Origin: Alphaproteobacteria bacterium
GTDB lineage: Bacteria; Pseudomonadota; Alphaproteobacteria; Thalassobaculales; Thalassobaculaceae
Direction: 5' to 3'
Assembly (NCBI GenBank): GCA_024742605.1
Contig: JANSYC010000025.1
Span: 1-53,447, forward strand
Length of the DNA: 53,447 nucleotides
Below the pieces are notes generated by a model that searched no databases, was not told the DNA's origin, and saw only the letters and a program-made list of their open reading frames with translations. Within the stretch, counting starts at the first letter, position 1. Each line of letters opens with the position of its first letter. Positions 1 through 53,447 of the stretch are shown here, piece by piece. Position numbers and translations under genes: made by a program.

Positions 1-747
1 ATAGGCGTGTAGGAAGGCGTGCGGGCCGTCGACGCCGCGCAGGGGGCCTTTGAAGTCCTCCGCCGCCAGCCGGGCCGCAACCAGACCGTTGTGCGCGGCC
101 CAGCCGACCTGGAACGGCTTGCTCCAGGCGCCCTCGTCCAGGAAGGAGATCGAGCCCGCCGCCTGGCTGAGCGCGAGGCCGAAGGCCGCGACCATCTGGT
201 CGACCGACAGGCCCAGAATACGCCCGGCGGCGGCGGCGGCGCCGAACGCCCCGCAGGTCGCGGTCGGGTGATAACCGCGTGCGTAATGCTCCGACGGGGT
301 CATCGCCAGCGACAGCCGGATCTGCACCTCGTAGCCGGCGACGATGGCGGCCACGGTGGTCGCACCGTCAGCACCCGTCATCTCGGCCGCAGCCAGGGCG
401 GCCGGCACGATCGGGGCGGAAGGATGGATCGAGCCCGCCGCGTGGGTGTCATCGAAGTCGAGCGAATGCGCCAACGCGCCGTTGATCAGTGCCGCTCCCG
501 GAGCGGTCCAGCCGTCGCTGTCGCCGATTGCCCGTGCATCGCCCTGGCGGTAACCGAGGGCCGTCAGCCCCTTGAGAAGGCTGGGCGTTGAGTCGGCATC
601 GTATCTGGCGCGCAGGGCGATGCCGACCGTGTCCAGGATCAGCGTCCGCGCCCGTGCCGAAACCTGTTCCGGCAGCGCATCATGGCCGATCTCCACGGCG
701 AATTCCGCCAGCGCGCGGGTGACGTCGAAATCCGGTGCGTTGGTCAT
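1..747 (-). CDS. MmgE/PrpD family protein, 3' end beyond window
   Basis: The gene reads leftwards off the window, so only the first 249 residues are present. The sequence is the N-terminal helical domain of the MmgE/PrpD family, which includes 2-methylcitrate dehydratase, cis-aconitate decarboxylase and related dehydratases or epimerases. Family stretches visible are HSLDFDDTH (residues 94-102), GYHPTATCG (158-166) and KPFQVGWAAHNG (210-221). The start at 747 follows a good GGGAGGA ribosome site. A perfect TTGTATACAA palindrome lies 27 bases upstream and may be a GntR-type operator. The exact substrate cannot be told from the N-terminal half; a role in carboxylic acid breakdown is inference from the family. 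Confidence 0.93.
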   Translation of the reverse strand, partial: MTNAPDFDVTRALAEFAVEIGHDALPEQVSARARTLILDTVGIALRARYDADSTPSLLKGLTALGYRQGDARAIGDSDGWTAPGAALINGALAHSLDFDDTHAAGSIHPSAPIVPAALAAAEMTGADGATTVAAIVAGYEVQIRLSLAMTPSEHYARGYHPTATCGAFGAAAAAGRILGLSVDQMVAAFGLALSQAAGSISFLDEGAWSKPFQVGWAAHNGLVAARLAAEDFKGPLRGVDGPHAFLHAY

Positions 748-773
748 GCTGTCCTCCCAGGATTTGGAACGCT

Positions 774-783
774 TTGTATACAA
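774..783. promoter_or_regulatory. TTGTATACAA palindrome, possible GntR-type operator
   Basis: A perfect 10-base palindrome sits in the 112-base gap upstream of the MmgE/PrpD start. Palindromes of the form TTGTATACAA are typical of operators of FadR/VanR-class GntR regulators, which often control catabolic genes. No regulator gene is adjacent, so the assignment is by motif only. Confidence 0.4.
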
Positions 784-859
784 GCTTGGGAGGGAGGGTA
801 GGACCGGGCGAGGTGGGAATCAATCGCGCTGCGGGCACGATACGGGTGCCGAAACGGCC

Positions 860-2413
860 TCAGCCGGTCTTCCGCTCCGGGCCCAGGGTGAACCACGCCA
901 CGATCGCAGACAGGTAGGCGAAGCCGGACAGGGCCAGGAGAACAGCGCGGAAGGCCTGGACGAAAGCGTCCCGGGCGGCGCCCATAAGTGCCGCGGCAGC
1001 ATCAGGTGCCAGGCCCTTGGGCGCGATCAGGTCCATCAGCTCTTCTGGGCCGACCGCATGGGCGGCTGCGATGGCGGCGTCCGGTAGACCCATCAGCCTC
1101 GGTTCCAGTGCCAACATGAAGACCGGTACCAGGATCGGGCCGACCGCCGCCACCGACAGCAGCCCCGCCACCCGGCTGGCCGCGTTGTTTACGGCGGAGG
1201 CGATTCCGGCATGGTCGTCGTCGACCGAGTTCATCACCGTGGTGGTCAGCGGCGCGATGCAGATCGCCATGCCGAGACCGAGCACCATGATCCCCGGCAT
1301 GTAGGTCGACCAGTAGGGGGTCCCGGTCTCGGGCCAGGCCAGCAGCATCAGCCCGATGCCGGTGACGAAGGGGCCCAGGACCAACGGCAGGCGCGGGCCG
1401 AAATTGTCGACCAGCGCGCCGGAATAGCGTGACAGCAGGAACAGCACCGCCGGGAACGGCAAAAAGCTGGCCCCCGCCTCGGACGCGCTGTAGCCGTGCA
1501 CCCGGATCAGGCCCAGCGGCATGATGAACAGTACGCCGCCGAGGGCGCCGTACAACAGCAGGGTCAGAAGATTGGCGGACGCGAAGGTTTTGATCTTCAT
1601 CAGATAGGGCGGCAGCATGGGGGCCTGAACCCGGCCCTCGATCCAGAAGAACAGGGCCATGAGCAGCACCCCGCTCACCGCGAGGCCGAGGATCATCCGG
1701 TTGTCCGCCTGGGATTCCCCCAGCGCGATCAGGGCCCAGGTCAGGGCACCCAGCCCGAGCATGACCAGGATCGCGCCCAGTACGTCGGGATTGCCGCGCG
1801 CACTGGCGTCCCGGCTCTCCGGGATAGCGAACGCGGCCAGGGCGAGGCAGATGCCGGCGATCGGCAGGTTGATCCAGAACGCCGCAGGCCAGGAGGTGGT
1901 GTCGACCAGCCAGCCGCCCAGCACCGGTCCGAACGCTGTGGTCATGGCGGCGAAGGCCGACCAAGCCCCGATCGCCCGGCCCCGGGTCTCGCGCGGGTAG
2001 GTGGCGCTCAGCAGGGCGAGGCTGTTCGGCACCAGGAAGGCCGAGGCGAGACCCTGGGCCGCGCGTGCGACGATCAGGGAGTCGGCATCCGTCGACAGGG
2101 CGCATCCGACGCTGGCCAACGCGAAGGCGGTGACGCCCAACATGAACACCAGCTTGCGCCCGTACCGGTCCCCGGCGGCCCCGCCCACCAGCAGGACCGC
2201 TGCCAGCATTAGAAGATAACCGTTGGCGATCCATTGCAGATCCGCAACCGAGGCCAGCAGATCCCGTTGGATTGCTGGCAGCGCCACATTCACCACCGTG
2301 GAATCGATGAACGCCAGACTGGACCCGAGCACCGTCGCGGCCAGGACCAGACCGCGCCGGGTCCGGGACAGCACAGGGGTGGCTGCGGGAGGAGACTTCG
2401 TTAGGTCTGACAT
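860..2413 (-). CDS. MFS transporter, DHA2 (14-helix) drug exporter family
   Basis: A 517-residue inner-membrane protein with the length and hydrophobic pattern of the DHA2 (EmrB/QacA-type) branch of the major facilitator superfamily, which exports drugs or other small molecules by proton antiport. The first helix carries the family motif FIDSTVVNVALP (residues 35-46) and the loop between helices 2 and 3 carries the MFS motif A as GDRYGRK (81-87). A later motif reads ATYPRETRGRAIGAW, typical of helix 4-5. The frame stays open to 2512, but the start at 2413 (MSDLTKSP) places helix 1 at the usual distance from the N-terminus. No periplasmic EmrA partner or regulator is adjacent, so the substrate is unknown. 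Confidence 0.93.
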   Translation of the reverse strand: MSDLTKSPPAATPVLSRTRRGLVLAATVLGSSLAFIDSTVVNVALPAIQRDLLASVADLQWIANGYLLMLAAVLLVGGAAGDRYGRKLVFMLGVTAFALASVGCALSTDADSLIVARAAQGLASAFLVPNSLALLSATYPRETRGRAIGAWSAFAAMTTAFGPVLGGWLVDTTSWPAAFWINLPIAGICLALAAFAIPESRDASARGNPDVLGAILVMLGLGALTWALIALGESQADNRMILGLAVSGVLLMALFFWIEGRVQAPMLPPYLMKIKTFASANLLTLLLYGALGGVLFIMPLGLIRVHGYSASEAGASFLPFPAVLFLLSRYSGALVDNFGPRLPLVLGPFVTGIGLMLLAWPETGTPYWSTYMPGIMVLGLGMAICIAPLTTTVMNSVDDDHAGIASAVNNAASRVAGLLSVAAVGPILVPVFMLALEPRLMGLPDAAIAAAHAVGPEELMDLIAPKGLAPDAAAALMGAARDAFVQAFRAVLLALSGFAYLSAIVAWFTLGPERKTG

Positions 2414-2623
2414 TGTATCGCGTCCGATGGGCCCAATAGGTTGTCTAGCTGAGTCGGGACGGCGCGCCCAAAACCGGACGTGGGTTGTCGGACCCGTCGG
2501 CGTTCCTGTCAAATCAGATCAAACCCGAGGGCTGATGCCGATGCGGGAGCGGTTGAAGCGATTGCCGTGGTTCGGTATAGCCTTTGACGAATGGTGCCGT
2601 GCAGCAATCCTTGGAGATGGAGT

Positions 2624-2998
2624 ATGACATACTGGGTGATCGGCGGCGAGTACGAGGATACCACGTTCACCCATATCCGAGGGGGGGACGCGGAGAAGAA
2701 AATCGGGCCGTTCGACGATTACGAGATGGCGAAGACGGTGTGGGGCAAGTTGGCCTGGCAGCATGTCGACGACGCCCATGTGCGCTATCGGATTCTGCAT
2801 GAGGAGGCGACCGAGTTCTGGGTAGTCGGTGGGGTCTACAAAACCACGGATTTCACCGAGACCTCCGACGGTTCGCCGGAGGAACGAATCGGTCCGTTCG
2901 ACAGTTACGAGGACGCCAAGGCTGTCTGGCAGAAAAAGGCCTGGGCAAGCGTCGATGACGCCCATTCCCGCTGGCGGATCGAGAAGGTCGGCAACTAG
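2624..2998 (+). CDS. Tandem DUF4170 domain protein
   Basis: A 124-residue protein of unknown function made of two copies of the DUF4170 domain, a small alphaproteobacterial family. Copy 1 is about residues 3-57 and copy 2 about residues 65-119. Both share the pattern WV(I/V)GG.Y, IGPFD.YE.AK..W, AW..VDDAH and a closing R.RI. The start at 2624 is chosen because the GGAG ribosome site is correctly spaced and the domain begins at once; an upstream ATG at 2591 lacks such a site. Its TAG stop shares bases with the stop of the convergent HD-GYP gene. Most family members I know of carry one copy, so the duplication is unusual. No signal peptide or membrane segment is visible. Confidence 0.88.
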   Translation: MTYWVIGGEYEDTTFTHIRGGDAEKKIGPFDDYEMAKTVWGKLAWQHVDDAHVRYRILHEEATEFWVVGGVYKTTDFTETSDGSPEERIGPFDSYEDAKAVWQKKAWASVDDAHSRWRIEKVGN

Positions 2999-4146
2999 AA
3001 TCGGGGGGGCGACGTTCGGTCCGGCGGGGTGAGGGGTCGCTGGGCGGCGGCTTCGCGAACGATCCAGCTGTCCTGAACGTAGGATTCGAATTCACTCAGC
3101 AGCCGTCCGTCGATATGGCTCCCGGCCAGCGGTCGCATGATTTCGAATGCCTTGGCGGCCGACATCGGTTCCTTATAGTCGCGCTTGTCGGTCAGGGCCG
3201 AAAAGATATCCACGACCGCGGCCAGTAGAGCCACCTCGCTGATCTCGATACCTTTCAGACCGTCTGGATAGCCGCTGCCGTCCAGCTTCTCGTGATGATG
3301 CCGGGCGGCGGCCGCGATCTCCGGCATGTCGGGATACAGCTCCTGCAAGGTATCCCCGCCCAGGCTCGCATGGGTTTTCATGATCTCGAATTCGTCGTCG
3401 GTCAGACCGGCCGGCTTCCCCAGGACTTCAGTGGGGATCTGAAGCTTGCCGGTGTCGTGCAGCAGTCCTGCCTCGGCCAGGATTCTCTGCTCCCCCGGCC
3501 CGAGACCGATTTCGGCTCCGAACCCGGACAGCAGTACCGCGACCTTGGTGCTGTGGGAGAAGGTGTAATTGTGGTGGCCGCGCAGCTGCTCGAGCATCAG
3601 TGAGGTGCGCGGCGTGTTCGCCACCTGGGTCAGTCGGGTGGCGGCGGTGCTGAAGAGCGCCCGGGCGAAGGCCGGGTCGGACGGGTCGGACGGGAGGTTG
3701 GCCATCACGTCGAACGCTTCCTTGGCGGTCACCAGCGCCTTGCGGCTGTCTCGGTCCAAGGCATTCCAGGCCAGCGAATCTCGCCGCTCATAGGCGGACC
3801 AGAAGGCGGAAAGCATGGTGGCGACCGGCAAATCGCCGCTGAATTCGGTATCCGCCCGGGCGTCGCCCGGATCCGGCCCGTCGACTTCGGTGTCCGTGTC
3901 CCGCACCAGGCCGATCACGATGTCGCCGCCGTTCGGCAGGTCACGAAGCCGCGCGATCACCTCGCCCGCCGCCGCGTCCTTGCCGCCGGAATCCACCAGG
4001 GCCGCGGCGATGGTCCGGTTCCGAAAGTCGTCGATCCCGTCGGGTGTAGTGATCAGAAACACGTTGAAATGCCGGTGCAGGGTGCGGGTCAACTGCCCGA
4101 ACCGGGCGCCTCTTCTGGAGTAGAAAAGCAGGGAATCCTGTGACAT
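2995..4146 (-). CDS. HD-GYP domain cyclic-di-GMP phosphodiesterase
   Basis: A 383-residue cytosolic protein. The C-terminal half (about 185-365) is an HD-GYP domain, which hydrolyses the second messenger c-di-GMP at a metal centre. The metal and signature residues are intact: HD at 230-231 in LLHDTGKL, and HHHEKLDGSGYP at 283-294 including the GYP triplet. The N-terminal 90 residues resemble a receiver-like fold (FNVFLITTPDG, AAALVDSGG) but no convincing phosphoacceptor set is visible, so it may be a pseudo-receiver; this is inference. The start at 4146 is preferred over 4200 because it starts directly at the first strand of that domain. It is divergent from the acetamidase gene. Confidence 0.93.
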   Translation of the reverse strand: MSQDSLLFYSRRGARFGQLTRTLHRHFNVFLITTPDGIDDFRNRTIAAALVDSGGKDAAAGEVIARLRDLPNGGDIVIGLVRDTDTEVDGPDPGDARADTEFSGDLPVATMLSAFWSAYERRDSLAWNALDRDSRKALVTAKEAFDVMANLPSDPSDPAFARALFSTAATRLTQVANTPRTSLMLEQLRGHHNYTFSHSTKVAVLLSGFGAEIGLGPGEQRILAEAGLLHDTGKLQIPTEVLGKPAGLTDDEFEIMKTHASLGGDTLQELYPDMPEIAAAARHHHEKLDGSGYPDGLKGIEISEVALLAAVVDIFSALTDKRDYKEPMSAAKAFEIMRPLAGSHIDGRLLSEFESYVQDSWIVREAAAQRPLTPPDRTSPPRF

Positions 4147-4330
4147 GCGCGTTCCGGTGCCCCGACTTTCCGCAATCCGATCGTGCCGAGCATTGACCAT
4201 TAGATGCCCGTCGTTAACAAATCCTTTCGGGCCTGTCGAATTGATGGACGTTCGCGAAGATCGGGTTTGTCATCGGTCCACCGGGTGTGCACCCTTTCGG
4301 TTCCACGACCTTTCAGCCGGAGAGACCGAC

Positions 4331-5293
4331 ATGGCCGATTCCTCGAACAGCGCGCATCGGCTCAAGGCCGGGCCAGACAGCATCCACTGGGGGTGGTTTG
4401 CCGCCGATCTGCCGCCGGTCTTCCGGATCGCGAGCGGCGAGCGGATCACGGTGGAAACCGTCTCGGGCGGACCGGACAATCTGCCGGGCGAGGGCTATCA
4501 CGTACCGTCGGAGCTGCTGGAGATCCATCAGAAGAGCACCCGTCGGGTGCCCGGCCATCTGCTGACCGGGCCGATCGCCGTGGACGGTGCCGAGCCGGGG
4601 GACATTCTCGAAATCAAGATCCTCGATATTCAGCTGCGTCAGGACTGGGGCTACACCTTCCTGCGGCCGCTGTCCGGGGCCCTGCCGGACGACTTCGCGG
4701 TCGGTGAGAAGATGATTGTCCGGCTCGACAAGGCACGGAACAGGGGTATTCTGCCCTGGGGCACCGAGCTGCCGCTGCGGCCCTTCTTCGGGGTGATGGG
4801 GGTGGCGCCGCCGCCGGCCTGGGGCACGATCTCGACGATCCAGCCGCGCGCCCATGGCGGCAATCTCGACAACAAGGAGCTGATCCCCGGCACCACCCTG
4901 TATCTGCCGGTCTTCGTCGAGGGCGGCAACCTGTCGCTCGGGGACGGACACGGGGTGCAGGGCGACGGCGAGGTCTGCGTGACCGCGATCGAGACGGCGC
5001 TGGAAGGCACGGTCGAGGTCCATGTCCGTAAGGATCTGGGTCTGGCCGGCAAGGGTTGGTCCTATCCGCGGGCGGAGACGCCGACCCATCTGATGACCAT
5101 GGCGATGAACCCGGATCTCGACACGGCGGCGCGCGACGCGTTGCGCGGCATGCTGGACTGGGTGACCGAGACCACCAACCTCTCCCGCGCCCAGGCTTAT
5201 ATGCTGTCGAGCCTGGCGGCCGATGTGCGGGTCACCCAACTGGTCAACGACCACAAGGGGATCCACGTGATGATGCCGAAAAGCGCGTTGTAG
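4331..5293 (+). CDS. Acetamidase/formamidase family protein
   Basis: A 320-residue protein of the FmdA/AmdA acetamidase/formamidase family, metal-dependent enzymes that hydrolyse short amides to the acid and ammonia. Family features include PLSGALPDDF, the segment RPFFGVMGVAP (residues about 155-165), the HGGNLDNKEL stretch and GDGHGVQGDGEV, where conserved His and Asp residues form the active site. The length fits the family. The start at 4331 follows GGAG with suitable spacing; the frame is open further upstream but that part has no family match. The gene stands alone between a divergent HD-GYP gene and a convergent small gene, so nothing nearby identifies the amide. Many such proteins act in nitrogen scavenging. 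Confidence 0.92.
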   Translation: MADSSNSAHRLKAGPDSIHWGWFAADLPPVFRIASGERITVETVSGGPDNLPGEGYHVPSELLEIHQKSTRRVPGHLLTGPIAVDGAEPGDILEIKILDIQLRQDWGYTFLRPLSGALPDDFAVGEKMIVRLDKARNRGILPWGTELPLRPFFGVMGVAPPPAWGTISTIQPRAHGGNLDNKELIPGTTLYLPVFVEGGNLSLGDGHGVQGDGEVCVTAIETALEGTVEVHVRKDLGLAGKGWSYPRAETPTHLMTMAMNPDLDTAARDALRGMLDWVTETTNLSRAQAYMLSSLAADVRVTQLVNDHKGIHVMMPKSAL

Positions 5294-5297
5294 CGGG

Positions 5298-5528
5298 CTA
5301 CCGAACCGTCAGCCGGGCCAGCGCCGCCCGGCCGGCGGCGAGCACATCTTCCAGATCGTCCGGCGTGACATGGGGGTAATGCCGGACAAGCCATTCCGGG
5401 GCCACGAACGGCGTGTCCTTGTAGCGCTCATGGTCCAGGGTCGCGTCCAGCAGACCGATCAGGATCTGCAGCTTGATCGCACGCGCGGTCTGACCCTCGG
5501 GCAGTGGCTTTGGCTCATCATCGAACAT
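5298..5528 (-). CDS. Small hypothetical protein, 76 aa
   Basis: I do not recognise this protein. It is 76 residues, soluble in appearance, with a charged N-terminus, a central helix LQILIGLLDATLDHERY and a C-terminal half rich in acidic residues (TPDDLEDVLAAGRAAL). It fits compactly between the end of the convergent acetamidase gene and the GNAT gene behind it. The coding style matches its neighbours and the frame ends four bases after the acetamidase stop, which supports it being real. The ribosome site at the ATG is weak, so the start is uncertain. Confidence 0.6.
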   Translation of the reverse strand: MFDDEPKPLPEGQTARAIKLQILIGLLDATLDHERYKDTPFVAPEWLVRHYPHVTPDDLEDVLAAGRAALARLTVR

Positions 5529-5581
5529 GGCTGCACGGTATCGGTCCGGCGGATGATTGCAAGCGCTATCCAAAAAGCCGG

Positions 5582-6133
5582 CTACTCGCTCCCGGCCAGA
5601 GCGGCGATCGCGATGAGCCCAAGTTCGAAATCGGCCGCCCGGTAACGCCGGCCGCCGACCGCCCGGTAGAAGTCCATGGCGCTGGCATTGTCCGGATGCA
5701 CCTGCCAGGTGATCCAGCGACAGGAGCGGGCCTGAGCCTCCCGTGCGAGCGCCGCCATGAGGGCACGGCCGACCCCGTAGCCGCGGGTGCGAGACTCGAC
5801 GAACAGATCCATCAGAACCAGTCCGGGGCCGCCGTGGCCGACATGAAACCCGCCGTGATGCAGCAGATAGCCCACGACGCGGCCATCGCGTTCCGCCACC
5901 AGCCCGTCGAACCTGCGATCCGGGCCGGTGCCCCACCGCACCACATCCTCGGCGTGGAACGGCGGCGGCGGTGCACCTTCGAACGCGGAGAGCGAGGCCG
6001 CCAGTTCGGCGACGCGACCGGCGTCGTCCGGCGTCAGCGCCCTAATGCGAATCCGGGCGTCGACCGCAGTCTTGGTCTCTGCAGGCTTGTCTCCAGTAGC
6101 AGGCCGTACCTCACGGGCAGACGGGTTGATCAT
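5582..6133 (-). CDS. GNAT family N-acetyltransferase
   Basis: A 183-residue acetyl-CoA-dependent N-acetyltransferase. The first 25 residues are a variable leader; the GNAT fold begins at IRIRALTPDDAGRVAEL. The acetyl-CoA pyrophosphate-binding motif A is visible as ESRTRGYGVGRALM, and motif B region as VHPDNASAMDFYRAVG, both typical of diamine or small-amine acetyltransferases. The preceding strand reads LVLMDLFVE. The start at 6133 follows an AGAGAGG site. Substrate is unknown. Two copies of a 14-base direct repeat lie 46 to 83 bases upstream of the start. Confidence 0.92.
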   Translation of the reverse strand: MINPSAREVRPATGDKPAETKTAVDARIRIRALTPDDAGRVAELAASLSAFEGAPPPPFHAEDVVRWGTGPDRRFDGLVAERDGRVVGYLLHHGGFHVGHGGPGLVLMDLFVESRTRGYGVGRALMAALAREAQARSCRWITWQVHPDNASAMDFYRAVGGRRYRAADFELGLIAIAALAGSE

Positions 6134-6179
6134 GTGCGCCTCTCTGCGTCCAATCCGCCGAGCATACTGAAATTCGACG

Positions 6180-6216
6180 GGATGGTCGCATATCATGCGT
6201 ATGGATGGTCGCATAT
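6180..6216. repeat. Two direct copies of GGATGGTCGCATAT
   Basis: The 14-base sequence occurs at 6180-6193 and again at 6203-6216, a 23-base period, in the gap between the divergent GNAT and VWA genes. The first copy also forms CGCAT-ATC-ATGCG, a short inverted repeat. A near-identical core (GATGGTCACATAT) is tandemly repeated at 48936-48965. It could be a regulator site or a remnant of a small dispersed repeat. Confidence 0.6.
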
Positions 6217-6305
6217 GATGGGTAACACACTGGAATAACCGGACCGGCCCCACATGTTCCGTGTCAGGGTCGGACTGCAGGCAATTGAGGACGAACAACG
6301 GCAAG

Positions 6306-7073
6306 ATGACAGCCCCGCGAGATTCCAAGACATCGCAAGGCCTGACCACTCCGGATGGTGGACGGATTACCGACGGCGAATCTGCGCCCGATGAGGTCGA
6401 GGCCTTTCTGAGCAAGGTCAAAGCGATGCCCAAATCGGCCGCGACCGGCCGGCGGGGCCGCCTGGTGTTCGCGCTGGACGCCACCGCCAGCCGTGGGCCG
6501 ACCTGGGACCGGGCCTGTCATATCCAGGCCGAGATGTTCCATCAGACTTCAGCCCTGGGCGGGCTGGATGTCCAGCTGGTGTTCTATCGCGGGTACCGGG
6601 AGTGCAAGGCCTCGAAATGGTACTCCGATCCGCAGGCCCTGGCGAAGGTCATGACCGGGGTCCGGTGTCTCGGCGGCCAAACCCAGCTCGGGCGCATCCT
6701 CAAGCACACGATCACGGAGACCGGCCGGGCGCGGGTCAATGCGGTGATTTTCGTCGGCGACGCCTTCGAGGAGGATATCGATGAGGTTTGCCACCTTGCG
6801 GGTGAGCTCGGCGTTCTGGGCGTGCCGGTGTTCCTCTTCCACGAAGGGGGAGATCCGCTGGCGGCCCGCGCCTTCCGCCAGATCGCACAGCTTACCAAGG
6901 GCGCCTATTGCCCCTTTGACGCAGACAGCGCCGACCGACTAAAGGAGCTGCTGGCGGCGGTGGCGGTCTATGCAGCCGGCGGACGCAAGGCGCTGCTGGA
7001 GTTTGGCAGGCGATCCGGCGGCGACGGGGTCCGCCTGCTGACCAGCCAGATCACCGGAGGGGCCGGACGATGA
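6306..7073 (+). CDS. VWA (von Willebrand factor A) domain protein
   Basis: A 255-residue protein with a single von Willebrand A fold from about residue 55. The metal-site motif is DATAS in LVFALDATAS, a DxTxS variant of the usual DxSxS; GGQTQLGRIL supplies the expected downstream Thr and FVGDAFEED the later Asp. No signal peptide or membrane segment is seen, so it is probably cytosolic and acts in protein-protein contacts. The stop overlaps the ATG of the J-domain gene (ATGA), so the two are translated together and probably work together. The start at 6306 is the first ATG with a GAGGA upstream, though spacing is long; a GTG at 6261 is possible. Confidence 0.85.
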   Translation: MTAPRDSKTSQGLTTPDGGRITDGESAPDEVEAFLSKVKAMPKSAATGRRGRLVFALDATASRGPTWDRACHIQAEMFHQTSALGGLDVQLVFYRGYRECKASKWYSDPQALAKVMTGVRCLGGQTQLGRILKHTITETGRARVNAVIFVGDAFEEDIDEVCHLAGELGVLGVPVFLFHEGGDPLAARAFRQIAQLTKGAYCPFDADSADRLKELLAAVAVYAAGGRKALLEFGRRSGGDGVRLLTSQITGGAGR

Positions 7074-7780
7074 CCTATTTGGTCCTCGGCCTGTCCGTGC
7101 TGATCGGACTTGGTCTGATGGGGCGCTGGCTGCTGAATGCCGAGCCGAGAGTCTTGCTCAAGATCCTGAAATGGGGCGGTCTGATCGTTCTGGGTCTGGT
7201 CGGACTGTTCATCCTGTTCAGAGGTCGGCTCGACTACGTCGTCTATGCGGCGACCGTGGTTCTGCCATTCCTGTTCCGTTGGCGCGGCGTGCTGCAGGCG
7301 ATCCGGAATGCCGCCAAGACTGCGCGCGGTCCCAGCCCGGGGCAAAGCTCCGACGTGCGGACCCGGTATCTCGCCATGACCCTGGACCACGATTCCGGTG
7401 AAATGGCGGGTGAAGTGATCGCCGGGACATTCGCGGGCGCTCGCTTGGATCAGTTGTCGCCCGCGCAGCTTTCGGAACTCCATGCCGAGGTGTCGGACGA
7501 TCCCAGGTCGGTCCAGGTGCTTGAAGCCTGGATCGAACGGGTGCACGGCGAGGACTGGCGGGCCGAGGAGGAACCCTCCGAGACCCGGTCCGGGGCCGAC
7601 GAACCTGAAATGACCCGGGCCTATGCTCTGTCGATTCTGGGCCTCTCCGAAGGTGCGTCCGAAAGCGAGATTCGGGAGGCGCATCGCCGACTTATGATGG
7701 CGAATCACCCGGATAAGGGTGGATCATCCGTGATCGCATCCCAGATAAACAGGGCGAAAGACTATCTGATCGGCAAATGA
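7070..7780 (+). CDS. Membrane-anchored J-domain (DnaJ-like) protein
   Basis: A 236-residue co-chaperone-like protein. The N-terminal 70 residues hold two or three membrane segments (about 3-20, 35-50, 56-70). The C-terminal 60 residues are a J domain of the Tim14/Pam18 type, from ALSILGLSEGAS to the end, with the essential HPD tripeptide at 213-215 in ANHPDKGG. J domains stimulate DnaK-type ATPases; the anchor places that activity at the inner membrane. Between anchor and J domain is a helical linker with an acidic stretch. It overlaps the upstream VWA gene by ATGA. No DnaK or GrpE gene is nearby. The pairing with a VWA protein suggests a membrane complex. Confidence 0.9.
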   Translation: MTYLVLGLSVLIGLGLMGRWLLNAEPRVLLKILKWGGLIVLGLVGLFILFRGRLDYVVYAATVVLPFLFRWRGVLQAIRNAAKTARGPSPGQSSDVRTRYLAMTLDHDSGEMAGEVIAGTFAGARLDQLSPAQLSELHAEVSDDPRSVQVLEAWIERVHGEDWRAEEEPSETRSGADEPEMTRAYALSILGLSEGASESEIREAHRRLMMANHPDKGGSSVIASQINRAKDYLIGK

Positions 7781-7861
7781 TGGTCGCCGGATCGGCATCA
7801 GGGGGGAGCCGTAAACCGGCAAGACTCGGGCGGGTATGACGACCGTCCGTCACGAGTCCGC

Positions 7862-7890
7862 TTGCGTCGCGTGGCCGATTTGGCAATAAA
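7862..7890 (+). promoter_or_regulatory. Candidate sigma-70-type promoter for galU
   Basis: TTGCGT (7862-7867) and AATAAA (7885-7890) are separated by 17 bases, with the only clear ribosome site of the region (AAGGAG, 7903-7908) just downstream. Each hexamer matches consensus in four of six positions. The assignment is by motif and position only. Confidence 0.35.
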
Positions 7891-7938
7891 CAATTAACCA
7901 GTAAGGAGCGGATGCCGCCCGGTGTCCGAGTTGATTTT

Positions 7939-8808
7939 ATGCCCGTACCCGTTCGTAAAGCGATTTTCCCGGTTGGCGGTCTTGGCACGCGGTTTTTGCC
8001 CGCGACCAAGTCGATGCCGAAGGAAATGCTGACCGTCGTCGACAAGCCGCTGATCCAATACGCGGTCGAGGAAGCGCGCTCGGCGGGTATCGAGGAGTTC
8101 ATCTTCGTCACGGGCCGCGGCAAGACCGCAATCGAGGATCACTTTGACCATGCGGTCGAATTGCAGGGGATGCTGACCCGGCGGGGCAAATCCGATGCCC
8201 TGGATCTGCTGAACGAGACGATTCCGGAGCCGGGCCAGTTCGCCTATACCCGGCAGCTTGAGCCGATGGGCCTGGGACACGCGGTCTGGTGCGCCCGCAA
8301 CTTCGTCGGCAGCGAGCCGGTGGCCGTGCTGCTGGCGGACGACTTGATCCTGGGCGAGCAGGGCTGTCTCAAGCAGATGATCGAGGCCTACAACGATGTA
8401 GGTGGCAACATGGTCGCGGTGATGGAGGTTCCGAAGGAGCAGACCTCCAGCTACGGGATCATCACGCCTGGCGACGAAGAAGGCCGCATGATCGAGGTCC
8501 GCGGCATGGTGGAGAAGCCCAAGTCGGAAGAAGCCCCGTCGAATTATGCGGTGATTGGCCGCTACATCCTGCAGCCGAAGGTGTTCTCAGACTTGGCACG
8601 GCAGGAACCCGGTGCGGGCGGCGAGATCCAGTTGACCGATGCTCTGGCGCGGCAGCTTGGCTTGCAGCCCTTCAACGGGTATCTGTTCGAAGGGCGGCGG
8701 TTCGACTGCGGTAACAAGGTTGGCTTCCTTGAAGCCAATATCGCATTCGCGCTAGACCGACCGGATATGAAGGACGCGGTGTCCACGATCCTAAACAACT
8801 ACGTCTGA
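7939..8808 (+). CDS. galU: UTP-glucose-1-phosphate uridylyltransferase
   Basis: GalU makes UDP-glucose from UTP and glucose 1-phosphate in the cytoplasm. The nucleotide-binding signature GLGTRFLPATK (residues 14-24) followed by PKEMLTVVDKPLIQY is intact, as are the ADDLIL metal-site region and VEKPKSEEAPSNYAVIGRY. The 289-residue length fits bacterial GalU. The start is uncertain: 7939 matches family length but has no ribosome site, while an ATG at 7912 has AAGGAG only three bases ahead and would add nine residues. The next two genes use or accompany its product: UDP-glucose dehydrogenase and a hexose phosphomutase, so this is a sugar-nucleotide cluster, probably for exopolysaccharide or lipopolysaccharide. 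Confidence 0.96.
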   Translation: MPVPVRKAIFPVGGLGTRFLPATKSMPKEMLTVVDKPLIQYAVEEARSAGIEEFIFVTGRGKTAIEDHFDHAVELQGMLTRRGKSDALDLLNETIPEPGQFAYTRQLEPMGLGHAVWCARNFVGSEPVAVLLADDLILGEQGCLKQMIEAYNDVGGNMVAVMEVPKEQTSSYGIITPGDEEGRMIEVRGMVEKPKSEEAPSNYAVIGRYILQPKVFSDLARQEPGAGGEIQLTDALARQLGLQPFNGYLFEGRRFDCGNKVGFLEANIAFALDRPDMKDAVSTILNNYV

Positions 8809-8855
8809 CGACCCCGGGGCCCATAGCGCGGTAACCGGCGGCGGGAGAACCCTTC

Positions 8856-10196
8856 ATGCGTATCGCGATGATCGGCACCGGCTATGTCGGCCTTGTGTCG
8901 GGTGCGTGCTTTTCCGAGTTCGGTGTCGACGTGGTTTGCGTCGATGTGGAAGAGCGGAAGATCGTACGGCTGAAGAACGGCGAGATCCCGATCTTCGAGC
9001 CCGGTCTGGACGACCTGGTCAGGAGCAATGTGGAGGCGGGTCGCCTGTCGTTCACGACAAGCCTGGCCGAGGGCGTGAAGGGGGCCGACGCGGTCTTCAT
9101 CGCCGTGGGCACACCGAGCCGACGCGGCGACGGTCATGCGGATCTCAGCTACGTCTACCAGGCGGCCGAACAGATCGCGGACGCCATCGAGGGCTATACG
9201 GTGGTGGTCACCAAATCGACCGTGCCGGTCGGCACCGGGCGTGAAGTGGCGAAGATCATCGCCGCACGCAAGCCGGGTCTTGAATTCGATGTGTGCTCGA
9301 ACCCGGAGTTCCTGCGGGAAGGGGCGGCGATCAGCGACTTCATGCGCCCGGACCGGGTGGTGATCGGCGCCGACAGTCAGCGGGCGCGGGACGTGATGTC
9401 GCAGCTCTATCGCCCGCTCTATCTGATCGAGACGCCGATCGTGTTCACCTCGCTCGAGACTTCCGAGCTGATCAAGTACGCGGCCAATACCTTCCTCGCG
9501 ACCAAGATCACCTTTATCAACGAGGTGGCGGATCTGTGCGAGAAAGTCGGCGCTGACGTTCACGACGTGGCGCGGGGCATCGGACTGGACAACCGGATCG
9601 GTAAGAAGTTCCTCCATCCGGGCCCAGGCTATGGCGGGTCGTGCTTTCCAAAGGACACCCTCGCGCTGGTCAAGACCGCACAGGATTACGGCGCTCCGCT
9701 ACGGATCGTCGAGACCGTGGTGGACATCAACGACAAGCGCAAGCGCAGCATGGCCGACCGGATCATCGAAACCTGTGGCGGCTCGGTCCAGGGCAAGACG
9801 GTGGCGTTGCTGGGTCTGACCTTCAAGCCGAACACCGACGACATGCGCGACAGCCCGTCGCTCGACATCGTGCCGGCGCTGCTGGCGGCGGGGGCGACCG
9901 TGCGCGCCTACGACCCGGAAGGGATGGACGAAGCGGTCAAACTGCTGCCCGACATCACCTATGCCCAGGGTGCCTACGACGCGATGACGGGCGCGGATGT
10001 CGCGGTGATCGTCACCGAGTGGAACGAGTTTCGCGGCCTGGATGTGAAACGCATGAAGGCGACGTTGAAGTCGCCGGTCGTGGTCGATCTGCGCAATGTC
10101 TACGAGCCGGATGTGATGCAGGAAGCAGGGTTCACCTATACCTGCATCGGCCGCGGCGTGGAGCGCTTGAATAAGAAACGGGAGGCCGCCGAATGA
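8856..10196 (+). CDS. ugd: UDP-glucose 6-dehydrogenase
   Basis: A 446-residue NAD-dependent enzyme that oxidises UDP-glucose to UDP-glucuronate in two steps. The Rossmann motif is GTGYVGLVSG (residues 7-16); the catalytic cysteine is Cys263 in GYGGSCFPKDT; NEVADLCEKVGAD and GLTFKPNTDDMRDSPS mark the central and C-terminal domains. The length and residue order fit the Ugd/TuaD group rather than GDP-mannose dehydrogenase, and the galU gene 47 bases upstream supports UDP-glucose as substrate. The stop overlaps the start of the phosphomutase gene by four bases (ATGA). The product is a precursor for acidic surface polysaccharide. Confidence 0.95.
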   Translation: MRIAMIGTGYVGLVSGACFSEFGVDVVCVDVEERKIVRLKNGEIPIFEPGLDDLVRSNVEAGRLSFTTSLAEGVKGADAVFIAVGTPSRRGDGHADLSYVYQAAEQIADAIEGYTVVVTKSTVPVGTGREVAKIIAARKPGLEFDVCSNPEFLREGAAISDFMRPDRVVIGADSQRARDVMSQLYRPLYLIETPIVFTSLETSELIKYAANTFLATKITFINEVADLCEKVGADVHDVARGIGLDNRIGKKFLHPGPGYGGSCFPKDTLALVKTAQDYGAPLRIVETVVDINDKRKRSMADRIIETCGGSVQGKTVALLGLTFKPNTDDMRDSPSLDIVPALLAAGATVRAYDPEGMDEAVKLLPDITYAQGAYDAMTGADVAVIVTEWNEFRGLDVKRMKATLKSPVVVDLRNVYEPDVMQEAGFTYTCIGRGVERLNKKREAAE

Positions 10197-11581
10197 GCAC
10201 GCCAGCTTACATTTTCGACCCCACGATCCTGCGCGAATACGATGTCCGTGGCGTGATCGGAAAGACGCTGTCCGCCGCCGATGCCCGCGCCCTGGGTCAC
10301 GCTTTCGGCTCGATCGTTGCGCGTGCAGGGGGCAAGCGGGTGTGGGTCGGTCGGGACGGACGTCTGTCCTCGCCCGAGATGGCGTCGGCTGTGGCGGCGG
10401 GTCTGCAGGCGGCGGGGATCGACGTGATCGATGTCGGCGGCTGTCCGACCCCGATGCTGTACTACGCGGTCTACAATCAGGATGCCGATGGCGGCATCAT
10501 GATCACCGGCAGCCACAATCCGCCGGACTATAACGGTTTCAAGATGATGCTGGGCAAACGGCCGTTCTTCGGCGCCGACATCCAGAGGCTGGGGGAGATC
10601 GCCGGTGCCGGAGATTTTGTCGAGGGATCGGGCGGTTGTACGACCGTCGATCTTTTTCAGGATTATGTCGATCGTCTGATGAAGGATTACCTGCCGGGCC
10701 GGCCGCTCAAGGTGGTCTGGGACTGCGGCAACGGCGCCACCGGTCCGGCGACCGAGGCGCTGGCCAAGGCCCTGCCGGGCGAGCACCAGGTGCTGTTCCC
10801 CGAGGTCGACGGCACATTCCCGAATCACCATCCGGATCCGACCCTGCCCGAAACCCTGGAGACCCTGCGCCAGGCGGTGGCCGACATGGGTGCCGACATG
10901 GGGATCGGTTTTGACGGGGACGGCGACAGGATCGGCGTGATCGACAACAAGGGCCGGGTGCTGTGGGGCGACCAGTTGGTCGCGGTCTATGCGACCGAGG
11001 TCCTGGCCGAGCACCCGGGCGCCACCGTCATCGCCGACGTGAAAGCCAGCCGGGTCCTGTTTGACAGGATCGCGACTCTGGGCGGCACGCCGCTGATGTG
11101 GCGGACCGGTCATTCGCTGATCAAGACCAAGATGGCCGAGACCGGCGCGCCGCTGGCCGGTGAGATGAGCGGGCATCTGTTCTTCAAGGACAAGTATTTC
11201 GGCTTCGACGATGCGCTCTATGCCGCGATCCGGCTGATGTCGCTGATCGCCCGGGCGGACCGGCCGCTGTCGGACTTCCGGGACGAACTGCCGGAGACGG
11301 TCAGCACCCCGGAAATCCGCTTCCCGTGCCCGGAAGAACGCAAGTTCTCCGCGGTGGAGGAGGTGAAGGCCAATCTGGACGGGGTATCCGGCATCGACGT
11401 GAACGCGGTCGACGGGGTCCGGGTCACCTCCGCGGACGGCTGGTGGCTGCTGCGGGCTTCCAATACCCAGGATGTTCTGGTCGCCCGCGCCGAAGCGAAC
11501 GATCAAGCGGCTCTGGACCGGTTGAAGGCGCTGCTGCGCGGAGCTTTGGAAAAGGTCGGGGTCGCCGTCCCGGAGTTCTGA
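10193..11581 (+). CDS. Phosphomannomutase/phosphoglucomutase
   Basis: A 462-residue alpha-D-phosphohexomutase that interconverts hexose 1- and 6-phosphates. The four functional sites are visible: the phosphoserine loop TGSHNPP (phospho-Ser107), the Mg-binding DGDGDR (241-246), the sugar-binding GEMSGH (323-328) and the phosphate-binding RASNTQ near the C-terminus. The family is bifunctional for mannose and glucose phosphates (AlgC/ManB type); the residues here do not settle which is preferred. Being coupled to the UDP-glucose dehydrogenase gene and near galU, it may feed glucose 1-phosphate into the same pathway or mannose 1-phosphate into GDP-mannose. Confidence 0.95.
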   Translation: MSTPAYIFDPTILREYDVRGVIGKTLSAADARALGHAFGSIVARAGGKRVWVGRDGRLSSPEMASAVAAGLQAAGIDVIDVGGCPTPMLYYAVYNQDADGGIMITGSHNPPDYNGFKMMLGKRPFFGADIQRLGEIAGAGDFVEGSGGCTTVDLFQDYVDRLMKDYLPGRPLKVVWDCGNGATGPATEALAKALPGEHQVLFPEVDGTFPNHHPDPTLPETLETLRQAVADMGADMGIGFDGDGDRIGVIDNKGRVLWGDQLVAVYATEVLAEHPGATVIADVKASRVLFDRIATLGGTPLMWRTGHSLIKTKMAETGAPLAGEMSGHLFFKDKYFGFDDALYAAIRLMSLIARADRPLSDFRDELPETVSTPEIRFPCPEERKFSAVEEVKANLDGVSGIDVNAVDGVRVTSADGWWLLRASNTQDVLVARAEANDQAALDRLKALLRGALEKVGVAVPEF

Positions 11582-11582
11582 T

Positions 11583-12875
11583 TTAGCCGGCTTTTCCGGT
11601 TGCCACCGTGGCACCGAGATCCATCGAGCCCGGTACAGGGACGCACGGCAGGTGTCGGCGCTTCAGGCCGAGGCAGGCTTCCCGCGCTTCGTCCTCGGTC
11701 AGGCCGAACAGCCGCGCCCGGAAGATGGCGCCGCTGCGGCGTTCCAGGATTTCAACCCGGTTTTCCGCTTCGCCCAGCATATCCGGCAGATGACCCTTGG
11801 CCGCGGCGATCGAGCGCTTGGCGCGCATCTCCGTCGAATAGGCGCCAACCTGAACACCCCAATCGCTGTGGTCGTCAGTGGAGCCGGATTCCAATTCCGG
11901 CGCCGGCATATTAGGGAGCACCGAGGCGGTCACGACCGCAGTATGCCCGTCTTTTGGCTTGGGAACCTGGGTGGTCGCAGGCGAGTCCGCGGCGGCCAAC
12001 TGGATCACCGGTCGCAGTGTCGGGACCGGCGGCAGCAGGTCGGCGACACGCAGTTCGGAGGCTTTCTTGAAGCCGGTGTTCAGAAGTTTGATCATGTGAT
12101 TGTCGCGGCGTGAGCCGGTGCGGCCGCCGAACACCACGCCGATCAGCCGCCGCCCGTTCCGTTCCACCGTCGCCACCAGATTGAATCCCGAGGCGTTGAT
12201 GTAGCCGGTCTTGATACCGTCGGTGCCGTTATACCGGGTGAGCAGCTTGTTGTGGTTGTTGTAGGTCCGCCCGCCATAGCTGAACGCCTTGGTCGAGAAC
12301 AGGTGGTAATAGTCGGGAAAGTCCCGGCGCATGGCGATCGCGAGCGTGGCCATGTCGCGCGCTGTGGTGACCTGATTCGGGTGATGCAGGCCCGACGCGT
12401 TGCGGAAGGTGGTTCTGCCCATCCCGAGTGTCCGGGCCCTGTCCGTCATTTTCAGCGCGAACTTGTACTCGGTCCCGCCAAGTGCCTCCGCCACGGTCAC
12501 GGCCACGTCATTGGCCGACTTGGTGACGAGCGCCCGAATGGCCGACCTGACGTCGATTGTCGAGCCGGCCTTCAGGTAGAATTTCGACGGCGGTTGACCT
12601 GCCGCACGGGCCGAGACTTTCAGGCGATCGGTCGGCTTCAGGCGCCCTTCCTCGAGTGCCTCGAACAGCATGTAGAGGGTCATGATCTTGGTTAGCGACG
12701 CGGGGTGGCGCTTGGAATTCGCATATCGGGCGTGCAGGACGGCGCCGGTTTCCGCATCCATGATCAGTGAGGCGTATTTACTAGCCGCCGACGCGGGGTG
12801 TGCCCCGGCTGTCAGCATCGCACCCGCGAACAGAGCCGCGCACACCAGACCTCTGATCTTCGAAACCAACCGCAT
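11583..12875 (-). CDS. D-alanyl-D-alanine carboxypeptidase with SPOR domain
   Basis: A 430-residue exported class C penicillin-binding protein (peptidase S11) that trims the terminal D-Ala from peptidoglycan stem peptides. A signal peptide ends near HPASA (residues 26-30). The serine-peptidase motifs are complete: SLTK (Ser60, Lys63), SAN (120-122) and KTG (222-224). The last 80 residues (from DWGVQVGAYS) form a SPOR domain, which binds denuded glycan strands at the division site. The usual C-terminal amphipathic anchor of DacA is replaced by a Pro/Ala-rich linker and this SPOR domain, an arrangement common in alphaproteobacteria. The start at 12875 gives a normal signal peptide; the frame remains open upstream without one. 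Confidence 0.94.
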   Translation of the reverse strand: MRLVSKIRGLVCAALFAGAMLTAGAHPASAASKYASLIMDAETGAVLHARYANSKRHPASLTKIMTLYMLFEALEEGRLKPTDRLKVSARAAGQPPSKFYLKAGSTIDVRSAIRALVTKSANDVAVTVAEALGGTEYKFALKMTDRARTLGMGRTTFRNASGLHHPNQVTTARDMATLAIAMRRDFPDYYHLFSTKAFSYGGRTYNNHNKLLTRYNGTDGIKTGYINASGFNLVATVERNGRRLIGVVFGGRTGSRRDNHMIKLLNTGFKKASELRVADLLPPVPTLRPVIQLAAADSPATTQVPKPKDGHTAVVTASVLPNMPAPELESGSTDDHSDWGVQVGAYSTEMRAKRSIAAAKGHLPDMLGEAENRVEILERRSGAIFRARLFGLTEDEAREACLGLKRRHLPCVPVPGSMDLGATVATGKAG

Positions 12876-13303
12876 ACGCGCCACCGAGCTGTCCTGTTCG
12901 AGATCCGCGCCGGACCGTGTCGAAATCCACACTGAACGGGAGTTGTGCACCCCCGCCGGAACCGGTTTCCAGCGCACCCGCCTTCGATTTGGCTCCAGTC
13001 TAGGCGTTGTCTTAGCTTTTGTCCATAACCAATTGATTTGGATATTGGAAGGGGTGTTGGGGGTGTTCACTAATTAAGGCGGTTTCCAGAATTGAAGTCT
13101 TTCAGGTTCCAGGAACAATATGAATTTGGAAAATTTTTGCTGCAAAGCAACAAAAAGATCTTGACCCTGCGAGGCGATATCCCACATATCGGTTATGTTG
13201 CGGTGCACAAGAGCCGTACGACAATTCGGACCGCCGAGCTTGGCGTGAGACATCCGCCGGGTCCCCGGCGACCAGACTGCCGAAAAGGCAAAGGAGATAA
13301 GAT
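12876..13303. other. 428-base gene-free region upstream of the phasin gene
   Basis: This gap is AT-rich compared with its surroundings. It holds the divergent upstream regions of the carboxypeptidase and phasin genes. Near 13137 there is a TTGC/GCAA inverted repeat and near 13198 a second partial one, described separately. A weak promoter TTGACC-17-ACATAT lies at 13161-13189. A short open frame at 13092-13307 has no ribosome site and no protein-like composition, so I do not call it a gene. Confidence 0.5.
13137..13150. promoter_or_regulatory. TTGCTGCAAAGCAA, possible PhaR/AniA-type operator
   Basis: An inverted repeat TTGCT-GCAA-AGCAA lies 11 bases upstream of a weak TTGACC promoter for the phasin gene. 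A related TTGCGGTGCACAA follows at 13198-13210. PhaR-type regulators of polyhydroxyalkanoate genes bind TGC-rich repeats near phasin promoters. An almost identical site in reverse orientation lies at 17555-17568. Confidence 0.4.
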
Positions 13304-13834
13304 ATGACCACGACTAAGAAAACCGCTTCTGCGACCAACAACGCTGCCGACAGTGTCATGTCGGCCGGCAAGGAAACTGTCGAGAAGATCACCAAGGTTG
13401 GCCAGGAGACCATGCAGAAGAACTTCGAGCAGGCCGTTGAGATGAGCAAGGGCAACATCGAGAAGCAGACCCAGAACGTCATGAAGAGCTATGACGAGGT
13501 GAACAAGCTCGCACAGGCCAACTACGATGCGATGAACAAGTCGTTTGGCGTGTTCACCAAGGGCTTTGAAGACGTCTCCAAGGCCTGGGCGGCGTTCACC
13601 CAGAGCTCGATCGACGCGACCGTTGCCTACAGCAAGGATGCGATGGCGGCCAAGACCGTAAACGAGCTGGTCGACATGAACAGCACCTTCACAAAGTCGC
13701 AGCTTGATGCCTTCGTTTCCGAAAGCGCCAAGATCTCGGAGATGACCGTGAAGACCACCAATGAGGCCATTGCTCCGCTGAAGGCACGGGTCGAGAAGAC
13801 CGTGGAAACCTTCGCAAAGCCGATCGCGGCCTAG
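13304..13834 (+). CDS. Phasin family protein
   Basis: A 176-residue, Ala- and Lys-rich, almost wholly helical protein of the phasin family. Phasins coat polyhydroxyalkanoate granules in the cytoplasm and set their number and size. The stretch from about residue 45 to 150 (QTQNVMKSYDEVNKLAQ through TTNEAIAPLKARVEKT) matches the phasin pattern, with an Ala-rich tail. The N-terminus is a flexible Thr/Lys/Ala segment. A strong AAGGAGATAAG ribosome site precedes the start and a strong terminator follows, which suggests a highly expressed single-gene transcript. No polyhydroxyalkanoate synthase is in the window. TGC-type repeats upstream suggest PhaR-like control. Confidence 0.92.
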   Translation: MTTTKKTASATNNAADSVMSAGKETVEKITKVGQETMQKNFEQAVEMSKGNIEKQTQNVMKSYDEVNKLAQANYDAMNKSFGVFTKGFEDVSKAWAAFTQSSIDATVAYSKDAMAAKTVNELVDMNSTFTKSQLDAFVSESAKISEMTVKTTNEAIAPLKARVEKTVETFAKPIAA

Positions 13835-14281
13835 TCGGAGGATCTCGACGCTGGCGCCCGATGTCAGGTCTAGAAGTATTCCAAAAACCCGGCCCTCGCG
13901 GCCGGGTTTTTTTGTGCGCACGCGAATGATCAAGAAATCCGGGGATAATATGCGAGGCCGGACAGAAATTTTCCGGCCCCGCGACGCCGCGTCGAGGCGC
14001 GCCATCCGCCTGAACCCCGCACCAGACGGGCCGTTTGGGGCATCGCAGCGAGGCCCGGTCGGGGTCGCGCCCGGAAATCGCCTTGATTGATGGCCGTTGC
14101 CCCCCTTTTCGCAGGCGACATAAATCTCATATCCTCTATCCAAGATCTGGAGTCCGGGAGTAAAATGCGACGTGAACCCGAGCGGCAATTCAAGGCGACC
14201 ATGACGGGATCCAAATTACTCATGACCCTCTCGAATTTTGACCTCGCCCTTACGATTGGCGGAGGATCGGTTGCTCCGGAT
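13835..14281. other. 447-base region between phasin and clpS
   Basis: Besides the phasin terminator this stretch holds no convincing gene. From 14165 the clpS frame is open and an ATG there has a strong CGGGAG site, so the last 117 bases could encode an N-terminal extension of ClpS. The middle part (13930-14090) shows nothing I can name. Confidence 0.5.
13883..13913 (+). terminator. Rho-independent terminator of the phasin gene
   Basis: A perfect 12-base stem (AAAAACCCGGCC with GGCCGGGTTTTT), a five-base loop CTCGC and a run of seven T. It lies 48 bases after the phasin stop codon. Confidence 0.92.
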
Positions 14282-14620
14282 ATGAGTGACAAGGACCGCG
14301 ATCCCGGCGGCGATGATTCCGGCGGGACGAATACCGGTGTGGTGGTCAAGACCAAACCGAAGACTAAGAAACCATCAATGTACAAGGTCATCATGCTGAA
14401 TGATGACTACACTCCCATGGAATTCGTAATTTACGTTTTGGAAAGGTTCTTCTCGAAAAATCGGGAAGAGGCGACCCGGATCATGCTGCACGTGCATCAG
14501 CGCGGCGTCGGGGTCTGCGGGGTCTTCACCTACGAGGTGGCGGAGACCAAGGTGACCCAAGTGATGGATTTCGCGCGTCAAAATCAGCATCCGCTCCAAT
14601 GCACCCTCGAGAAAGATTGA
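14282..14620 (+). CDS. clpS: ATP-dependent Clp protease adaptor ClpS
   Basis: ClpS delivers N-degron proteins to the ClpA unfoldase. The 112-residue product has the ClpS core: [20 protein letters not shown], which lines the hydrophobic N-degron pocket, then [22 protein letters not shown], and ends with LQCTLEKD. The first 30 residues are the flexible Gly/Asp-rich tail that enters the ClpA pore. ClpA follows after three bases, the standard arrangement. The start at 14282 gives the usual length, but its ribosome site is poor. An in-frame ATG at 14165 with a strong CGGGAGTAAA site would add 39 residues, so the N-terminus should be treated as open. Confidence 0.94.
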
Positions 14621-14623
14621 CCC

Positions 14624-16951
14624 ATGCTCTCGAAGTATCTGGAACAGAGCCTTCACCGCGCCCTTGGGCTTGCGAACGATAAGCACCACGAATACGCAAC
14701 GCTTGAACACCTGCTGTTCGCGCTGACCGAGGACCAGGACGCGCTTGCCGTGCTCCGGGCCTGCGGGGTGGATATCGACAAGCTGCGGGCGGACCTTACG
14801 GGATATATCGACACAGAGTTGACCAATCTCGTCGGCTCATCCTCGGAAGAGGCCAAGCCGACCGCCGGTTTTCAGCGGGTCGTGCAGCGGGCGGTGATCC
14901 ACGTGCAGTCGTCCGGACGCGAGGAAGTGACCGGGGCGAACGTGCTGGTCGCCCTGTTGAGCGAACGGGAAAGCAATGCGGTGTATTTCCTGCAGGAGCA
15001 GGAGATGACCCGGTTCGATGCCGTCAGCTATATCAGCCACGGCATCGCCAAGGTCGCCGGCCATCAGCAGGAGCGCAAGGTCGAGGGGGCCGACGAGGAA
15101 TCCAAGTCCGAAGAGGTCAACAAGCAGGGCCACGAGGCGCTGGACGCCTATTGCGTCGACCTGAACAAGAAAGCCGCCTCCGGCAAGATCGACCCGCTGA
15201 TCGGGCGTGCGCACGAGGTTGAGCGGACCATTCAGATTCTGTGCCGCCGGACCAAGAACAACCCGCTCTACGTTGGGGATCCGGGCGTCGGTAAGACCGC
15301 CATCGCCGAAGGTCTGGCGAAGCGGATCGTCGACGGCGATGTGCCCGAGGTCCTGATCAACGCGCAGATCTTCTCGCTCGACATGGGCGCACTGCTGGCG
15401 GGTACCCGGTACCGCGGTGATTTCGAGGAACGTCTGAAGGCGGTGGTCTCGGAACTGGAGCAGAATCCGCAAGCGGTGCTGTTCATCGACGAGATCCACA
15501 CGGTGATCGGCGCCGGCGCCACTTCGGGCGGGGCGATGGACGCCTCGAACCTGCTTAAGCCGGCCCTGCAATCGGGTGGCCTGCGCTGCATCGGCTCGAC
15601 CACCTACCGCGAATACCGCAGCTATTTCGAGAAGGATCGTGCTCTGGTCCGCAGGTTCCAGAAGATCGATGTGAACGAACCGTCGATCCCTGATACGATC
15701 AAGATCCTCAAGGGGTTGAAGCCGTATTACGAGGAGCATCACGGGGTGCGCTACACGGCGGATGCGCTGAAGACTGCGGTTGAGCTGTCCGCCAAATATA
15801 TCGGCGACCGCAAGCTGCCGGATAAGGCGATTGACGTGATCGACGAGGTCGGCGCGGCCCAGATGCTGGTGCCCGCCTCCCGGCGTAGGAAGACGATCGG
15901 GGTCAAAGAGGTCGAGGAGATCGTCGCGAAGATCGCGCGGATCCCCCCGAAATCGGTCTCGACCGACGACAAGACTGTGCTGCTCAACCTTGAGCGCGAT
16001 CTCAAGACCGTGGTGTTCGGTCAGGACGAGGCGATCGCGTCCCTGTCCAGTGCGATCAAACTGGCGCGGGCGGGTCTGCGCGAGGCGGACAAGCCGATCG
16101 GCAACTACCTGTTCTCCGGTCCGACCGGTGTCGGCAAGACCGAGGTGGCCCGTCAGCTCTCCCATATCCTGGGTGTTGAGTTGGTCCGCTTCGATATGTC
16201 CGAGTACATGGAGCGGCACAGTGTCAGCCGTCTGATCGGTGCCCCTCCCGGCTATGTCGGCTTCGACCAGGGCGGTCTGTTGACCGACCAGATCGATCAG
16301 CATCCCCATTGCGTGCTGTTGCTGGATGAGATCGAGAAGGCACATCCGGATCTGTTCAACGTGCTGCTGCAGGTGATGGATCACGGCAAGCTGACCGACC
16401 ACAACGGCAAATCGGTCGACTTCCGCAACGTGGTCCTGGTGATGACCACCAATGCCGGCGCCGCCGATCTCGCCAAGGAGGCAATCGGCTTCGCCCGCGA
16501 CGGACGGGAAGGCGACGACAAGGAGGCGATCAACCGGATGTTCTCTCCGGAGTTCCGGAACCGTCTGGATGCGGTCGTGCCGTTCAAGCAGCTGTCCAAG
16601 GACACGATCGGCCGGGTGGTCGACAAGTTCGTCATTCAGCTTGAGGCGCAGCTGGCCGATCGCAATGTCACGATCGATCTGACCGAGGCGGCCCGCACCT
16701 GGCTGGGCGACAAGGGCTACGACAAGAACTACGGCGCCCGTCCACTCGCCCGTGTCATCCAGGAGCACGTCAAGAAGCCGTTGGCCGAGGAGCTTCTGTT
16801 CGGACGTCTTGTGAAGGGCGGGCTGGTCGCCATCGGCGTACTCGACGACAAGCTGGTCTTCGATTTCGACGAGGAGCTGAAACCGACCCCGCGCCCGAAA
16901 AAGGGCGACGGCAAGGGCGACTCGAAGAAGACGTCGGAAATGGTGAAATAG
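14624..16951 (+). CDS. clpA: ATP-dependent Clp protease ATP-binding subunit ClpA
   Basis: ClpA is the AAA+ unfoldase that feeds proteins into the ClpP peptidase. The 775-residue product has the double Clp-N domain (about 1-145), the first AAA+ module with Walker A GDPGVGKT (218-225) and Walker B LFIDEIHT, and the second module with Walker A GPTGVGKT and Walker [10 protein letters not shown], then the D2 small domain. It lacks the long middle coiled coil of ClpB, so it is ClpA rather than ClpB or ClpC. The C-terminus is a charged Lys/Gly-rich tail. It starts three bases after the clpS stop, so the two are co-translated. A strong terminator follows. Confidence 0.97.
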
Positions 16952-16977
16952 CAAACGGTTCGAGTGCCGGACCTGTG

Positions 16978-17008
16978 AAGCGCCCTCCGGCTTTCCGGGG
17001 GGCGCTTT
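16978..17008 (+). terminator. Rho-independent terminator of clpS-clpA
   Basis: A 13-base stem with one G-T wobble (AAGCGCCCTCCGG with CCGGGGGGCGCTT), a CTTT loop and a short T run, 26 bases after the clpA stop. Confidence 0.85.
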
Positions 17009-17069
17009 CCGTTTGGGCGCGCTCCGCCCTGGGCTCCGGCTGGGCCATGAGAGGGCCCTAGAATGCCGA

Positions 17070-17091
17070 AAGCCCCGCCGGGGCGGGGCTT
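17070..17091 (-). terminator. GC-rich hairpin, likely terminator of the small HTH gene
   Basis: A nine-base stem AAGCCCCGC with GCGGGGCTT and a four-base loop. On the minus strand it is followed by TTTC and lies about 45 bases beyond the stop of the 61-residue HTH gene; on the plus strand there is no T run. Confidence 0.6.
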
Positions 17092-17134
17092 CAACGGATT
17101 GTCATATTTTGTTCGGGCCTTCGCCCGGCGATCC

Positions 17135-17320
17135 TCAAGCGGCCTGCTTGAAGCCCTCGTCGGTCAGCGCGGCGTTCAGCGCCCAGGGGTCGACCCGGGT
17201 GGTGTCGTTCGCCGTGGCGACCACGTCACCGTGGGTGTTCGCGAGTTTCAGAATGGTGTCGAGCGTCAGTCCAGTCTGCTCGGCGGCTTCGCGCAACGTC
17301 AGCACGTGGGTGGTTCGCAT
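17135..17320 (-). CDS. Small helix-turn-helix protein, 61 aa
   Basis: A 61-residue protein with the look of a MerR/excisionase-type winged helix: the N-terminal TLREAAEQTGLTLDTILKLA is a helix-turn-helix, then a short strand region ANTHGDVVATANDTTRVDP and a C-terminal helix. It may be a small DNA-binding regulator. A very strong AAGGAGG site seven bases before the ATG at 17320 marks the start; the frame upstream has no better one. It is bounded by a hairpin terminator downstream and a 261-base upstream gap that contains a TTGC/GCAA repeat like the one before the phasin gene. I find no closer family name for it. Confidence 0.78.
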   Translation of the reverse strand: MRTTHVLTLREAAEQTGLTLDTILKLANTHGDVVATANDTTRVDPWALNAALTDEGFKQAA

Positions 17321-17554
17321 GTCAGCCTCCTTTCGGTTCGATGTTGTCATCAGGTTGCGTTCACAAGCTCTCGACCGGAGGTGCTGCGCAGGGAAATTCC
17401 CGGAGCAGATCATCAAGGTCGCGAAGGCCGCCAACGGATGTTCGATGACCCGTTCAAAACCTTCAAGCTGTCGTGATCTGACACCTAATGTGTTCCGAAA
17501 ATCTTAAGACGCAAGACTTTTTATGTGTTTTTCTTGACAGGGCAGATATGCATG

Positions 17555-17568
17555 TTGCGTTGCAGCAA
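17555..17568. promoter_or_regulatory. TTGCGTTGCAGCAA, second phasin-type repeat
   Basis: Read on the minus strand this is TTGCTGCAACGCAA, identical in 13 of 14 positions to the site at 13137-13150 upstream of the phasin gene. It lies in the 261-base gap upstream of the small HTH gene, about 235 bases from its start, and beside the end of the DUF482 gene. Confidence 0.4.
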
Positions 17569-17581
17569 CAGTCGCACGCGG

Positions 17582-18745
17582 CTAACCCTCTTTTCTAAAG
17601 GGGCTTTCTTCCATCAGAAGCGAAATTTCGTGCGCGACCTGGTGGCTTTCCCGGCGCAGGAAATCTTCAACCGCATCCGAGAATCCCGGGTTTGCGATCA
17701 GATGTGCTGAGTGTGTCGCGACCGGAAGATAGCCACGTTGGATCTTGTGCTGACCTTGCGCGCCGGCTTCGACGGTTTTCAGGCCACGCTCGATGGCGAA
17801 GTCGATCGCCTGATAATAACAGGTCTCGAAGTGCAGGTGCTTGTAGTGCTCGACGCAGCCCCAGTTCCGGCCGTACAGGGTCTCGGTGCCGATCAGATTG
17901 AGGGCTCCAGCCACCGGAACGCCCTCATCCTCGACCATCACCAGCAGCACCCGGTCGGCCAGCTTTTCCCCCAGAAGGGCGAAGAACCGGCGGTTCAGAT
18001 AGGGGGAGCCCCATTTGCGGTCGGCGGTGTCCATGTAGAAATGGAAGAACGCGTCCCAATGCTTGTCCTCGATTTCGGCGCCGACCAGCCGCCGGATCGT
18101 CAGTCCGGTCTCCGCTACCTCCCGCCGTTCCTTGCGGATCGACTTGCGCTTGCGGGAGGATAGGGCGGCGAGGAATTCATCGAAGGTCTGATAGCCGTCA
18201 TTGGACCAGTGATATTGGATCCCCATGCGCCGCATCATGCCCAGCTCGCTCAACCGGTCGGCCTGGGCCGGGGTGGGAAAGTTGATATGGGCGGAGGAGA
18301 CCTCCAATCGCTCCATCAGCCCGATCACGCCGCCGAGAAGAATCTCCTCGACCGTGGCCCGGTCGGCTCCGTCGCGTACGAGCAGACGCGGACCGGTCGC
18401 CGGCGTGAACGGCACCGCGCAGAGCAGCTTCGGGTAGTAGCGCCCGCCCGCCCTTTCGAACGCATCTGCCCAACCCCAGTCGAAGATGTATTCGCCTTGG
18501 GAATGGCCCTTGAGATAGAGCGGCATGGCGCCGATCGCCCGACCACCGCCATCCTCCACCACCAGGTGGCGGGGCAGCCAGCCGGTCTCGGCCCGCACCG
18601 AGCCGCTCTCTTCAAGGGCCGAGAGGAAGGCGTGGCTCAGGAACGGGTTGGTGGGCCCGGCGCAGGAATCCCATTGGCCGGCGTCTATATCCGACATCCC
18701 GCCGAGCACTTTGACTTCCGGACGGATATCGTCGCCGTCAGGCAT
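17582..18745 (-). CDS. GNAT-fold protein of the DUF482/peptidogalycan family
   Basis: A 387-residue protein of the DUF482 family (PF04339), a group with two tandem GNAT-like folds related to FemAB aminoacyl transferases and annotated in places as peptidogalycan biosynthesis proteins; the true reaction is not established. Visible family stretches are NPFLSHAFLSALEESGS near the N-terminus, YKHLHFETCYYQAIDFAIERGL and EAGAQGQHKIQRGYLPV in the second half. A GAGGAG site sits just before the ATG at 18745. The protein is cytosolic in appearance. It is followed upstream on the same strand by a RidA gene with a 96-base gap, so the two may share a transcript. Confidence 0.9.
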   Translation of the reverse strand: MPDGDDIRPEVKVLGGMSDIDAGQWDSCAGPTNPFLSHAFLSALEESGSVRAETGWLPRHLVVEDGGGRAIGAMPLYLKGHSQGEYIFDWGWADAFERAGGRYYPKLLCAVPFTPATGPRLLVRDGADRATVEEILLGGVIGLMERLEVSSAHINFPTPAQADRLSELGMMRRMGIQYHWSNDGYQTFDEFLAALSSRKRKSIRKERREVAETGLTIRRLVGAEIEDKHWDAFFHFYMDTADRKWGSPYLNRRFFALLGEKLADRVLLVMVEDEGVPVAGALNLIGTETLYGRNWGCVEHYKHLHFETCYYQAIDFAIERGLKTVEAGAQGQHKIQRGYLPVATHSAHLIANPGFSDAVEDFLRRESHQVAHEISLLMEESPFRKEG

Positions 18746-18841
18746 GCGGACTCCTCGTTCGGGCTGCGGGCGTAGTTCTCATGGTATTGAGGTGGCCGCG
18801 AAGCCCGGTTCGGCAAGGGCACCGCGTCCCCGCTGCCCTGA

Positions 18842-19312
18842 TCAGACTTCGATCTGGAACACGCCCTCTACCTCGACCGACACGCCGCGCGGCAGCGCGT
18901 TTGTGCCGACCGCGAACCGCGAATGCCGGCCCCGGCTTTCGAACGCAAGCACCATCAGATCGGAGGCGCCGTTGATGACTTCCGGCTGCTCGGTGAAATC
19001 ATCGACGCAGTTCACGAAGCCGCCGAGTTTGACGACCTGAACCACCTTGTCGAGGTTCCCGTAGGTGGCGGCCTTGGCTTGGCTCAGCAGGTTGATCGCG
19101 CAGATCCTGGCGATCGCCTTGGCGGCGTCGGTGTCCAGATCCCGTCCAACCTTGCCGATTCCCTCGATCTTACCGTCCACCATCGGGATCTGCCCGGATA
19201 CAAAGACCAGATCGCCGACCCGGGTGAAGGGTATGTAGTTGGCGGCAGGTGCGGTCGGGGCGGGGATGACGATACCGGCGGCCTTGAGGCGCTCTTCGAC
19301 TTGGCTGGACAT
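18842..19312 (-). CDS. RidA family protein (YjgF/YER057c/UK114)
   Basis: A 156-residue member of the RidA superfamily, small trimeric enzymes; archetypal RidA hydrolyses reactive enamine/imine intermediates such as 2-aminoacrylate, but subfamilies vary. Family features are GDLVFVSGQIP, the pattern NLLSQAKAATYGNLDKVV, VNCVDDFTEQPEVINGAS and the C-terminal SRFAVGTNALPRGVSVEVE, which contains the Arg expected in the active cleft. It belongs to the longer branch (about 150 residues). Two in-frame ATGs are possible; the one at 19312 matches the family start. A divergent class III aminotransferase begins 497 bases away, and PLP enzymes are a known source of RidA substrates. Confidence 0.92.
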   Translation of the reverse strand: MSSQVEERLKAAGIVIPAPTAPAANYIPFTRVGDLVFVSGQIPMVDGKIEGIGKVGRDLDTDAAKAIARICAINLLSQAKAATYGNLDKVVQVVKLGGFVNCVDDFTEQPEVINGASDLMVLAFESRGRHSRFAVGTNALPRGVSVEVEGVFQIEV

Positions 19313-19808
19313 GCGGGTCTCCAATCATGGCGGGGTGGTTCGTACAGGGTGCGAAATCTCCGCGCAGGGTAGCGATACGGGTCCGGACGCGCCAGTGGCG
19401 GGTCGGAAAATTCAGAGCGGTTTGGGAGGGTTATGGCGAAGAAAGGGTGCGCCATCCATCCGGAGACGCACCCAGTTTGTGGACGACAGAGGAGCGTCCA
19501 GGGAGCTTCACAGGCATGGGGCGATCTATCACCCCCGATCTTCCACCGTGGGAGAGACGGTGGAACCGCTGCCTCGGATCCGACTGAAACACTCAAACAT
19601 CGTGTCCGAGGGCATTCAAATTTCAATATATAGTATACCTAGCGCAAGTCTCTTTCAATATGTATTAGTTTAAGTTCCAGGCTTGAAGATTCTGTTAACA
19701 TCGCGGACGATTTTTCCGGGAAATGGACACATTTTTCCACATACCGTAATATGTGCATCCAGTTCCGTCCGCGAGGCTCCTGCCAACATCCTGAAATTGA
19801 GAGTGCCG
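19313..19808. other. 496-base gene-free region between ridA-like and aminotransferase genes
   Basis: No gene is supported here. It includes a perfect nine-base inverted repeat at 19541-19565 (TTCCACCGT, seven-base loop, ACGGTGGAA) with no T run, an AT-rich stretch at 19610-19680, and a promoter with an overlapping inverted repeat at 19724-19755. The length and structure leave room for a small RNA, which I cannot show. Confidence 0.5.
19724..19755 (+). promoter_or_regulatory. Promoter with overlapping inverted repeat, aminotransferase gene
   Basis: TGGACA (19724-19729) and TAATAT (19747-19752) are 17 bases apart, matching sigma-70 consensus in five and four positions. The inverted repeat CACATA-CCGTAA-TATGTG (19738-19755) covers the -10 element, where a repressor would block transcription. 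The gene starts 57 bases after the -10. Confidence 0.5.
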
Positions 19809-21230
19809 ATGTCGACCTCTGTTAGGGCAACAGAAGCTTTTGAAGCTGTGTCAGACGCCTCTCCAGCTTTGGGCTCCCTGTCGCGCGGCGAGCCGATCCA
19901 GGTTTTCGCAGCGCCGCCGGGCACGCCTGCCAGGCCGCAGATAGGGCGGGCGGAGGGTGTCCGGCTTTGGGACACGGCCGGGCGTTGTTATCTTGACGCG
20001 AGTTCAGGGCCGGTCGCCTACAATCTGGGGTACGGAAATCGGCGCGTTCTGGACGCCATGCAGGCTCAGGCCGAGGCGGCGGCGTTCGCCAATGTCTCCC
20101 ATTTCGAGAGCGCCGCGAACCGGAATTTCGCCGAACTTCTGACCGAGAAGGCCGGTCCTGGCTTCGACCGGGCCTTTATCGTTGCCGGTGGATCCGAAGG
20201 GATCGAGGCCGCGCTCAAGCTGGCCCGCCAGATCGCCGTCTCCAGGGGCGAGCGCCGACGGTGGAAGGTGATTTCCCGTCAGCCCTCCTATCACGGCAAT
20301 ACGTTAGGGGCTCTCTCCGTCAGCGGCGATCCGAATGCGCACGCCATGTTCGGACCGATGATGGCGGATATGCCGAAAGTTCCGGCCCCCACCTCCCTGC
20401 GTCTGCCAAGCGGCCACACGCGCGAGAGCTGGGCGGAGGTGTGCGCCGATGCCTTGGAGCAGCAGATCCTTCACCAGGGCCCGGAATCGGTGCTGGCGTT
20501 TCTGCAGGAGCCGGTGGGCGGACTGGCGACGGGCGCCTTGGTTCCGACCGACCTTTACATGCGCCGGGTGCGCGAGATCTGCGACCGCCATGGGGTGCTG
20601 CTGATTCACGACGAGGTGATGAGCGGTGGCGGTCGGACCGGAACGTTCCTGGCCCATCACCATTGGACGGATTGCAAGCCCGATCTGATTGTCATGGCGA
20701 AGGGAGTCGGGGCCGGATTTTTCCCCCTGGGCTTGGTGCTGGCCGGGCGTGAGGATGTGGAGCGGGTCGCCAGGGGTGGCGGGTTCATGCATGGGCATAC
20801 CGCTTTGGCCAGCCCGCTGGCCTGCGCGGTCGGACTTGCGGTGCTGCAGGAAACGCTGGAACGCGATCTGGTGTCACGGGCGGGAGTGCTGGGTGCACGG
20901 CTGCGGGCAGGTATGGATCGTATTGCACAACGCCTCCCAATCGTCGGCGAGGTGCGCGGCAAAGGCATGCTGATGGCTATTGAGCTTGTGGCCGATTCTG
21001 ATGAGAAGCGGCCATTTCCAATTGCCGCGCAAGCCGGTGCGATGCTGTCGAAAGCGGCTATGGAGTTGGACCTCATTCTCTACCAGCGCCGCACGAACGG
21101 CGGCCGAGACGGGGATTGGGTCATGTTGTCCCCTCCTCTTGTCGCCACCGATGCGGATATTGATGAAATCTTGGACAAGACCGAGCGGGCGCTGGAAGCA
21201 GCGAGCGACCGACTTGGGGGGGTGTCGTGA
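19809..21230 (+). CDS. Class III (PLP-dependent) aminotransferase
   Basis: A 473-residue PLP enzyme of the class III aminotransferase group, which transfers amino groups to or from non-alpha positions. Expected residues are present: the cofactor-phosphate loop GGSEGIEAALKLAR (127-140), the PLP ring aspartate in HDEVMSG (Asp268) and the Schiff-base lysine Lys298 in VMAKGVGAGFFPLG. The C-terminal segment GEVRGKGMLMAIELV is typical of the family. The start at 19809 has a moderate TTGAGAG site; the frame is open upstream but that part covers the promoter. Substrate is unknown. The neighbours are a divergent RidA gene and, downstream, a pentapeptide protein and another PLP enzyme. Confidence 0.93.
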   Translation: MSTSVRATEAFEAVSDASPALGSLSRGEPIQVFAAPPGTPARPQIGRAEGVRLWDTAGRCYLDASSGPVAYNLGYGNRRVLDAMQAQAEAAAFANVSHFESAANRNFAELLTEKAGPGFDRAFIVAGGSEGIEAALKLARQIAVSRGERRRWKVISRQPSYHGNTLGALSVSGDPNAHAMFGPMMADMPKVPAPTSLRLPSGHTRESWAEVCADALEQQILHQGPESVLAFLQEPVGGLATGALVPTDLYMRRVREICDRHGVLLIHDEVMSGGGRTGTFLAHHHWTDCKPDLIVMAKGVGAGFFPLGLVLAGREDVERVARGGGFMHGHTALASPLACAVGLAVLQETLERDLVSRAGVLGARLRAGMDRIAQRLPIVGEVRGKGMLMAIELVADSDEKRPFPIAAQAGAMLSKAAMELDLILYQRRTNGGRDGDWVMLSPPLVATDADIDEILDKTERALEAASDRLGGVS

Positions 21231-21299
21231 TGGGCCCTGTCGGAAACCCGGGCCGGAGTGTTGACGATTTGTTAACCCGTAAGGTGCTAATATAAAGCC

Positions 21300-22499
21300 A
21301 TGAGAAACTCACCTTACATGGTCCGCGAGGCGGTCCAGCGCCAATTGTCCAACCATAAAAAATGGTTAGAGGGCGCGCCGGATGGCGCGCCGGCGTCGAT
21401 CGTAAACGTGAATCTCTTCGGCTTCGATTTTACCGGACAAGACCTGCGGGAGATCATCCTGTCCGGCTCGGCGCTTCAGGGCGCGCGCTTTGTCGGGACC
21501 GACCTTACGGGGGCCATCCTCTCCAATGCAGACTTGCGTGGCGCATCATTCCGAAATGCGATCCTGACCAAGGCGGATTTGAGCGGCGCGAATCTGGCGG
21601 GTGCGCAGTTCGACGGCGCCGATCTCCGCGATGTCAGCCTCAAAGGCACGGTTGGCGTGCCGTTGACCGACAAGGTGCTGATGGAACAAGGCGCTGACTC
21701 CTCGACTTTTGACGGAGAGCCGGTGAATTTCACCCGCGCGCGCATGCAACGGGCGAACATTTCCGACGCACAATTGGCCAAGGCTGTGTTTTCCAAGGCG
21801 GATCTGTCTGGCGCCAATATGAGCCGCAGTTCCTTCAACCGATCGCGCATGAACGGGGCAGTCCTCCGCAACGCGAATGCCGATCGGGCAGACCTGTCCG
21901 GCTCGGATATGACCAACGTGTTTGCGGCCGGTGCGAACTTCTCAGGCGCCGACCTCTCCGGTGCGAATCTTGAAAACGCCAACATGATCGGAACGCGAAC
22001 CCGGGACGCGAATCTCGACGGTGCGCGGACCGTGGGCGCCAAATTCGCCCCTCCGGCCGATATCGTGGCCGCTGAGTTGCAGAGAGCCCTGGTCGAGCAT
22101 GACCGTTGGGTTCGGAGCGAAGGACGGTCGGGCAACCGGGCCTCGCTCGACGGCGTGGATCTGTCGGAGTCCGACCTGCGCGGTCTCAATCTCTCCGGTG
22201 CCGATCTCCGGGGTGCCCAATTGCAGAGAGTGCTGTTGAACGATGCCCTGCTGGTTCTCTCGGATCTTGCCGGAGCCAACATGACGGGAGCGTCCCTGGT
22301 CCGATGCAATCTCTCCGGTGCGAATTTGGTCGGAACCCTGTTGGCAGATGCCGACCTGACGGACGCTGTCCTTGAAGCAGCCCCGATTCTCTCGCAATCC
22401 GGTGGAGCCACCGGCCGGGTTCAGCGCACGTCGCTGGTCGGCGCGGATCTTACAGGGGCCATCTTCGACCCGTCCTCTTTGGAGGACGTGGAAATCTAG
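21300..22499 (+). CDS. Pentapeptide-repeat protein, two solenoid modules
   Basis: A 399-residue protein built largely of pentapeptide repeats of the A(D/N)LXX type, which fold into a right-handed quadrilateral beta-helix. Two solenoid blocks are seen (about 45-120 and 148-250, then 275-385). Each larger half begins with a similar helical cap: LSNHKKWLEGAPDGAPAS near the N-terminus and LVEHDRWVRSEGRSGNRAS near residue 265, followed by repeats such as DLRGLNLSGADLRGAQL. This points to an ancient internal duplication. No signal peptide or membrane segment is present, so it is probably cytosolic. Functions in the family range from DNA mimicry to scaffolding; none can be assigned here. Confidence 0.92.
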   Translation: MRNSPYMVREAVQRQLSNHKKWLEGAPDGAPASIVNVNLFGFDFTGQDLREIILSGSALQGARFVGTDLTGAILSNADLRGASFRNAILTKADLSGANLAGAQFDGADLRDVSLKGTVGVPLTDKVLMEQGADSSTFDGEPVNFTRARMQRANISDAQLAKAVFSKADLSGANMSRSSFNRSRMNGAVLRNANADRADLSGSDMTNVFAAGANFSGADLSGANLENANMIGTRTRDANLDGARTVGAKFAPPADIVAAELQRALVEHDRWVRSEGRSGNRASLDGVDLSESDLRGLNLSGADLRGAQLQRVLLNDALLVLSDLAGANMTGASLVRCNLSGANLVGTLLADADLTDAVLEAAPILSQSGGATGRVQRTSLVGADLTGAIFDPSSLEDVEI

Positions 22500-22532
22500 A
22501 TCCGGATCGGCCGAGACGCGATCGCTGGCAAT

Positions 22533-22554
22533 CAAAGCCTGTCGGTCGGCTTTG
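22533..22554 (+). terminator. Weak hairpin after the pentapeptide gene
   Basis: A seven-base stem CAAAGCC with GGCTTTG and an eight-base loop lies 34 bases after the stop codon. It has only a poor T run (GTCTTG), so termination is uncertain. Confidence 0.3.
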
Positions 22555-22630
22555 GGTCTTGCGGTCTTGATCTGGTCAGTCGCTCGCGCCCTGTGCAAGA
22601 TAGCGTTTCTTTGTGTGAGGGAGGGCAATC

Positions 22631-23785
22631 ATGACGCTTGACTGTCAGGCGGATCTGTTCGAGGTTCCCGACCATATCCTCTACGTCAATTGCGCGGCAC
22701 AGGGTCCGGCACCGAAACGGGCCGCCGAAGCCGGCCGACGTGCCGTCGAGCGCAAATCGCGCCCTTGGGAAAAGGCGCGGCAGAGCCTGCCGGCGGAGAT
22801 GGAGCGGACACGGGTTCAATTCGCGGCCCTGATCAACGGTGATCCCGAATGCGTCGCACTGACCGGTGCGACCAGTTACGGCATGGCAATCGCCGCCCGC
22901 AACATGCGATTGGAGCGTGGGCAATCGATCCTTGTCCTCGAGAGCCAGTTCCCGTCGAACTACTACGCATGGGAGAGGCTGGCGGCAGCGTGCGGCGGTA
23001 CGATCCGCGTGGTGACGCGGCCAACCGATGGGGATTGGACTTCCGCGGTTCTTGACGCCCTGGCAACTGATTCCGCCATCGGAGTGGTCACTCTTCCGCA
23101 GGTGCATTGGGTGGACGGAGGTGTGCTGGATCTGGCGCGGATCGCACCCGCCGTGCATGCGCTCGGCGCCGGATTCGTGATCGACGCGACTCAATCGATC
23201 GGGGCGATGCCCTTCGATGTGGCCGCGCTGAACCCTGATTTCGTGACCTGCTCAGCTTATAAATGGCTCCTGAGCCCGGATCAGACCGGATACCTCTATG
23301 TAGCGCCCCGTCACTTGGACGGCGAACCCGTCGAGCACAATCATGCGAGCCGGATCGGAGCCGGGCCGATGACCCATGGACCCGGCTACGGGGACCGGTT
23401 CAAGCCCGGTGCGCGACGATACGACCAAGGCGCGGCCGACGCCATGATCCATATGCCCATGGCAGTCGCCGCCATGGATCAACTCCTGGCTTGGGGCGTT
23501 CCGGAAATTGGCGCCTATCTCGCTCCGATTATAGACCGGATCGCCGATCAAGCCGAGATGCGGGGGTGGAGCGTGCCACCGAAAGCTCATCGGTCGCCCC
23601 ATTTCATAGGATTGTCGGTTCCTCACCCGATTGTATCAGACCTCGATGTCCGGCTGGCGAGAGAGAACGTATATCTGAGCTTGCGCGACGGACGTGTCCG
23701 GATCGCGCCTCATCTGTTCAATCGGATGGAGCAGGTGGAGGGGCTGTTTGCGGCCCTCGATCGACATCTGCGGCAGGCTGCCTGA
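22631..23785 (+). CDS. Aminotransferase class V-fold PLP enzyme
   Basis: A 384-residue PLP enzyme of the class V aminotransferase/cysteine desulfurase superfamily. The PLP-binding elements are DATQSIGAMPFD (Asp185, Gln188) and the Schiff-base lysine Lys211 in CSAYKWLLSPDQTGYLYV. The N-terminal YVNCAAQGPAPKRA corresponds to the substrate-side loop. It lacks the cysteine loop of desulfurases, so an aminotransferase, lyase or epimerase-like role is more likely; members with this layout are often of unknown substrate. A GGGAGGG site precedes the start. It runs in the same direction as the pentapeptide and class III genes and ends seven bases from the convergent membrane-protein gene. Confidence 0.92.
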   Translation: MTLDCQADLFEVPDHILYVNCAAQGPAPKRAAEAGRRAVERKSRPWEKARQSLPAEMERTRVQFAALINGDPECVALTGATSYGMAIAARNMRLERGQSILVLESQFPSNYYAWERLAAACGGTIRVVTRPTDGDWTSAVLDALATDSAIGVVTLPQVHWVDGGVLDLARIAPAVHALGAGFVIDATQSIGAMPFDVAALNPDFVTCSAYKWLLSPDQTGYLYVAPRHLDGEPVEHNHASRIGAGPMTHGPGYGDRFKPGARRYDQGAADAMIHMPMAVAAMDQLLAWGVPEIGAYLAPIIDRIADQAEMRGWSVPPKAHRSPHFIGLSVPHPIVSDLDVRLARENVYLSLRDGRVRIAPHLFNRMEQVEGLFAALDRHLRQAA

Positions 23786-23792
23786 CGGGACC

Positions 23793-24569
23793 CTAGGCGG
23801 CCGAAACGGCCTCCAAGATCGCCGCTTTCGACATCCGCTCTTTCGGGGTTTTGTTCTGGCGTTCGGCGATCGGCACCCGTCGCTGTTTGATGTCTGAGAT
23901 CACGACGCCGCTGACCCCGTCTCCCAGAACGTGAAGAGCCGCGACCTTCAGCGTCTGCTCCATCTTGACCTTGGAATATCGGATAACCGGATCGGTAACC
24001 GCCACCACGAAGGCATTGCTGAGTGCGCTGTTCAGCATGTCCAGTCGAAGTTTGAGGACCTGCAGCGGTTCCGGTCGATCGATCGCCAGGGTCACCACGC
24101 AGGAGCACTCAAATTTCGACATCGCATCGCCACCGGGAGGGTTGGCGACGATCCGGCTGGGTAGCGGCACCATATAGGCCGCCTTCCGCATCGCATCCAT
24201 GCGAAGACGCAGGAGATGCGCCGCCAAGGAGCCAACGCTGAACAGCGCGGTCAACTCGAACAGCCGGACATGCAGGGAGTTGCCGAATCCCATCCCGCTG
24301 CCCTTAAAGAATGCCAGCACATCAATCAGATAGACGGCGCCATTCGCGACCAGGCAGGCGATAGCCATGAGCGCAGTTGCGACCGTCGCCAGCCACAGTG
24401 CATAGTTGACGTCTATGAGTTGCCCGACTTCCTGTCGTTGGATTTCGAGGGTCGGCGTTGCTGGAGCCGCATTGGACGGTGAGGATTCTCCCGAAGCGTC
24501 GGCCGACAGAGCCATCGTCTCACCTTCTGCCTCTGCTGAGGCCGTGGTCTTTTTATCTGGTTCGGTCAT
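23793..24569 (-). CDS. Two-helix membrane protein with FliL-like C-terminal region
   Basis: A 258-residue protein I cannot assign to a named family with confidence. The first 50 residues are Ala/Ser/Glu-rich and cytoplasmic in character; two hydrophobic segments follow (about 57-88 and 106-121). The C-terminal 120 residues show the layout of the FliL periplasmic domain: a strand region SKFECSCVVTLAIDRPEPL, a helix LKLRLDMLNSALSNAFV, an Asp-Pro-Val-Ile helix start, a long helix and a final strand VSGVVISDIKQRRVPI. That resemblance is by pattern only. No flagellar genes are in the window. An AT-rich promoter region (24600-24660) with CGGAGA precedes the start. Confidence 0.72.
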   Translation of the reverse strand: MTEPDKKTTASAEAEGETMALSADASGESSPSNAAPATPTLEIQRQEVGQLIDVNYALWLATVATALMAIACLVANGAVYLIDVLAFFKGSGMGFGNSLHVRLFELTALFSVGSLAAHLLRLRMDAMRKAAYMVPLPSRIVANPPGGDAMSKFECSCVVTLAIDRPEPLQVLKLRLDMLNSALSNAFVVAVTDPVIRYSKVKMEQTLKVAALHVLGDGVSGVVISDIKQRRVPIAERQNKTPKERMSKAAILEAVSAA

Positions 24570-24730
24570 CGGGACGATCTCCGCTCCATCCGTTCTTATA
24601 TATAATTGGGCTTTTGGTTTAAATTCGCAAGGTCGATATGAGGTCTCGCTTTAATTTATTGTTGGGTGCCGTCAATCACAGCCTGAATTCAAGGCGTTAA
24701 GCTCCGAGGCCCACCACGGACCCTAGATAT

Positions 24731-26005
24731 ATGTCATCGACCACCGGTTTCTCATCCGTCCTGCGCATTCTGCGGCAGCCCGATTACGGCATTTACACGC
24801 TCGGCAACGGGGTGTCCCTGGTCGGGCTGTGGATGCAGCGCGTGGCGATAGGCTGGCTGGCTTGGGACCTGACCGGATCGGGTGCTTGGCTGGGCGCGGT
24901 AGCCTTTGCCGATCTGTTTCCATCGGTCCTGATCGGTCTGGTCGGAGGGGTCGCGGCGGATCGGCTGGATCGGATCCGGGTGATTGCCTTTTGCCAGAGC
25001 GTTTCTATGGTCTTGGCGGCAGTACTGGCGGCTCTGACCTTTTCCGGGTATGCGACAATTGAATTGGTAATCGGGATCGTTTTCGTGAACGGTCTGGTCA
25101 TCGGCTTCAACCAGCCGTCTCGCCTGGCCCTGGTTCCGCGTCTGGTGGCGAACGCTGATCTGACGACGGCGGTGGCGTTCAATTCCATACTTTTCAACTT
25201 GGCGCGCTTCATCGGTCCGGCCCTCGCCGGGTTGGTGATCGTGGCGAGCGACGTGGCCTGGGCCTTCGTAGCCAATGCATTCAGCTATCTGGCCTTGCTG
25301 CTGGCCTTGGGAGCGGTGCGTCGGCGAAATCCCGGGGCGGGGCGGGATTCCGACGTCGTGGCCGGCGCGCGGCGCGGCCTGCTCGCCGATATCGGCGCCG
25401 GTCTGAGCTATGTGGCTCTACATCCCGGGCTCGGTCCACTGATGCTGCTGCACCTGATGGGATCGCTCAGCGTGCGGCCGATCGTCGAGCTGATGCCTGG
25501 TTTCGCGGATCGAGTCTTCGGGGGCGGCGCCGATATCCTGGCGCTTTTGACCTCGACGGTCGGCGTGGGCGCCATGATCGGAGGCTGGATTCTGGCAAGC
25601 CGCAGGGGACGCGAGGGACTGGTGCGTCTGGTGCTGATCAGCGCCGTAGGGGTGTCGGTGTCGGTTCTCGGGTTCGTGGCAACCGATGTGATCTGGATCG
25701 CGGTCCCGGCGATCGGATTGTACGGACTGTCGATGGTGGCGGCGGGGATCGGAACCCAGACGATTGTCCAGCTTGCGGTCGACCCGAGCATGCGCGGCCG
25801 GGTACTCAGCCTGCACGGTTTGATCTTTCGCGGAGGACCCGCCCTTGGGGCTCTGCTGATGGGGTCTTTGGGCGATTTCGTCGGGTTGCGACCGCCGGTC
25901 GCCGTGGGCGCGATCCTGGCTCTTGGGGTGGCGGCGATGGTGGCGACCCGCGCGTCAATTCTGCGCGCGTCGCTGGAGATCGACCAGCGACAATCGGACA
26001 CCTGA
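24731..26005 (+). CDS. MFS transporter, MFS_3/EntS-like
   Basis: A 424-residue 12-helix major facilitator protein. The pattern fits the MFS_3 group that includes the enterobactin exporter EntS: LRQPDYGIYTLGNGVSLVG at the N-terminus, GGVAADRLDRIRV as motif A in the loop 2-3, and FVNGLVIGFNQPSRLALVPRLV around helix 4-5. The second half has SMRGRVLSLHG as the corresponding loop. It is an inner-membrane exporter of unknown substrate. A flavin monooxygenase gene follows after 55 bases on the same strand, so the two may be transcribed together and act on the same or related compound; that link is inference. Confidence 0.92.
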   Translation: MSSTTGFSSVLRILRQPDYGIYTLGNGVSLVGLWMQRVAIGWLAWDLTGSGAWLGAVAFADLFPSVLIGLVGGVAADRLDRIRVIAFCQSVSMVLAAVLAALTFSGYATIELVIGIVFVNGLVIGFNQPSRLALVPRLVANADLTTAVAFNSILFNLARFIGPALAGLVIVASDVAWAFVANAFSYLALLLALGAVRRRNPGAGRDSDVVAGARRGLLADIGAGLSYVALHPGLGPLMLLHLMGSLSVRPIVELMPGFADRVFGGGADILALLTSTVGVGAMIGGWILASRRGREGLVRLVLISAVGVSVSVLGFVATDVIWIAVPAIGLYGLSMVAAGIGTQTIVQLAVDPSMRGRVLSLHGLIFRGGPALGALLMGSLGDFVGLRPPVAVGAILALGVAAMVATRASILRASLEIDQRQSDT

Positions 26006-26060
26006 CGGCGGTGGGCCGTCATTCTAAACTCGACGAAAGGACACCAGCGGGGGCGGCTCG

Positions 26061-27536
26061 ATGACGGCAGCACTGGGCGGTTTGACGGATCTGGAAGCGA
26101 GGGTCGCCGAGGACCTTGATATTATCGCCTATCCCGATACCCGCTGGGTGCCGGAGCGGCAGGGTCCCGACGGCGCGCCGGCGCTTGATGTGCTGGTGAT
26201 CGGGGGCGGGCAGGGCGGACTCGCGATCGGACACGCGCTGAAACGCGCGCGGGTGCACCGGGTCCGGATCGTCGACCGCGCGCCGGAGGGCTGCGAGGGG
26301 CCATGGTTGACCTATGCCCGGATGGCGACCCTGCGCTCGCCCAAGGATGTGAACGGACCGGACCTGGATGTGCCGTCGCTGGCGTTCCGGTCCTGGTTCT
26401 CGGCGCAGCACGGGGCGGCGGCGTGGCACGCACTCAATAAGATCCCGAAGGAAGACTGGGCCGCATATTTGCTTTGGTTGCGCCGGGTGCTGGCCATCAA
26501 AATCGAGAACGGGGTGGCGTGCGAGAGTGTGCGTCCGGTTGCGGGGAGTGACCTGCTCGAGGCAACCCTTCGGGATCAGGGCAGTGGGGCGCTGGAGACG
26601 GTGTTCGCCCGTAAGGTGGTGGTGGCCACCGGAATCGAGGCGGCCGGACGCTGGTGGACCCCACCGATGGTCGAGGCGCTCGACAAATCCGTTTGGGCCC
26701 ATGCCTCGGAGCAGATCGATTTCGCCTCCCTGAGAGGTAAGCGGGTCGCCGTGCTGGGCGCCGGTGCGTCGGCGTTCGACAATGCGGCAACCGCGCTGGA
26801 ACATGGAGCCGCCCGCGTGACGGTGTACTGTCGACGCGCCGACATGCAGCGGATCCAGCCGTTCCGCTGGCTGTCCTTTCCTGGGTTCCTGGGGCATTTC
26901 GCGGATCTGGACGATGCGTGGCGCTGGCGTTTCATGAACTATCTGCTGACCTTGCGCGAGGCCTTTCCGCGCGAAACCTGGGAGCGGGTGGCGAAGCACG
27001 AGACATTCCAGCTGGAAACCGATGCGAGCTGGGAGCGTTGCGAGGTGGTTGATGGGGTTGTTCGGCTGGAAACGCCCCGGGGTCAATTCGAGGCGGATTA
27101 TCTGATCGTCGGGACCGGCTTCGACATGGATCTCTCCCTGCGTCCGGAACTGGCTGCGATCGCGCCTCATGCGGCGCTCTGGTCCGACCGGTTCACGCCG
27201 CCGGAGGAGGAGCGGAATGAGCGGCTGGCCCGCTATCCCTATCTCGACTCCCATTTCGGCTTCACCGAGCGGGTGGCCGGGGAGGCCCCGTGGCTGCGCC
27301 ATGTCCGGCTGTTCACCTTTGGCACCACGGTCAGCTTCGGGCCGTCGGGCTCATCCATCAATGCGATGAAGTTCGCGGTCCCGCGGCTTGTGTCCGGCGT
27401 CGTGCGGGATCTGTTCGCAGAGGATATTGCGAATCACTGGGAGAGTCTGCAGAGCTACCGGTTGCCGGAGTTCTTGTTCCCGGGCGAGGAGGGCGAGATT
27501 TCGCCGACAACGCCGGTCATCAGCAACGTCGGGTAG
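26061..27536 (+). CDS. FAD/NAD(P)-binding flavin-containing monooxygenase-like protein
   Basis: A 491-residue flavoprotein with two dinucleotide-binding folds. The FAD site is VLVIGGGQGGLAIGHAL (glycines at 48-53); the NAD(P)H site is VAVLGAGASAFDNAATAL at about 232-249. Between them is ARKVVVATGIEA, the family's ATG motif. The pattern matches flavin-containing or Baeyer-Villiger-type monooxygenase relatives, cytosolic enzymes that insert one oxygen atom using NADPH, though the exact FxGxxxHxxxW fingerprint is not clear, so the class is general. Upstream is an MFS exporter gene, downstream a DUF1272 gene. Substrate is unknown. Confidence 0.88.
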   Translation: MTAALGGLTDLEARVAEDLDIIAYPDTRWVPERQGPDGAPALDVLVIGGGQGGLAIGHALKRARVHRVRIVDRAPEGCEGPWLTYARMATLRSPKDVNGPDLDVPSLAFRSWFSAQHGAAAWHALNKIPKEDWAAYLLWLRRVLAIKIENGVACESVRPVAGSDLLEATLRDQGSGALETVFARKVVVATGIEAAGRWWTPPMVEALDKSVWAHASEQIDFASLRGKRVAVLGAGASAFDNAATALEHGAARVTVYCRRADMQRIQPFRWLSFPGFLGHFADLDDAWRWRFMNYLLTLREAFPRETWERVAKHETFQLETDASWERCEVVDGVVRLETPRGQFEADYLIVGTGFDMDLSLRPELAAIAPHAALWSDRFTPPEEERNERLARYPYLDSHFGFTERVAGEAPWLRHVRLFTFGTTVSFGPSGSSINAMKFAVPRLVSGVVRDLFAEDIANHWESLQSYRLPEFLFPGEEGEISPTTPVISNVG

Positions 27537-27625
27537 GGATTGGACCGGCAAGCCTGGCGTGATTGGAACTAGCGATACCGGATGGTGCGGGTAGTCTTGG
27601 TGGCTCTCAATTGAGGAGATCCGCC

Positions 27626-27937
27626 GTGCTGGAATTGCGACCGAACTGCGAGTATTGCGATACGGGTCTGCCGCCGGACTCCGGCGAGGCGATGATCTGC
27701 ACCTACGAGTGCACCTTTTGCCGGACCTGTGTGGAAACCCACCTGCGCAATGTCTGTCCGACCTGTGGCGGAGGCTTTCAGCCACGTCCGGTCCGTCCGA
27801 GGGCGGATTTCAGAGGACGGGGTCTCGGGCTCTCGAATCATCCGCCGTCGACCGACCGGAGGCGTCTGAAATTCAGCCATGACGACATTGCGGAACATGT
27901 CGCGCGGATCGCCGAGATTCCGCCTGATCGGCGTTGA
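27626..27937 (+). CDS. DUF1272 zinc-binding-like protein
   Basis: A 103-residue protein of the DUF1272 family, of unknown function. Eight cysteines in the first 50 residues (8, 11, 25, 29, 32, 35, 44, 47) form CxxC-type pairs and almost certainly bind zinc; the family segments LELRPNCEYC, ICTYECTFC and CPTCGGG are all present. The C-terminal half is longer than the short family members and is basic. The start is a GTG at 27626 with GAGGAG seven bases ahead, which places the domain exactly at the N-terminus; an upstream ATG at 27563 would add 21 unrelated residues. It follows the monooxygenase gene by 89 bases. Confidence 0.9.
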   Translation: MLELRPNCEYCDTGLPPDSGEAMICTYECTFCRTCVETHLRNVCPTCGGGFQPRPVRPRADFRGRGLGLSNHPPSTDRRRLKFSHDDIAEHVARIAEIPPDRR

Positions 27938-27965
27938 ATTGACAGTAGAAGTTCGGCTTCTCCCT

Positions 27966-27980
27966 TTGCATACAATGCAA
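27966..27980. promoter_or_regulatory. TTGCATACAATGCAA inverted repeat, possible GntR-type operator
   Basis: A perfect six-base inverted repeat with a three-base centre, in the 113-base gap upstream of the TRAP transporter operon. Its core ATACAA resembles the palindrome at 774-783. It sits 71 bases before the start of the binding-protein gene, where a repressor of uptake genes would be expected. Confidence 0.45.
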
Positions 27981-28050
27981 CGGACGCTAGTCTCTCCCTA
28001 TGGGGCATAAAAAGAACCGCTCCGAGACACACTCCGAGGGAGGAGACCAA

Positions 28051-29022
28051 ATGAAGAGCTTTATTCGGGCGGCCTTTGTGGCCGCGCCGCTGATCATGGT
28101 CGGCGCAAGCGCGCAGGCCGACACTTTTGTCCGTATGGTGTCCGGCCCGGCTGGCGGGTCCTGGTACCCGCTGGGCGCCAAGATCATGCAGACCATGCAG
28201 GATCAGATCCCCGGGATCGCGACCTCCAACACGTCGGGTGGCGGCATCTCAAACATCAAGTCCGTCAGCGGCGGCGATGCGGAGATCGGCTGGTCCTACG
28301 CGCATACCGCCTACAACGGATTTACCGGTGGCGGGAAGTTCGACGGTGCCAAGCAGGACAACATCCGGTACTTTGCGACCCTGTACCCGGCGACTTTCCA
28401 GGTTGCGGTTCCAAAGGATTCGCGGATCAAGACCTTCGAGGATATGAAGGACGCAAACCTGTCGCCGGGCAAATCCGGATGGACCGGCACGGCTTTCGCG
28501 GAATCGATCCTGAAGGCTTATGGGTTCGGTTTCGACGACATCAAGAACAATGGCGGTACCGTTCATTTCGTCAGCTACACCGAGTCGGTTGCGCTGATGA
28601 AGGACAATCATATCGACGTGTTCATGGCGGCGACTTCCGTTCCTCAGGCATCCTTCATCGAGCTGAATCACAGCCCGGGACTTCGCTTCATCGGACTGCC
28701 GCAGGCCAAGATGGATGAGATCGTCAAGGCAAATCCGGGCTATATCCACGGCGTGATTCCGGCCGGCGCTTACGAGGGGGTCGATAAGGACATCCCGTCG
28801 TTGGGCATCGTGACGAACATGGTCGTCAGCGCGGAGCTCTCCGACGATCTTGTCTACAACATGGCGAAGGTGTTCTGGGAAAATCACGCGGCTTTTGCCG
28901 AGGTGAAGAAGATCTGGAACAGCGTGACGCTTGCGGATGCGCTGAACGGAGCCGCGGTTCCGGTCCATCCGGGCGCCATGAAGTACTACGAGGAGCAGGG
29001 CTTGAAGGCCCCGGCCAGCTAA
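28051..29022 (+). CDS. TAXI family TRAP transporter solute-binding protein
   Basis: A 323-residue periplasmic binding protein of the TAXI type, which captures a substrate and passes it to a sodium-driven TRAP permease. A signal peptide ends near SAQA-DTFVRM (about residue 22-24). The family opening GPAGGSWYPLGAKI and TSNTSGGGISNIKSV, then GDAEIGWSYAHTAYNG, are clear. A strong GGGAGGAG site sets the start at 28051. The fused permease gene follows after 91 bases that contain a terminator-like hairpin, which would keep the binding protein in excess over the permease. TAXI ligands reported elsewhere include glutamate-like and dicarboxylic compounds; nothing here identifies the ligand. Confidence 0.95.
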   Translation: MKSFIRAAFVAAPLIMVGASAQADTFVRMVSGPAGGSWYPLGAKIMQTMQDQIPGIATSNTSGGGISNIKSVSGGDAEIGWSYAHTAYNGFTGGGKFDGAKQDNIRYFATLYPATFQVAVPKDSRIKTFEDMKDANLSPGKSGWTGTAFAESILKAYGFGFDDIKNNGGTVHFVSYTESVALMKDNHIDVFMAATSVPQASFIELNHSPGLRFIGLPQAKMDEIVKANPGYIHGVIPAGAYEGVDKDIPSLGIVTNMVVSAELSDDLVYNMAKVFWENHAAFAEVKKIWNSVTLADALNGAAVPVHPGAMKYYEEQGLKAPAS

Positions 29023-29038
29023 GAAACCTGGCAGCTTC

Positions 29039-29069
29039 CGCACCCGGTCCCTTCAATGGGCCGGGTGCG
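29039..29069 (+). terminator. Intra-operon hairpin, partial terminator
   Basis: A stem CGCACCCGG with CCGGGTGCG, extended by CCC/GGG pairing, followed by TTTCATCGTTT, lies between the binding-protein and permease genes. The weak T run suggests partial read-through, giving more binding protein than permease; a processing or stabilising role is the alternative. Confidence 0.6.
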
Positions 29070-29113
29070 TTTCATCGTTTGATTTTGTCTTTACCCAGGC
29101 CGGAGTGCCGCGC

Positions 29114-31150
29114 ATGTCCGCGCAAGATTCAGCCCTCGAGATCGCCGACCGCGAGAACATCCTGAATTACGATGAGGTGAAGGAGCCGAGCTATATCGAA
29201 CGGCTTCTGGAGCAGGATCGATGGACACTGCCGTGGACCATCACCTTTGTCTGTACCGTGATCGCGATCGGGCTGGCCCTGATTCATCTCTATGTTGCGG
29301 CGTTCGGCACGCCGGAGGGGCGCTCGTTCCGGTCGACTCATCTGACGGTGATGCTGGTCCTGGCAATTCTGATGAAGCCCCTGTTCCGGGCATCTCATTT
29401 CGAACCATTGCTGCAGGCGGGCCACCCCCGCAATTGGCTGCGGGTTGCCGGTTTTTCGGTCGATCTCCTGCTGATCCTGTGCGTCCTGGGGGTTCAGCTC
29501 TGGACTTTGTGGGATATCGACGATTTTCATCAGCGTCTCGGCAACAAGAACCCGATCGATCTGGTCGCCGGGTTCCTGCTGATCGGGATCATTCTCGAGG
29601 CCACCCGGCGGACCGTCGGAATCGCGATGGTCTTCGTGACCGGATTCTTTATCGTCCACTCGCTTTACGCCCATTATTTCTTCGGGTTCTTCTACGGGCC
29701 GCCGACCCGCCCGGCTAAATACATCGACACACTTTTCATGACCAGCGACGGGATCTTCGGCATCCCGCTCTATGTGGCGGCCACCTATATCGTACTGTTC
29801 ATCATTTTCGGTGGCCTGCTGATCCGGTCAGGTGCCGGCAAGTTCTTCATCGATCTCGCGATCTCCTTGACCGGACATCGGACCGGCGGGCCCGCGAAGG
29901 CGTCGACGGTCGCCTCCGGCTTCATGGGAACCGTGTCCGGGTCCGCCGTCGCCAATGTGGTGACCACCGGATCCTTCACCATTCCGCTGATGAAGAATCT
30001 CGGGTATCGGGCCAAATTCGCCGCCGCTGTCGAAGCCTGCGCCAGTTCGGGCGGTCAGATCACGCCGCCGATCATGGGCGCGGCCGCGTTCATCATCGCC
30101 GAACAATTGTCGATCCCATATCTGACGGTGGTCGTGGCGGCGGTGATCCCGGCGTTCCTGTACTTCGCGACCGTCTATTTCATGGTCCACTTCGAGGCCG
30201 AGAAGGACGGCATCGAGAAAATTCCGCGCGACCTCCTGCCTCGGTTCGGCGAGGTGATGTCCAAGGGCTGGCATCTGCTGCTGGCGCTCGGGGTGCTGGT
30301 TTTCTTCCTGACTCAGGGCTACACACCGATGCACTCGGCGTTCTGGAGCATTCTGGCGTTGATCGCCCTCAGTTTCATCCGAGCCAACACACGGATGAGC
30401 CCGACCGACATCCTGTCCGCGTTCGAGTCCGGCATTCGGGCCAGTGTACCCGTCACGATCGCCTGTGCTTGCGCCGGCATCATCATCGGATCGGTCTTCG
30501 TCTCGGGTCTTGGGCTCAAGTTTACCCAGTCGGTTATCGAGCTCTCGGGAGGCAATCTCGCGCTGCTGCTGGGCCTGACGGCGGTGGCGGCGATCATTCT
30601 GGGCATGGGTATGACCACCACGGCGGTGTACATCACCGTGGCGGCCCTGATTGTGCCCTCGCTTGAGCATGCCGACGTGGTTCCGATCGCAGCCCACATG
30701 TTTGCCTTCTATTTCGGCGTGGTCTCGACCATCACGCCACCGGTGGCGCTTGCCGCCTTCGCGGCTGCCGCGATCGCCAAGACGCCGCCGATGGCGACCG
30801 CGATGGAATCGGCCCGGGTCGGCATCGCAAAGTATCTGGTACCCTTCGCGTTCGTCTATAATCCAAGCCTTCTGTTCGAAGGCGATCTCGGCTGGATCGT
30901 GTACTCCACCCTCACCGCGGTTTTCGGACTTTGGCTTCTGTCTGCGGCGCTTGAAGGCTGGATGGCGGGACTTCTGTCCAGGCCACTTAGGGTGGTGACT
31001 TTGGCCGCGGCGGTGCTCTGTCTGATGCCGCCGAATATCGAGATTCTGGGCCTTCCGGGGATCTTCTATTCGATTGCAGGCGTGCTCATCGGGGTAGTCA
31101 TAGTGTCGATGCGCGGCGCGTTTCCCTTTCTCAAACGCGCGGGAGCCTAG
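29114..31150 (+). CDS. TRAP transporter fused permease (DctQM type)
   Basis: A 678-residue inner-membrane protein combining the small four-helix DctQ part (about 35-200) and the large DctM part (about 200-600) in one chain, as is usual for TAXI systems. The large part carries the DctM signatures SGSAVANVVTTGSFTIPLMK and CASSGGQITPPIMGAAAF, which line the transport path, and GMGMTTTAVYITVAAL further on. It takes up the ligand delivered by the binding protein, driven by a sodium gradient. The ATG at 29114 is preferred; an in-frame GTG at 29105 is possible. The last 80 residues are extra hydrophobic segments. A 79-residue membrane protein gene follows after three bases. Confidence 0.95.
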   Translation: MSAQDSALEIADRENILNYDEVKEPSYIERLLEQDRWTLPWTITFVCTVIAIGLALIHLYVAAFGTPEGRSFRSTHLTVMLVLAILMKPLFRASHFEPLLQAGHPRNWLRVAGFSVDLLLILCVLGVQLWTLWDIDDFHQRLGNKNPIDLVAGFLLIGIILEATRRTVGIAMVFVTGFFIVHSLYAHYFFGFFYGPPTRPAKYIDTLFMTSDGIFGIPLYVAATYIVLFIIFGGLLIRSGAGKFFIDLAISLTGHRTGGPAKASTVASGFMGTVSGSAVANVVTTGSFTIPLMKNLGYRAKFAAAVEACASSGGQITPPIMGAAAFIIAEQLSIPYLTVVVAAVIPAFLYFATVYFMVHFEAEKDGIEKIPRDLLPRFGEVMSKGWHLLLALGVLVFFLTQGYTPMHSAFWSILALIALSFIRANTRMSPTDILSAFESGIRASVPVTIACACAGIIIGSVFVSGLGLKFTQSVIELSGGNLALLLGLTAVAAIILGMGMTTTAVYITVAALIVPSLEHADVVPIAAHMFAFYFGVVSTITPPVALAAFAAAAIAKTPPMATAMESARVGIAKYLVPFAFVYNPSLLFEGDLGWIVYSTLTAVFGLWLLSAALEGWMAGLLSRPLRVVTLAAAVLCLMPPNIEILGLPGIFYSIAGVLIGVVIVSMRGAFPFLKRAGA

Positions 31151-31153
31151 GCG

Positions 31154-31393
31154 ATGAAAAATGGCATTCTCACCAACGGCATCTTCATCGGACGTCTGAC
31201 CGACTGGATCGTGCTGATCGTTGCTTTCGTCGTGCTTGGCGCGATCGGAAAGGCCCATATCCATACCAGCGCCTTCAATCTGTTCGCCGGCGCCTGCTTC
31301 CTCATCGCACTAGGGGCTGTGCTTGCCGTGGTTTTGCCGCACCGGCGCGGGGATCGGGTGACCCGTGAGGTGATCGAGATCCCGGAGGACTAA
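31154..31393 (+). CDS. Small two-helix membrane protein of the TRAP operon
   Basis: A 79-residue protein of unknown family with two membrane segments (about 16-32 and 40-61), a basic loop PHRRGDRVTRE and a short acidic tail. It begins three bases after the fused permease stop and so is almost certainly translated with it. It may be an accessory subunit of the TAXI-TRAP transporter. No terminator is evident in the 218 bases that follow. Confidence 0.8.
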   Translation: MKNGILTNGIFIGRLTDWIVLIVAFVVLGAIGKAHIHTSAFNLFAGACFLIALGAVLAVVLPHRRGDRVTREVIEIPED

Positions 31394-31611
31394 AGGGGAA
31401 ACGGCGATCGAGCCATTTGAGGAACGACCGGTTCGGGGTTTCAAAACGTTCACGGTCATCTAGCTCTGGTTCGATGACGACCTCAACTTGACGAGTAGCC
31501 CGCGTTTTGGATTTGGCATCGAGCCCCTTTCGTGACTCCCATATGGCCGACCCTTATAGTTCGTGGTCGAAAGCGCGTAGGCCATCGACCTGCGGCACAA
31601 TCCGGAACCCG

Positions 31612-33468
31612 ATGTCCCGCTTGCAACATGTCGCCCTCATCAGCCTCGTCATCATCGGAGTGTCCGCGCTTGGTTTCAGCGCAGGACCGGCCATGGCCCA
31701 GAGCCCGCCGGTCACTCCTCCGCCCCAGGGAAGCTCCCAGACCGCACCCACCGAGACAGCACGGGGCTCCTATGAGGTGAGTTTTGTCGGTTTGGAACAG
31801 GCGGGCGACCTGCGCGGATTGATGCAGGACAGTGCGGAACTGGTGAAGCAACTGGATGATCCGCCGCAGGCGCGCGCCGGGTTGCGGCGCCGTGCCGACG
31901 GCGATATCGAGCGCTTCGAGACTGCCGCTCACTCGCTCGGGTACTATGACGCGTCGTTTACCGTCGACATCAAGCCGGGGGTGGAGTTGTCGACCTTTGT
32001 GGTCACCGTAGAGGCCGAACCCGGGCCGCTCTATACCATCTCCGAAATCATCATCGAACCTGTTGATCATGAGATAGGTGGTTTGGAGATCCCGACCAAA
32101 CGGCTCGGTATCGCCATCGGGGATCCGGCGAAATCCGGTCCCGTCCTGGCGGCGGAGAGCAATATCGTCCGTTTCCTGCAGGAAAACGGCCGGCCGCTTG
32201 CCAAAGCCGTTGACCGCAAGGTGCTGGTCGACCACCGAACCCAGAACATGCAGGTGGCCTATCAGATTGACCCCGGGCCGGCGGCTCGGTTCGGGCTGGT
32301 GTCCATTGCCGGCGCCACTCAGGTCGACCCGACGTTCATCCTGCGCCGTTTGCCGTGGACCTATGGGGATCAGGCCAATGTTCAGGAACTTGAGGCCGGG
32401 CGTGACGAACTGATTGCTTCCGGCTTGTTCTCCTCCGCCGCCGTTTCTTTTGAGGAGGAGGTGGATGCAGACGGGCTGCTCCCGGTGATCGTGACCGTCA
32501 GCGAACGCAAACGGCGCAGCATCGGCGCCGGTGTGAGCTATTCCACATCGGAAGGGGCGGGATCGACCGCGTTCTGGACCCACCGCAACCTGTTTGGGGG
32601 CGCCGAGCGCCTGGATCTCCGCGCAAAATTCGGCCAGGTAGAGACCAGTGCCTCCGCGAGCCTGCGTGTTCCGGACGTTCTGTTCAACGACCAGGATTTG
32701 GTATTGTCCAGCAGCGCCATCTCGGAACAGACCGACAACTATGATGCCGTCCGTTATCTCGCTTCGGCCACTTTCGACCGTCGGCTCAGCGATGTGCTGT
32801 CGGTGGATTACGGGATCAGCTTCGAGCGTAGCAGGATCGAGGATGACGGCATGGAGGAGCAGTTCACGCTCGTCGGGCTGCCGCTGGGCGCCAGCATCGA
32901 TACCTCCGACGATCTGTTGAATCCGACCCGGGGCGGGCGGAGCCGGTTCACCTATACGCCTTATCTCGAGAACATCGGCTCCACGGTCGAGTTTCACGCC
33001 TTTTCGGCCCGACACAGCCAGTATCTCAAATTGGACAGTGAAGGCGACGTCGTGCTAGCCGGACGGGCCGCGTTCGGCTCGATCATGGGCGCCAGCACCT
33101 CGAACATACCGGCCGATAAGCGCATGTATTCTGGCGGTGCCGGTTCGGTAAGGGGCTATGCGCTACAGGCGATCGGCCCACAGGATTCGGCGAACGAGGC
33201 GACCGGCGGCCGGTCCAAGCTCGAATTCGGGGTGGAACTGCGGTGGCGGTTCTATGAGGATTTCGGCATCGTGCCGTTTGTCGACGCGGGGCAGGTCTAC
33301 GACAACGAGCTCCCGACATTTGACGAGGAGATGCAATGGGCGGCCGGACTGGGGTTCCGGTACTTCACGCCCATTGGTCCGATCCGTGCGGATTTCGCCG
33401 TTCCTCTGAACCCGAGATCGAGCGACGATTCCTTCCAGGTTTACTTCTCCCTCGGCCAGGCATTCTGA
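31612..33468 (+). CDS. tamA: Outer-membrane assembly protein TamA
   Basis: A 618-residue outer-membrane protein of the BamA/TamA (Omp85) superfamily. After a signal peptide (cleavage near PAMA-QSP, about residue 29-30) come three POTRA-type regions (about 50-295) and a C-terminal 16-strand beta-barrel. Barrel marks are GAGVSYSTSEGAG, the ending F in YFSLGQAF that serves as the BAM recognition signal, and RMYSGGAGSVRGYALQAIGP, the VRGY substrate lock of Omp85 proteins. The tamB gene follows after ten bases, which identifies this as TamA rather than BamA. The start at 31612 gives a standard signal peptide. Together TamA and TamB span the envelope and help place certain outer-membrane proteins or carry lipids. 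Confidence 0.95.
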   Translation: MSRLQHVALISLVIIGVSALGFSAGPAMAQSPPVTPPPQGSSQTAPTETARGSYEVSFVGLEQAGDLRGLMQDSAELVKQLDDPPQARAGLRRRADGDIERFETAAHSLGYYDASFTVDIKPGVELSTFVVTVEAEPGPLYTISEIIIEPVDHEIGGLEIPTKRLGIAIGDPAKSGPVLAAESNIVRFLQENGRPLAKAVDRKVLVDHRTQNMQVAYQIDPGPAARFGLVSIAGATQVDPTFILRRLPWTYGDQANVQELEAGRDELIASGLFSSAAVSFEEEVDADGLLPVIVTVSERKRRSIGAGVSYSTSEGAGSTAFWTHRNLFGGAERLDLRAKFGQVETSASASLRVPDVLFNDQDLVLSSSAISEQTDNYDAVRYLASATFDRRLSDVLSVDYGISFERSRIEDDGMEEQFTLVGLPLGASIDTSDDLLNPTRGGRSRFTYTPYLENIGSTVEFHAFSARHSQYLKLDSEGDVVLAGRAAFGSIMGASTSNIPADKRMYSGGAGSVRGYALQAIGPQDSANEATGGRSKLEFGVELRWRFYEDFGIVPFVDAGQVYDNELPTFDEEMQWAAGLGFRYFTPIGPIRADFAVPLNPRSSDDSFQVYFSLGQAF

Positions 33469-33478
33469 GGGGCGCGCC

Positions 33479-36400
33479 ATGTCAAGACGTCGCCGCGTTC
33501 TCAAACGCCTGGGATATGCGCTCCTCGCGCTCCTGTTCCTGCCATTCGTGCTGCTCGGCACCGCTCTGGTTCTGCTCGATACCGACTGGGCGCGGGAGAC
33601 ACTTGTGGCGGAAATCGAGGCGGCGACCGCTTCCGGCCCGGTCAGGGTCGAGATCGGGGCGATCGACTCCGGGCTGCCGGGTGACCTGGTCCTGAATGAT
33701 CTTGTGTTGGCCGACGAGAGCGGCGTGTTCGCGCGCGTCGGGCGGCTGTCCGTCGGATGGTCCCCACTGTCGGCCCTGTCCGGCGTGGTGTCGGTCGAGC
33801 AGGTGGCGATCGAGGATGCGTCCCTTGAGCGTCTGCCGGTCCTGCCGGAGCCGACGCAGCCCGAGCCCGTCACATCCTTGGAGCCGATCAGCCTTGAGTT
33901 TCCCGCGCCCCCGATCGGGTTGGAGCTGAAGTCCTTCACGGTTTCTTCGCTTCTGCTCGGCCCGAAGGTTGCCGGACAGGCGGCGGTCGTGACGGCGGAC
34001 CTAGCCGCGGCTGTCGATGGCAGTCGCGCGGCCCTGGCCGGAACCATCGGAATCGCCCGGCCGGACGGCGGACAGGCGCCAGGCACCGTCACGCTCGACC
34101 TTTCGGTTGATCCAAAGACTGGAACCCTGCGTGCCACCGTGGACGCGGCGGAGCCGGCGGGTGGTCTGCTGGCCTCCCTTGCCGATATCCCGGGCACGCC
34201 CGCCCTTGACCTCAAGGTCGACGGTGCGGGCACGCTGGCGGACTGGTCGGGACGCCTGGCGGGCGGCTTCGGGGCCGGGGCGCGGGCGGATCTGAACCTG
34301 AGCGTGCAACAGACCGGCGCGGATTTTGCGCTCGCTCTCGACGGGAGCGCGGAGGCCGGTGCATTCCTTCCGCCGGATATCGCTCCGCTGGTCGGGCCGA
34401 TGATGCCGGTTTCGGTGGCGGTCACGCTGGCCGAAGATGGTGCGGTCCAACTGACCAGGCTGAGTCTGAAACCCTCGATCGGCACCGTCGACGCGACAGC
34501 GCGGGTCTCATCTGACGGCGTCCCGGTCCAGGCGGATGCTGAAATCTGGGTGCCGGATCTGGGGCCAGTTTCGAAGCTTGCTGGCATCGCGCTCGCCGGA
34601 AATGTCGGCTTGAATTTCAAACTCGAGGATGAGGGGCGTAACGCTGTCCTGACCCTGTCCGGAACCCCGCTGGTCGACGGGCAGGCCGCCGAGGGATTTT
34701 CGGTGGTGCTCCGGATCGGTGCCGATGCGCCGCTGGCGGATCTTCCTGAGACCATCACAGTTTCGCTCGACGGTGGAGTCGACGTTCCACGTCTGCCCGA
34801 TCTCGATCTGGCAAGCCTTCTCGGTCCAAATCTGACGGTTTCCGGCAAGGCGAAGCTGAACGCTGAAACCTTGGATGCGCAGATCTCCAGTCTGTCGGTG
34901 GCCACCGATGGCGTCGGCATGTCCGTTACCGGACAGGTGGTATCTGGCAACCGGGTATCCGGTCGGGTCTCCGTCACCGCCTTCGATCTTGCGCGGTTTC
35001 GGACTTTCGCGGGAGTCGATCTCGCGGGTGTCGCCGATCTGGTGGCAGATGTGTCGGCGACCCTGGACCCGCTGTCGGTTCAGGTTGCGGCGGATCTGAC
35101 CGGACTTGGGGTAGAGACAGGACTGCCCGAAGTCGATGCGATCGTGGGACAGGAACCGACCCTGACCTCCGGGATCGCGCTGTCCGGCGATCAGTTTTCG
35201 GTGATCGGGCTTGAGGTGCGCGCGGCGCTTCTGTCGCTGACAGGCGATGTCGATCTGGATCTGGTGGCCGGCGATCTGTCGGGCCGCATCGACGGCGCCG
35301 TGCCGGATCTGGCACCGGTTGGCGAAGCGGTGGGAACCGGCTTGGCGGGAAATGCGGCCCTGGCCCTTGCGGTTGGCGGAACCCTGGAGGTGCCGGGCGT
35401 CTCTGCGTCCTGGCGGGTCGGTGATCTCAGGGTCGACGGCACTCCGATCGGCGAGCTCACCGGGGCGGCGACGGCCTCCGGACTTCCGAATGGCCCTGAA
35501 GGCACACTTTCGATGGATGTGGCTACCGCTCAAGGTCCGCTGGCCCTTGCGACCGATTATCGGCTTGAGGGGCAGACCCTGTCCGTTTCCGGGTTGTCCG
35601 TGTCCGGACTCGGGGTGTCGGTCGAAGGCGATGTGTCGGCGGATCTTGAGGGGCCGAGCGCCGATGGGCGCGTGACCCTCCGGTCCAGCGATCTGGCGAC
35701 CCTGGGGCGTGCTTTCGATGTCCCGCTCGGGTCCGGGTCGGCCGATCTTGCGGTCGCCCTCTCCGGAGAGAACGGCCAAAGTGCGGTGCTGGACGGAACC
35801 GTGTCCGGGCTGGAGGTGTCCGGTGAGGCGCCGGTGACGATCGACCGGGTCACGCTGGCGGCGGAACTGCGCGATCTGCTGACCGCACCTGCAGGTACCG
35901 CAACCGTCCGTATCCTCTCGCTGGCGACCGGCGATACTGCGCTCGACCAGATCACGCTCGCAGCGAACAGCGATGGTGAGCGGGCGACTGTAGATCTGAA
36001 TGTGACCGGCGAAATGGGAGCCGGGCGCGCGGCCAAACCCCTGCGTCTTTCTATGACGGCCGATGCACGGCTGAAGGCGCAGCCGGTCGCGATCACGATC
36101 TCCAACCTGGAAGCCTCTCAGGGCTCGGCCTCGGAAACCGACGGTGCGGTCGTGCTCCTGGCCCGTCTGCGCGATCCGCTTGCGATCACATTTGGGTCCG
36201 CGGTGGCCTTTGACGATCTGGCTCTGCTGATCTCGGCGGGCGGGGAAAGCGGCGTTCTGTCGGGTAAGGGCCGTCTCGACCCGGCCAGACTTGACGTGGC
36301 CTTGGCGCTGCGGGATCTGCCGGCCGATCTGGCACGGGTTGCGGACCCCAACCTGGAGCTTCAGGGCACTGTAAACGGAGACATCTCGGTTCAGGGAACG

Positions 36401-37960
36401 GTCGAGAACCCCAATGTCGAGGTCCGGGTGGGGACGGCCGGTATCGCCAGCGCTGACCCGGAGTTCGCAGAGGTTCCGCCGCTGGTTGTCGATCTCGTTG
36501 CGACTTTGCGGGACCGAGCCGTGGAGAGCCGTTTCACCGCGTCCGTCGGCGGCGGCGTAACCGTCGATGCGAAGGCCGACCTTGCCCTGGCACCCGGTGG
36601 GGCCGGAGCGCCGCCGGTCTTCGACCCCTCCGGGCGGATCGACGGGACGCTCAAGATCGCTGCTGATCTGAAGCAGATGAACGCGTTCCTGCCGCTGGAT
36701 GACGGGCTTATCGACGGCGACGTGCGAGTGGATGTGGCGATCGCGCGGACCTTGGCCGATCCCGAGGTGAGTGGGACGGCCCGTCTTGATGGAGGCGCTT
36801 TGCAGCATCCCGGCTACGGCATCGCCTACCGGGATATCGTCCTCCTGGCGGAGGGGTCGGCGGATCGTTTGGTGATCCGGACCCTGACCGCCTCGTCGGC
36901 GGCCGGCGGCAGCATCGAGGGATCCGGCTACATCTCTCTCGACATGGATGATCAGGCCCCGGCGGATATTCAGCTTACCGGCCGGGATTTCACGGCCGTT
37001 GAGATGGACGTGGCGACGGTCCGACTGAGCACGGACCTTGCACTGACCGGTCAACTGCCGACCTACCTCTTGTCGGGACAGATCACGGTCGGTCGGTCCG
37101 AGATCAGAATTCCGGATGCCCTGCCGTCCAGTGTCACCACCATTGAGGTCACCGAGATCGGACGGGACGGCCAAATCCTCAATCCACCCCCGGACGAGGA
37201 GCAGGCTGCTCTTGAAAACCCGGAGCAGGCGAATGCCCCCCTGGAGTTGGACCTGGTGATCGATGTGCCGAACAAGGTGTTTGTGCGGGGCCGGGGATTG
37301 GACAGCGAATGGGGCGGCAGGCTCACCGTCACCGGTCTGGCCGATGCGCCCGAGGTGAACGGACAGATCGCCGTCCAACGGGGGACGTTCGATGCCTTGG
37401 GGCAGAACTTCATCTTCAACAAAGGCCTCGTGGTGTTCGACGGCGCCCCGCCGGACAATCCCAGGCTCGACATGGATATCAGTGCGGATGTCGCCGATAT
37501 CGTGGCGACGGTGCTGGTGAGCGGGTCGGCGCAGAATCCGGACATTCGGTTGAGCAGCGACCCGGCCCTGACCCGAGAGGAAATTCTGTCGCGCTTGCTG
37601 TTCGGCCAGGCCAAAGCCGAGTTGACGCCGTTGCAGGCTCTGAGACTCGCCCAATCTGCCGCCGTTCTGTCCGGAAACTTTGGGAGCGGGCCAGGGATCA
37701 CCGATCAACTGCGCACGACGCTCGGTGTCGATACGATCGATGTGAATACCGGTGATGCGGGTGAAGACGGCGGTGGCGCGTCCCTGTCGGTTGGGAAGTA
37801 CATTGCCGAGGGCGTTTTTCTGCGGCTTGAGCAAGGCCTGTCCAGCGCCGAGAGCCGGGCTGTGGTCGAAGTCGAGATCACCGATCACATCACAGTGGAA
37901 ACCGATGTCGGGGCCGATTCCGCCAGCCGTGCCGGGGTGAACTGGAAGCTCGACTACTAA
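33479..37960 (+). CDS. tamB: Translocation/assembly module protein TamB (DUF490)
   Basis: A 1493-residue AsmA-like envelope protein. A single N-terminal membrane helix (about 13-33) anchors it in the inner membrane; the rest is a long periplasmic beta-taco with hydrophobic groove, made of repeated blocks such as LSGxxLSVxGLSVSGLGV. The C-terminal 360 residues are the DUF490/TamB domain, with ILSRLLFGQAKAELTPLQALRLAQ and an ending VNWKLDY that matches the usual contact with TamA. The length is within the TamB range. Start ATG at 33479 lies ten bases after the tamA stop. TamB-family proteins are now viewed as inner-to-outer membrane phospholipid bridges as well as assembly factors. Confidence 0.95.
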   Translation: MSRRRRVLKRLGYALLALLFLPFVLLGTALVLLDTDWARETLVAEIEAATASGPVRVEIGAIDSGLPGDLVLNDLVLADESGVFARVGRLSVGWSPLSALSGVVSVEQVAIEDASLERLPVLPEPTQPEPVTSLEPISLEFPAPPIGLELKSFTVSSLLLGPKVAGQAAVVTADLAAAVDGSRAALAGTIGIARPDGGQAPGTVTLDLSVDPKTGTLRATVDAAEPAGGLLASLADIPGTPALDLKVDGAGTLADWSGRLAGGFGAGARADLNLSVQQTGADFALALDGSAEAGAFLPPDIAPLVGPMMPVSVAVTLAEDGAVQLTRLSLKPSIGTVDATARVSSDGVPVQADAEIWVPDLGPVSKLAGIALAGNVGLNFKLEDEGRNAVLTLSGTPLVDGQAAEGFSVVLRIGADAPLADLPETITVSLDGGVDVPRLPDLDLASLLGPNLTVSGKAKLNAETLDAQISSLSVATDGVGMSVTGQVVSGNRVSGRVSVTAFDLARFRTFAGVDLAGVADLVADVSATLDPLSVQVAADLTGLGVETGLPEVDAIVGQEPTLTSGIALSGDQFSVIGLEVRAALLSLTGDVDLDLVAGDLSGRIDGAVPDLAPVGEAVGTGLAGNAALALAVGGTLEVPGVSASWRVGDLRVDGTPIGELTGAATASGLPNGPEGTLSMDVATAQGPLALATDYRLEGQTLSVSGLSVSGLGVSVEGDVSADLEGPSADGRVTLRSSDLATLGRAFDVPLGSGSADLAVALSGENGQSAVLDGTVSGLEVSGEAPVTIDRVTLAAELRDLLTAPAGTATVRILSLATGDTALDQITLAANSDGERATVDLNVTGEMGAGRAAKPLRLSMTADARLKAQPVAITISNLEASQGSASETDGAVVLLARLRDPLAITFGSAVAFDDLALLISAGGESGVLSGKGRLDPARLDVALALRDLPADLARVADPNLELQGTVNGDISVQGTVENPNVEVRVGTAGIASADPEFAEVPPLVVDLVATLRDRAVESRFTASVGGGVTVDAKADLALAPGGAGAPPVFDPSGRIDGTLKIAADLKQMNAFLPLDDGLIDGDVRVDVAIARTLADPEVSGTARLDGGALQHPGYGIAYRDIVLLAEGSADRLVIRTLTASSAAGGSIEGSGYISLDMDDQAPADIQLTGRDFTAVEMDVATVRLSTDLALTGQLPTYLLSGQITVGRSEIRIPDALPSSVTTIEVTEIGRDGQILNPPPDEEQAALENPEQANAPLELDLVIDVPNKVFVRGRGLDSEWGGRLTVTGLADAPEVNGQIAVQRGTFDALGQNFIFNKGLVVFDGAPPDNPRLDMDISADVADIVATVLVSGSAQNPDIRLSSDPALTREEILSRLLFGQAKAELTPLQALRLAQSAAVLSGNFGSGPGITDQLRTTLGVDTIDVNTGDAGEDGGGASLSVGKYIAEGVFLRLEQGLSSAESRAVVEVEITDHITVETDVGADSASRAGVNWKLDY

Positions 37961-38041
37961 AAACGCCGGGCTGATCCTAAGGTGGTCTCCAAGGCTAGCT
38001 GTCTTGCCGAGATCGTTTGTGCCGTGAAGGAAAGCCTGCCA

Positions 38042-39256
38042 ATGCCGGAACTCCGCCGCTCCCTGTCTCTGCCTTTGGTCGTCCTCTACGGTGTGGGCGT
38101 CACCATCGGCGCGGGTATCTACGTTCTGCTGGGCGCAACGGCTGGGAAGGCCGGAGTTCACGCCCCGGTATCCTTTGCGATGGCCGCGGTCGTGATGGCC
38201 TTCAGCGCCGCCACCTTCGCGGAGCTCTCGACCCGCCTTCCAGTCAGCGCGGGCGAAGCGGCGTATGTCCGTGCGGGCTTCGGGTCCGCAGGGTTGAGCC
38301 TGTTGGTGGGCTGTCTGGTGATCTCGTCCGGCGTGGTGTCTTCGGCTGCAATAACGGTCGGCAGTATCGGCTACGTTCAAGAGTTCCTCGATCTTGATCT
38401 GTATGTTTTGGTGCCTTTGATCCTGCTGATGATGGGTGGAGTGGCAGCTTGGGGCATTACGGAGTCCGTGATTTTTGCCAGCCTGTTCACGCTCGTGGAG
38501 GCGGGCGCCCTGGTCTCGATCATCGCGCTCGGACTGGCGGACCGTCCGGAAATCCTCTCTGAGATCCCCGATGTGTTTCCGTCGATGAACGACCCGGTCG
38601 CCTGGACCGCGATTTCCGGTGCTGCCTTGTTGGCGTTCTTTGCTTTCATCGGGTTCGAGGACATCGTCAACCTGGCGGAGGAGGTCGAAACGCCGGCGCG
38701 GATCATGCCGTTGGCGATCCTGTTCACGCTGGTGATCGGGACGGTGCTGTATTTCCTTGTGGCGGCGGTTGCTGTCTTCTCCGTTCCCTTGGACGAACTG
38801 GCGGCGTCTCCGGCGCCACTGAGTCTGGTCTTCGGACAGATCACCGGCGCTTCGCCGGTCGTCATCACCGCCATCGCCATCGTGGCGACCCTGAACGGCG
38901 TGGTCATTCAGATCATCATGGCGTCCCGGGTGGTCTACGGGCTGGGCAAGCAGGGGAGTTTTCCGGCCGTGTTCGCGAGGATCCATCCCCGGACGCAGAC
39001 GCCGATAGTCGCCACAGGCGCGGTGGTGCTGGTGGTGCTGACCCTCGCGATGGCCTTCCCGGTGGATCGCCTTGCCGAATGGACGGCGCGGATCGTTCTG
39101 GTGATTTTTTCCCTGGTCAACGCCTCACTGCTTCTGCTCAAGGCGCGCAAAGTTCCAGCACCGGAGGGTGCCTTCACCGCGCCGGTTTGGGTGCCGGTGG
39201 GCGGTCTGCTGACCTGTCTCGGGTTGCTGGCGATTGACGTGCTGACCGGGTTATAA
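38042..39256 (+). CDS. APC family amino acid permease
   Basis: A 404-residue inner-membrane protein with about 12 helices, of the amino acid-polyamine-organocation superfamily. Helix 1 holds the substrate-binding break GVGVTIGAGIYVLLG (residues about 17-31), and helix 6 AFFAFIGFEDIVNLAEE has the family FxGFE pattern; the loop EVETPARIMPLAI follows. The start at 38042 is supported by AAGGAAAG at suitable distance; the frame is open upstream to 37982 but without a ribosome site. Substrate amino acid or amine is unknown. It lies 81 bases after tamB with no terminator evident and is followed by a thioesterase gene. Confidence 0.93.
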   Translation: MPELRRSLSLPLVVLYGVGVTIGAGIYVLLGATAGKAGVHAPVSFAMAAVVMAFSAATFAELSTRLPVSAGEAAYVRAGFGSAGLSLLVGCLVISSGVVSSAAITVGSIGYVQEFLDLDLYVLVPLILLMMGGVAAWGITESVIFASLFTLVEAGALVSIIALGLADRPEILSEIPDVFPSMNDPVAWTAISGAALLAFFAFIGFEDIVNLAEEVETPARIMPLAILFTLVIGTVLYFLVAAVAVFSVPLDELAASPAPLSLVFGQITGASPVVITAIAIVATLNGVVIQIIMASRVVYGLGKQGSFPAVFARIHPRTQTPIVATGAVVLVVLTLAMAFPVDRLAEWTARIVLVIFSLVNASLLLLKARKVPAPEGAFTAPVWVPVGGLLTCLGLLAIDVLTGL

Positions 39257-39305
39257 GGCGGCTTCGTTTGCGTTTTTCAGTCAGAGCGATGTTCAGAGGA
39301 CCTAT

Positions 39306-39764
39306 ATGACCGCTAATCCGGAACCTGATTTCGACCCCGCCGATCCCGCCAGCTACAGCTTTTGGACCGAAGAGATCCTGCGGTTCGCTGATCTAGACAT
39401 GGTCGGCCACGTCAACAACAATGCGATCGGCGTTTTCATCGAGAACGGTCGGGTGCACATGTTTCACGATGGCGGCGAGAATCTGGACAAGACCGCCGAG
39501 GGCTCTGGTCATACCTGGGTCGTGCGGCGGTTGGAGATCGACTTCATGGCCGAAATCCGGTTTCCGGCCAGGGTCAAGGTTGGCACTCGGGTCTCCAAGG
39601 TGGGAAACACGTCCTGTACCGTCCACCAGGGGGTTTTCGTCGACGGAAGTTGCCGGGTCACGGCGATGACGATCGGTGTTTGCTTCGATCCGCGCACCCG
39701 CAAATCGACACCCATTCCGGATGCCGTGCGGGCGCGGATGCTAGGCCACGTGCCGAAGGGCTGA
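39306..39764 (+). CDS. Acyl-CoA thioesterase, hot-dog fold (4HBT type)
   Basis: A 152-residue single hot-dog-fold thioesterase. The active-site region reads RFADLDMVGHVNNNAIGVFIENGR (start near residue 24), with the family's D-x-x-GH-V-N-N pattern as in YbgC and 4-hydroxybenzoyl-CoA thioesterases. It cleaves acyl-CoA thioesters in the cytoplasm; the acyl group is not predictable. The ATG follows GAGGA. Its TGA stop lies in a perfect 18-base palindrome that also contains the stop of the convergent 82-residue gene. Confidence 0.93.
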   Translation: MTANPEPDFDPADPASYSFWTEEILRFADLDMVGHVNNNAIGVFIENGRVHMFHDGGENLDKTAEGSGHTWVVRRLEIDFMAEIRFPARVKVGTRVSKVGNTSCTVHQGVFVDGSCRVTAMTIGVCFDPRTRKSTPIPDAVRARMLGHVPKG

Positions 39765-39778
39765 TACGCGCGTATCAG
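39761..39778. repeat. 18-base perfect palindrome over two stop codons
   Basis: CTGATACGCGCGTATCAG reads the same on both strands and contains the TGA stop of the thioesterase gene on one strand and the TGA stop of the convergent small gene on the other. It could act as a short bidirectional terminator stem or a binding site. No T run follows on either strand. Confidence 0.85.
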
Positions 39779-40023
39779 TGAACGACCCGGAGGACCTCGA
39801 TATTGGCATCTGGGTGGCGGCTGACATAGCGCCACATCGCGACCTCGTCGTCGGTGATCGAAGGTACGGCCTCGCTTGCGGTGCGCATGCGATACACGAA
39901 TTTCGGAACCAGACCGACGCTGTCCACCGCTTGTGCGCGGTCGGCGACGACATGCGCATTCCGGTACAGATCCAACTCACCTTCGTAAGCGGCATTTTGG
40001 TAGACGAACAGATTGCGGGCCAT
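39775..40023 (-). CDS. Small hypothetical protein, 82 aa
   Basis: I do not recognise this protein. It is 82 residues, soluble, with mixed composition: MARNLFVYQNAAYEGELDLYRN, a central AVDSVGLVPKFVYRMR, and DDEVAMWRYVSRHPDANIEVLR at the C-terminus. An unusually strong AAGGAGGAG site precedes the ATG at 40023, and a good promoter TTGAAA-17-CATATT lies 25 bases upstream with a palindromic operator in its spacer. It is divergent from a helix-turn-helix gene that may regulate it. A toxin, antitoxin or stress-induced product is possible, but nothing in the sequence decides. Confidence 0.75.
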   Translation of the reverse strand: MARNLFVYQNAAYEGELDLYRNAHVVADRAQAVDSVGLVPKFVYRMRTASEAVPSITDDEVAMWRYVSRHPDANIEVLRVVH

Positions 40024-40047
40024 TGGCTCCTCCTTTACACTTTTATG

Positions 40048-40076
40048 AATATGCGCACAGGGTGCGCGTATTTCAA
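40048..40076 (-). promoter_or_regulatory. Promoter of the 82-aa gene
   Basis: On the minus strand TTGAAA (40071-40076) and CATATT (40048-40053) are 17 bases apart, five and four matches to consensus. The perfect palindrome GCGCAC-AGG-GTGCGC falls in the spacer, where a bound repressor would exclude RNA polymerase. Confidence 0.6.
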
Positions 40077-40099
40077 GTGAAATGACGCACAGGGTGCGC
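40053..40099. promoter_or_regulatory. Pair of palindromic operators, 32 bases apart
   Basis: Site 1 is GCGCACAGGGTGCGC (40053-40067), a perfect six-base inverted repeat. Site 2 is ACGCACAGGGTGCGC (40085-40099), with one change. Their centres are 32 bases apart, about three turns of the helix, so both face the same side. They lie between divergent promoters of a small gene and a helix-turn-helix gene, the classic layout of an autoregulated switch. Confidence 0.75.
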
Positions 40100-40108
40100 A
40101 TTTTTTTC

Positions 40109-40137
40109 TTGGCGCGGACGCTTGAGCACGGTCTAAT
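40109..40137 (+). promoter_or_regulatory. Promoter of the helix-turn-helix gene
   Basis: TTGGCG (40109-40114) and TCTAAT (40132-40137) are 17 bases apart, with four and five matches to consensus. Operator site 2 ends 10 bases before the -35 element. The gene starts about 57 bases after the -10. Confidence 0.55.
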
Positions 40138-40193
40138 CCGCGCAAGCCGGGCCTGAGCTGGTGAGAGGCGTGACCAAAGGAATGGGGACGTTC

Positions 40194-40472
40194 GTGTCCG
40201 ACAAAGCCAATATGCGGCCAGTGGACTTCAAACGCTGGCGCAAATCCCTCAAGCTGTCTCAGAAGGAAGCTGCAGAGGCTCTCGGGCTGAAGCGCCGGGT
40301 GGTGCAGTACTACGAGAAGGGCGAGCGGGACGGCGAGACGGTCAAGATCCCGAAATACATCCGGCTCGCCTGCTGCGCGCTCGCCTTGGGCCAGGACGAC
40401 TATGTCGGCCCGGAAGCCTTGAAAGCTCCGGCTGTCGTCGTGCCGCCCGACACGGGTATGGGCAGCGACTGA
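40194..40472 (+). CDS. XRE-like helix-turn-helix regulator
   Basis: A 92-residue DNA-binding protein with a Cro/C1-type helix-turn-helix at about residues 7-55: FKRWRKSLKLSQKEAAEALG, then LKRRVVQYYEKGER as the recognition helix region. After it comes a helical segment PKYIRLACCALALG and a Pro-rich tail. The start is a GTG at 40194 with GGGGA ahead; an ATG at 40182 is an alternative with an overlapping site. It is divergent from the 82-residue gene and the two palindromes between them are its likely targets, so it probably represses one or both promoters; that is inference. Confidence 0.87.
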   Translation: MSDKANMRPVDFKRWRKSLKLSQKEAAEALGLKRRVVQYYEKGERDGETVKIPKYIRLACCALALGQDDYVGPEALKAPAVVVPPDTGMGSD

Positions 40473-40520
40473 CGGCCTCGCGTTCTGTCGGAGGACTGAT
40501 CGGTCGGAGCGGGTCTTGCT

Positions 40521-41474
40521 CTAGTTCACCTGTGACGGCATCGGGCGTTCGTCGATGGCGGCCCGAAGATTGTCGATCACCATTCGGCCCATGGCCATCC
40601 GGGTGTCGTGGGTGGCGCTGGCCTGGTGGGGTTGCAGGACGGTCCGGTCGGGCATGTCCCGCAGGGCCTGAGGCACCTTCGGTTCCGCCTCGAACACGTC
40701 GAGCCCTGCGGCCCCCAACCGACCATCCCGCAAGGCCTCGATCAAGGCCTGTTCGTCGACCACCGAGCCACGGGCCACGTTGATCAGTACGCCTTGCGGA
40801 CCCAGCGCGTCCAGAATCTCGCGGTTGATGATGTGCTTGGTGGCGGCCCCTCCCGGCACGATGGCTATCAGAATTTCAACGTCCTGCGCCATCTCCAGCA
40901 GGCTGGGATAGTAGGTGTAGGGCACGTCCCGCTTGCTGCGGGTGTGGTAGCCGATCTCCATCTTGAAGCCGGCGCAGCGGTCGGCGATCTCCTGCCCAAT
41001 GCGCCCGAGACCCAGAATGCCGACCTTGCGGTGATGGACTCGGGTGGTGAAGGCCATATTGCCCACACTCTCCCACTTGCCGTCTCGTACGTAGCGATCG
41101 GCCTGCGGAATCTTGCGGCAGGTCGCCAGGACCAGACCCAGGGCCAGATCTGCGACGCAATCGTTCAAAACGTCCGGGGTGTTTCCGACCTTCAGCCCAT
41201 GGGCGGTGGCGGCTTCGACATCCACATTGTCGTAGCCGACGCCGAAATTCGAAACCACTTTCAGGTTCGGCAGCTTATCCATCAAGGCGCCGTTGATCTT
41301 CATGTCGTGGGAGCCGGCAAGACCCACGATCTTCTCCCGCACGTCCGCCAACAGGGCGTCGGGGTCCGAGGCGGTGTCGAGCCTGTGCACCGTGAAAAAG
41401 TTCGGCAGCTCATCCATAGCGGCCTGATACCAGGGCGCTGTGACGAGAATGTGCGGCTTTTCGGATGTGGACAC
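40521..41474 (-). CDS. D-2-hydroxyacid dehydrogenase
   Basis: A 317-residue NAD(P)-dependent enzyme of the D-isomer-specific 2-hydroxyacid dehydrogenase family, which interconverts 2-oxo acids (such as glyoxylate or hydroxypyruvate) and D-2-hydroxy acids. The Rossmann motif is GLGRIG (155-160), the substrate-binding Arg is Arg235 in NVARGSVVDEQAL, the catalytic pair is Glu264 and His283 in QPHQASATHDT. The usual second residue after the His is Gly or Ser; here it is Gln-Ala, a tolerable change. The protein is cytosolic. It runs in the same direction as the DUF924 gene, with 41 bases between them. Confidence 0.93.
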   Translation of the reverse strand: MSTSEKPHILVTAPWYQAAMDELPNFFTVHRLDTASDPDALLADVREKIVGLAGSHDMKINGALMDKLPNLKVVSNFGVGYDNVDVEAATAHGLKVGNTPDVLNDCVADLALGLVLATCRKIPQADRYVRDGKWESVGNMAFTTRVHHRKVGILGLGRIGQEIADRCAGFKMEIGYHTRSKRDVPYTYYPSLLEMAQDVEILIAIVPGGAATKHIINREILDALGPQGVLINVARGSVVDEQALIEALRDGRLGAAGLDVFEAEPKVPQALRDMPDRTVLQPHQASATHDTRMAMGRMVIDNLRAAIDERPMPSQVN

Positions 41475-41515
41475 GGCAGGCCTCCAAGATCGGTTCGGGT
41501 CGAATGCAATTCGGG

Positions 41516-42070
41516 TCAGAAAGACGACCCCGGTTGTTGAAGAAACTCTAATTCCTCCGGCGTGCTTTCCCGTCCCAAAACGGCATTGCGGTGGGGAAAC
41601 CTGCCAAATCGCTCCACGATCACCCGGTGCCGCTCAGCATAATCGAGAAGCTCCGGATCCCCGAGGGCGGTGAACAATGACATGCACCATTCCTGGTCGG
41701 CCATCGCCTCGCTGTGCTCGAACGGCAGGTACAGGAAAAGTTTTCGGTCGGGAGCCGCCACCACATGATCGCCAAGGGCGATGGCGGTGCGCGCCACCGC
41801 ACGTGCGCGGGTGTCCTGAGCGAAGGCGCGGGGGTCGGCCCGATGCAGATTGCGAGAGAACTGATCGAGGACCAGGATCAGCGCCATGCGTCCGTCAGCC
41901 GTCTCCTCCCAGTCGACGCAGCCGCCGTCCGCCGCCCGAGCCTGCAGGTCGGCGAAGCGCTGGTCCATCTCGGAATCGAAGGCCTCATCCTTCTTGAACC
42001 ACTGCTCGCGGCCGTTCTCCACGAACCAAAAGGTCAGGACGTCCTGGATCTCACCTGCTCTGGCCGACAT
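41516..42070 (-). CDS. DUF924 family protein
   Basis: A 184-residue helical protein of the DUF924 family (PF06041), of unknown biochemical function. Family blocks are VLTFWFVENGREQWFKKDEAFD near the N-terminus, the LVLDQFSRNLHRADPRAFAQD core and KLFLYLPFEHSEAMADQ, then FGRFPHRNAVLGRESTPEE at the C-terminus. The His and Arg residues of the last two blocks are the most conserved in the family and are all present. A TCAGGAGA site lies upstream of the ATG, slightly far. It leads into the hydroxyacid dehydrogenase gene on the same strand. Confidence 0.93.
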   Translation of the reverse strand: MSARAGEIQDVLTFWFVENGREQWFKKDEAFDSEMDQRFADLQARAADGGCVDWEETADGRMALILVLDQFSRNLHRADPRAFAQDTRARAVARTAIALGDHVVAAPDRKLFLYLPFEHSEAMADQEWCMSLFTALGDPELLDYAERHRVIVERFGRFPHRNAVLGRESTPEELEFLQQPGSSF

Positions 42071-42254
42071 CTATCCGGGATCTCCTGATTTCTTGGACAA
42101 GTTTTCAGATTAAGACTAGAGCACCGGACGGGGGCTCCGCCATCCCAAATCCCGACGCCTTTCGGTCAGCTATCGACTTGTCGAGCGGCCCCATCATCGC
42201 CACCTTTCGGGACGATACGGAGTGGGGTGGGGCCGGAACCAGAGGGATATCTCA

Positions 42255-42878
42255 ATGGCTGCCAAATTGGTGATCGCGGGGCTTGCGGCCGTGCTGGCCT
42301 TGTCCGCCTGCGTGACCGCGAACAGCACATCGACCGGTGTCGATGCCAACGGCCGGCGCGCCTTTCTCACCTATGCCGGGGCGGATGCGCCGGTATATCT
42401 GACAGCGGTGAATCCGGCGTTCGGCAGCCCGCAGGAGGTTGCACGCGAAGTTGCGTTGTCCGCCGATCAGAGTGTTGTCGGATCGCCCGTTACTTTCACC
42501 ACGGAGCGCAGTGAAACCGCACTTCCGCATTATCGGATCGTGGCGCTGTTCGATCCGGAGGTCTCGGTTTCGACCGATCAGGTCTGCCGCTCGGACCAGA
42601 CACCACCGGTCGCCGCCCGCTACCAGGACCGGACAAACCTGTTTCTGGCGTTCTGCGCTCGGGGTGAGGAAATCGCGGGCGCGCGAGTGAGCGGCGCGAA
42701 GCTGTCGGGTCCGGACGATCCCGAATTGGATCGGATGGTGAAGGCCGGGATGAGCGAGATGTTTCCGCCACACGGCGGTGGCGATCGCGGCAATCCGCCG
42801 GTCTTCGGATCGCTGGGTTTTGACGGCGGTGTGCCCCGGTTCCGGCTGAATCCTCTGGCGGGCGTGGCGGGCGAGTGA
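42255..42878 (+). CDS. Hypothetical lipoprotein
   Basis: A 207-residue exported protein. A lipobox LSAC with the modified cysteine at position 19 follows a short hydrophobic signal, so it is a lipoprotein anchored in the envelope. The mature part has no family I recognise; it shows strand-like stretches (YLTAVNPAF, HYRIVALFDPEVSV, TNLFLAFCARGEEIAGARV) and a Gly/Pro-rich tail. GAGGGA precedes the ATG at 42255; the frame is open to 42222 but without a signal. It is convergent with a SnoaL-like gene seven bases away. Confidence 0.8.
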   Translation: MAAKLVIAGLAAVLALSACVTANSTSTGVDANGRRAFLTYAGADAPVYLTAVNPAFGSPQEVAREVALSADQSVVGSPVTFTTERSETALPHYRIVALFDPEVSVSTDQVCRSDQTPPVAARYQDRTNLFLAFCARGEEIAGARVSGAKLSGPDDPELDRMVKAGMSEMFPPHGGGDRGNPPVFGSLGFDGGVPRFRLNPLAGVAGE

Positions 42879-42885
42879 CCGAAAA

Positions 42886-43842
42886 TCACACCATGTTCGA
42901 ATCCGGATTGGGTCCTGGCACGCGGGAGGAGTGGTGTAAGACGATACGTCCGTTCGCCTCCGCCCCCGGTCCGGCCGTCGGAAGAATTCCAAACGTGTAG
43001 CGTGCCGGCGTGGTCACCGGCTGGCCGGTCACCTGATCATTCCAGAAGAAGGTATAGAGCCCGCTCACGACCATCGGCCGCCCCGGCAGACGCTGAAGTT
43101 CCTGATTGAAGCTGACCGTCAGGCCCGGATTGGCGGTCAGCCTGGCAAAATATCTCTGTATCTGGTCGGGGCCGTTCAGCGGGGCGCCCTCGGCGGTAGC
43201 GAGCAACAGCGCGTTCGGCGCGTAGAGCCTCAGTACCGCTGGAACGTCCCGCGCGCTCAGAGCGGCCGCCCAGGCCGCCAGCACGCCACCAACGTCCGCT
43301 CCGCCGACCTGCGGGTCCGCTGCCGCCGCATCGAACGCCGCGGGTTGCAGTTGAGGGGCGACCAAGGCCGATTGAGCGGGAGTTCCAATCTGCGCCGTGC
43401 CGGGGCCCACGTCGGGGACGGCCCCTCCCGGAGGCGGCGGAATACGGTTGAACCAGGACCGGTCACGCCAAATCCAGCCGGCACGCGCGGGCTGAACGCC
43501 AGCTTGCTGGGCCAATTGCTTAACCCGGCTTTCGGCTTCCGCGCGTGGGATGCGTCCGCCCGCCTGATTCTGATAAGCGTCCACGACGGATTGGAAATCC
43601 GCCACGCTGATGCGCCCCCTTTGGTTCGCTCTGGCTTCGAGGAGGAAGGTGGCTTCGTCGGCGATCTGGCTCTCCAGCACCAGATCGTTACGGCGCGCCG
43701 CGTTCATGATGGCCGAGCGGGAATCGTCCAATGACAGACCGAACCCGTCCAACCCGGCACGCATCAGTGCGCGCTCGTCCTCCAGCGTCACAAACCGACG
43801 GCCGAGACGCAGCGAGCCCATGTAGTCTTCGAAGCGCTGCAT
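42886..43842 (-). CDS. SnoaL/NTF2-like C-terminal domain protein
   Basis: A 318-residue protein. The C-terminal 130 residues look like a SnoaL/NTF2 alpha+beta cone: GVLAAWAAALSARDVPAVLRLYAPNALLLATAEGAPLNGPDQIQ is the family's opening, here with FNQELQRLPGRPMVVSGLYTFFW for the later strands. It may be a CaMKII-association-domain relative, which bind small molecules or act as isomerases. The N-terminal 110 residues are helical with charged EDERALMRAGLDG and a repeated RVKQLAQQAG segment; a Pro/Ala/Gln-rich linker joins the two. No signal peptide is present. It lies downstream of the ABC fusion gene by 62 bases on the same strand, so it may be part of that operon. Confidence 0.72.
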   Translation of the reverse strand: MQRFEDYMGSLRLGRRFVTLEDERALMRAGLDGFGLSLDDSRSAIMNAARRNDLVLESQIADEATFLLEARANQRGRISVADFQSVVDAYQNQAGGRIPRAEAESRVKQLAQQAGVQPARAGWIWRDRSWFNRIPPPPGGAVPDVGPGTAQIGTPAQSALVAPQLQPAAFDAAAADPQVGGADVGGVLAAWAAALSARDVPAVLRLYAPNALLLATAEGAPLNGPDQIQRYFARLTANPGLTVSFNQELQRLPGRPMVVSGLYTFFWNDQVTGQPVTTPARYTFGILPTAGPGAEANGRIVLHHSSRVPGPNPDSNMV

Positions 43843-43904
43843 TAGGTCCGGACCGTTTCCTGAGTCATCACAAACCGCACCCTAGTGAACCAACTGATCT
43901 TTGA

Positions 43905-45518
43905 CTAGAACGTCGCTTCAAGCCTGGCCGAAACGTATCTGAACTCGATCAGGGTCAGAACCGACTGCCAGGTGAGTACGAAGGACAGTCCCCAGATCAG
44001 CGACTGTGCGATGCCCTTGTTGATATCGATGATGTCGGCCTTGGGCCGATAGCCGAAGTATAGGGCGATCGCCGATGCCCCCAGGATAGACGGGATGGTT
44101 TTGGCCAGAATCCAGTCGGTTCCGATCAGCATCACCTGACCCGGCGGCCAGAGCCTCTGAAAAAACTGATCCCGCCACATATAGGTCGAGGACTCGGGGA
44201 ATATATAGGCCCAGGTCTCCATCGCGACCCACGCCGTCAGCGCCACCGACGCCGCGGCGAGCACGATGGCCGCCACAGAGGATGACAGGAGGACCATCAG
44301 ATTGATGTAGATCCGGTGCGGGACGTTTAGATTCCGCATGGATTTGATCTGGTCCGAATAGACTTTGTGTCCGACATCGGCCCCGATCAGAGCCGAGTTG
44401 CGGATACTGATCAGAACCGCTGCGATCAGCGGCGCCATCACCCGAAGTTCACTATAGGCCAACCCGGCCAGGGCGTCGGAATGGATGATTGGCATCAGGT
44501 AGTCCCGGAACGGCAGGTACATGAAAATGAACCAGGTTGCGACAAACCCGACGATGACGCTGCCCAAACCGACGAAAAGCAGCGCCGAGGGTGCGAAACA
44601 CAACTCCCAGAGATATCCCAGCAGGAACCGAACGGCCCAGGACAGCCGCCAGGTTCCCGGTGTCGTGCGGATCTCGCGCCGAGCCTCCGAACCCTGGCTC
44701 TGCGTCTCAGCCGCCAAGGCTTCAGCGTGCGGCGTCTCCAAACGCAAGTGATCCGGGGGATCCGCGGTCTCGATCCGTTCCAGTGCCGCTTCGATGGCGC
44801 CAGTGTCCAATGGCACTTCGACCAGATCGTGGAGATTTGGGTCAAGGATCAGAACCCGGTCGGCGACGTCGATCAGGTGGCGAAAATGGTGGGCGACCAC
44901 GATTACGGGAATCCCAAGGTCCCGCGCCAGATCCCGTACCAGAATACTCAGCCGCCGGGAGGCGGAGACATCCAGCCCGGAATTCGGTTCGTCCAGGAAC
45001 AGCACCGGATGATTGCCCATCAGGGTGCGCGCGATTGCGATCCGCTGCCGTTGGCCGCCGCTCGCGGCGTTCACCGGCAGGGACCGGTTGATGTCCATCA
45101 GAAGTCCGTCTATCGCGGCCTTCAGATCTGCGCCGATCGCTGGGTTGTGGGCCGATGCGATCTCCAGATTCTGACCGACGGTGAGATCGTCGAAAAGGGC
45201 GAAGTTCTGGAACACGACGCCCCCGACCGTGACGCGGCCGCGCGCCAGGTCATGGCTGCGTCCGTCGAAGGAGACGGTGCCAGAGGCCTCCCAACCGCCT
45301 TCCCGGGTTTCAATCGCGCCTGACAAGAAGTTCACCAGGGTCGACTTTCCGGACCCGCTTGGGCCGGCCAGGATCACGATCTCACCGGGCTGGAGCGACA
45401 GGTCGACATTGTGGAGCAGCATGCGCCCGCCGCGTTGCCGCACCGAGAGGGATGAGACGACGAGGACCGGGAGGGCCGAAGGGTCGGGCATGTCTGCTCC
45501 GGGGGCACCGTCGCTCAT
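43905..45518 (-). CDS. Fused ABC ATPase and MlaE-like permease
   Basis: A 537-residue single chain. Residues about 18-245 are an ABC ATPase: Walker A GPSGSGKST (52-60), signature ASGGQRQ (152-158; Ala replaces the usual Leu), Walker B VLFLDEP (172-178) and H-loop His210. Residues about 295-537 are a membrane domain that follows the MlaE pattern: an APLIAAVLIS helix, the ELG-like segment ADVGHKVYSDQIKSM that meets the ATPase, then NVPHRIYINLMV and a late KTIPSILGA...YFGYRPK. MlaE and MlaF are normally separate proteins of the Mla phospholipid transporter. The partner protein and a small PH-like protein lie just upstream. The product is likely an inner-membrane lipid transporter. Confidence 0.85.
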   Translation of the reverse strand: MSDGAPGADMPDPSALPVLVVSSLSVRQRGGRMLLHNVDLSLQPGEIVILAGPSGSGKSTLVNFLSGAIETREGGWEASGTVSFDGRSHDLARGRVTVGGVVFQNFALFDDLTVGQNLEIASAHNPAIGADLKAAIDGLLMDINRSLPVNAASGGQRQRIAIARTLMGNHPVLFLDEPNSGLDVSASRRLSILVRDLARDLGIPVIVVAHHFRHLIDVADRVLILDPNLHDLVEVPLDTGAIEAALERIETADPPDHLRLETPHAEALAAETQSQGSEARREIRTTPGTWRLSWAVRFLLGYLWELCFAPSALLFVGLGSVIVGFVATWFIFMYLPFRDYLMPIIHSDALAGLAYSELRVMAPLIAAVLISIRNSALIGADVGHKVYSDQIKSMRNLNVPHRIYINLMVLLSSSVAAIVLAAASVALTAWVAMETWAYIFPESSTYMWRDQFFQRLWPPGQVMLIGTDWILAKTIPSILGASAIALYFGYRPKADIIDINKGIAQSLIWGLSFVLTWQSVLTLIEFRYVSARLEATF

Positions 45519-46627
45519 TTAACGGCGACCGTGAGAGGGGTGAAGCGCGTGAGGATGTCGGACGGCGGAACCTGATCCATCGGCAGGATCACCGCCACCA
45601 TCCTCGGACGACGAAGCAGGATGTAGCGGATGATCCGAACCGCCAGGGTGTCCGGTTTCATCTCGGGGCCACGGCCGACGACGTGGCTGAAAATCTCCGT
45701 GATCGCCTGGGCGGTTTCCTGCTCCAGGACCCGCATCTCCGACCGGAAGGCCGGATCGGCCGTGATGTCGTCGATCAGGCCCTGGATGCGCGGATCGGAG
45801 CTGACGCGTTGGATCAGAGCGTCGCTGTAGGTAATGCCGAAGCGCCAGATCCGAGGGTCGGCGGCGGCATCGATGATCTGATTGCTGACGCTCCTCAGGA
45901 ACGTCTCATCCGAGAGGACTTCGGTTGCGGCGCGACCCAGCGGGCTCATGTCGATCTCGCCGTTTGACAGGAAGTCCCTGATCCCTGCCCAACTCGGGGT
46001 CAGCATCTCAAGCGCAGCCTGTCGGACGCGCGGCATGACCATTGTCGCCAGGATGTCAGATAGCCGGGGGGCGTATTCGGTCCTGAGGATCTCGGTCGCG
46101 CGCTGGGTCGCGAGGCTCATTGCCGGGTCACGGTTGATGTCTGCATAGGCATCCGCAACAATGTCTTGGAGCCGGGCGCGATAGGTTTGGTTGAATGCCG
46201 GGGTCTGAACGATCGCAACGACCCGATCCAACGTGAGGCTCGCTAGGCCTTCCAGTTCCGTAGAAATGTCTTGCTTCGACGTCGTCGGTACGAGCGCCCA
46301 GAGTGCGCTGGCATTGGTCGGCAGCAAGACAACTCGGGAGTTGGCGACGGGCTCAACCGTCATGTCGGGAAACAGCGAAACTTCCAATGCATCGGGTCCG
46401 AGACCGGTCACGCGCCCGATCGCGAGCGATGAGCCGTCGCTACGCAGGCGATAGGCGGGATAGCCCCGAATGTCATTGATTTCGCGCGACCATGTGGGAC
46501 GGTCGAAACGTTCCGCCTGTCCGGCCGTTTTGAAGGGCGATCCCGAGAACGCGTAGACCCCGGTGAGCGCGAAGCCGCAGACAATCGCGATCGTTAGCGC
46601 ATACTCTGACGAACTGCCGTGTCGCAT
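45515..46627 (-). CDS. Membrane protein of the Mla-like operon, possible MCE-like segment
   Basis: A 370-residue protein with one N-terminal membrane helix (about 9-28) and a large periplasmic part. Residues about 57-115 resemble an MCE strand set: YRLRSDGSSLAIGRVTGLG, LEVSLFPDMTVEPVANSRVV, then TNASALWALVP, in the order of MlaD proteins, but the match is weak and diverged. After it come long helices (TLDRVVAIVQTPAF, LQDIVADAYADI, LSDILATMVMPRVRQAALEML), as in the helical tail of MCE proteins. Its stop overlaps the ABC fusion start by four bases, so they are translated together. The start at 46627 sits five bases after the 139-residue gene. I infer an MlaD-like partner. Confidence 0.7.
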   Translation of the reverse strand: MRHGSSSEYALTIAIVCGFALTGVYAFSGSPFKTAGQAERFDRPTWSREINDIRGYPAYRLRSDGSSLAIGRVTGLGPDALEVSLFPDMTVEPVANSRVVLLPTNASALWALVPTTSKQDISTELEGLASLTLDRVVAIVQTPAFNQTYRARLQDIVADAYADINRDPAMSLATQRATEILRTEYAPRLSDILATMVMPRVRQAALEMLTPSWAGIRDFLSNGEIDMSPLGRAATEVLSDETFLRSVSNQIIDAAADPRIWRFGITYSDALIQRVSSDPRIQGLIDDITADPAFRSEMRVLEQETAQAITEIFSHVVGRGPEMKPDTLAVRIIRYILLRRPRMVAVILPMDQVPPSDILTRFTPLTVAVK

Positions 46628-46631
46628 TGGG

Positions 46632-47051
46632 CTAAGCAGATCCTTCTGCGGGCTTGCTGGTCTCGGTCGCGGCGCCCATCCGGTGGTGGGAGGGGGCCGC
46701 AATCATCGTTCGCAGGGCATCGTGCAGCCTGTGGAAGGCCCGGCGGTCGAACAGGCTCAGCATGTGAACATTCTCGAGAAGGGCATCGGATAGAGTCCGC
46801 CCGCTCAACTGCGAGCATCCGGCATAGCGGACAACCATCAAAGGAGGCAGGAACAGCGATGTCACAAGTCCGACCCCGGTGATGCGGTCGATAGGAATTC
46901 TGCTGATGATCGCCAGTCCGTGACCACCCAACAGCTCCTGCAGTTCACACAGCTCTTCACTGCGTTCGATAACCAGACAGCTGGGGTAGAGGGTCACCCG
47001 GCTCAGCGGCCCTCGGTCCTTGGCAATTACCGTCTCACTGGCGTGATGCAT
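46632..47051 (-). CDS. Small protein with PH-like fold, first gene of the Mla-like operon
   Basis: A 139-residue protein without signal peptide. The order of strands and the closing helix resemble bacterial PH domains: SRVTLYPSCLVIERSEEL, ISRIPIDRITGVGLVTSL, LPPLMVVRYAG, then MLSLFDRRAFHRLHDALRTM as the C-terminal helix. This is pattern recognition, not a family match. The hydrophobic stretch 60-75 may touch the membrane. Its stop is four bases before the start of the 370-residue protein, so it is the first gene of the three-gene set. Ribosome site is weak. Confidence 0.7.
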   Translation of the reverse strand: MHHASETVIAKDRGPLSRVTLYPSCLVIERSEELCELQELLGGHGLAIISRIPIDRITGVGLVTSLFLPPLMVVRYAGCSQLSGRTLSDALLENVHMLSLFDRRAFHRLHDALRTMIAAPSHHRMGAATETSKPAEGSA

Positions 47052-47211
47052 TGGCGCTGTCCGTGGGGCACAGGGTTCCGAGGGCCAAGAGGTTAGAGAG
47101 ATCGTCGCAATTCCGGGGACATATGATCCGTGACCGAAACCGTAAGATATACTGGCAGCCCCAAGGCCGCTCTGTCAGAGAGGTGCGACCTGCTCTTTCA
47201 GTTGTCTTAAG

Positions 47212-47240
47212 CCCCCCGCAACGCTAGAGTCAGCTATAGC
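47212..47240 (+). promoter_or_regulatory. Candidate promoter of the small membrane-protein cluster
   Basis: TTGTCT (47212-47217) and TATAGC (47235-47240) are 17 bases apart, four matches each. The first gene of the cluster starts 68 bases later with a strong AGGAGG site. Confidence 0.4.
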
Positions 47241-47308
47241 AAAAGGCAAGGCTCGCTGCGGATTCCGCGTGTCTCATGCTGTTTCCGGGTTTGAGAGGAG
47301 GGCCGATC

Positions 47309-47560
47309 ATGGAATTTCTGGTCACGGCGTCTATAACCTTCGCGGCAACGCTGTTCACGCTGGGTGGACTGGAGGTCGCTGCGGAAAATGCGGCGACATG
47401 GAATGCAGATCATGTGTCCGACTACTTCTGGAGCATCGAAGCGGATCCGAATGGTTCTGAAGCGGAGCGCCTAGCCTATGAGATCCTGTCGGAACCCGTG
47501 GATTGGTCCAACAGCGAATTGTGTCGGATCGTGGACCCGCAATCCGTTGCGGTAGAGTAA
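47309..47560 (+). CDS. Small exported or membrane protein 1, 83 aa
   Basis: I do not recognise this protein. It has an N-terminal hydrophobic stretch MEFLVTASITFAATLFTLGG, which may be a signal or a membrane anchor, then a hydrophilic part with Trp and acidic residues (ATWNADHVSDYFWSIEAD). A strong GAGAGGAGGG site lies before the ATG at 47309. It is the first of a run of five small hydrophobic proteins; the next begins 17 bases after its stop. Confidence 0.68.
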   Translation: MEFLVTASITFAATLFTLGGLEVAAENAATWNADHVSDYFWSIEADPNGSEAERLAYEILSEPVDWSNSELCRIVDPQSVAVE

Positions 47561-47577
47561 ATCTGGAGTTTGGTTTC

Positions 47578-47850
47578 ATGGGTGCATTCACAATCGCCGC
47601 CTCGTTTGCCGGCTTCATGGCCGCCCAGTTCGCGGTCGCGCTGTGGTCCGAGCAGTTCGCGGAGCTCTACAACGATTTTTATTCGCAGTCCTTTTACATC
47701 ACTGTCGACGCGCCGACGGTGTCCGGTGTTTCGGGGGCGGTGATCGGTGATGAGGACCGCCAGGTGGTGGCGCGGCAATGTGGCTTTGCCAAAGGCGATC
47801 CGATGGCCCTGTCGTCCACCATCACTGATGGCTCGGTGCCCGTTCAATAG
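47578..47850 (+). CDS. Small exported or membrane protein 2, 90 aa
   Basis: Not recognised. The first 25 residues (MGAFTIAASFAGFMAAQFAV) are hydrophobic and small-residue rich, then ALWSEQFAELYNDFYSQSFYITVDAP gives an aromatic segment and the tail is polar. The opening resembles that of the preceding protein (hydrophobic helix, ALW or LEV, EQ/EN, then Asp-Tyr-Phe), so they may be distant paralogues. GGAG precedes the start; the gene overlaps nothing and is close behind the first. Confidence 0.65.
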   Translation: MGAFTIAASFAGFMAAQFAVALWSEQFAELYNDFYSQSFYITVDAPTVSGVSGAVIGDEDRQVVARQCGFAKGDPMALSSTITDGSVPVQ

Positions 47851-47954
47851 GCGCTGGGTGGCGGGTTCTCGGTCGCGGGCAAGCTCGGAGATGACGTTTG
47901 GATTAGGCCTGCCGTCTGTACGCAGGAGACAGGATCGACCCCGGGGAGAACAAG

Positions 47955-48344
47955 ATGACGAGATTACTGGTCTTGGCGATTGCCCTGTTGGCAGGCTCGA
48001 TCCTGCCGGCGGCGGCCCAACAATCTGGCTCGGCGAGTACGGCTCCGCTACCACCGACCGTCGTTCAGAACATTGCTCCGATTGAGGAAGAGCCGATGAT
48101 CAGCCCGCTGACGGGCGGAGTGATCGGTGCCGCGTCCGGTGTGCTTGCCTTGAACGTGTTTACAAGCGGCTTGGTTCTGACGCCGTTGATCGGCGCGACG
48201 GCCTCGAACGTGCTCGGGGGCGCGTGGATGGGCTCGCTGGCGCTCTTGCCGGCAAGTGCGGAGTCCCTGTTTCACACGACGGCGGTGGCGGCCGTCGCAT
48301 TCACGAGCGGTGCGATCGGCTACACCGTTGCGGCGCGTGAGTAG
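47955..48344 (+). CDS. Small glycine-zipper membrane protein 3, 129 aa
   Basis: Signal peptide MTRLLVLAIALLAGSILPAAA with cleavage near residue 21, a polar Ser/Pro-rich part, then a long hydrophobic, glycine-spaced region from ISPLTGGVIGAASGVLALNV to GAIGYTVAARE. Gly/Ala zippers of this type insert in membranes or oligomerise. It resembles the next gene in TGGVIG and overall layout. A GGGGAGA site precedes the start. No family name is assigned. Confidence 0.72.
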   Translation: MTRLLVLAIALLAGSILPAAAQQSGSASTAPLPPTVVQNIAPIEEEPMISPLTGGVIGAASGVLALNVFTSGLVLTPLIGATASNVLGGAWMGSLALLPASAESLFHTTAVAAVAFTSGAIGYTVAARE

Positions 48345-48447
48345 CGGTTGAAGTTCTCCTTGGGCCGATTTGAAGGATCAGCCGAACGATTTGATGGTCC
48401 TTTCAGTTTTATGCTACCCTGGTGGGAAATCATGGGGAGTGGATGTC

Positions 48448-48810
48448 ATGCTCAAGAAAATCTCAAATCTGGCTCTGGCCGTGGCTTTCGCTGTGGGTCT
48501 CATGTTCGCCACAACGGTCGATGTTCAGGCCCAGCAGGCACCTGAAGCGGTTCAGGAGGCTGTCGAGGGCTTTGATGGCTATCGTGCCCTTGCCATCACC
48601 GGTGGCGTGATCGGCGGTGCAATCGCTGCTGCTGTTGTGACGGATGGTCTCATCATCCCGGTCTACGCGATGGCGACCGGAGCGGGCATGCCGAGCCTCG
48701 GCATGGGTGTCATTACCGGGCCGAGTTACGCCTTCTTCCGTGGCAGCATGCGTCTGCTCGGTGCTGTGAGCGGCGCGATGTTCGCCGACGCTTGGTATAC
48801 CGGTCAGTAA
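48448..48810 (+). CDS. Small glycine-zipper membrane protein 4, 120 aa
   Basis: Signal peptide MLKKISNLALAVAFAVGLMF with cleavage after VQA (about residue 28), a short polar part (APEAVQEAVEGFDG), then LAITGGVIGGAIAAAVVTDGL and further glycine-spaced hydrophobic helices ending in FADAWYTGQ. TGGVIG and the layout match the preceding protein, which supports paralogy. GGGGAG precedes the start at 48448. A strong terminator follows. Confidence 0.74.
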   Translation: MLKKISNLALAVAFAVGLMFATTVDVQAQQAPEAVQEAVEGFDGYRALAITGGVIGGAIAAAVVTDGLIIPVYAMATGAGMPSLGMGVITGPSYAFFRGSMRLLGAVSGAMFADAWYTGQ

Positions 48811-48868
48811 GATCGAGAGTGACGCGCCGGTTCGGATGGTCGTCCAGTCCGGCCAGCAATATCAAAGG

Positions 48869-48911
48869 AAACCCGCCCTGTTGTATAGCAGCAGTCCTGG
48901 CGGGTTTTTTT
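48869..48911 (+). terminator. Rho-independent terminator after the small-protein cluster
   Basis: A nine-base stem AAACCCGCC with GGCGGGTTT, a long 21-base loop and a run of eight T. It lies 58 bases after the last gene of the rightward run. Confidence 0.82.
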
Positions 48912-48935
48912 GACCGGTTCGTGCCGGTGAGCCGC

Positions 48936-48965
48936 GATGGTCACATATCCGATGGTCACATATCC
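48936..48965. repeat. Perfect 15-base tandem repeat GATGGTCACATATCC
   Basis: Two head-to-tail copies (48936-48950 and 48951-48965) lie after the terminator and run into the 3' end of the minus-strand gene that follows (which stops at 48956). The core is shared with the direct repeats at 6180-6216. Confidence 0.85.
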
Positions 48966-49420
48966 GATTGTGGGGTCATGTAGACGTCATAGAGCCACAT
49001 GGTCGCTACGCCCGCCCCGACGGCGGCCGATACTGCGGTTGTGGTGACCGGCATGGCCGCGAACATAAACCCGGTCATCGCCCCCATCGCGATGTACATG
49101 TTTCGCATGGCGGTATCCTCCGCGGCATGTCCCGCCGGTACTTGCCGGTCCCCGCGATGGGCCGAGTGATCCTGCTCCGGCGTGGTCGTCGGTGCCGTGG
49201 ACTGGGCCAGTCTAAATGCGGTCCCTGAACCCGAACGCACATCTCGGAATGTCGGGTTGCTGGAAACGGAGGACGCGGCACCCTGCGCGATCGCCTGTTC
49301 GCTCCCGCTTTGCCGGAGACTGACCTCCGCCGCGAGTGCCTGGATCGGCATTGTGACCGCGACCAAGCCCAACATGCCCGTACCGACCAGCGCGCAAGTC
49401 ATCCGTTTGCAGAACATCAT
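48956..49420 (-). CDS. Small exported membrane protein 5, 154 aa
   Basis: Signal peptide with helix LVGTGMLGLVAVTMPIQALA, cleaved near residue 30, a long polar Ser/Thr/Gln/His-rich middle, then a hydrophobic, Gly/Ala-rich C-terminal helix pair AMGAMTGFMFAAMPVTTT and AVSAAVGAGVATMWLYDVYM. The layout matches the two plus-strand glycine-zipper proteins it converges with, separated by their terminator. The start at 49420 (a tandem ATG ATG) has GAAGGA ahead. No family name is known to me. The tail is altered by the 15-base repeat, whose second copy overlaps the stop. Confidence 0.7.
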   Translation of the reverse strand: MMFCKRMTCALVGTGMLGLVAVTMPIQALAAEVSLRQSGSEQAIAQGAASSVSSNPTFRDVRSGSGTAFRLAQSTAPTTTPEQDHSAHRGDRQVPAGHAAEDTAMRNMYIAMGAMTGFMFAAMPVTTTAVSAAVGAGVATMWLYDVYMTPQSDM

Positions 49421-49514
49421 CCATTGTCCTTCAAGTGCTCGATGAAACTGAAACGCCAAAACCAAGGATAGAACCCGGCTTCCAAGCAAGCAAAGAAAAA
49501 CCGACAGAGACACG

Positions 49515-50366
49515 CTAGGCGTTCAAGCTCGCGATTACCCCGTCGGCAACGTCTTCCGGCGAGAGAAGGCCGCTGTCAAGGATCACCGTCCGGCCCGGTG
49601 CCAGCCGATCCAGCGCGTCCAACGTCTCGGAGGCCGAATAATGCGTGGCCTCGTCGGACAGGATTGCTGCAGCTTGTGCGACCATCTCAGGGCCGACGCC
49701 ACTTTCGACCAGGCGGGTCGTGAGGCTTTGCCGCGTTGCCGCGTCGATCATTTGAGAGATTCCGAATTGATCGAGAATGTCGAGGATGCGATCCCGTTCG
49801 CTGTGATCGGGGCGCGATGGGTGCGGACCGTCTTCCACAGACGCACGGTCGAATGGGTCGTCGCGCAGGCAAAGTCTGGTCAACCGAATGTCTGGGCTGG
49901 TTTCAAGATATAGAAATTTCGCTTTCGGCATTCGGCACCCAGCGGTGATCTCCGCCCTACCGCGCAATCCGTCGAACACGATCAGGCCGTCCGGAATTGT
50001 GCGCGGCACCCCGACATGCTCCAGTACTTCCCCCATCCCACCGGGATGCCGGTCCCGGAACGCGGCGGTCAGGGCGAACCGTTCGAGGCGGTCGGTGACC
50101 TTTCGGGTCGGGTCGCCGGTCATCGCCGGCAGGATGACTTTGTCGGTCAATTCCCGACGATCCGGCAGTATGCCGGACAGGACCCTCCGGCCTTCGAGTG
50201 CTGTCAGTGTCGTGCTTTTTCCGGCGCCGGTGAATCCGACCAGTATCAGAAGGTCTCGGTCCCGAAGCGGGACATGGTCGACAGGATATTTCCCCAGTTC
50301 CAAGGCCACAGACACGTCCCTGGCGGTCAGTCGAACCGATGTCTGAAAAAGATCGGGAGGTCTCAT
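49515..50366 (-). CDS. P-loop kinase-like NTPase
   Basis: A 283-residue cytosolic protein with a clear Walker A GFTGAGKST (44-52) preceded by a strand LLILVGFTG. A later region DGLIVFDGLRGRAEITAG and LYLETSPDIRLTRLCLRDDPFD looks like the lid and product side of small-molecule kinases such as dephospho-CoA kinase or thymidylate-type kinases, but no family is certain. The remainder is helical. The start is uncertain: 50366 lacks a good ribosome site; ATGs at 50384 and 50411 are alternatives. It is divergent from the TauD gene. Confidence 0.75.
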   Translation of the reverse strand: MRPPDLFQTSVRLTARDVSVALELGKYPVDHVPLRDRDLLILVGFTGAGKSTTLTALEGRRVLSGILPDRRELTDKVILPAMTGDPTRKVTDRLERFALTAAFRDRHPGGMGEVLEHVGVPRTIPDGLIVFDGLRGRAEITAGCRMPKAKFLYLETSPDIRLTRLCLRDDPFDRASVEDGPHPSRPDHSERDRILDILDQFGISQMIDAATRQSLTTRLVESGVGPEMVAQAAAILSDEATHYSASETLDALDRLAPGRTVILDSGLLSPEDVADGVIASLNA

Positions 50367-50497
50367 GAAAATCCATGTAAACATTCGACTGTTAAGCTGT
50401 CCCCGTGACATACAGGAAGAACTGGCGTGGGTCACGGTCCGGCGCTTGGCTGTCCGCGGACAACGCGGGAAGATGCGGCTTAAGGGAGTGGTCTGAT

Positions 50498-51415
50498 ATG
50501 GCCGTTACGGCAGTTCCCCTGACTGACTTTCTCGGGGCGCAGCTCGAAGGAATCGACCTGTCGCGTCCGATTGATCGGCAGACCAAGGCCGAGGTGCTTG
50601 ACCTCTTTCACGCGCATCAGGTTGTCGTGATCCGCGGTCAGGAGATCTCTCCAGAGGGATTTATTCGGTTTGCCGAACTGTTCGGCGCAATCGAGCCGTT
50701 CTTCATCAGTTCCTACAATCATCCCGAACACCCCCAGATTTACGTGCTCTCCAATGTTCGGAAGGATGGTAAGCCCATCGGGAGGGACGGAGCCGGAACC
50801 CATTGGCATAGCGACAGCACGTTCACCGAGAAACCCAGCAGCGTGACACTGCTGCATGGCGTGGAAGTTCCGGCGCGCGGCGGGGATACTCTGTTCGTGA
50901 ACACCTACGATGCCTACGACAGACTGGACGACGCAACCAAGGCGCTGATCGACGGGCGCCGGGCGATCCATCGGTATCAGCAGAAAGAGTTCGTGTTCTC
51001 CGGTGACCGGGAGGTCAGCGCGGAAGAACGGGCTGAGATCGAAGCCCTGAAGGCCAGACGTCTGGCGGAGGCGGCCGAGGGCGGACCATCGCCGACCGCG
51101 AAGCGCAGCAACACGGTTCCTGATCGGCTGCAGCCCGTGGTGCGCACCCATCCGGTGACCGGCCGAAAGGCGCTGTATCTGAACGACGAGATGACGGTCG
51201 GGATCGAAGGTCTGGCGGACGATGTCGCCGTACCGCTGTTGCGTCGCCTCTGCGACGAAGCGACCAAACCCGAACACGTCCTCCGGTTCAAATGGCAGCC
51301 CGGTGATTTGGTCGCGTGGGACAATGCGTCGGTGATTCATACCGCGACCTTCACCCCGCCCGATCTGCCCAGGGTCATGCATCGGCTCACCATCGAGGGG
51401 AGTGCGCCGGTATGA
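50498..51415 (+). CDS. TauD/TfdA family 2-oxoglutarate-dependent dioxygenase
   Basis: A 305-residue non-haem iron enzyme of the TauD/TfdA family. The facial triad is His104-x-Asp106 in THWHSDST and the distal His281 in ASVIHTATF; Arg296 in MHRLTI, 15 residues on, binds 2-oxoglutarate. Such enzymes hydroxylate sulfonates, phenoxy acids, carnitine precursors or other small molecules in the cytoplasm. A good AAGGGAG site sets the start at 50498. Its stop overlaps the start of the ABC_sub_bind gene by four bases (ATGA), so the two are co-translated and probably serve the same compound. Confidence 0.93.
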   Translation: MAVTAVPLTDFLGAQLEGIDLSRPIDRQTKAEVLDLFHAHQVVVIRGQEISPEGFIRFAELFGAIEPFFISSYNHPEHPQIYVLSNVRKDGKPIGRDGAGTHWHSDSTFTEKPSSVTLLHGVEVPARGGDTLFVNTYDAYDRLDDATKALIDGRRAIHRYQQKEFVFSGDREVSAEERAEIEALKARRLAEAAEGGPSPTAKRSNTVPDRLQPVVRTHPVTGRKALYLNDEMTVGIEGLADDVAVPLLRRLCDEATKPEHVLRFKWQPGDLVAWDNASVIHTATFTPPDLPRVMHRLTIEGSAPV

Positions 51416-52614
51416 ACCGCGGACTTCTTTGGCTGTGCCTGACGGTCGGGTTCTTTGTGCTAGCCGTTCATGATCTGTCGGCTCAAGACCGTCCAAATCT
51501 CGATTGGCTTGTCTATGATCAGGCCACGCGGGACGACTACGCCATCACGGTCGGCGCCGAGGCCTCGGAGCGGAACCTCGCGGTTCCCCATGACCGTGAC
51601 CCTCAGAAACGGGTTCTGCTGCTGATTCCAAGTCCATCGGTTGAGGCGTATTCGCTTGCGGTGAACACGATCCTGCGCGGGTTCAACGACGCGAACCTGC
51701 CGACCCGTTTCGACATCTGGTACTATAACAAGGACGAAGATCTCGCCATGGAAGCGCTGCGGTGGGCCTATGCCCAACCGGTGGATCTGATCATGTCGGT
51801 GGGCTCTTCCGCCACCAGCTTTCTGACGGAGCATCATACCGGACATCGGATTCCGGCCGTGACCAGCGCATCAAAAGACCCTGTCGCCTCCGGTCATTTG
51901 ACTGACGGCGCTAGCGGCAGCGGGACCAATATCGCCTATACTTCTATAAACGTCGAAACGGATACGCTGGTCGCCTATCTGCGGAGGCTGGTGCCGGGTC
52001 TGACGACGATCGGCCTGCTTTATGCGACCGATAATTCCAGTGCTGTCCTGACCCAGGTCGATCCGTTGCGGGCGGCGGCCGAGCGGCTCGATCTGAACAT
52101 CGTCGATATCACCGTCAGCGGTTCCGAGACCGCGTCCGAGGAACTGGAAGCCGGTCTGCCGGTAGGCATTGATGTCATGCGGCGGCTTGACCCGCAGCTA
52201 TCGAACAGCGTGCTGTTGGTCACCGGGTCGACCTCCGTCTACGAACGGATTGATCTGATCAACCGGCACGCGGCCGATCTCCCGGTGATTTCGATGCTTC
52301 CGGACATCGTTCGGGTGGGCGACGAGTCCGCGCTTCTGTCGATTGGGGTAAACCTGACAAGCGCGCTCAAATTGTCGACGGTCTATGCGCTTGATGTGAT
52401 CACCGGCAAGGCACAGCCAGGGGTGCTCCCGGTGGGGAGCGTGTCCTCGCCGGATCTCGCGATCAATTTCCGGGTGGCCCATCGGGTTGGGATCAAGATC
52501 CCGTTCTCGTTCCTGGAGTCCTCGACTTTCGTTTACGACCTGGAAGGGATTGAGGTTGTAGCCTTTGGCCAGAGGGTGGCGGAGCGGACACCGCAAGCAA
52601 CGGATCAGAAATGA
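51412..52614 (+). CDS. ABC_sub_bind family substrate-binding protein
   Basis: A 400-residue exported protein with a signal peptide ending near LSA-QD (about residue 24). It matches the PF04392/ABC_sub_bind (TrpX-like) layout: two similar Rossmann-like halves, the first with RVLLLIPSPSVEAYSLAVNTI and a central LIMSVGSSATSFL, PAVTSASKDPVASG, the second with TTIGLLYATDNSSAV and VLLVTGSTSVYERI. These are periplasmic binding proteins or sensor-like components. No ABC permease or ATPase is in the remaining window, so it may be an orphan or a regulatory input. It overlaps the dioxygenase gene upstream and a membrane-anchored gene follows 107 bases downstream. Confidence 0.88.
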   Translation: MNRGLLWLCLTVGFFVLAVHDLSAQDRPNLDWLVYDQATRDDYAITVGAEASERNLAVPHDRDPQKRVLLLIPSPSVEAYSLAVNTILRGFNDANLPTRFDIWYYNKDEDLAMEALRWAYAQPVDLIMSVGSSATSFLTEHHTGHRIPAVTSASKDPVASGHLTDGASGSGTNIAYTSINVETDTLVAYLRRLVPGLTTIGLLYATDNSSAVLTQVDPLRAAAERLDLNIVDITVSGSETASEELEAGLPVGIDVMRRLDPQLSNSVLLVTGSTSVYERIDLINRHAADLPVISMLPDIVRVGDESALLSIGVNLTSALKLSTVYALDVITGKAQPGVLPVGSVSSPDLAINFRVAHRVGIKIPFSFLESSTFVYDLEGIEVVAFGQRVAERTPQATDQK

Positions 52615-52721
52615 ATTCATGATCAGATTTGGGCCTGATGGGACACGTCGTGTGGCCCTTGGATGCCCGGTCGATGTGATATGTTAGTCTACAGGGTCGG
52701 GACGACGAGGAGGGATATCCA

Positions 52722-53447
52722 ATGTTCGACAGCATCATCACGATACCGCTTTTGGCGGTGGGGGCCTTTTTCGGGGTTTCCTATTTCGTGAGTCCGAACA
52801 CGATCGTGATTCAGGAACTGACGGTGCCTGTCAAAATCGAGGAGGAGCAGGGCTACAACTCGAAAGTCGTGAGCGGGCTCCTGTCGAACGCCTTGGCCCG
52901 TATCGCGGACACTGCCGGTACCAACCGAGGAAACTATGTCTCGGAAGGGTCTGCCCAGGCGCAATCGGTGGAAGCGTTGAGCGACTGGTTCGGCTTGGCG
53001 CAGCCGATCCGTGCGACCCAGGTTGCGCTCGGGTTTCTGCCTTACGCGTTCTCCGGCGAGTTTATTCAGGATGGCGAAGATCTGGTGCTCCGGATCAACG
53101 GAGAATCCTCGAAATACTGGCATTTCGAGTTGGAACGCCGCCGGGCTGATGGGGACGTGCTGGCATTGATCAACGATGCCGCCCTTGGCCTGCTCCAAGA
53201 GATCGATCCTTATGTTGTGGCCGTCTACCATTTCCGGCGCGAGATCCCGACAAAGGACTTCACGAACACGAAGGAAGCAATCGACCACGCCCTGGTCCAC
53301 AGCCCGCGCAAGAATCTTCCCTGGGTCTACGCGCTGTTGGCCCACGTGCTCTTCTTCGAAGGCGACCATGAAGGGTCGATTCTGAAGAACCGTCAGGCGC
53401 TGGCACTCGATCCGACCTTTCCGCGGCCGATGATGCGGTGGGGCGAG
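52722..53447 (+). CDS. Membrane-anchored protein with TPR-like tail, 3' end beyond window
   Basis: The frame runs from ATG at 52722 (GAGGAGGG site) to the right edge without a stop, 242 residues so far. A hydrophobic helix at residues 5-24 (IITIPLLAVGAFFGVSYFV) anchors it. The next part, from VIQELTVPVKIEEEQGYNSK, is mixed alpha/beta, with strands around DLVLRINGESSKYW. The visible C-terminus (residues 195-242) has the helix pairs AIDHALVHSPRK, YALLAHVLFFEGDHEG and NRQALALDPTFPRP, a TPR pattern. I do not recognise the family. It may belong with the ABC_sub_bind gene just upstream. Confidence 0.8.
   Translation, partial: MFDSIITIPLLAVGAFFGVSYFVSPNTIVIQELTVPVKIEEEQGYNSKVVSGLLSNALARIADTAGTNRGNYVSEGSAQAQSVEALSDWFGLAQPIRATQVALGFLPYAFSGEFIQDGEDLVLRINGESSKYWHFELERRRADGDVLALINDAALGLLQEIDPYVVAVYHFRREIPTKDFTNTKEAIDHALVHSPRKNLPWVYALLAHVLFFEGDHEGSILKNRQALALDPTFPRPMMRWGE

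Follow-up and report, generated by a model that had tools for sequence, protein, structure and literature searches.

An ABC ATPase fused to a divergent MlaE-family permease in an alphaproteobacterial operon, with a partner that may conceal an MCE domain

The window, a 53,447 nucleotide stretch of DNA from an alphaproteobacterium of the Thalassobaculaceae (contig JANSYC010000025.1), contains at positions 43905-47051 an operon composed of a first gene, a partner gene and a fused gene, all on the minus strand. Their features are listed in Table 1. Four bases (46628-46631) separate the first gene from the start of the partner; a preliminary description of the same DNA, which had read the locus as an operon encoding an MlaF-MlaE fusion, was right in its coordinates for the locus and in its three-gene structure, with this gap and the four-base overlap between partner and fused gene.

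Table 1. Features of the operon, with positions in the window.
Feature	Position	Strand	Description
First gene	46632..47051	-	139 aa, conserved family
Partner gene	45515..46627	-	370 aa; N-terminal membrane helix, beta domain and helical domain (predicted)
Partner beta domain (residues 34-116)	46280..46528	-	possibly a cryptic domain of MCE type (beta1-beta5); Gly71 invariant
Partner stop/fusion start overlap	45515..45518	-	four bases
Fused ABC half-transporter gene	43905..45518	-	537 aa: ATPase ~15-240, linker, divergent MlaE-family permease ~294-537
ATPase half of fused protein (residues 1-245)	44784..45518	-	catalytic motifs intact
MlaE-like membrane half (last 245 residues)	43908..44642	-	carries motif RNSALIGADVGHKVYSDQIKSMRNLNVP

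A search for the fused arrangement elsewhere, as proposed in the preliminary description, found it in 31 loci of other genomes, including Azospirillum, Thalassobaculum, Roseospira and Magnetospirillum, which is more than chance would produce. Its carriers include marine and soil bacteria. Besides the window, 30 of these loci carry Walker A and the membrane half in a single frame; in the remaining one the contig begins past Walker A, yet the ATPase residues are in frame. One relative (L064) has a frame break inside the permease half, and a search of one further genome from the genus to which the window belongs, 87% complete, gave no full-length match. The possibility that two separate genes, or two frames, were joined by sequencing or assembly, which the preliminary description had itself raised, is ruled out for practical purposes by the frame shared across these genomes.

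Within the N-terminal half, ABC_tran is matched by Pfam at residues 35-179 with 91.1 bits. Walker A (residues 52-60), the ASGGQ signature (152-156), the Walker B residues D176/E177 and the H-loop (H210/H211) were all located, as had been claimed, and so was Q104; K58, Q104, S153-G155, D176, E177 and H210 are common to all 31 fused sequences. In a tree that took in 12 of the 31 fusion ATPases, these form one clade outside the 10 MlaF proteins included. Grouping them with the C103-type MlaF, a group chosen after the tree had been seen, was rejected (p-AU 0.0154), while a position as sister to all 10 MlaF was not (p-AU 0.123). No MlaF model occurs among the 25 best of 208 NCBIfam matches of the fused protein; among the 106 other ATPase matches in the same genome, its best match is an ATPase adjoining an MlaE. 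In this tree the fusion ATPases appear as a clade of their own, outside the sampled MlaF; the label "MlaF" finds partial support, the ABC ATPase being intact and its identity as MlaF uncertain.

The C-terminal half matches PF02405 (MlaE) at residues 311-523, covering profile positions 11-211 of 212, with 36.5 bits against a cut-off of 22.5; a second Pfam run gave 39.2 bits. The canonical MlaE proteins of the same genome score much higher with this profile (252-272 bits). The permease motif starts at R373. A profile of the family, compared with PDB sequences at E-values up to 10, matched six of them, all MlaE/YrbE-type permeases, five at E-values not exceeding 0.013 (best 1.7e-5) and the sixth at 0.7. 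Three are named MlaE or Yrbe1a and three merely permeases, the latter from entries with MCE chains; the PDB entries shown for the matched MlaE-type permeases also contain MCE chains. Aligned by hhalign with 19 canonical MlaE, the fused permease gave an E-value of 2.8e-6 over 201 columns. No other permease class was matched by this half in the Pfam, PDB profile or hhalign comparisons, so that the objection that another class of ABC permease might fit better fails, and the MlaE assignment of the preliminary description is upheld: judged by its sequence, the C-terminal half is a divergent MlaE-family permease.

The buried charge cluster of MlaE consists of Arg97, Glu98, Lys205 and Asp250 in E. 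coli numbering, and the equivalent positions were assigned by eye. The Lys position is kept in 29 of 31 fused sequences, with gaps in the other two. By the same visual assignment, the Arg97 position is Arg in Thalassobaculum-type rows and not in three divergent rows of the alignment (A2), while the positions of Glu98 and Asp250 hold other residues. The cluster thus appears to be kept only partly in the fused permease family. In E. coli MlaE, Arg97 contacts the lipid phosphate (PMC7790496, as far as available).

A gene for MlaA (PF04333, 79-148 bits) lies within 6 kb in at least 9 of the 31 loci, a lower bound since some contigs end early. In the 13 loci with genomes counted, 5 such cases were seen against about 0.08 expected, the Azospirillum loci among them being related; MlaA is nearby in six of the eleven Azospirillum loci. 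None of the 9 loci belongs to the window's clade, and the single MlaA of the window's genome lies on another contig (C131), away from the operon. The same genome encodes elsewhere two canonical MlaE, two MCE matches and one MlaC, and the fused system is therefore additional to its canonical Mla genes. The proposal that one chain replaces MlaE plus MlaF holds in that motor and permease are on a single chain, but not as a replacement at the level of the genome. Within the operon, no MlaD (PF02470) is recognisable by sequence; STAS/MlaB is absent from the first gene and the partner, and for the fused protein it does not occur among the 25 families listed out of 30.

That some members of the family have a gene for an MlaA-type outer-membrane lipoprotein nearby suggests an exchange of phospholipid with the outer membrane. 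The same linkage argues against a non-phospholipid cargo, such as another envelope lipid, a hopanoid or a lipoprotein, for which the MlaE fold would have been reused. Such a cargo would be consistent with the strong divergence of the permease and with an Arg97 position, the site of the phosphate contact, that is not Arg in all relatives, and is regarded as rather unlikely.

The first-gene family is present in 12 of the 31 loci, in addition to the window. With the L060 member left out, the 12 remaining members gave no PDB match at E-values up to 10, and in Pfam only scattered single-member matches (best E-value 0.088). By eye, the pattern gives an impression of a PH-like domain. Just downstream, a mitofilin-type domain was observed in other genomes, over the 27.4 bit cut-off in Magnetospirillum (30.7) and Terasakiella (36.0), and under it in Azospirillum (19.9, 20.8 and 22.9). 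The tamA-tamB pair, described previously as another envelope lipid route about 6 kb away, is real (Omp85 at 31507-33468 and TamB at 33479-37960, both on the plus strand); as it ends 5.9 kb off, on the other strand and with genes between, there is no evidence of a link to the operon.

The partner gene is found directly upstream of the fused gene in 25 of 31 loci, a four-base stop/start overlap being possible in 23 of these 25; it is absent from four of the 29 loci able to show it. Gly71 is invariant in all 26 partners. Neither Pfam, NCBIfam nor PDB sequences gave a significant match to the partner, and that of the window had no Pfam match at E-values up to 1. A match to GerD (E-value 0.025) was set aside as helical noise. 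In the AlphaFold model, a membrane helix (residues 6-28) is followed by strands 38-42, 56-61, 67-76, 80-85 and 97-103, then by helices at 106-337 and two C-terminal strands (343-349 and 366-369).

Fold searches with the whole partner model gave no significant match among the 50 rows shown, and the coiled-coil rows were set aside, again as helical noise. MCE chains are missing from those 50 rows, which says little, since helices fill the fold list of the full-length protein. An FtsEX/RipC entry occurs among the weak rows (Z 5.6), and together with the mostly helical partner it could suggest an FtsEX-like transducer of signal or force, with the partner's helical domain acting on another envelope protein. 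Fold rows of this size are common for helical models and the permease is MlaE-type, so that this explanation is very improbable.

The seven predicted strands of the partner model follow the membrane helix in the order of an MCE domain, and some 230 helical residues occupy the place of the pore-lining loop. In Mce4A, as described in the available part of the source, residues 40-106 hold beta1-5, beta5 is connected to beta6 by the pore-lining loop, and beta7 comes after (PMC8420772). When the beta domain was excised, the top-ranked solved match by VIA-align was the MCE domain of Mce4A (Z 4.9, 67 aligned residues), which is not significant, nine further rows being no more than 1 Z away. By Foldseek, Mce4A was seventh by E-value (0.55, not significant), and had the best TM-score, 0.52, of the 50 rows shown. 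The protein in the crystal that was matched forms a domain-swapped dimer (PMC8420772, part available). Strand 97-103 is lost from the excised model, as would follow from a pairing with 343-349. The spacing of the strands agrees between partner and MCE for some pairs only, and in two sets out of three a weak profile alignment pairs Gly71 with the glycine that is invariant in MCE domains.

In sequence comparisons, none of the 26 partner members matched the Pfam MCE family at E-values up to 0.1. In order to compare profiles by hhalign with 28 MCE domains, the whole partner, the beta domain by clade and the beta domain joined to the C-terminal strands were used as queries, with reversed and column-shuffled MCE profiles as controls. 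The signal was at background level: the reversed profile equalled or outscored the real one in each of the six set-wise comparisons, and shuffled ones often did so too. For the beta domain alone, 37, 24 and 12 of 60 shuffles equalled the real profile (Thalassobaculum-type, Azospirillum-type and all rows, respectively); with the C-terminal strands added, 36, 35 and 17 of 50 did so in the three sets. In a positive control, one partner clade matched the other with an E-value of 9.7e-13. By sequence, no tie of the partner to MCE emerges, all hhalign comparisons being at background.

On the predicted model, the partner may be a cryptic MCE protein, whose pore-lining loop would have grown into the helical domain and which would form a conduit with the fused half-transporter; this is the reading of the partner that we prefer, tentatively and at a little under even chances. 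A partner unrelated to MCE, which would make this an MCE-free MlaE system with a new helical adaptor anchored by a single helix, is a doubtful but serious possibility, and one compatible with lipid transport. It is favoured by the lack of significant Pfam, NCBIfam or PDB sequence matches, by the background level of the profile comparison and by the whole model being without a significant fold match. Against it stand the order of the strands, broken by one insertion where an MCE domain has its pore-lining loop, the location of the beta domain behind a membrane helix, as in MCE proteins, the top VIA-align row of this domain (Mce4A) and the MCE chains in the entries of the matched permeases.

Taken as a whole, the fused system is probably an additional MlaE-type envelope lipid transporter, with the partner in the place of MlaD. 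As for lipid substrate, complex formation, stoichiometry and direction, we infer the following. Two fused chains would make a complete inner-membrane ABC transporter, with two ATPases and two MlaE-like permeases. The partner would be anchored beside the permease by its single membrane helix, in the periplasmic place of MlaD, its beta domain sitting on the permease and its helical domain extending into the periplasm and guiding the lipid. If the beta domain is an MCE domain that has diverged very far, and in which the loop between strands 5 and 6 became the helical domain, a ring of six partners would carry a helical tunnel out of its own pore.

Domain databases may list an ABC_tran-MlaE architecture automatically. 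Among the papers listed by full-text searches of open-licence PubMed Central, none had a title or abstract opening describing a fused MlaF-MlaE, and neither "fused" nor "fusion" is used in the available part of the paper on the elongated MlaD of Veillonella (PMC10665443); the system is apparently undescribed. The routes by which lipids pass between the two membranes of Gram-negative bacteria are not yet fully charted, and this family would be overlooked or misinterpreted in searches by MlaD-type sequence or by separate MlaE/MlaF neighbours. Should the partner be a hidden MCE protein, present counts of such systems are too low, MCE proteins invisible to sequence searches exist, and growth of the pore loop would be a second way to build a periplasm-spanning conduit, and a new architecture. 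If it is not, MlaE-type transporters without an MCE ring exist, which alters the view of what the mechanism needs.

With MlaFEDB of E. coli, A. baumannii and P. aeruginosa the fused system shares an MlaE-family permease with a cytoplasmic motif, an ABC ATPase, a single-helix periplasmic partner in the operon and, in some relatives, a nearby MlaA. It differs in having ATPase and permease on one chain, in its ATPase falling outside the sampled MlaF clade, in lacking STAS/MlaB and an MlaD recognisable by sequence, and in the large helical domain between the predicted strands of its partner. Mpc of Brucella (PMC12436622) and the elongated MlaD of Veillonella (PMC10665443) belong to MlaE-type systems with fewer parts, and their periplasmic partner has a long helical part, proposed to be a tunnel. 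According to the available parts of these sources, MlaE and MlaF are separate there and the helical part comes after a recognisable MCE domain, whereas in the partner of the fused system it is inserted into the beta domain. LetB and PqiB are MCE proteins with long pore-lining loops; on the MCE reading, the partner would likewise line its pore with an extended stretch between strands 5 and 6. In the part of the source available, the pore-lining loops of such MCE domains are 16-27 residues long (PMC8420772) and much shorter than the helical insertion of the partner. Mycobacterial Mce1 (YrbE/Mce) has in common the MlaE-type permease, chains of 8fed being matched by the family profile. It differs in having six distinct Mce proteins, with the helical domain after the MCE domain, and its ATPase is separate. 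The Mce proteins of Mce1 are single-helix MCE proteins with helical domains of about 200 residues (PMC8420772, in the part available).

The three genes of the operon stand head to tail on the minus strand of the window, encoding proteins of 139, 370 and 537 aa, and their coordinates agree with the spacing given in the preliminary description: a gap of 4 bases between the first gene and the partner, and an overlap of 4 bases between the partner and the fused gene. Within the fused protein, residues 35-179 match Pfam ABC_tran (91.1 bits) and residues 311-523 match Pfam MlaE (36.5 bits, cut-off 22.5); neither the partner nor the first gene product has any match in Pfam or NCBIfam (E up to 1).

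Genes of the operon and features around it, in the window and at loci of the fused gene in other GTDB genomes (L numbers)
Feature	Location	Strand	Basis
First gene, 139 aa	window 46632-47051	-	gene call
Partner gene, 370 aa	window 45515-46627	-	gene call
Fused gene, 537 aa	window 43905-45518	-	gene call; Pfam ABC_tran + MlaE
SnoaL/DUF4440 domain at C-terminus; directly downstream of fused gene	window 42886-43842	-	Pfam
Three small hydrophobic Gly/Ala-rich proteins	window 47955-48344, 48370-48810, 48956-49513		alike by eye; first two without Pfam match
ABC_sub_bind-type binding protein, near window end	window 51316-52614	+	Pfam, 56.1 bits; NCBIfam TrpX model below cut-off
MlaA gene within 6 kb of fused gene	Azospirillum L066, L067, L070, L072, L078, L086; Magnetospirillum L077; MAGs L084, L085		Pfam
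Mitofilin (Mic60)-type C-terminal domain, directly downstream of fused gene	Magnetospirillum L077:6780-7643; Terasakiella L080:6767-7633		above Pfam cut-off
Mitofilin-type domain, weak, directly downstream of fused gene	Azospirillum L066:6834-7667, L072:6817-7674, L078:6806-7675		below Pfam cut-off
pqiB-type gene (three MCE stretches) and pqiC-type lipoprotein gene	Terasakiella L080:9118-11345	-	
Gene of ~427 aa directly before partner, overlapping it	Magnetospirillum L077:2796-4082; Terasakiella L080:2850-4130		L077 copy without Pfam match
DUF6524-like genes, sometimes two, around operon	L056, L058-L062, L064, L068, L070, L071, L074, L077, L078, L083, L086		home-made model; L056 copy alone confirmed by Pfam

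The product of the 42886-43842 gene also matches, in its N-terminal part, a home-made model of a recurring family of ~150 aa with the end motif W-[FY]-x-x-I, found just after the fused gene in 7 other loci (L056-L061, L064).

Full-length relatives of the fused protein were found in 9 of the 61 genomes searched, the window's own counted, every one of them belonging to its family, of which 36 genomes were included; in two of the nine the relative is split into two pieces, and the one other genome searched from the genus (87% complete) yielded none. In a class-wide sample, 7 of 385 genomes matched at E 1.3e-27 or better, and the remaining 52 matching genomes at 8.3e-7 or weaker (18-28 bits), much as ordinary MlaE would be expected to do. 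A scan of GTDB genomes gave 31 fused loci elsewhere: 11 named as Azospirillum, 3 as Roseospira, 2 Rhodospira MAG loci, 2 from Thalassobaculum and relatives, and others from Magnetospirillum, Terasakiella, Skermanella and MAGs with possibly wrong names. In 30 of these, the reading frame of Walker A is also that of the membrane half, which bears out the fused arrangement in other genomes; the contig of the remaining one, L084, begins downstream of Walker A. At L064 (G022:C13:133830-135393) the frame is broken at about residue 405, within the permease half, and continues on a different stretch, possibly through a MAG frameshift.

The membrane half is assigned to the MlaE family by sequence comparison. 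With a threshold of E 10, a profile built from eight diverse relatives found six sequences in the PDB: MlaE of A. baumannii first (1.7e-5), E. coli MlaE (0.013), a Yrbe1a chain (0.7) and three chains named merely permeases, whose entries also contain MCE chains. The profile of 19 canonical alphaproteobacterial MlaE aligned with that of the fused family over 201 columns (E 2.8e-6), and RNSALIGADVGHKVYSDQIKSMRNLNVP of the fused protein falls where canonical MlaE carry GRxGAAMAAEIGTMRVTEQIDALxTLSTNP. Despite this homology, the permease half is very divergent within the family: by the Pfam model, the two ordinary MlaE of the same genome reach 252 and 272 bits, versus 36.5 for the fused protein. 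The available text of PMC7790496 describes a buried charged cluster in E. coli MlaE, whose Arg97 touches lipid phosphate, and alanine mutants of the four cluster residues that had no effect on growth with SDS+EDTA. With equivalences drawn by eye, the Lys is kept in 29 of 31 fused sequences (2 gaps), the Arg occurs only in Thalassobaculum-type rows, and the Glu and Asp positions are changed.

The catalytic positions of the ATPase half (K58, Q104, S153-G155, D176, E177, H210 and H211) are present in all 31 fused sequences, from 30 loci and the window. Compared with 106 other ATPase matches of the window's genome, the fused ATPase is closest (36%) to the gene adjoining the canonical MlaE of contig C103, taken as the MlaF of that MlaE; the ATPase next to the MlaE of contig C140 comes sixteenth. 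A tree was built of 49 ATPase domains, comprising 12 selected from the 31 fusion members, 10 taken as MlaF and 27 other paralogs; in it the fusion ATPases form one clade (100/99) on a long stem, outside a separate clade of the 10 MlaF (99/99). Placing the fusion with all MlaF was not rejected (p-AU 0.123); placing it with the C103-type MlaF, a group chosen after the tree was seen, was rejected (p-AU 0.0154). No MlaF model occurs in the best 25 of 208 NCBIfam matches of the fused protein. On these grounds the label MlaF, used in the preliminary description, holds as a fair functional comparison rather than as an established membership, and the ATPase half appears to have a separate history of its own.

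The partner is tightly linked to the fused gene, lying directly upstream of it in 25 of the 31 loci, with the 4-base overlap of start and stop codons in 23 of the 25. The contig edge is reached on its side in L084 and L085, and the partner was not detected in the stretch around four Roseospira/Rhodospira-type loci (L075, L076, L079, L082). In these four, a gene resembling the LysR type by eye adjoins the fused gene (before it in L076 and L082, after it in L075 and L079). The partner profile matched in 2 of 398 genomes of a phylum sample.

An AlphaFold2 model of the partner (26 sequences; mean pLDDT 81.4, pTM 0.57) predicts a helix at 6-28, strands at 38-42, 56-61, 67-76, 80-85 and 97-103, helices through 106-337, and strands at 343-349 and 366-369. 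No fold match of the full model is significant (Foldseek at best E 0.033, VIA at best Z 7.0), and the matches listed cover the helical part. For residues 34-116 modelled alone (pLDDT 77.5), the top VIA match is the MCE domain of M. tuberculosis Mce4A (7ai2_D; Z 4.9, rmsd 4.1, 67 aligned, model 1-74 on chain 38-108), with nine others within 1 Z, including telomerase-module and ATP-synthase chains; in Foldseek it is seventh (E 0.55), with the highest TM-score (0.52) among the 50 matches listed. Strand 97-103 is absent from the excised model, which was read as loss of its pairing strand 343-349. According to the available text of PMC8420772, strands beta1-beta5 of Mce4A lie within residues 40-106, and the pore-lining loop then leads from beta5 into beta6, which beta7 follows; the predicted partner strands follow this order, with the helical domain where the loop stands. 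Centre distances between the first five strands are 18.5, 13.0, 11.0 and 17.5 in the partner versus 19.0, 7.5, 14.5 and 18.5 in Mce4A, and for the last pair 21.5 versus 27.5. Gly71, invariant in 26 of 26 partners, falls on the invariant MCE glycine in forced profile alignments of the Thalassobaculum-type and full sets, but not of the Azospirillum-type set. Because no sequence comparison of the partner with MCE rose above background, against the strand order, the Mce4A match and Gly71, a cryptic MCE domain is put forward tentatively, at somewhat less than an even chance. The partners of L068, L077 and L080 have in common a Cys within an HQCG motif, followed 21 residues later by another; the two might be joined by a disulphide in the beta domain.

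For some members of the family, the operon is linked to MlaA: a gene for it (PF04333, 79-148 bits), proposed by a three-sequence model and each time confirmed by Pfam, lies within 6 kb of the fused gene in 9 of the 31 loci. L066 has, one after the other, the genes for the partner, the fused protein, a protein with a mitofilin domain (below cut-off) and MlaA, of which the last two overlap by 4 bases. From 41 MlaA matches in 14 genomes (~88 Mb), about 0.08 were expected near 13 loci and 5 were seen, the Azospirillum loci being kin and hence fewer independent cases. The loci of the window's clade, several of which end early, showed no MlaA near the operon. In L080 the pqiB- and pqiC-type genes are encoded ~2.4 kb past the fused gene, on the other strand. 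Since all 14 genomes checked carry MlaA and MCE genes also outside the fused operon, and the window's genome holds elsewhere two further MlaE, two MCE matches and one each of MlaA and MlaC, the operon is an extra system.

Two fused chains and several partners may form one complex, which would transport phospholipid or some other lipid between membranes. Searches of the open-licence PubMed Central literature, judged by titles and abstract openings, brought up no paper on a fused MlaF-MlaE. The available texts on Brucella Mpc (PMC12436622) and Veillonella MlaD (PMC10665443) describe long helical partners, as predicted here, but in both systems MlaE and MlaF are separate and the helical part follows the MCE domain.
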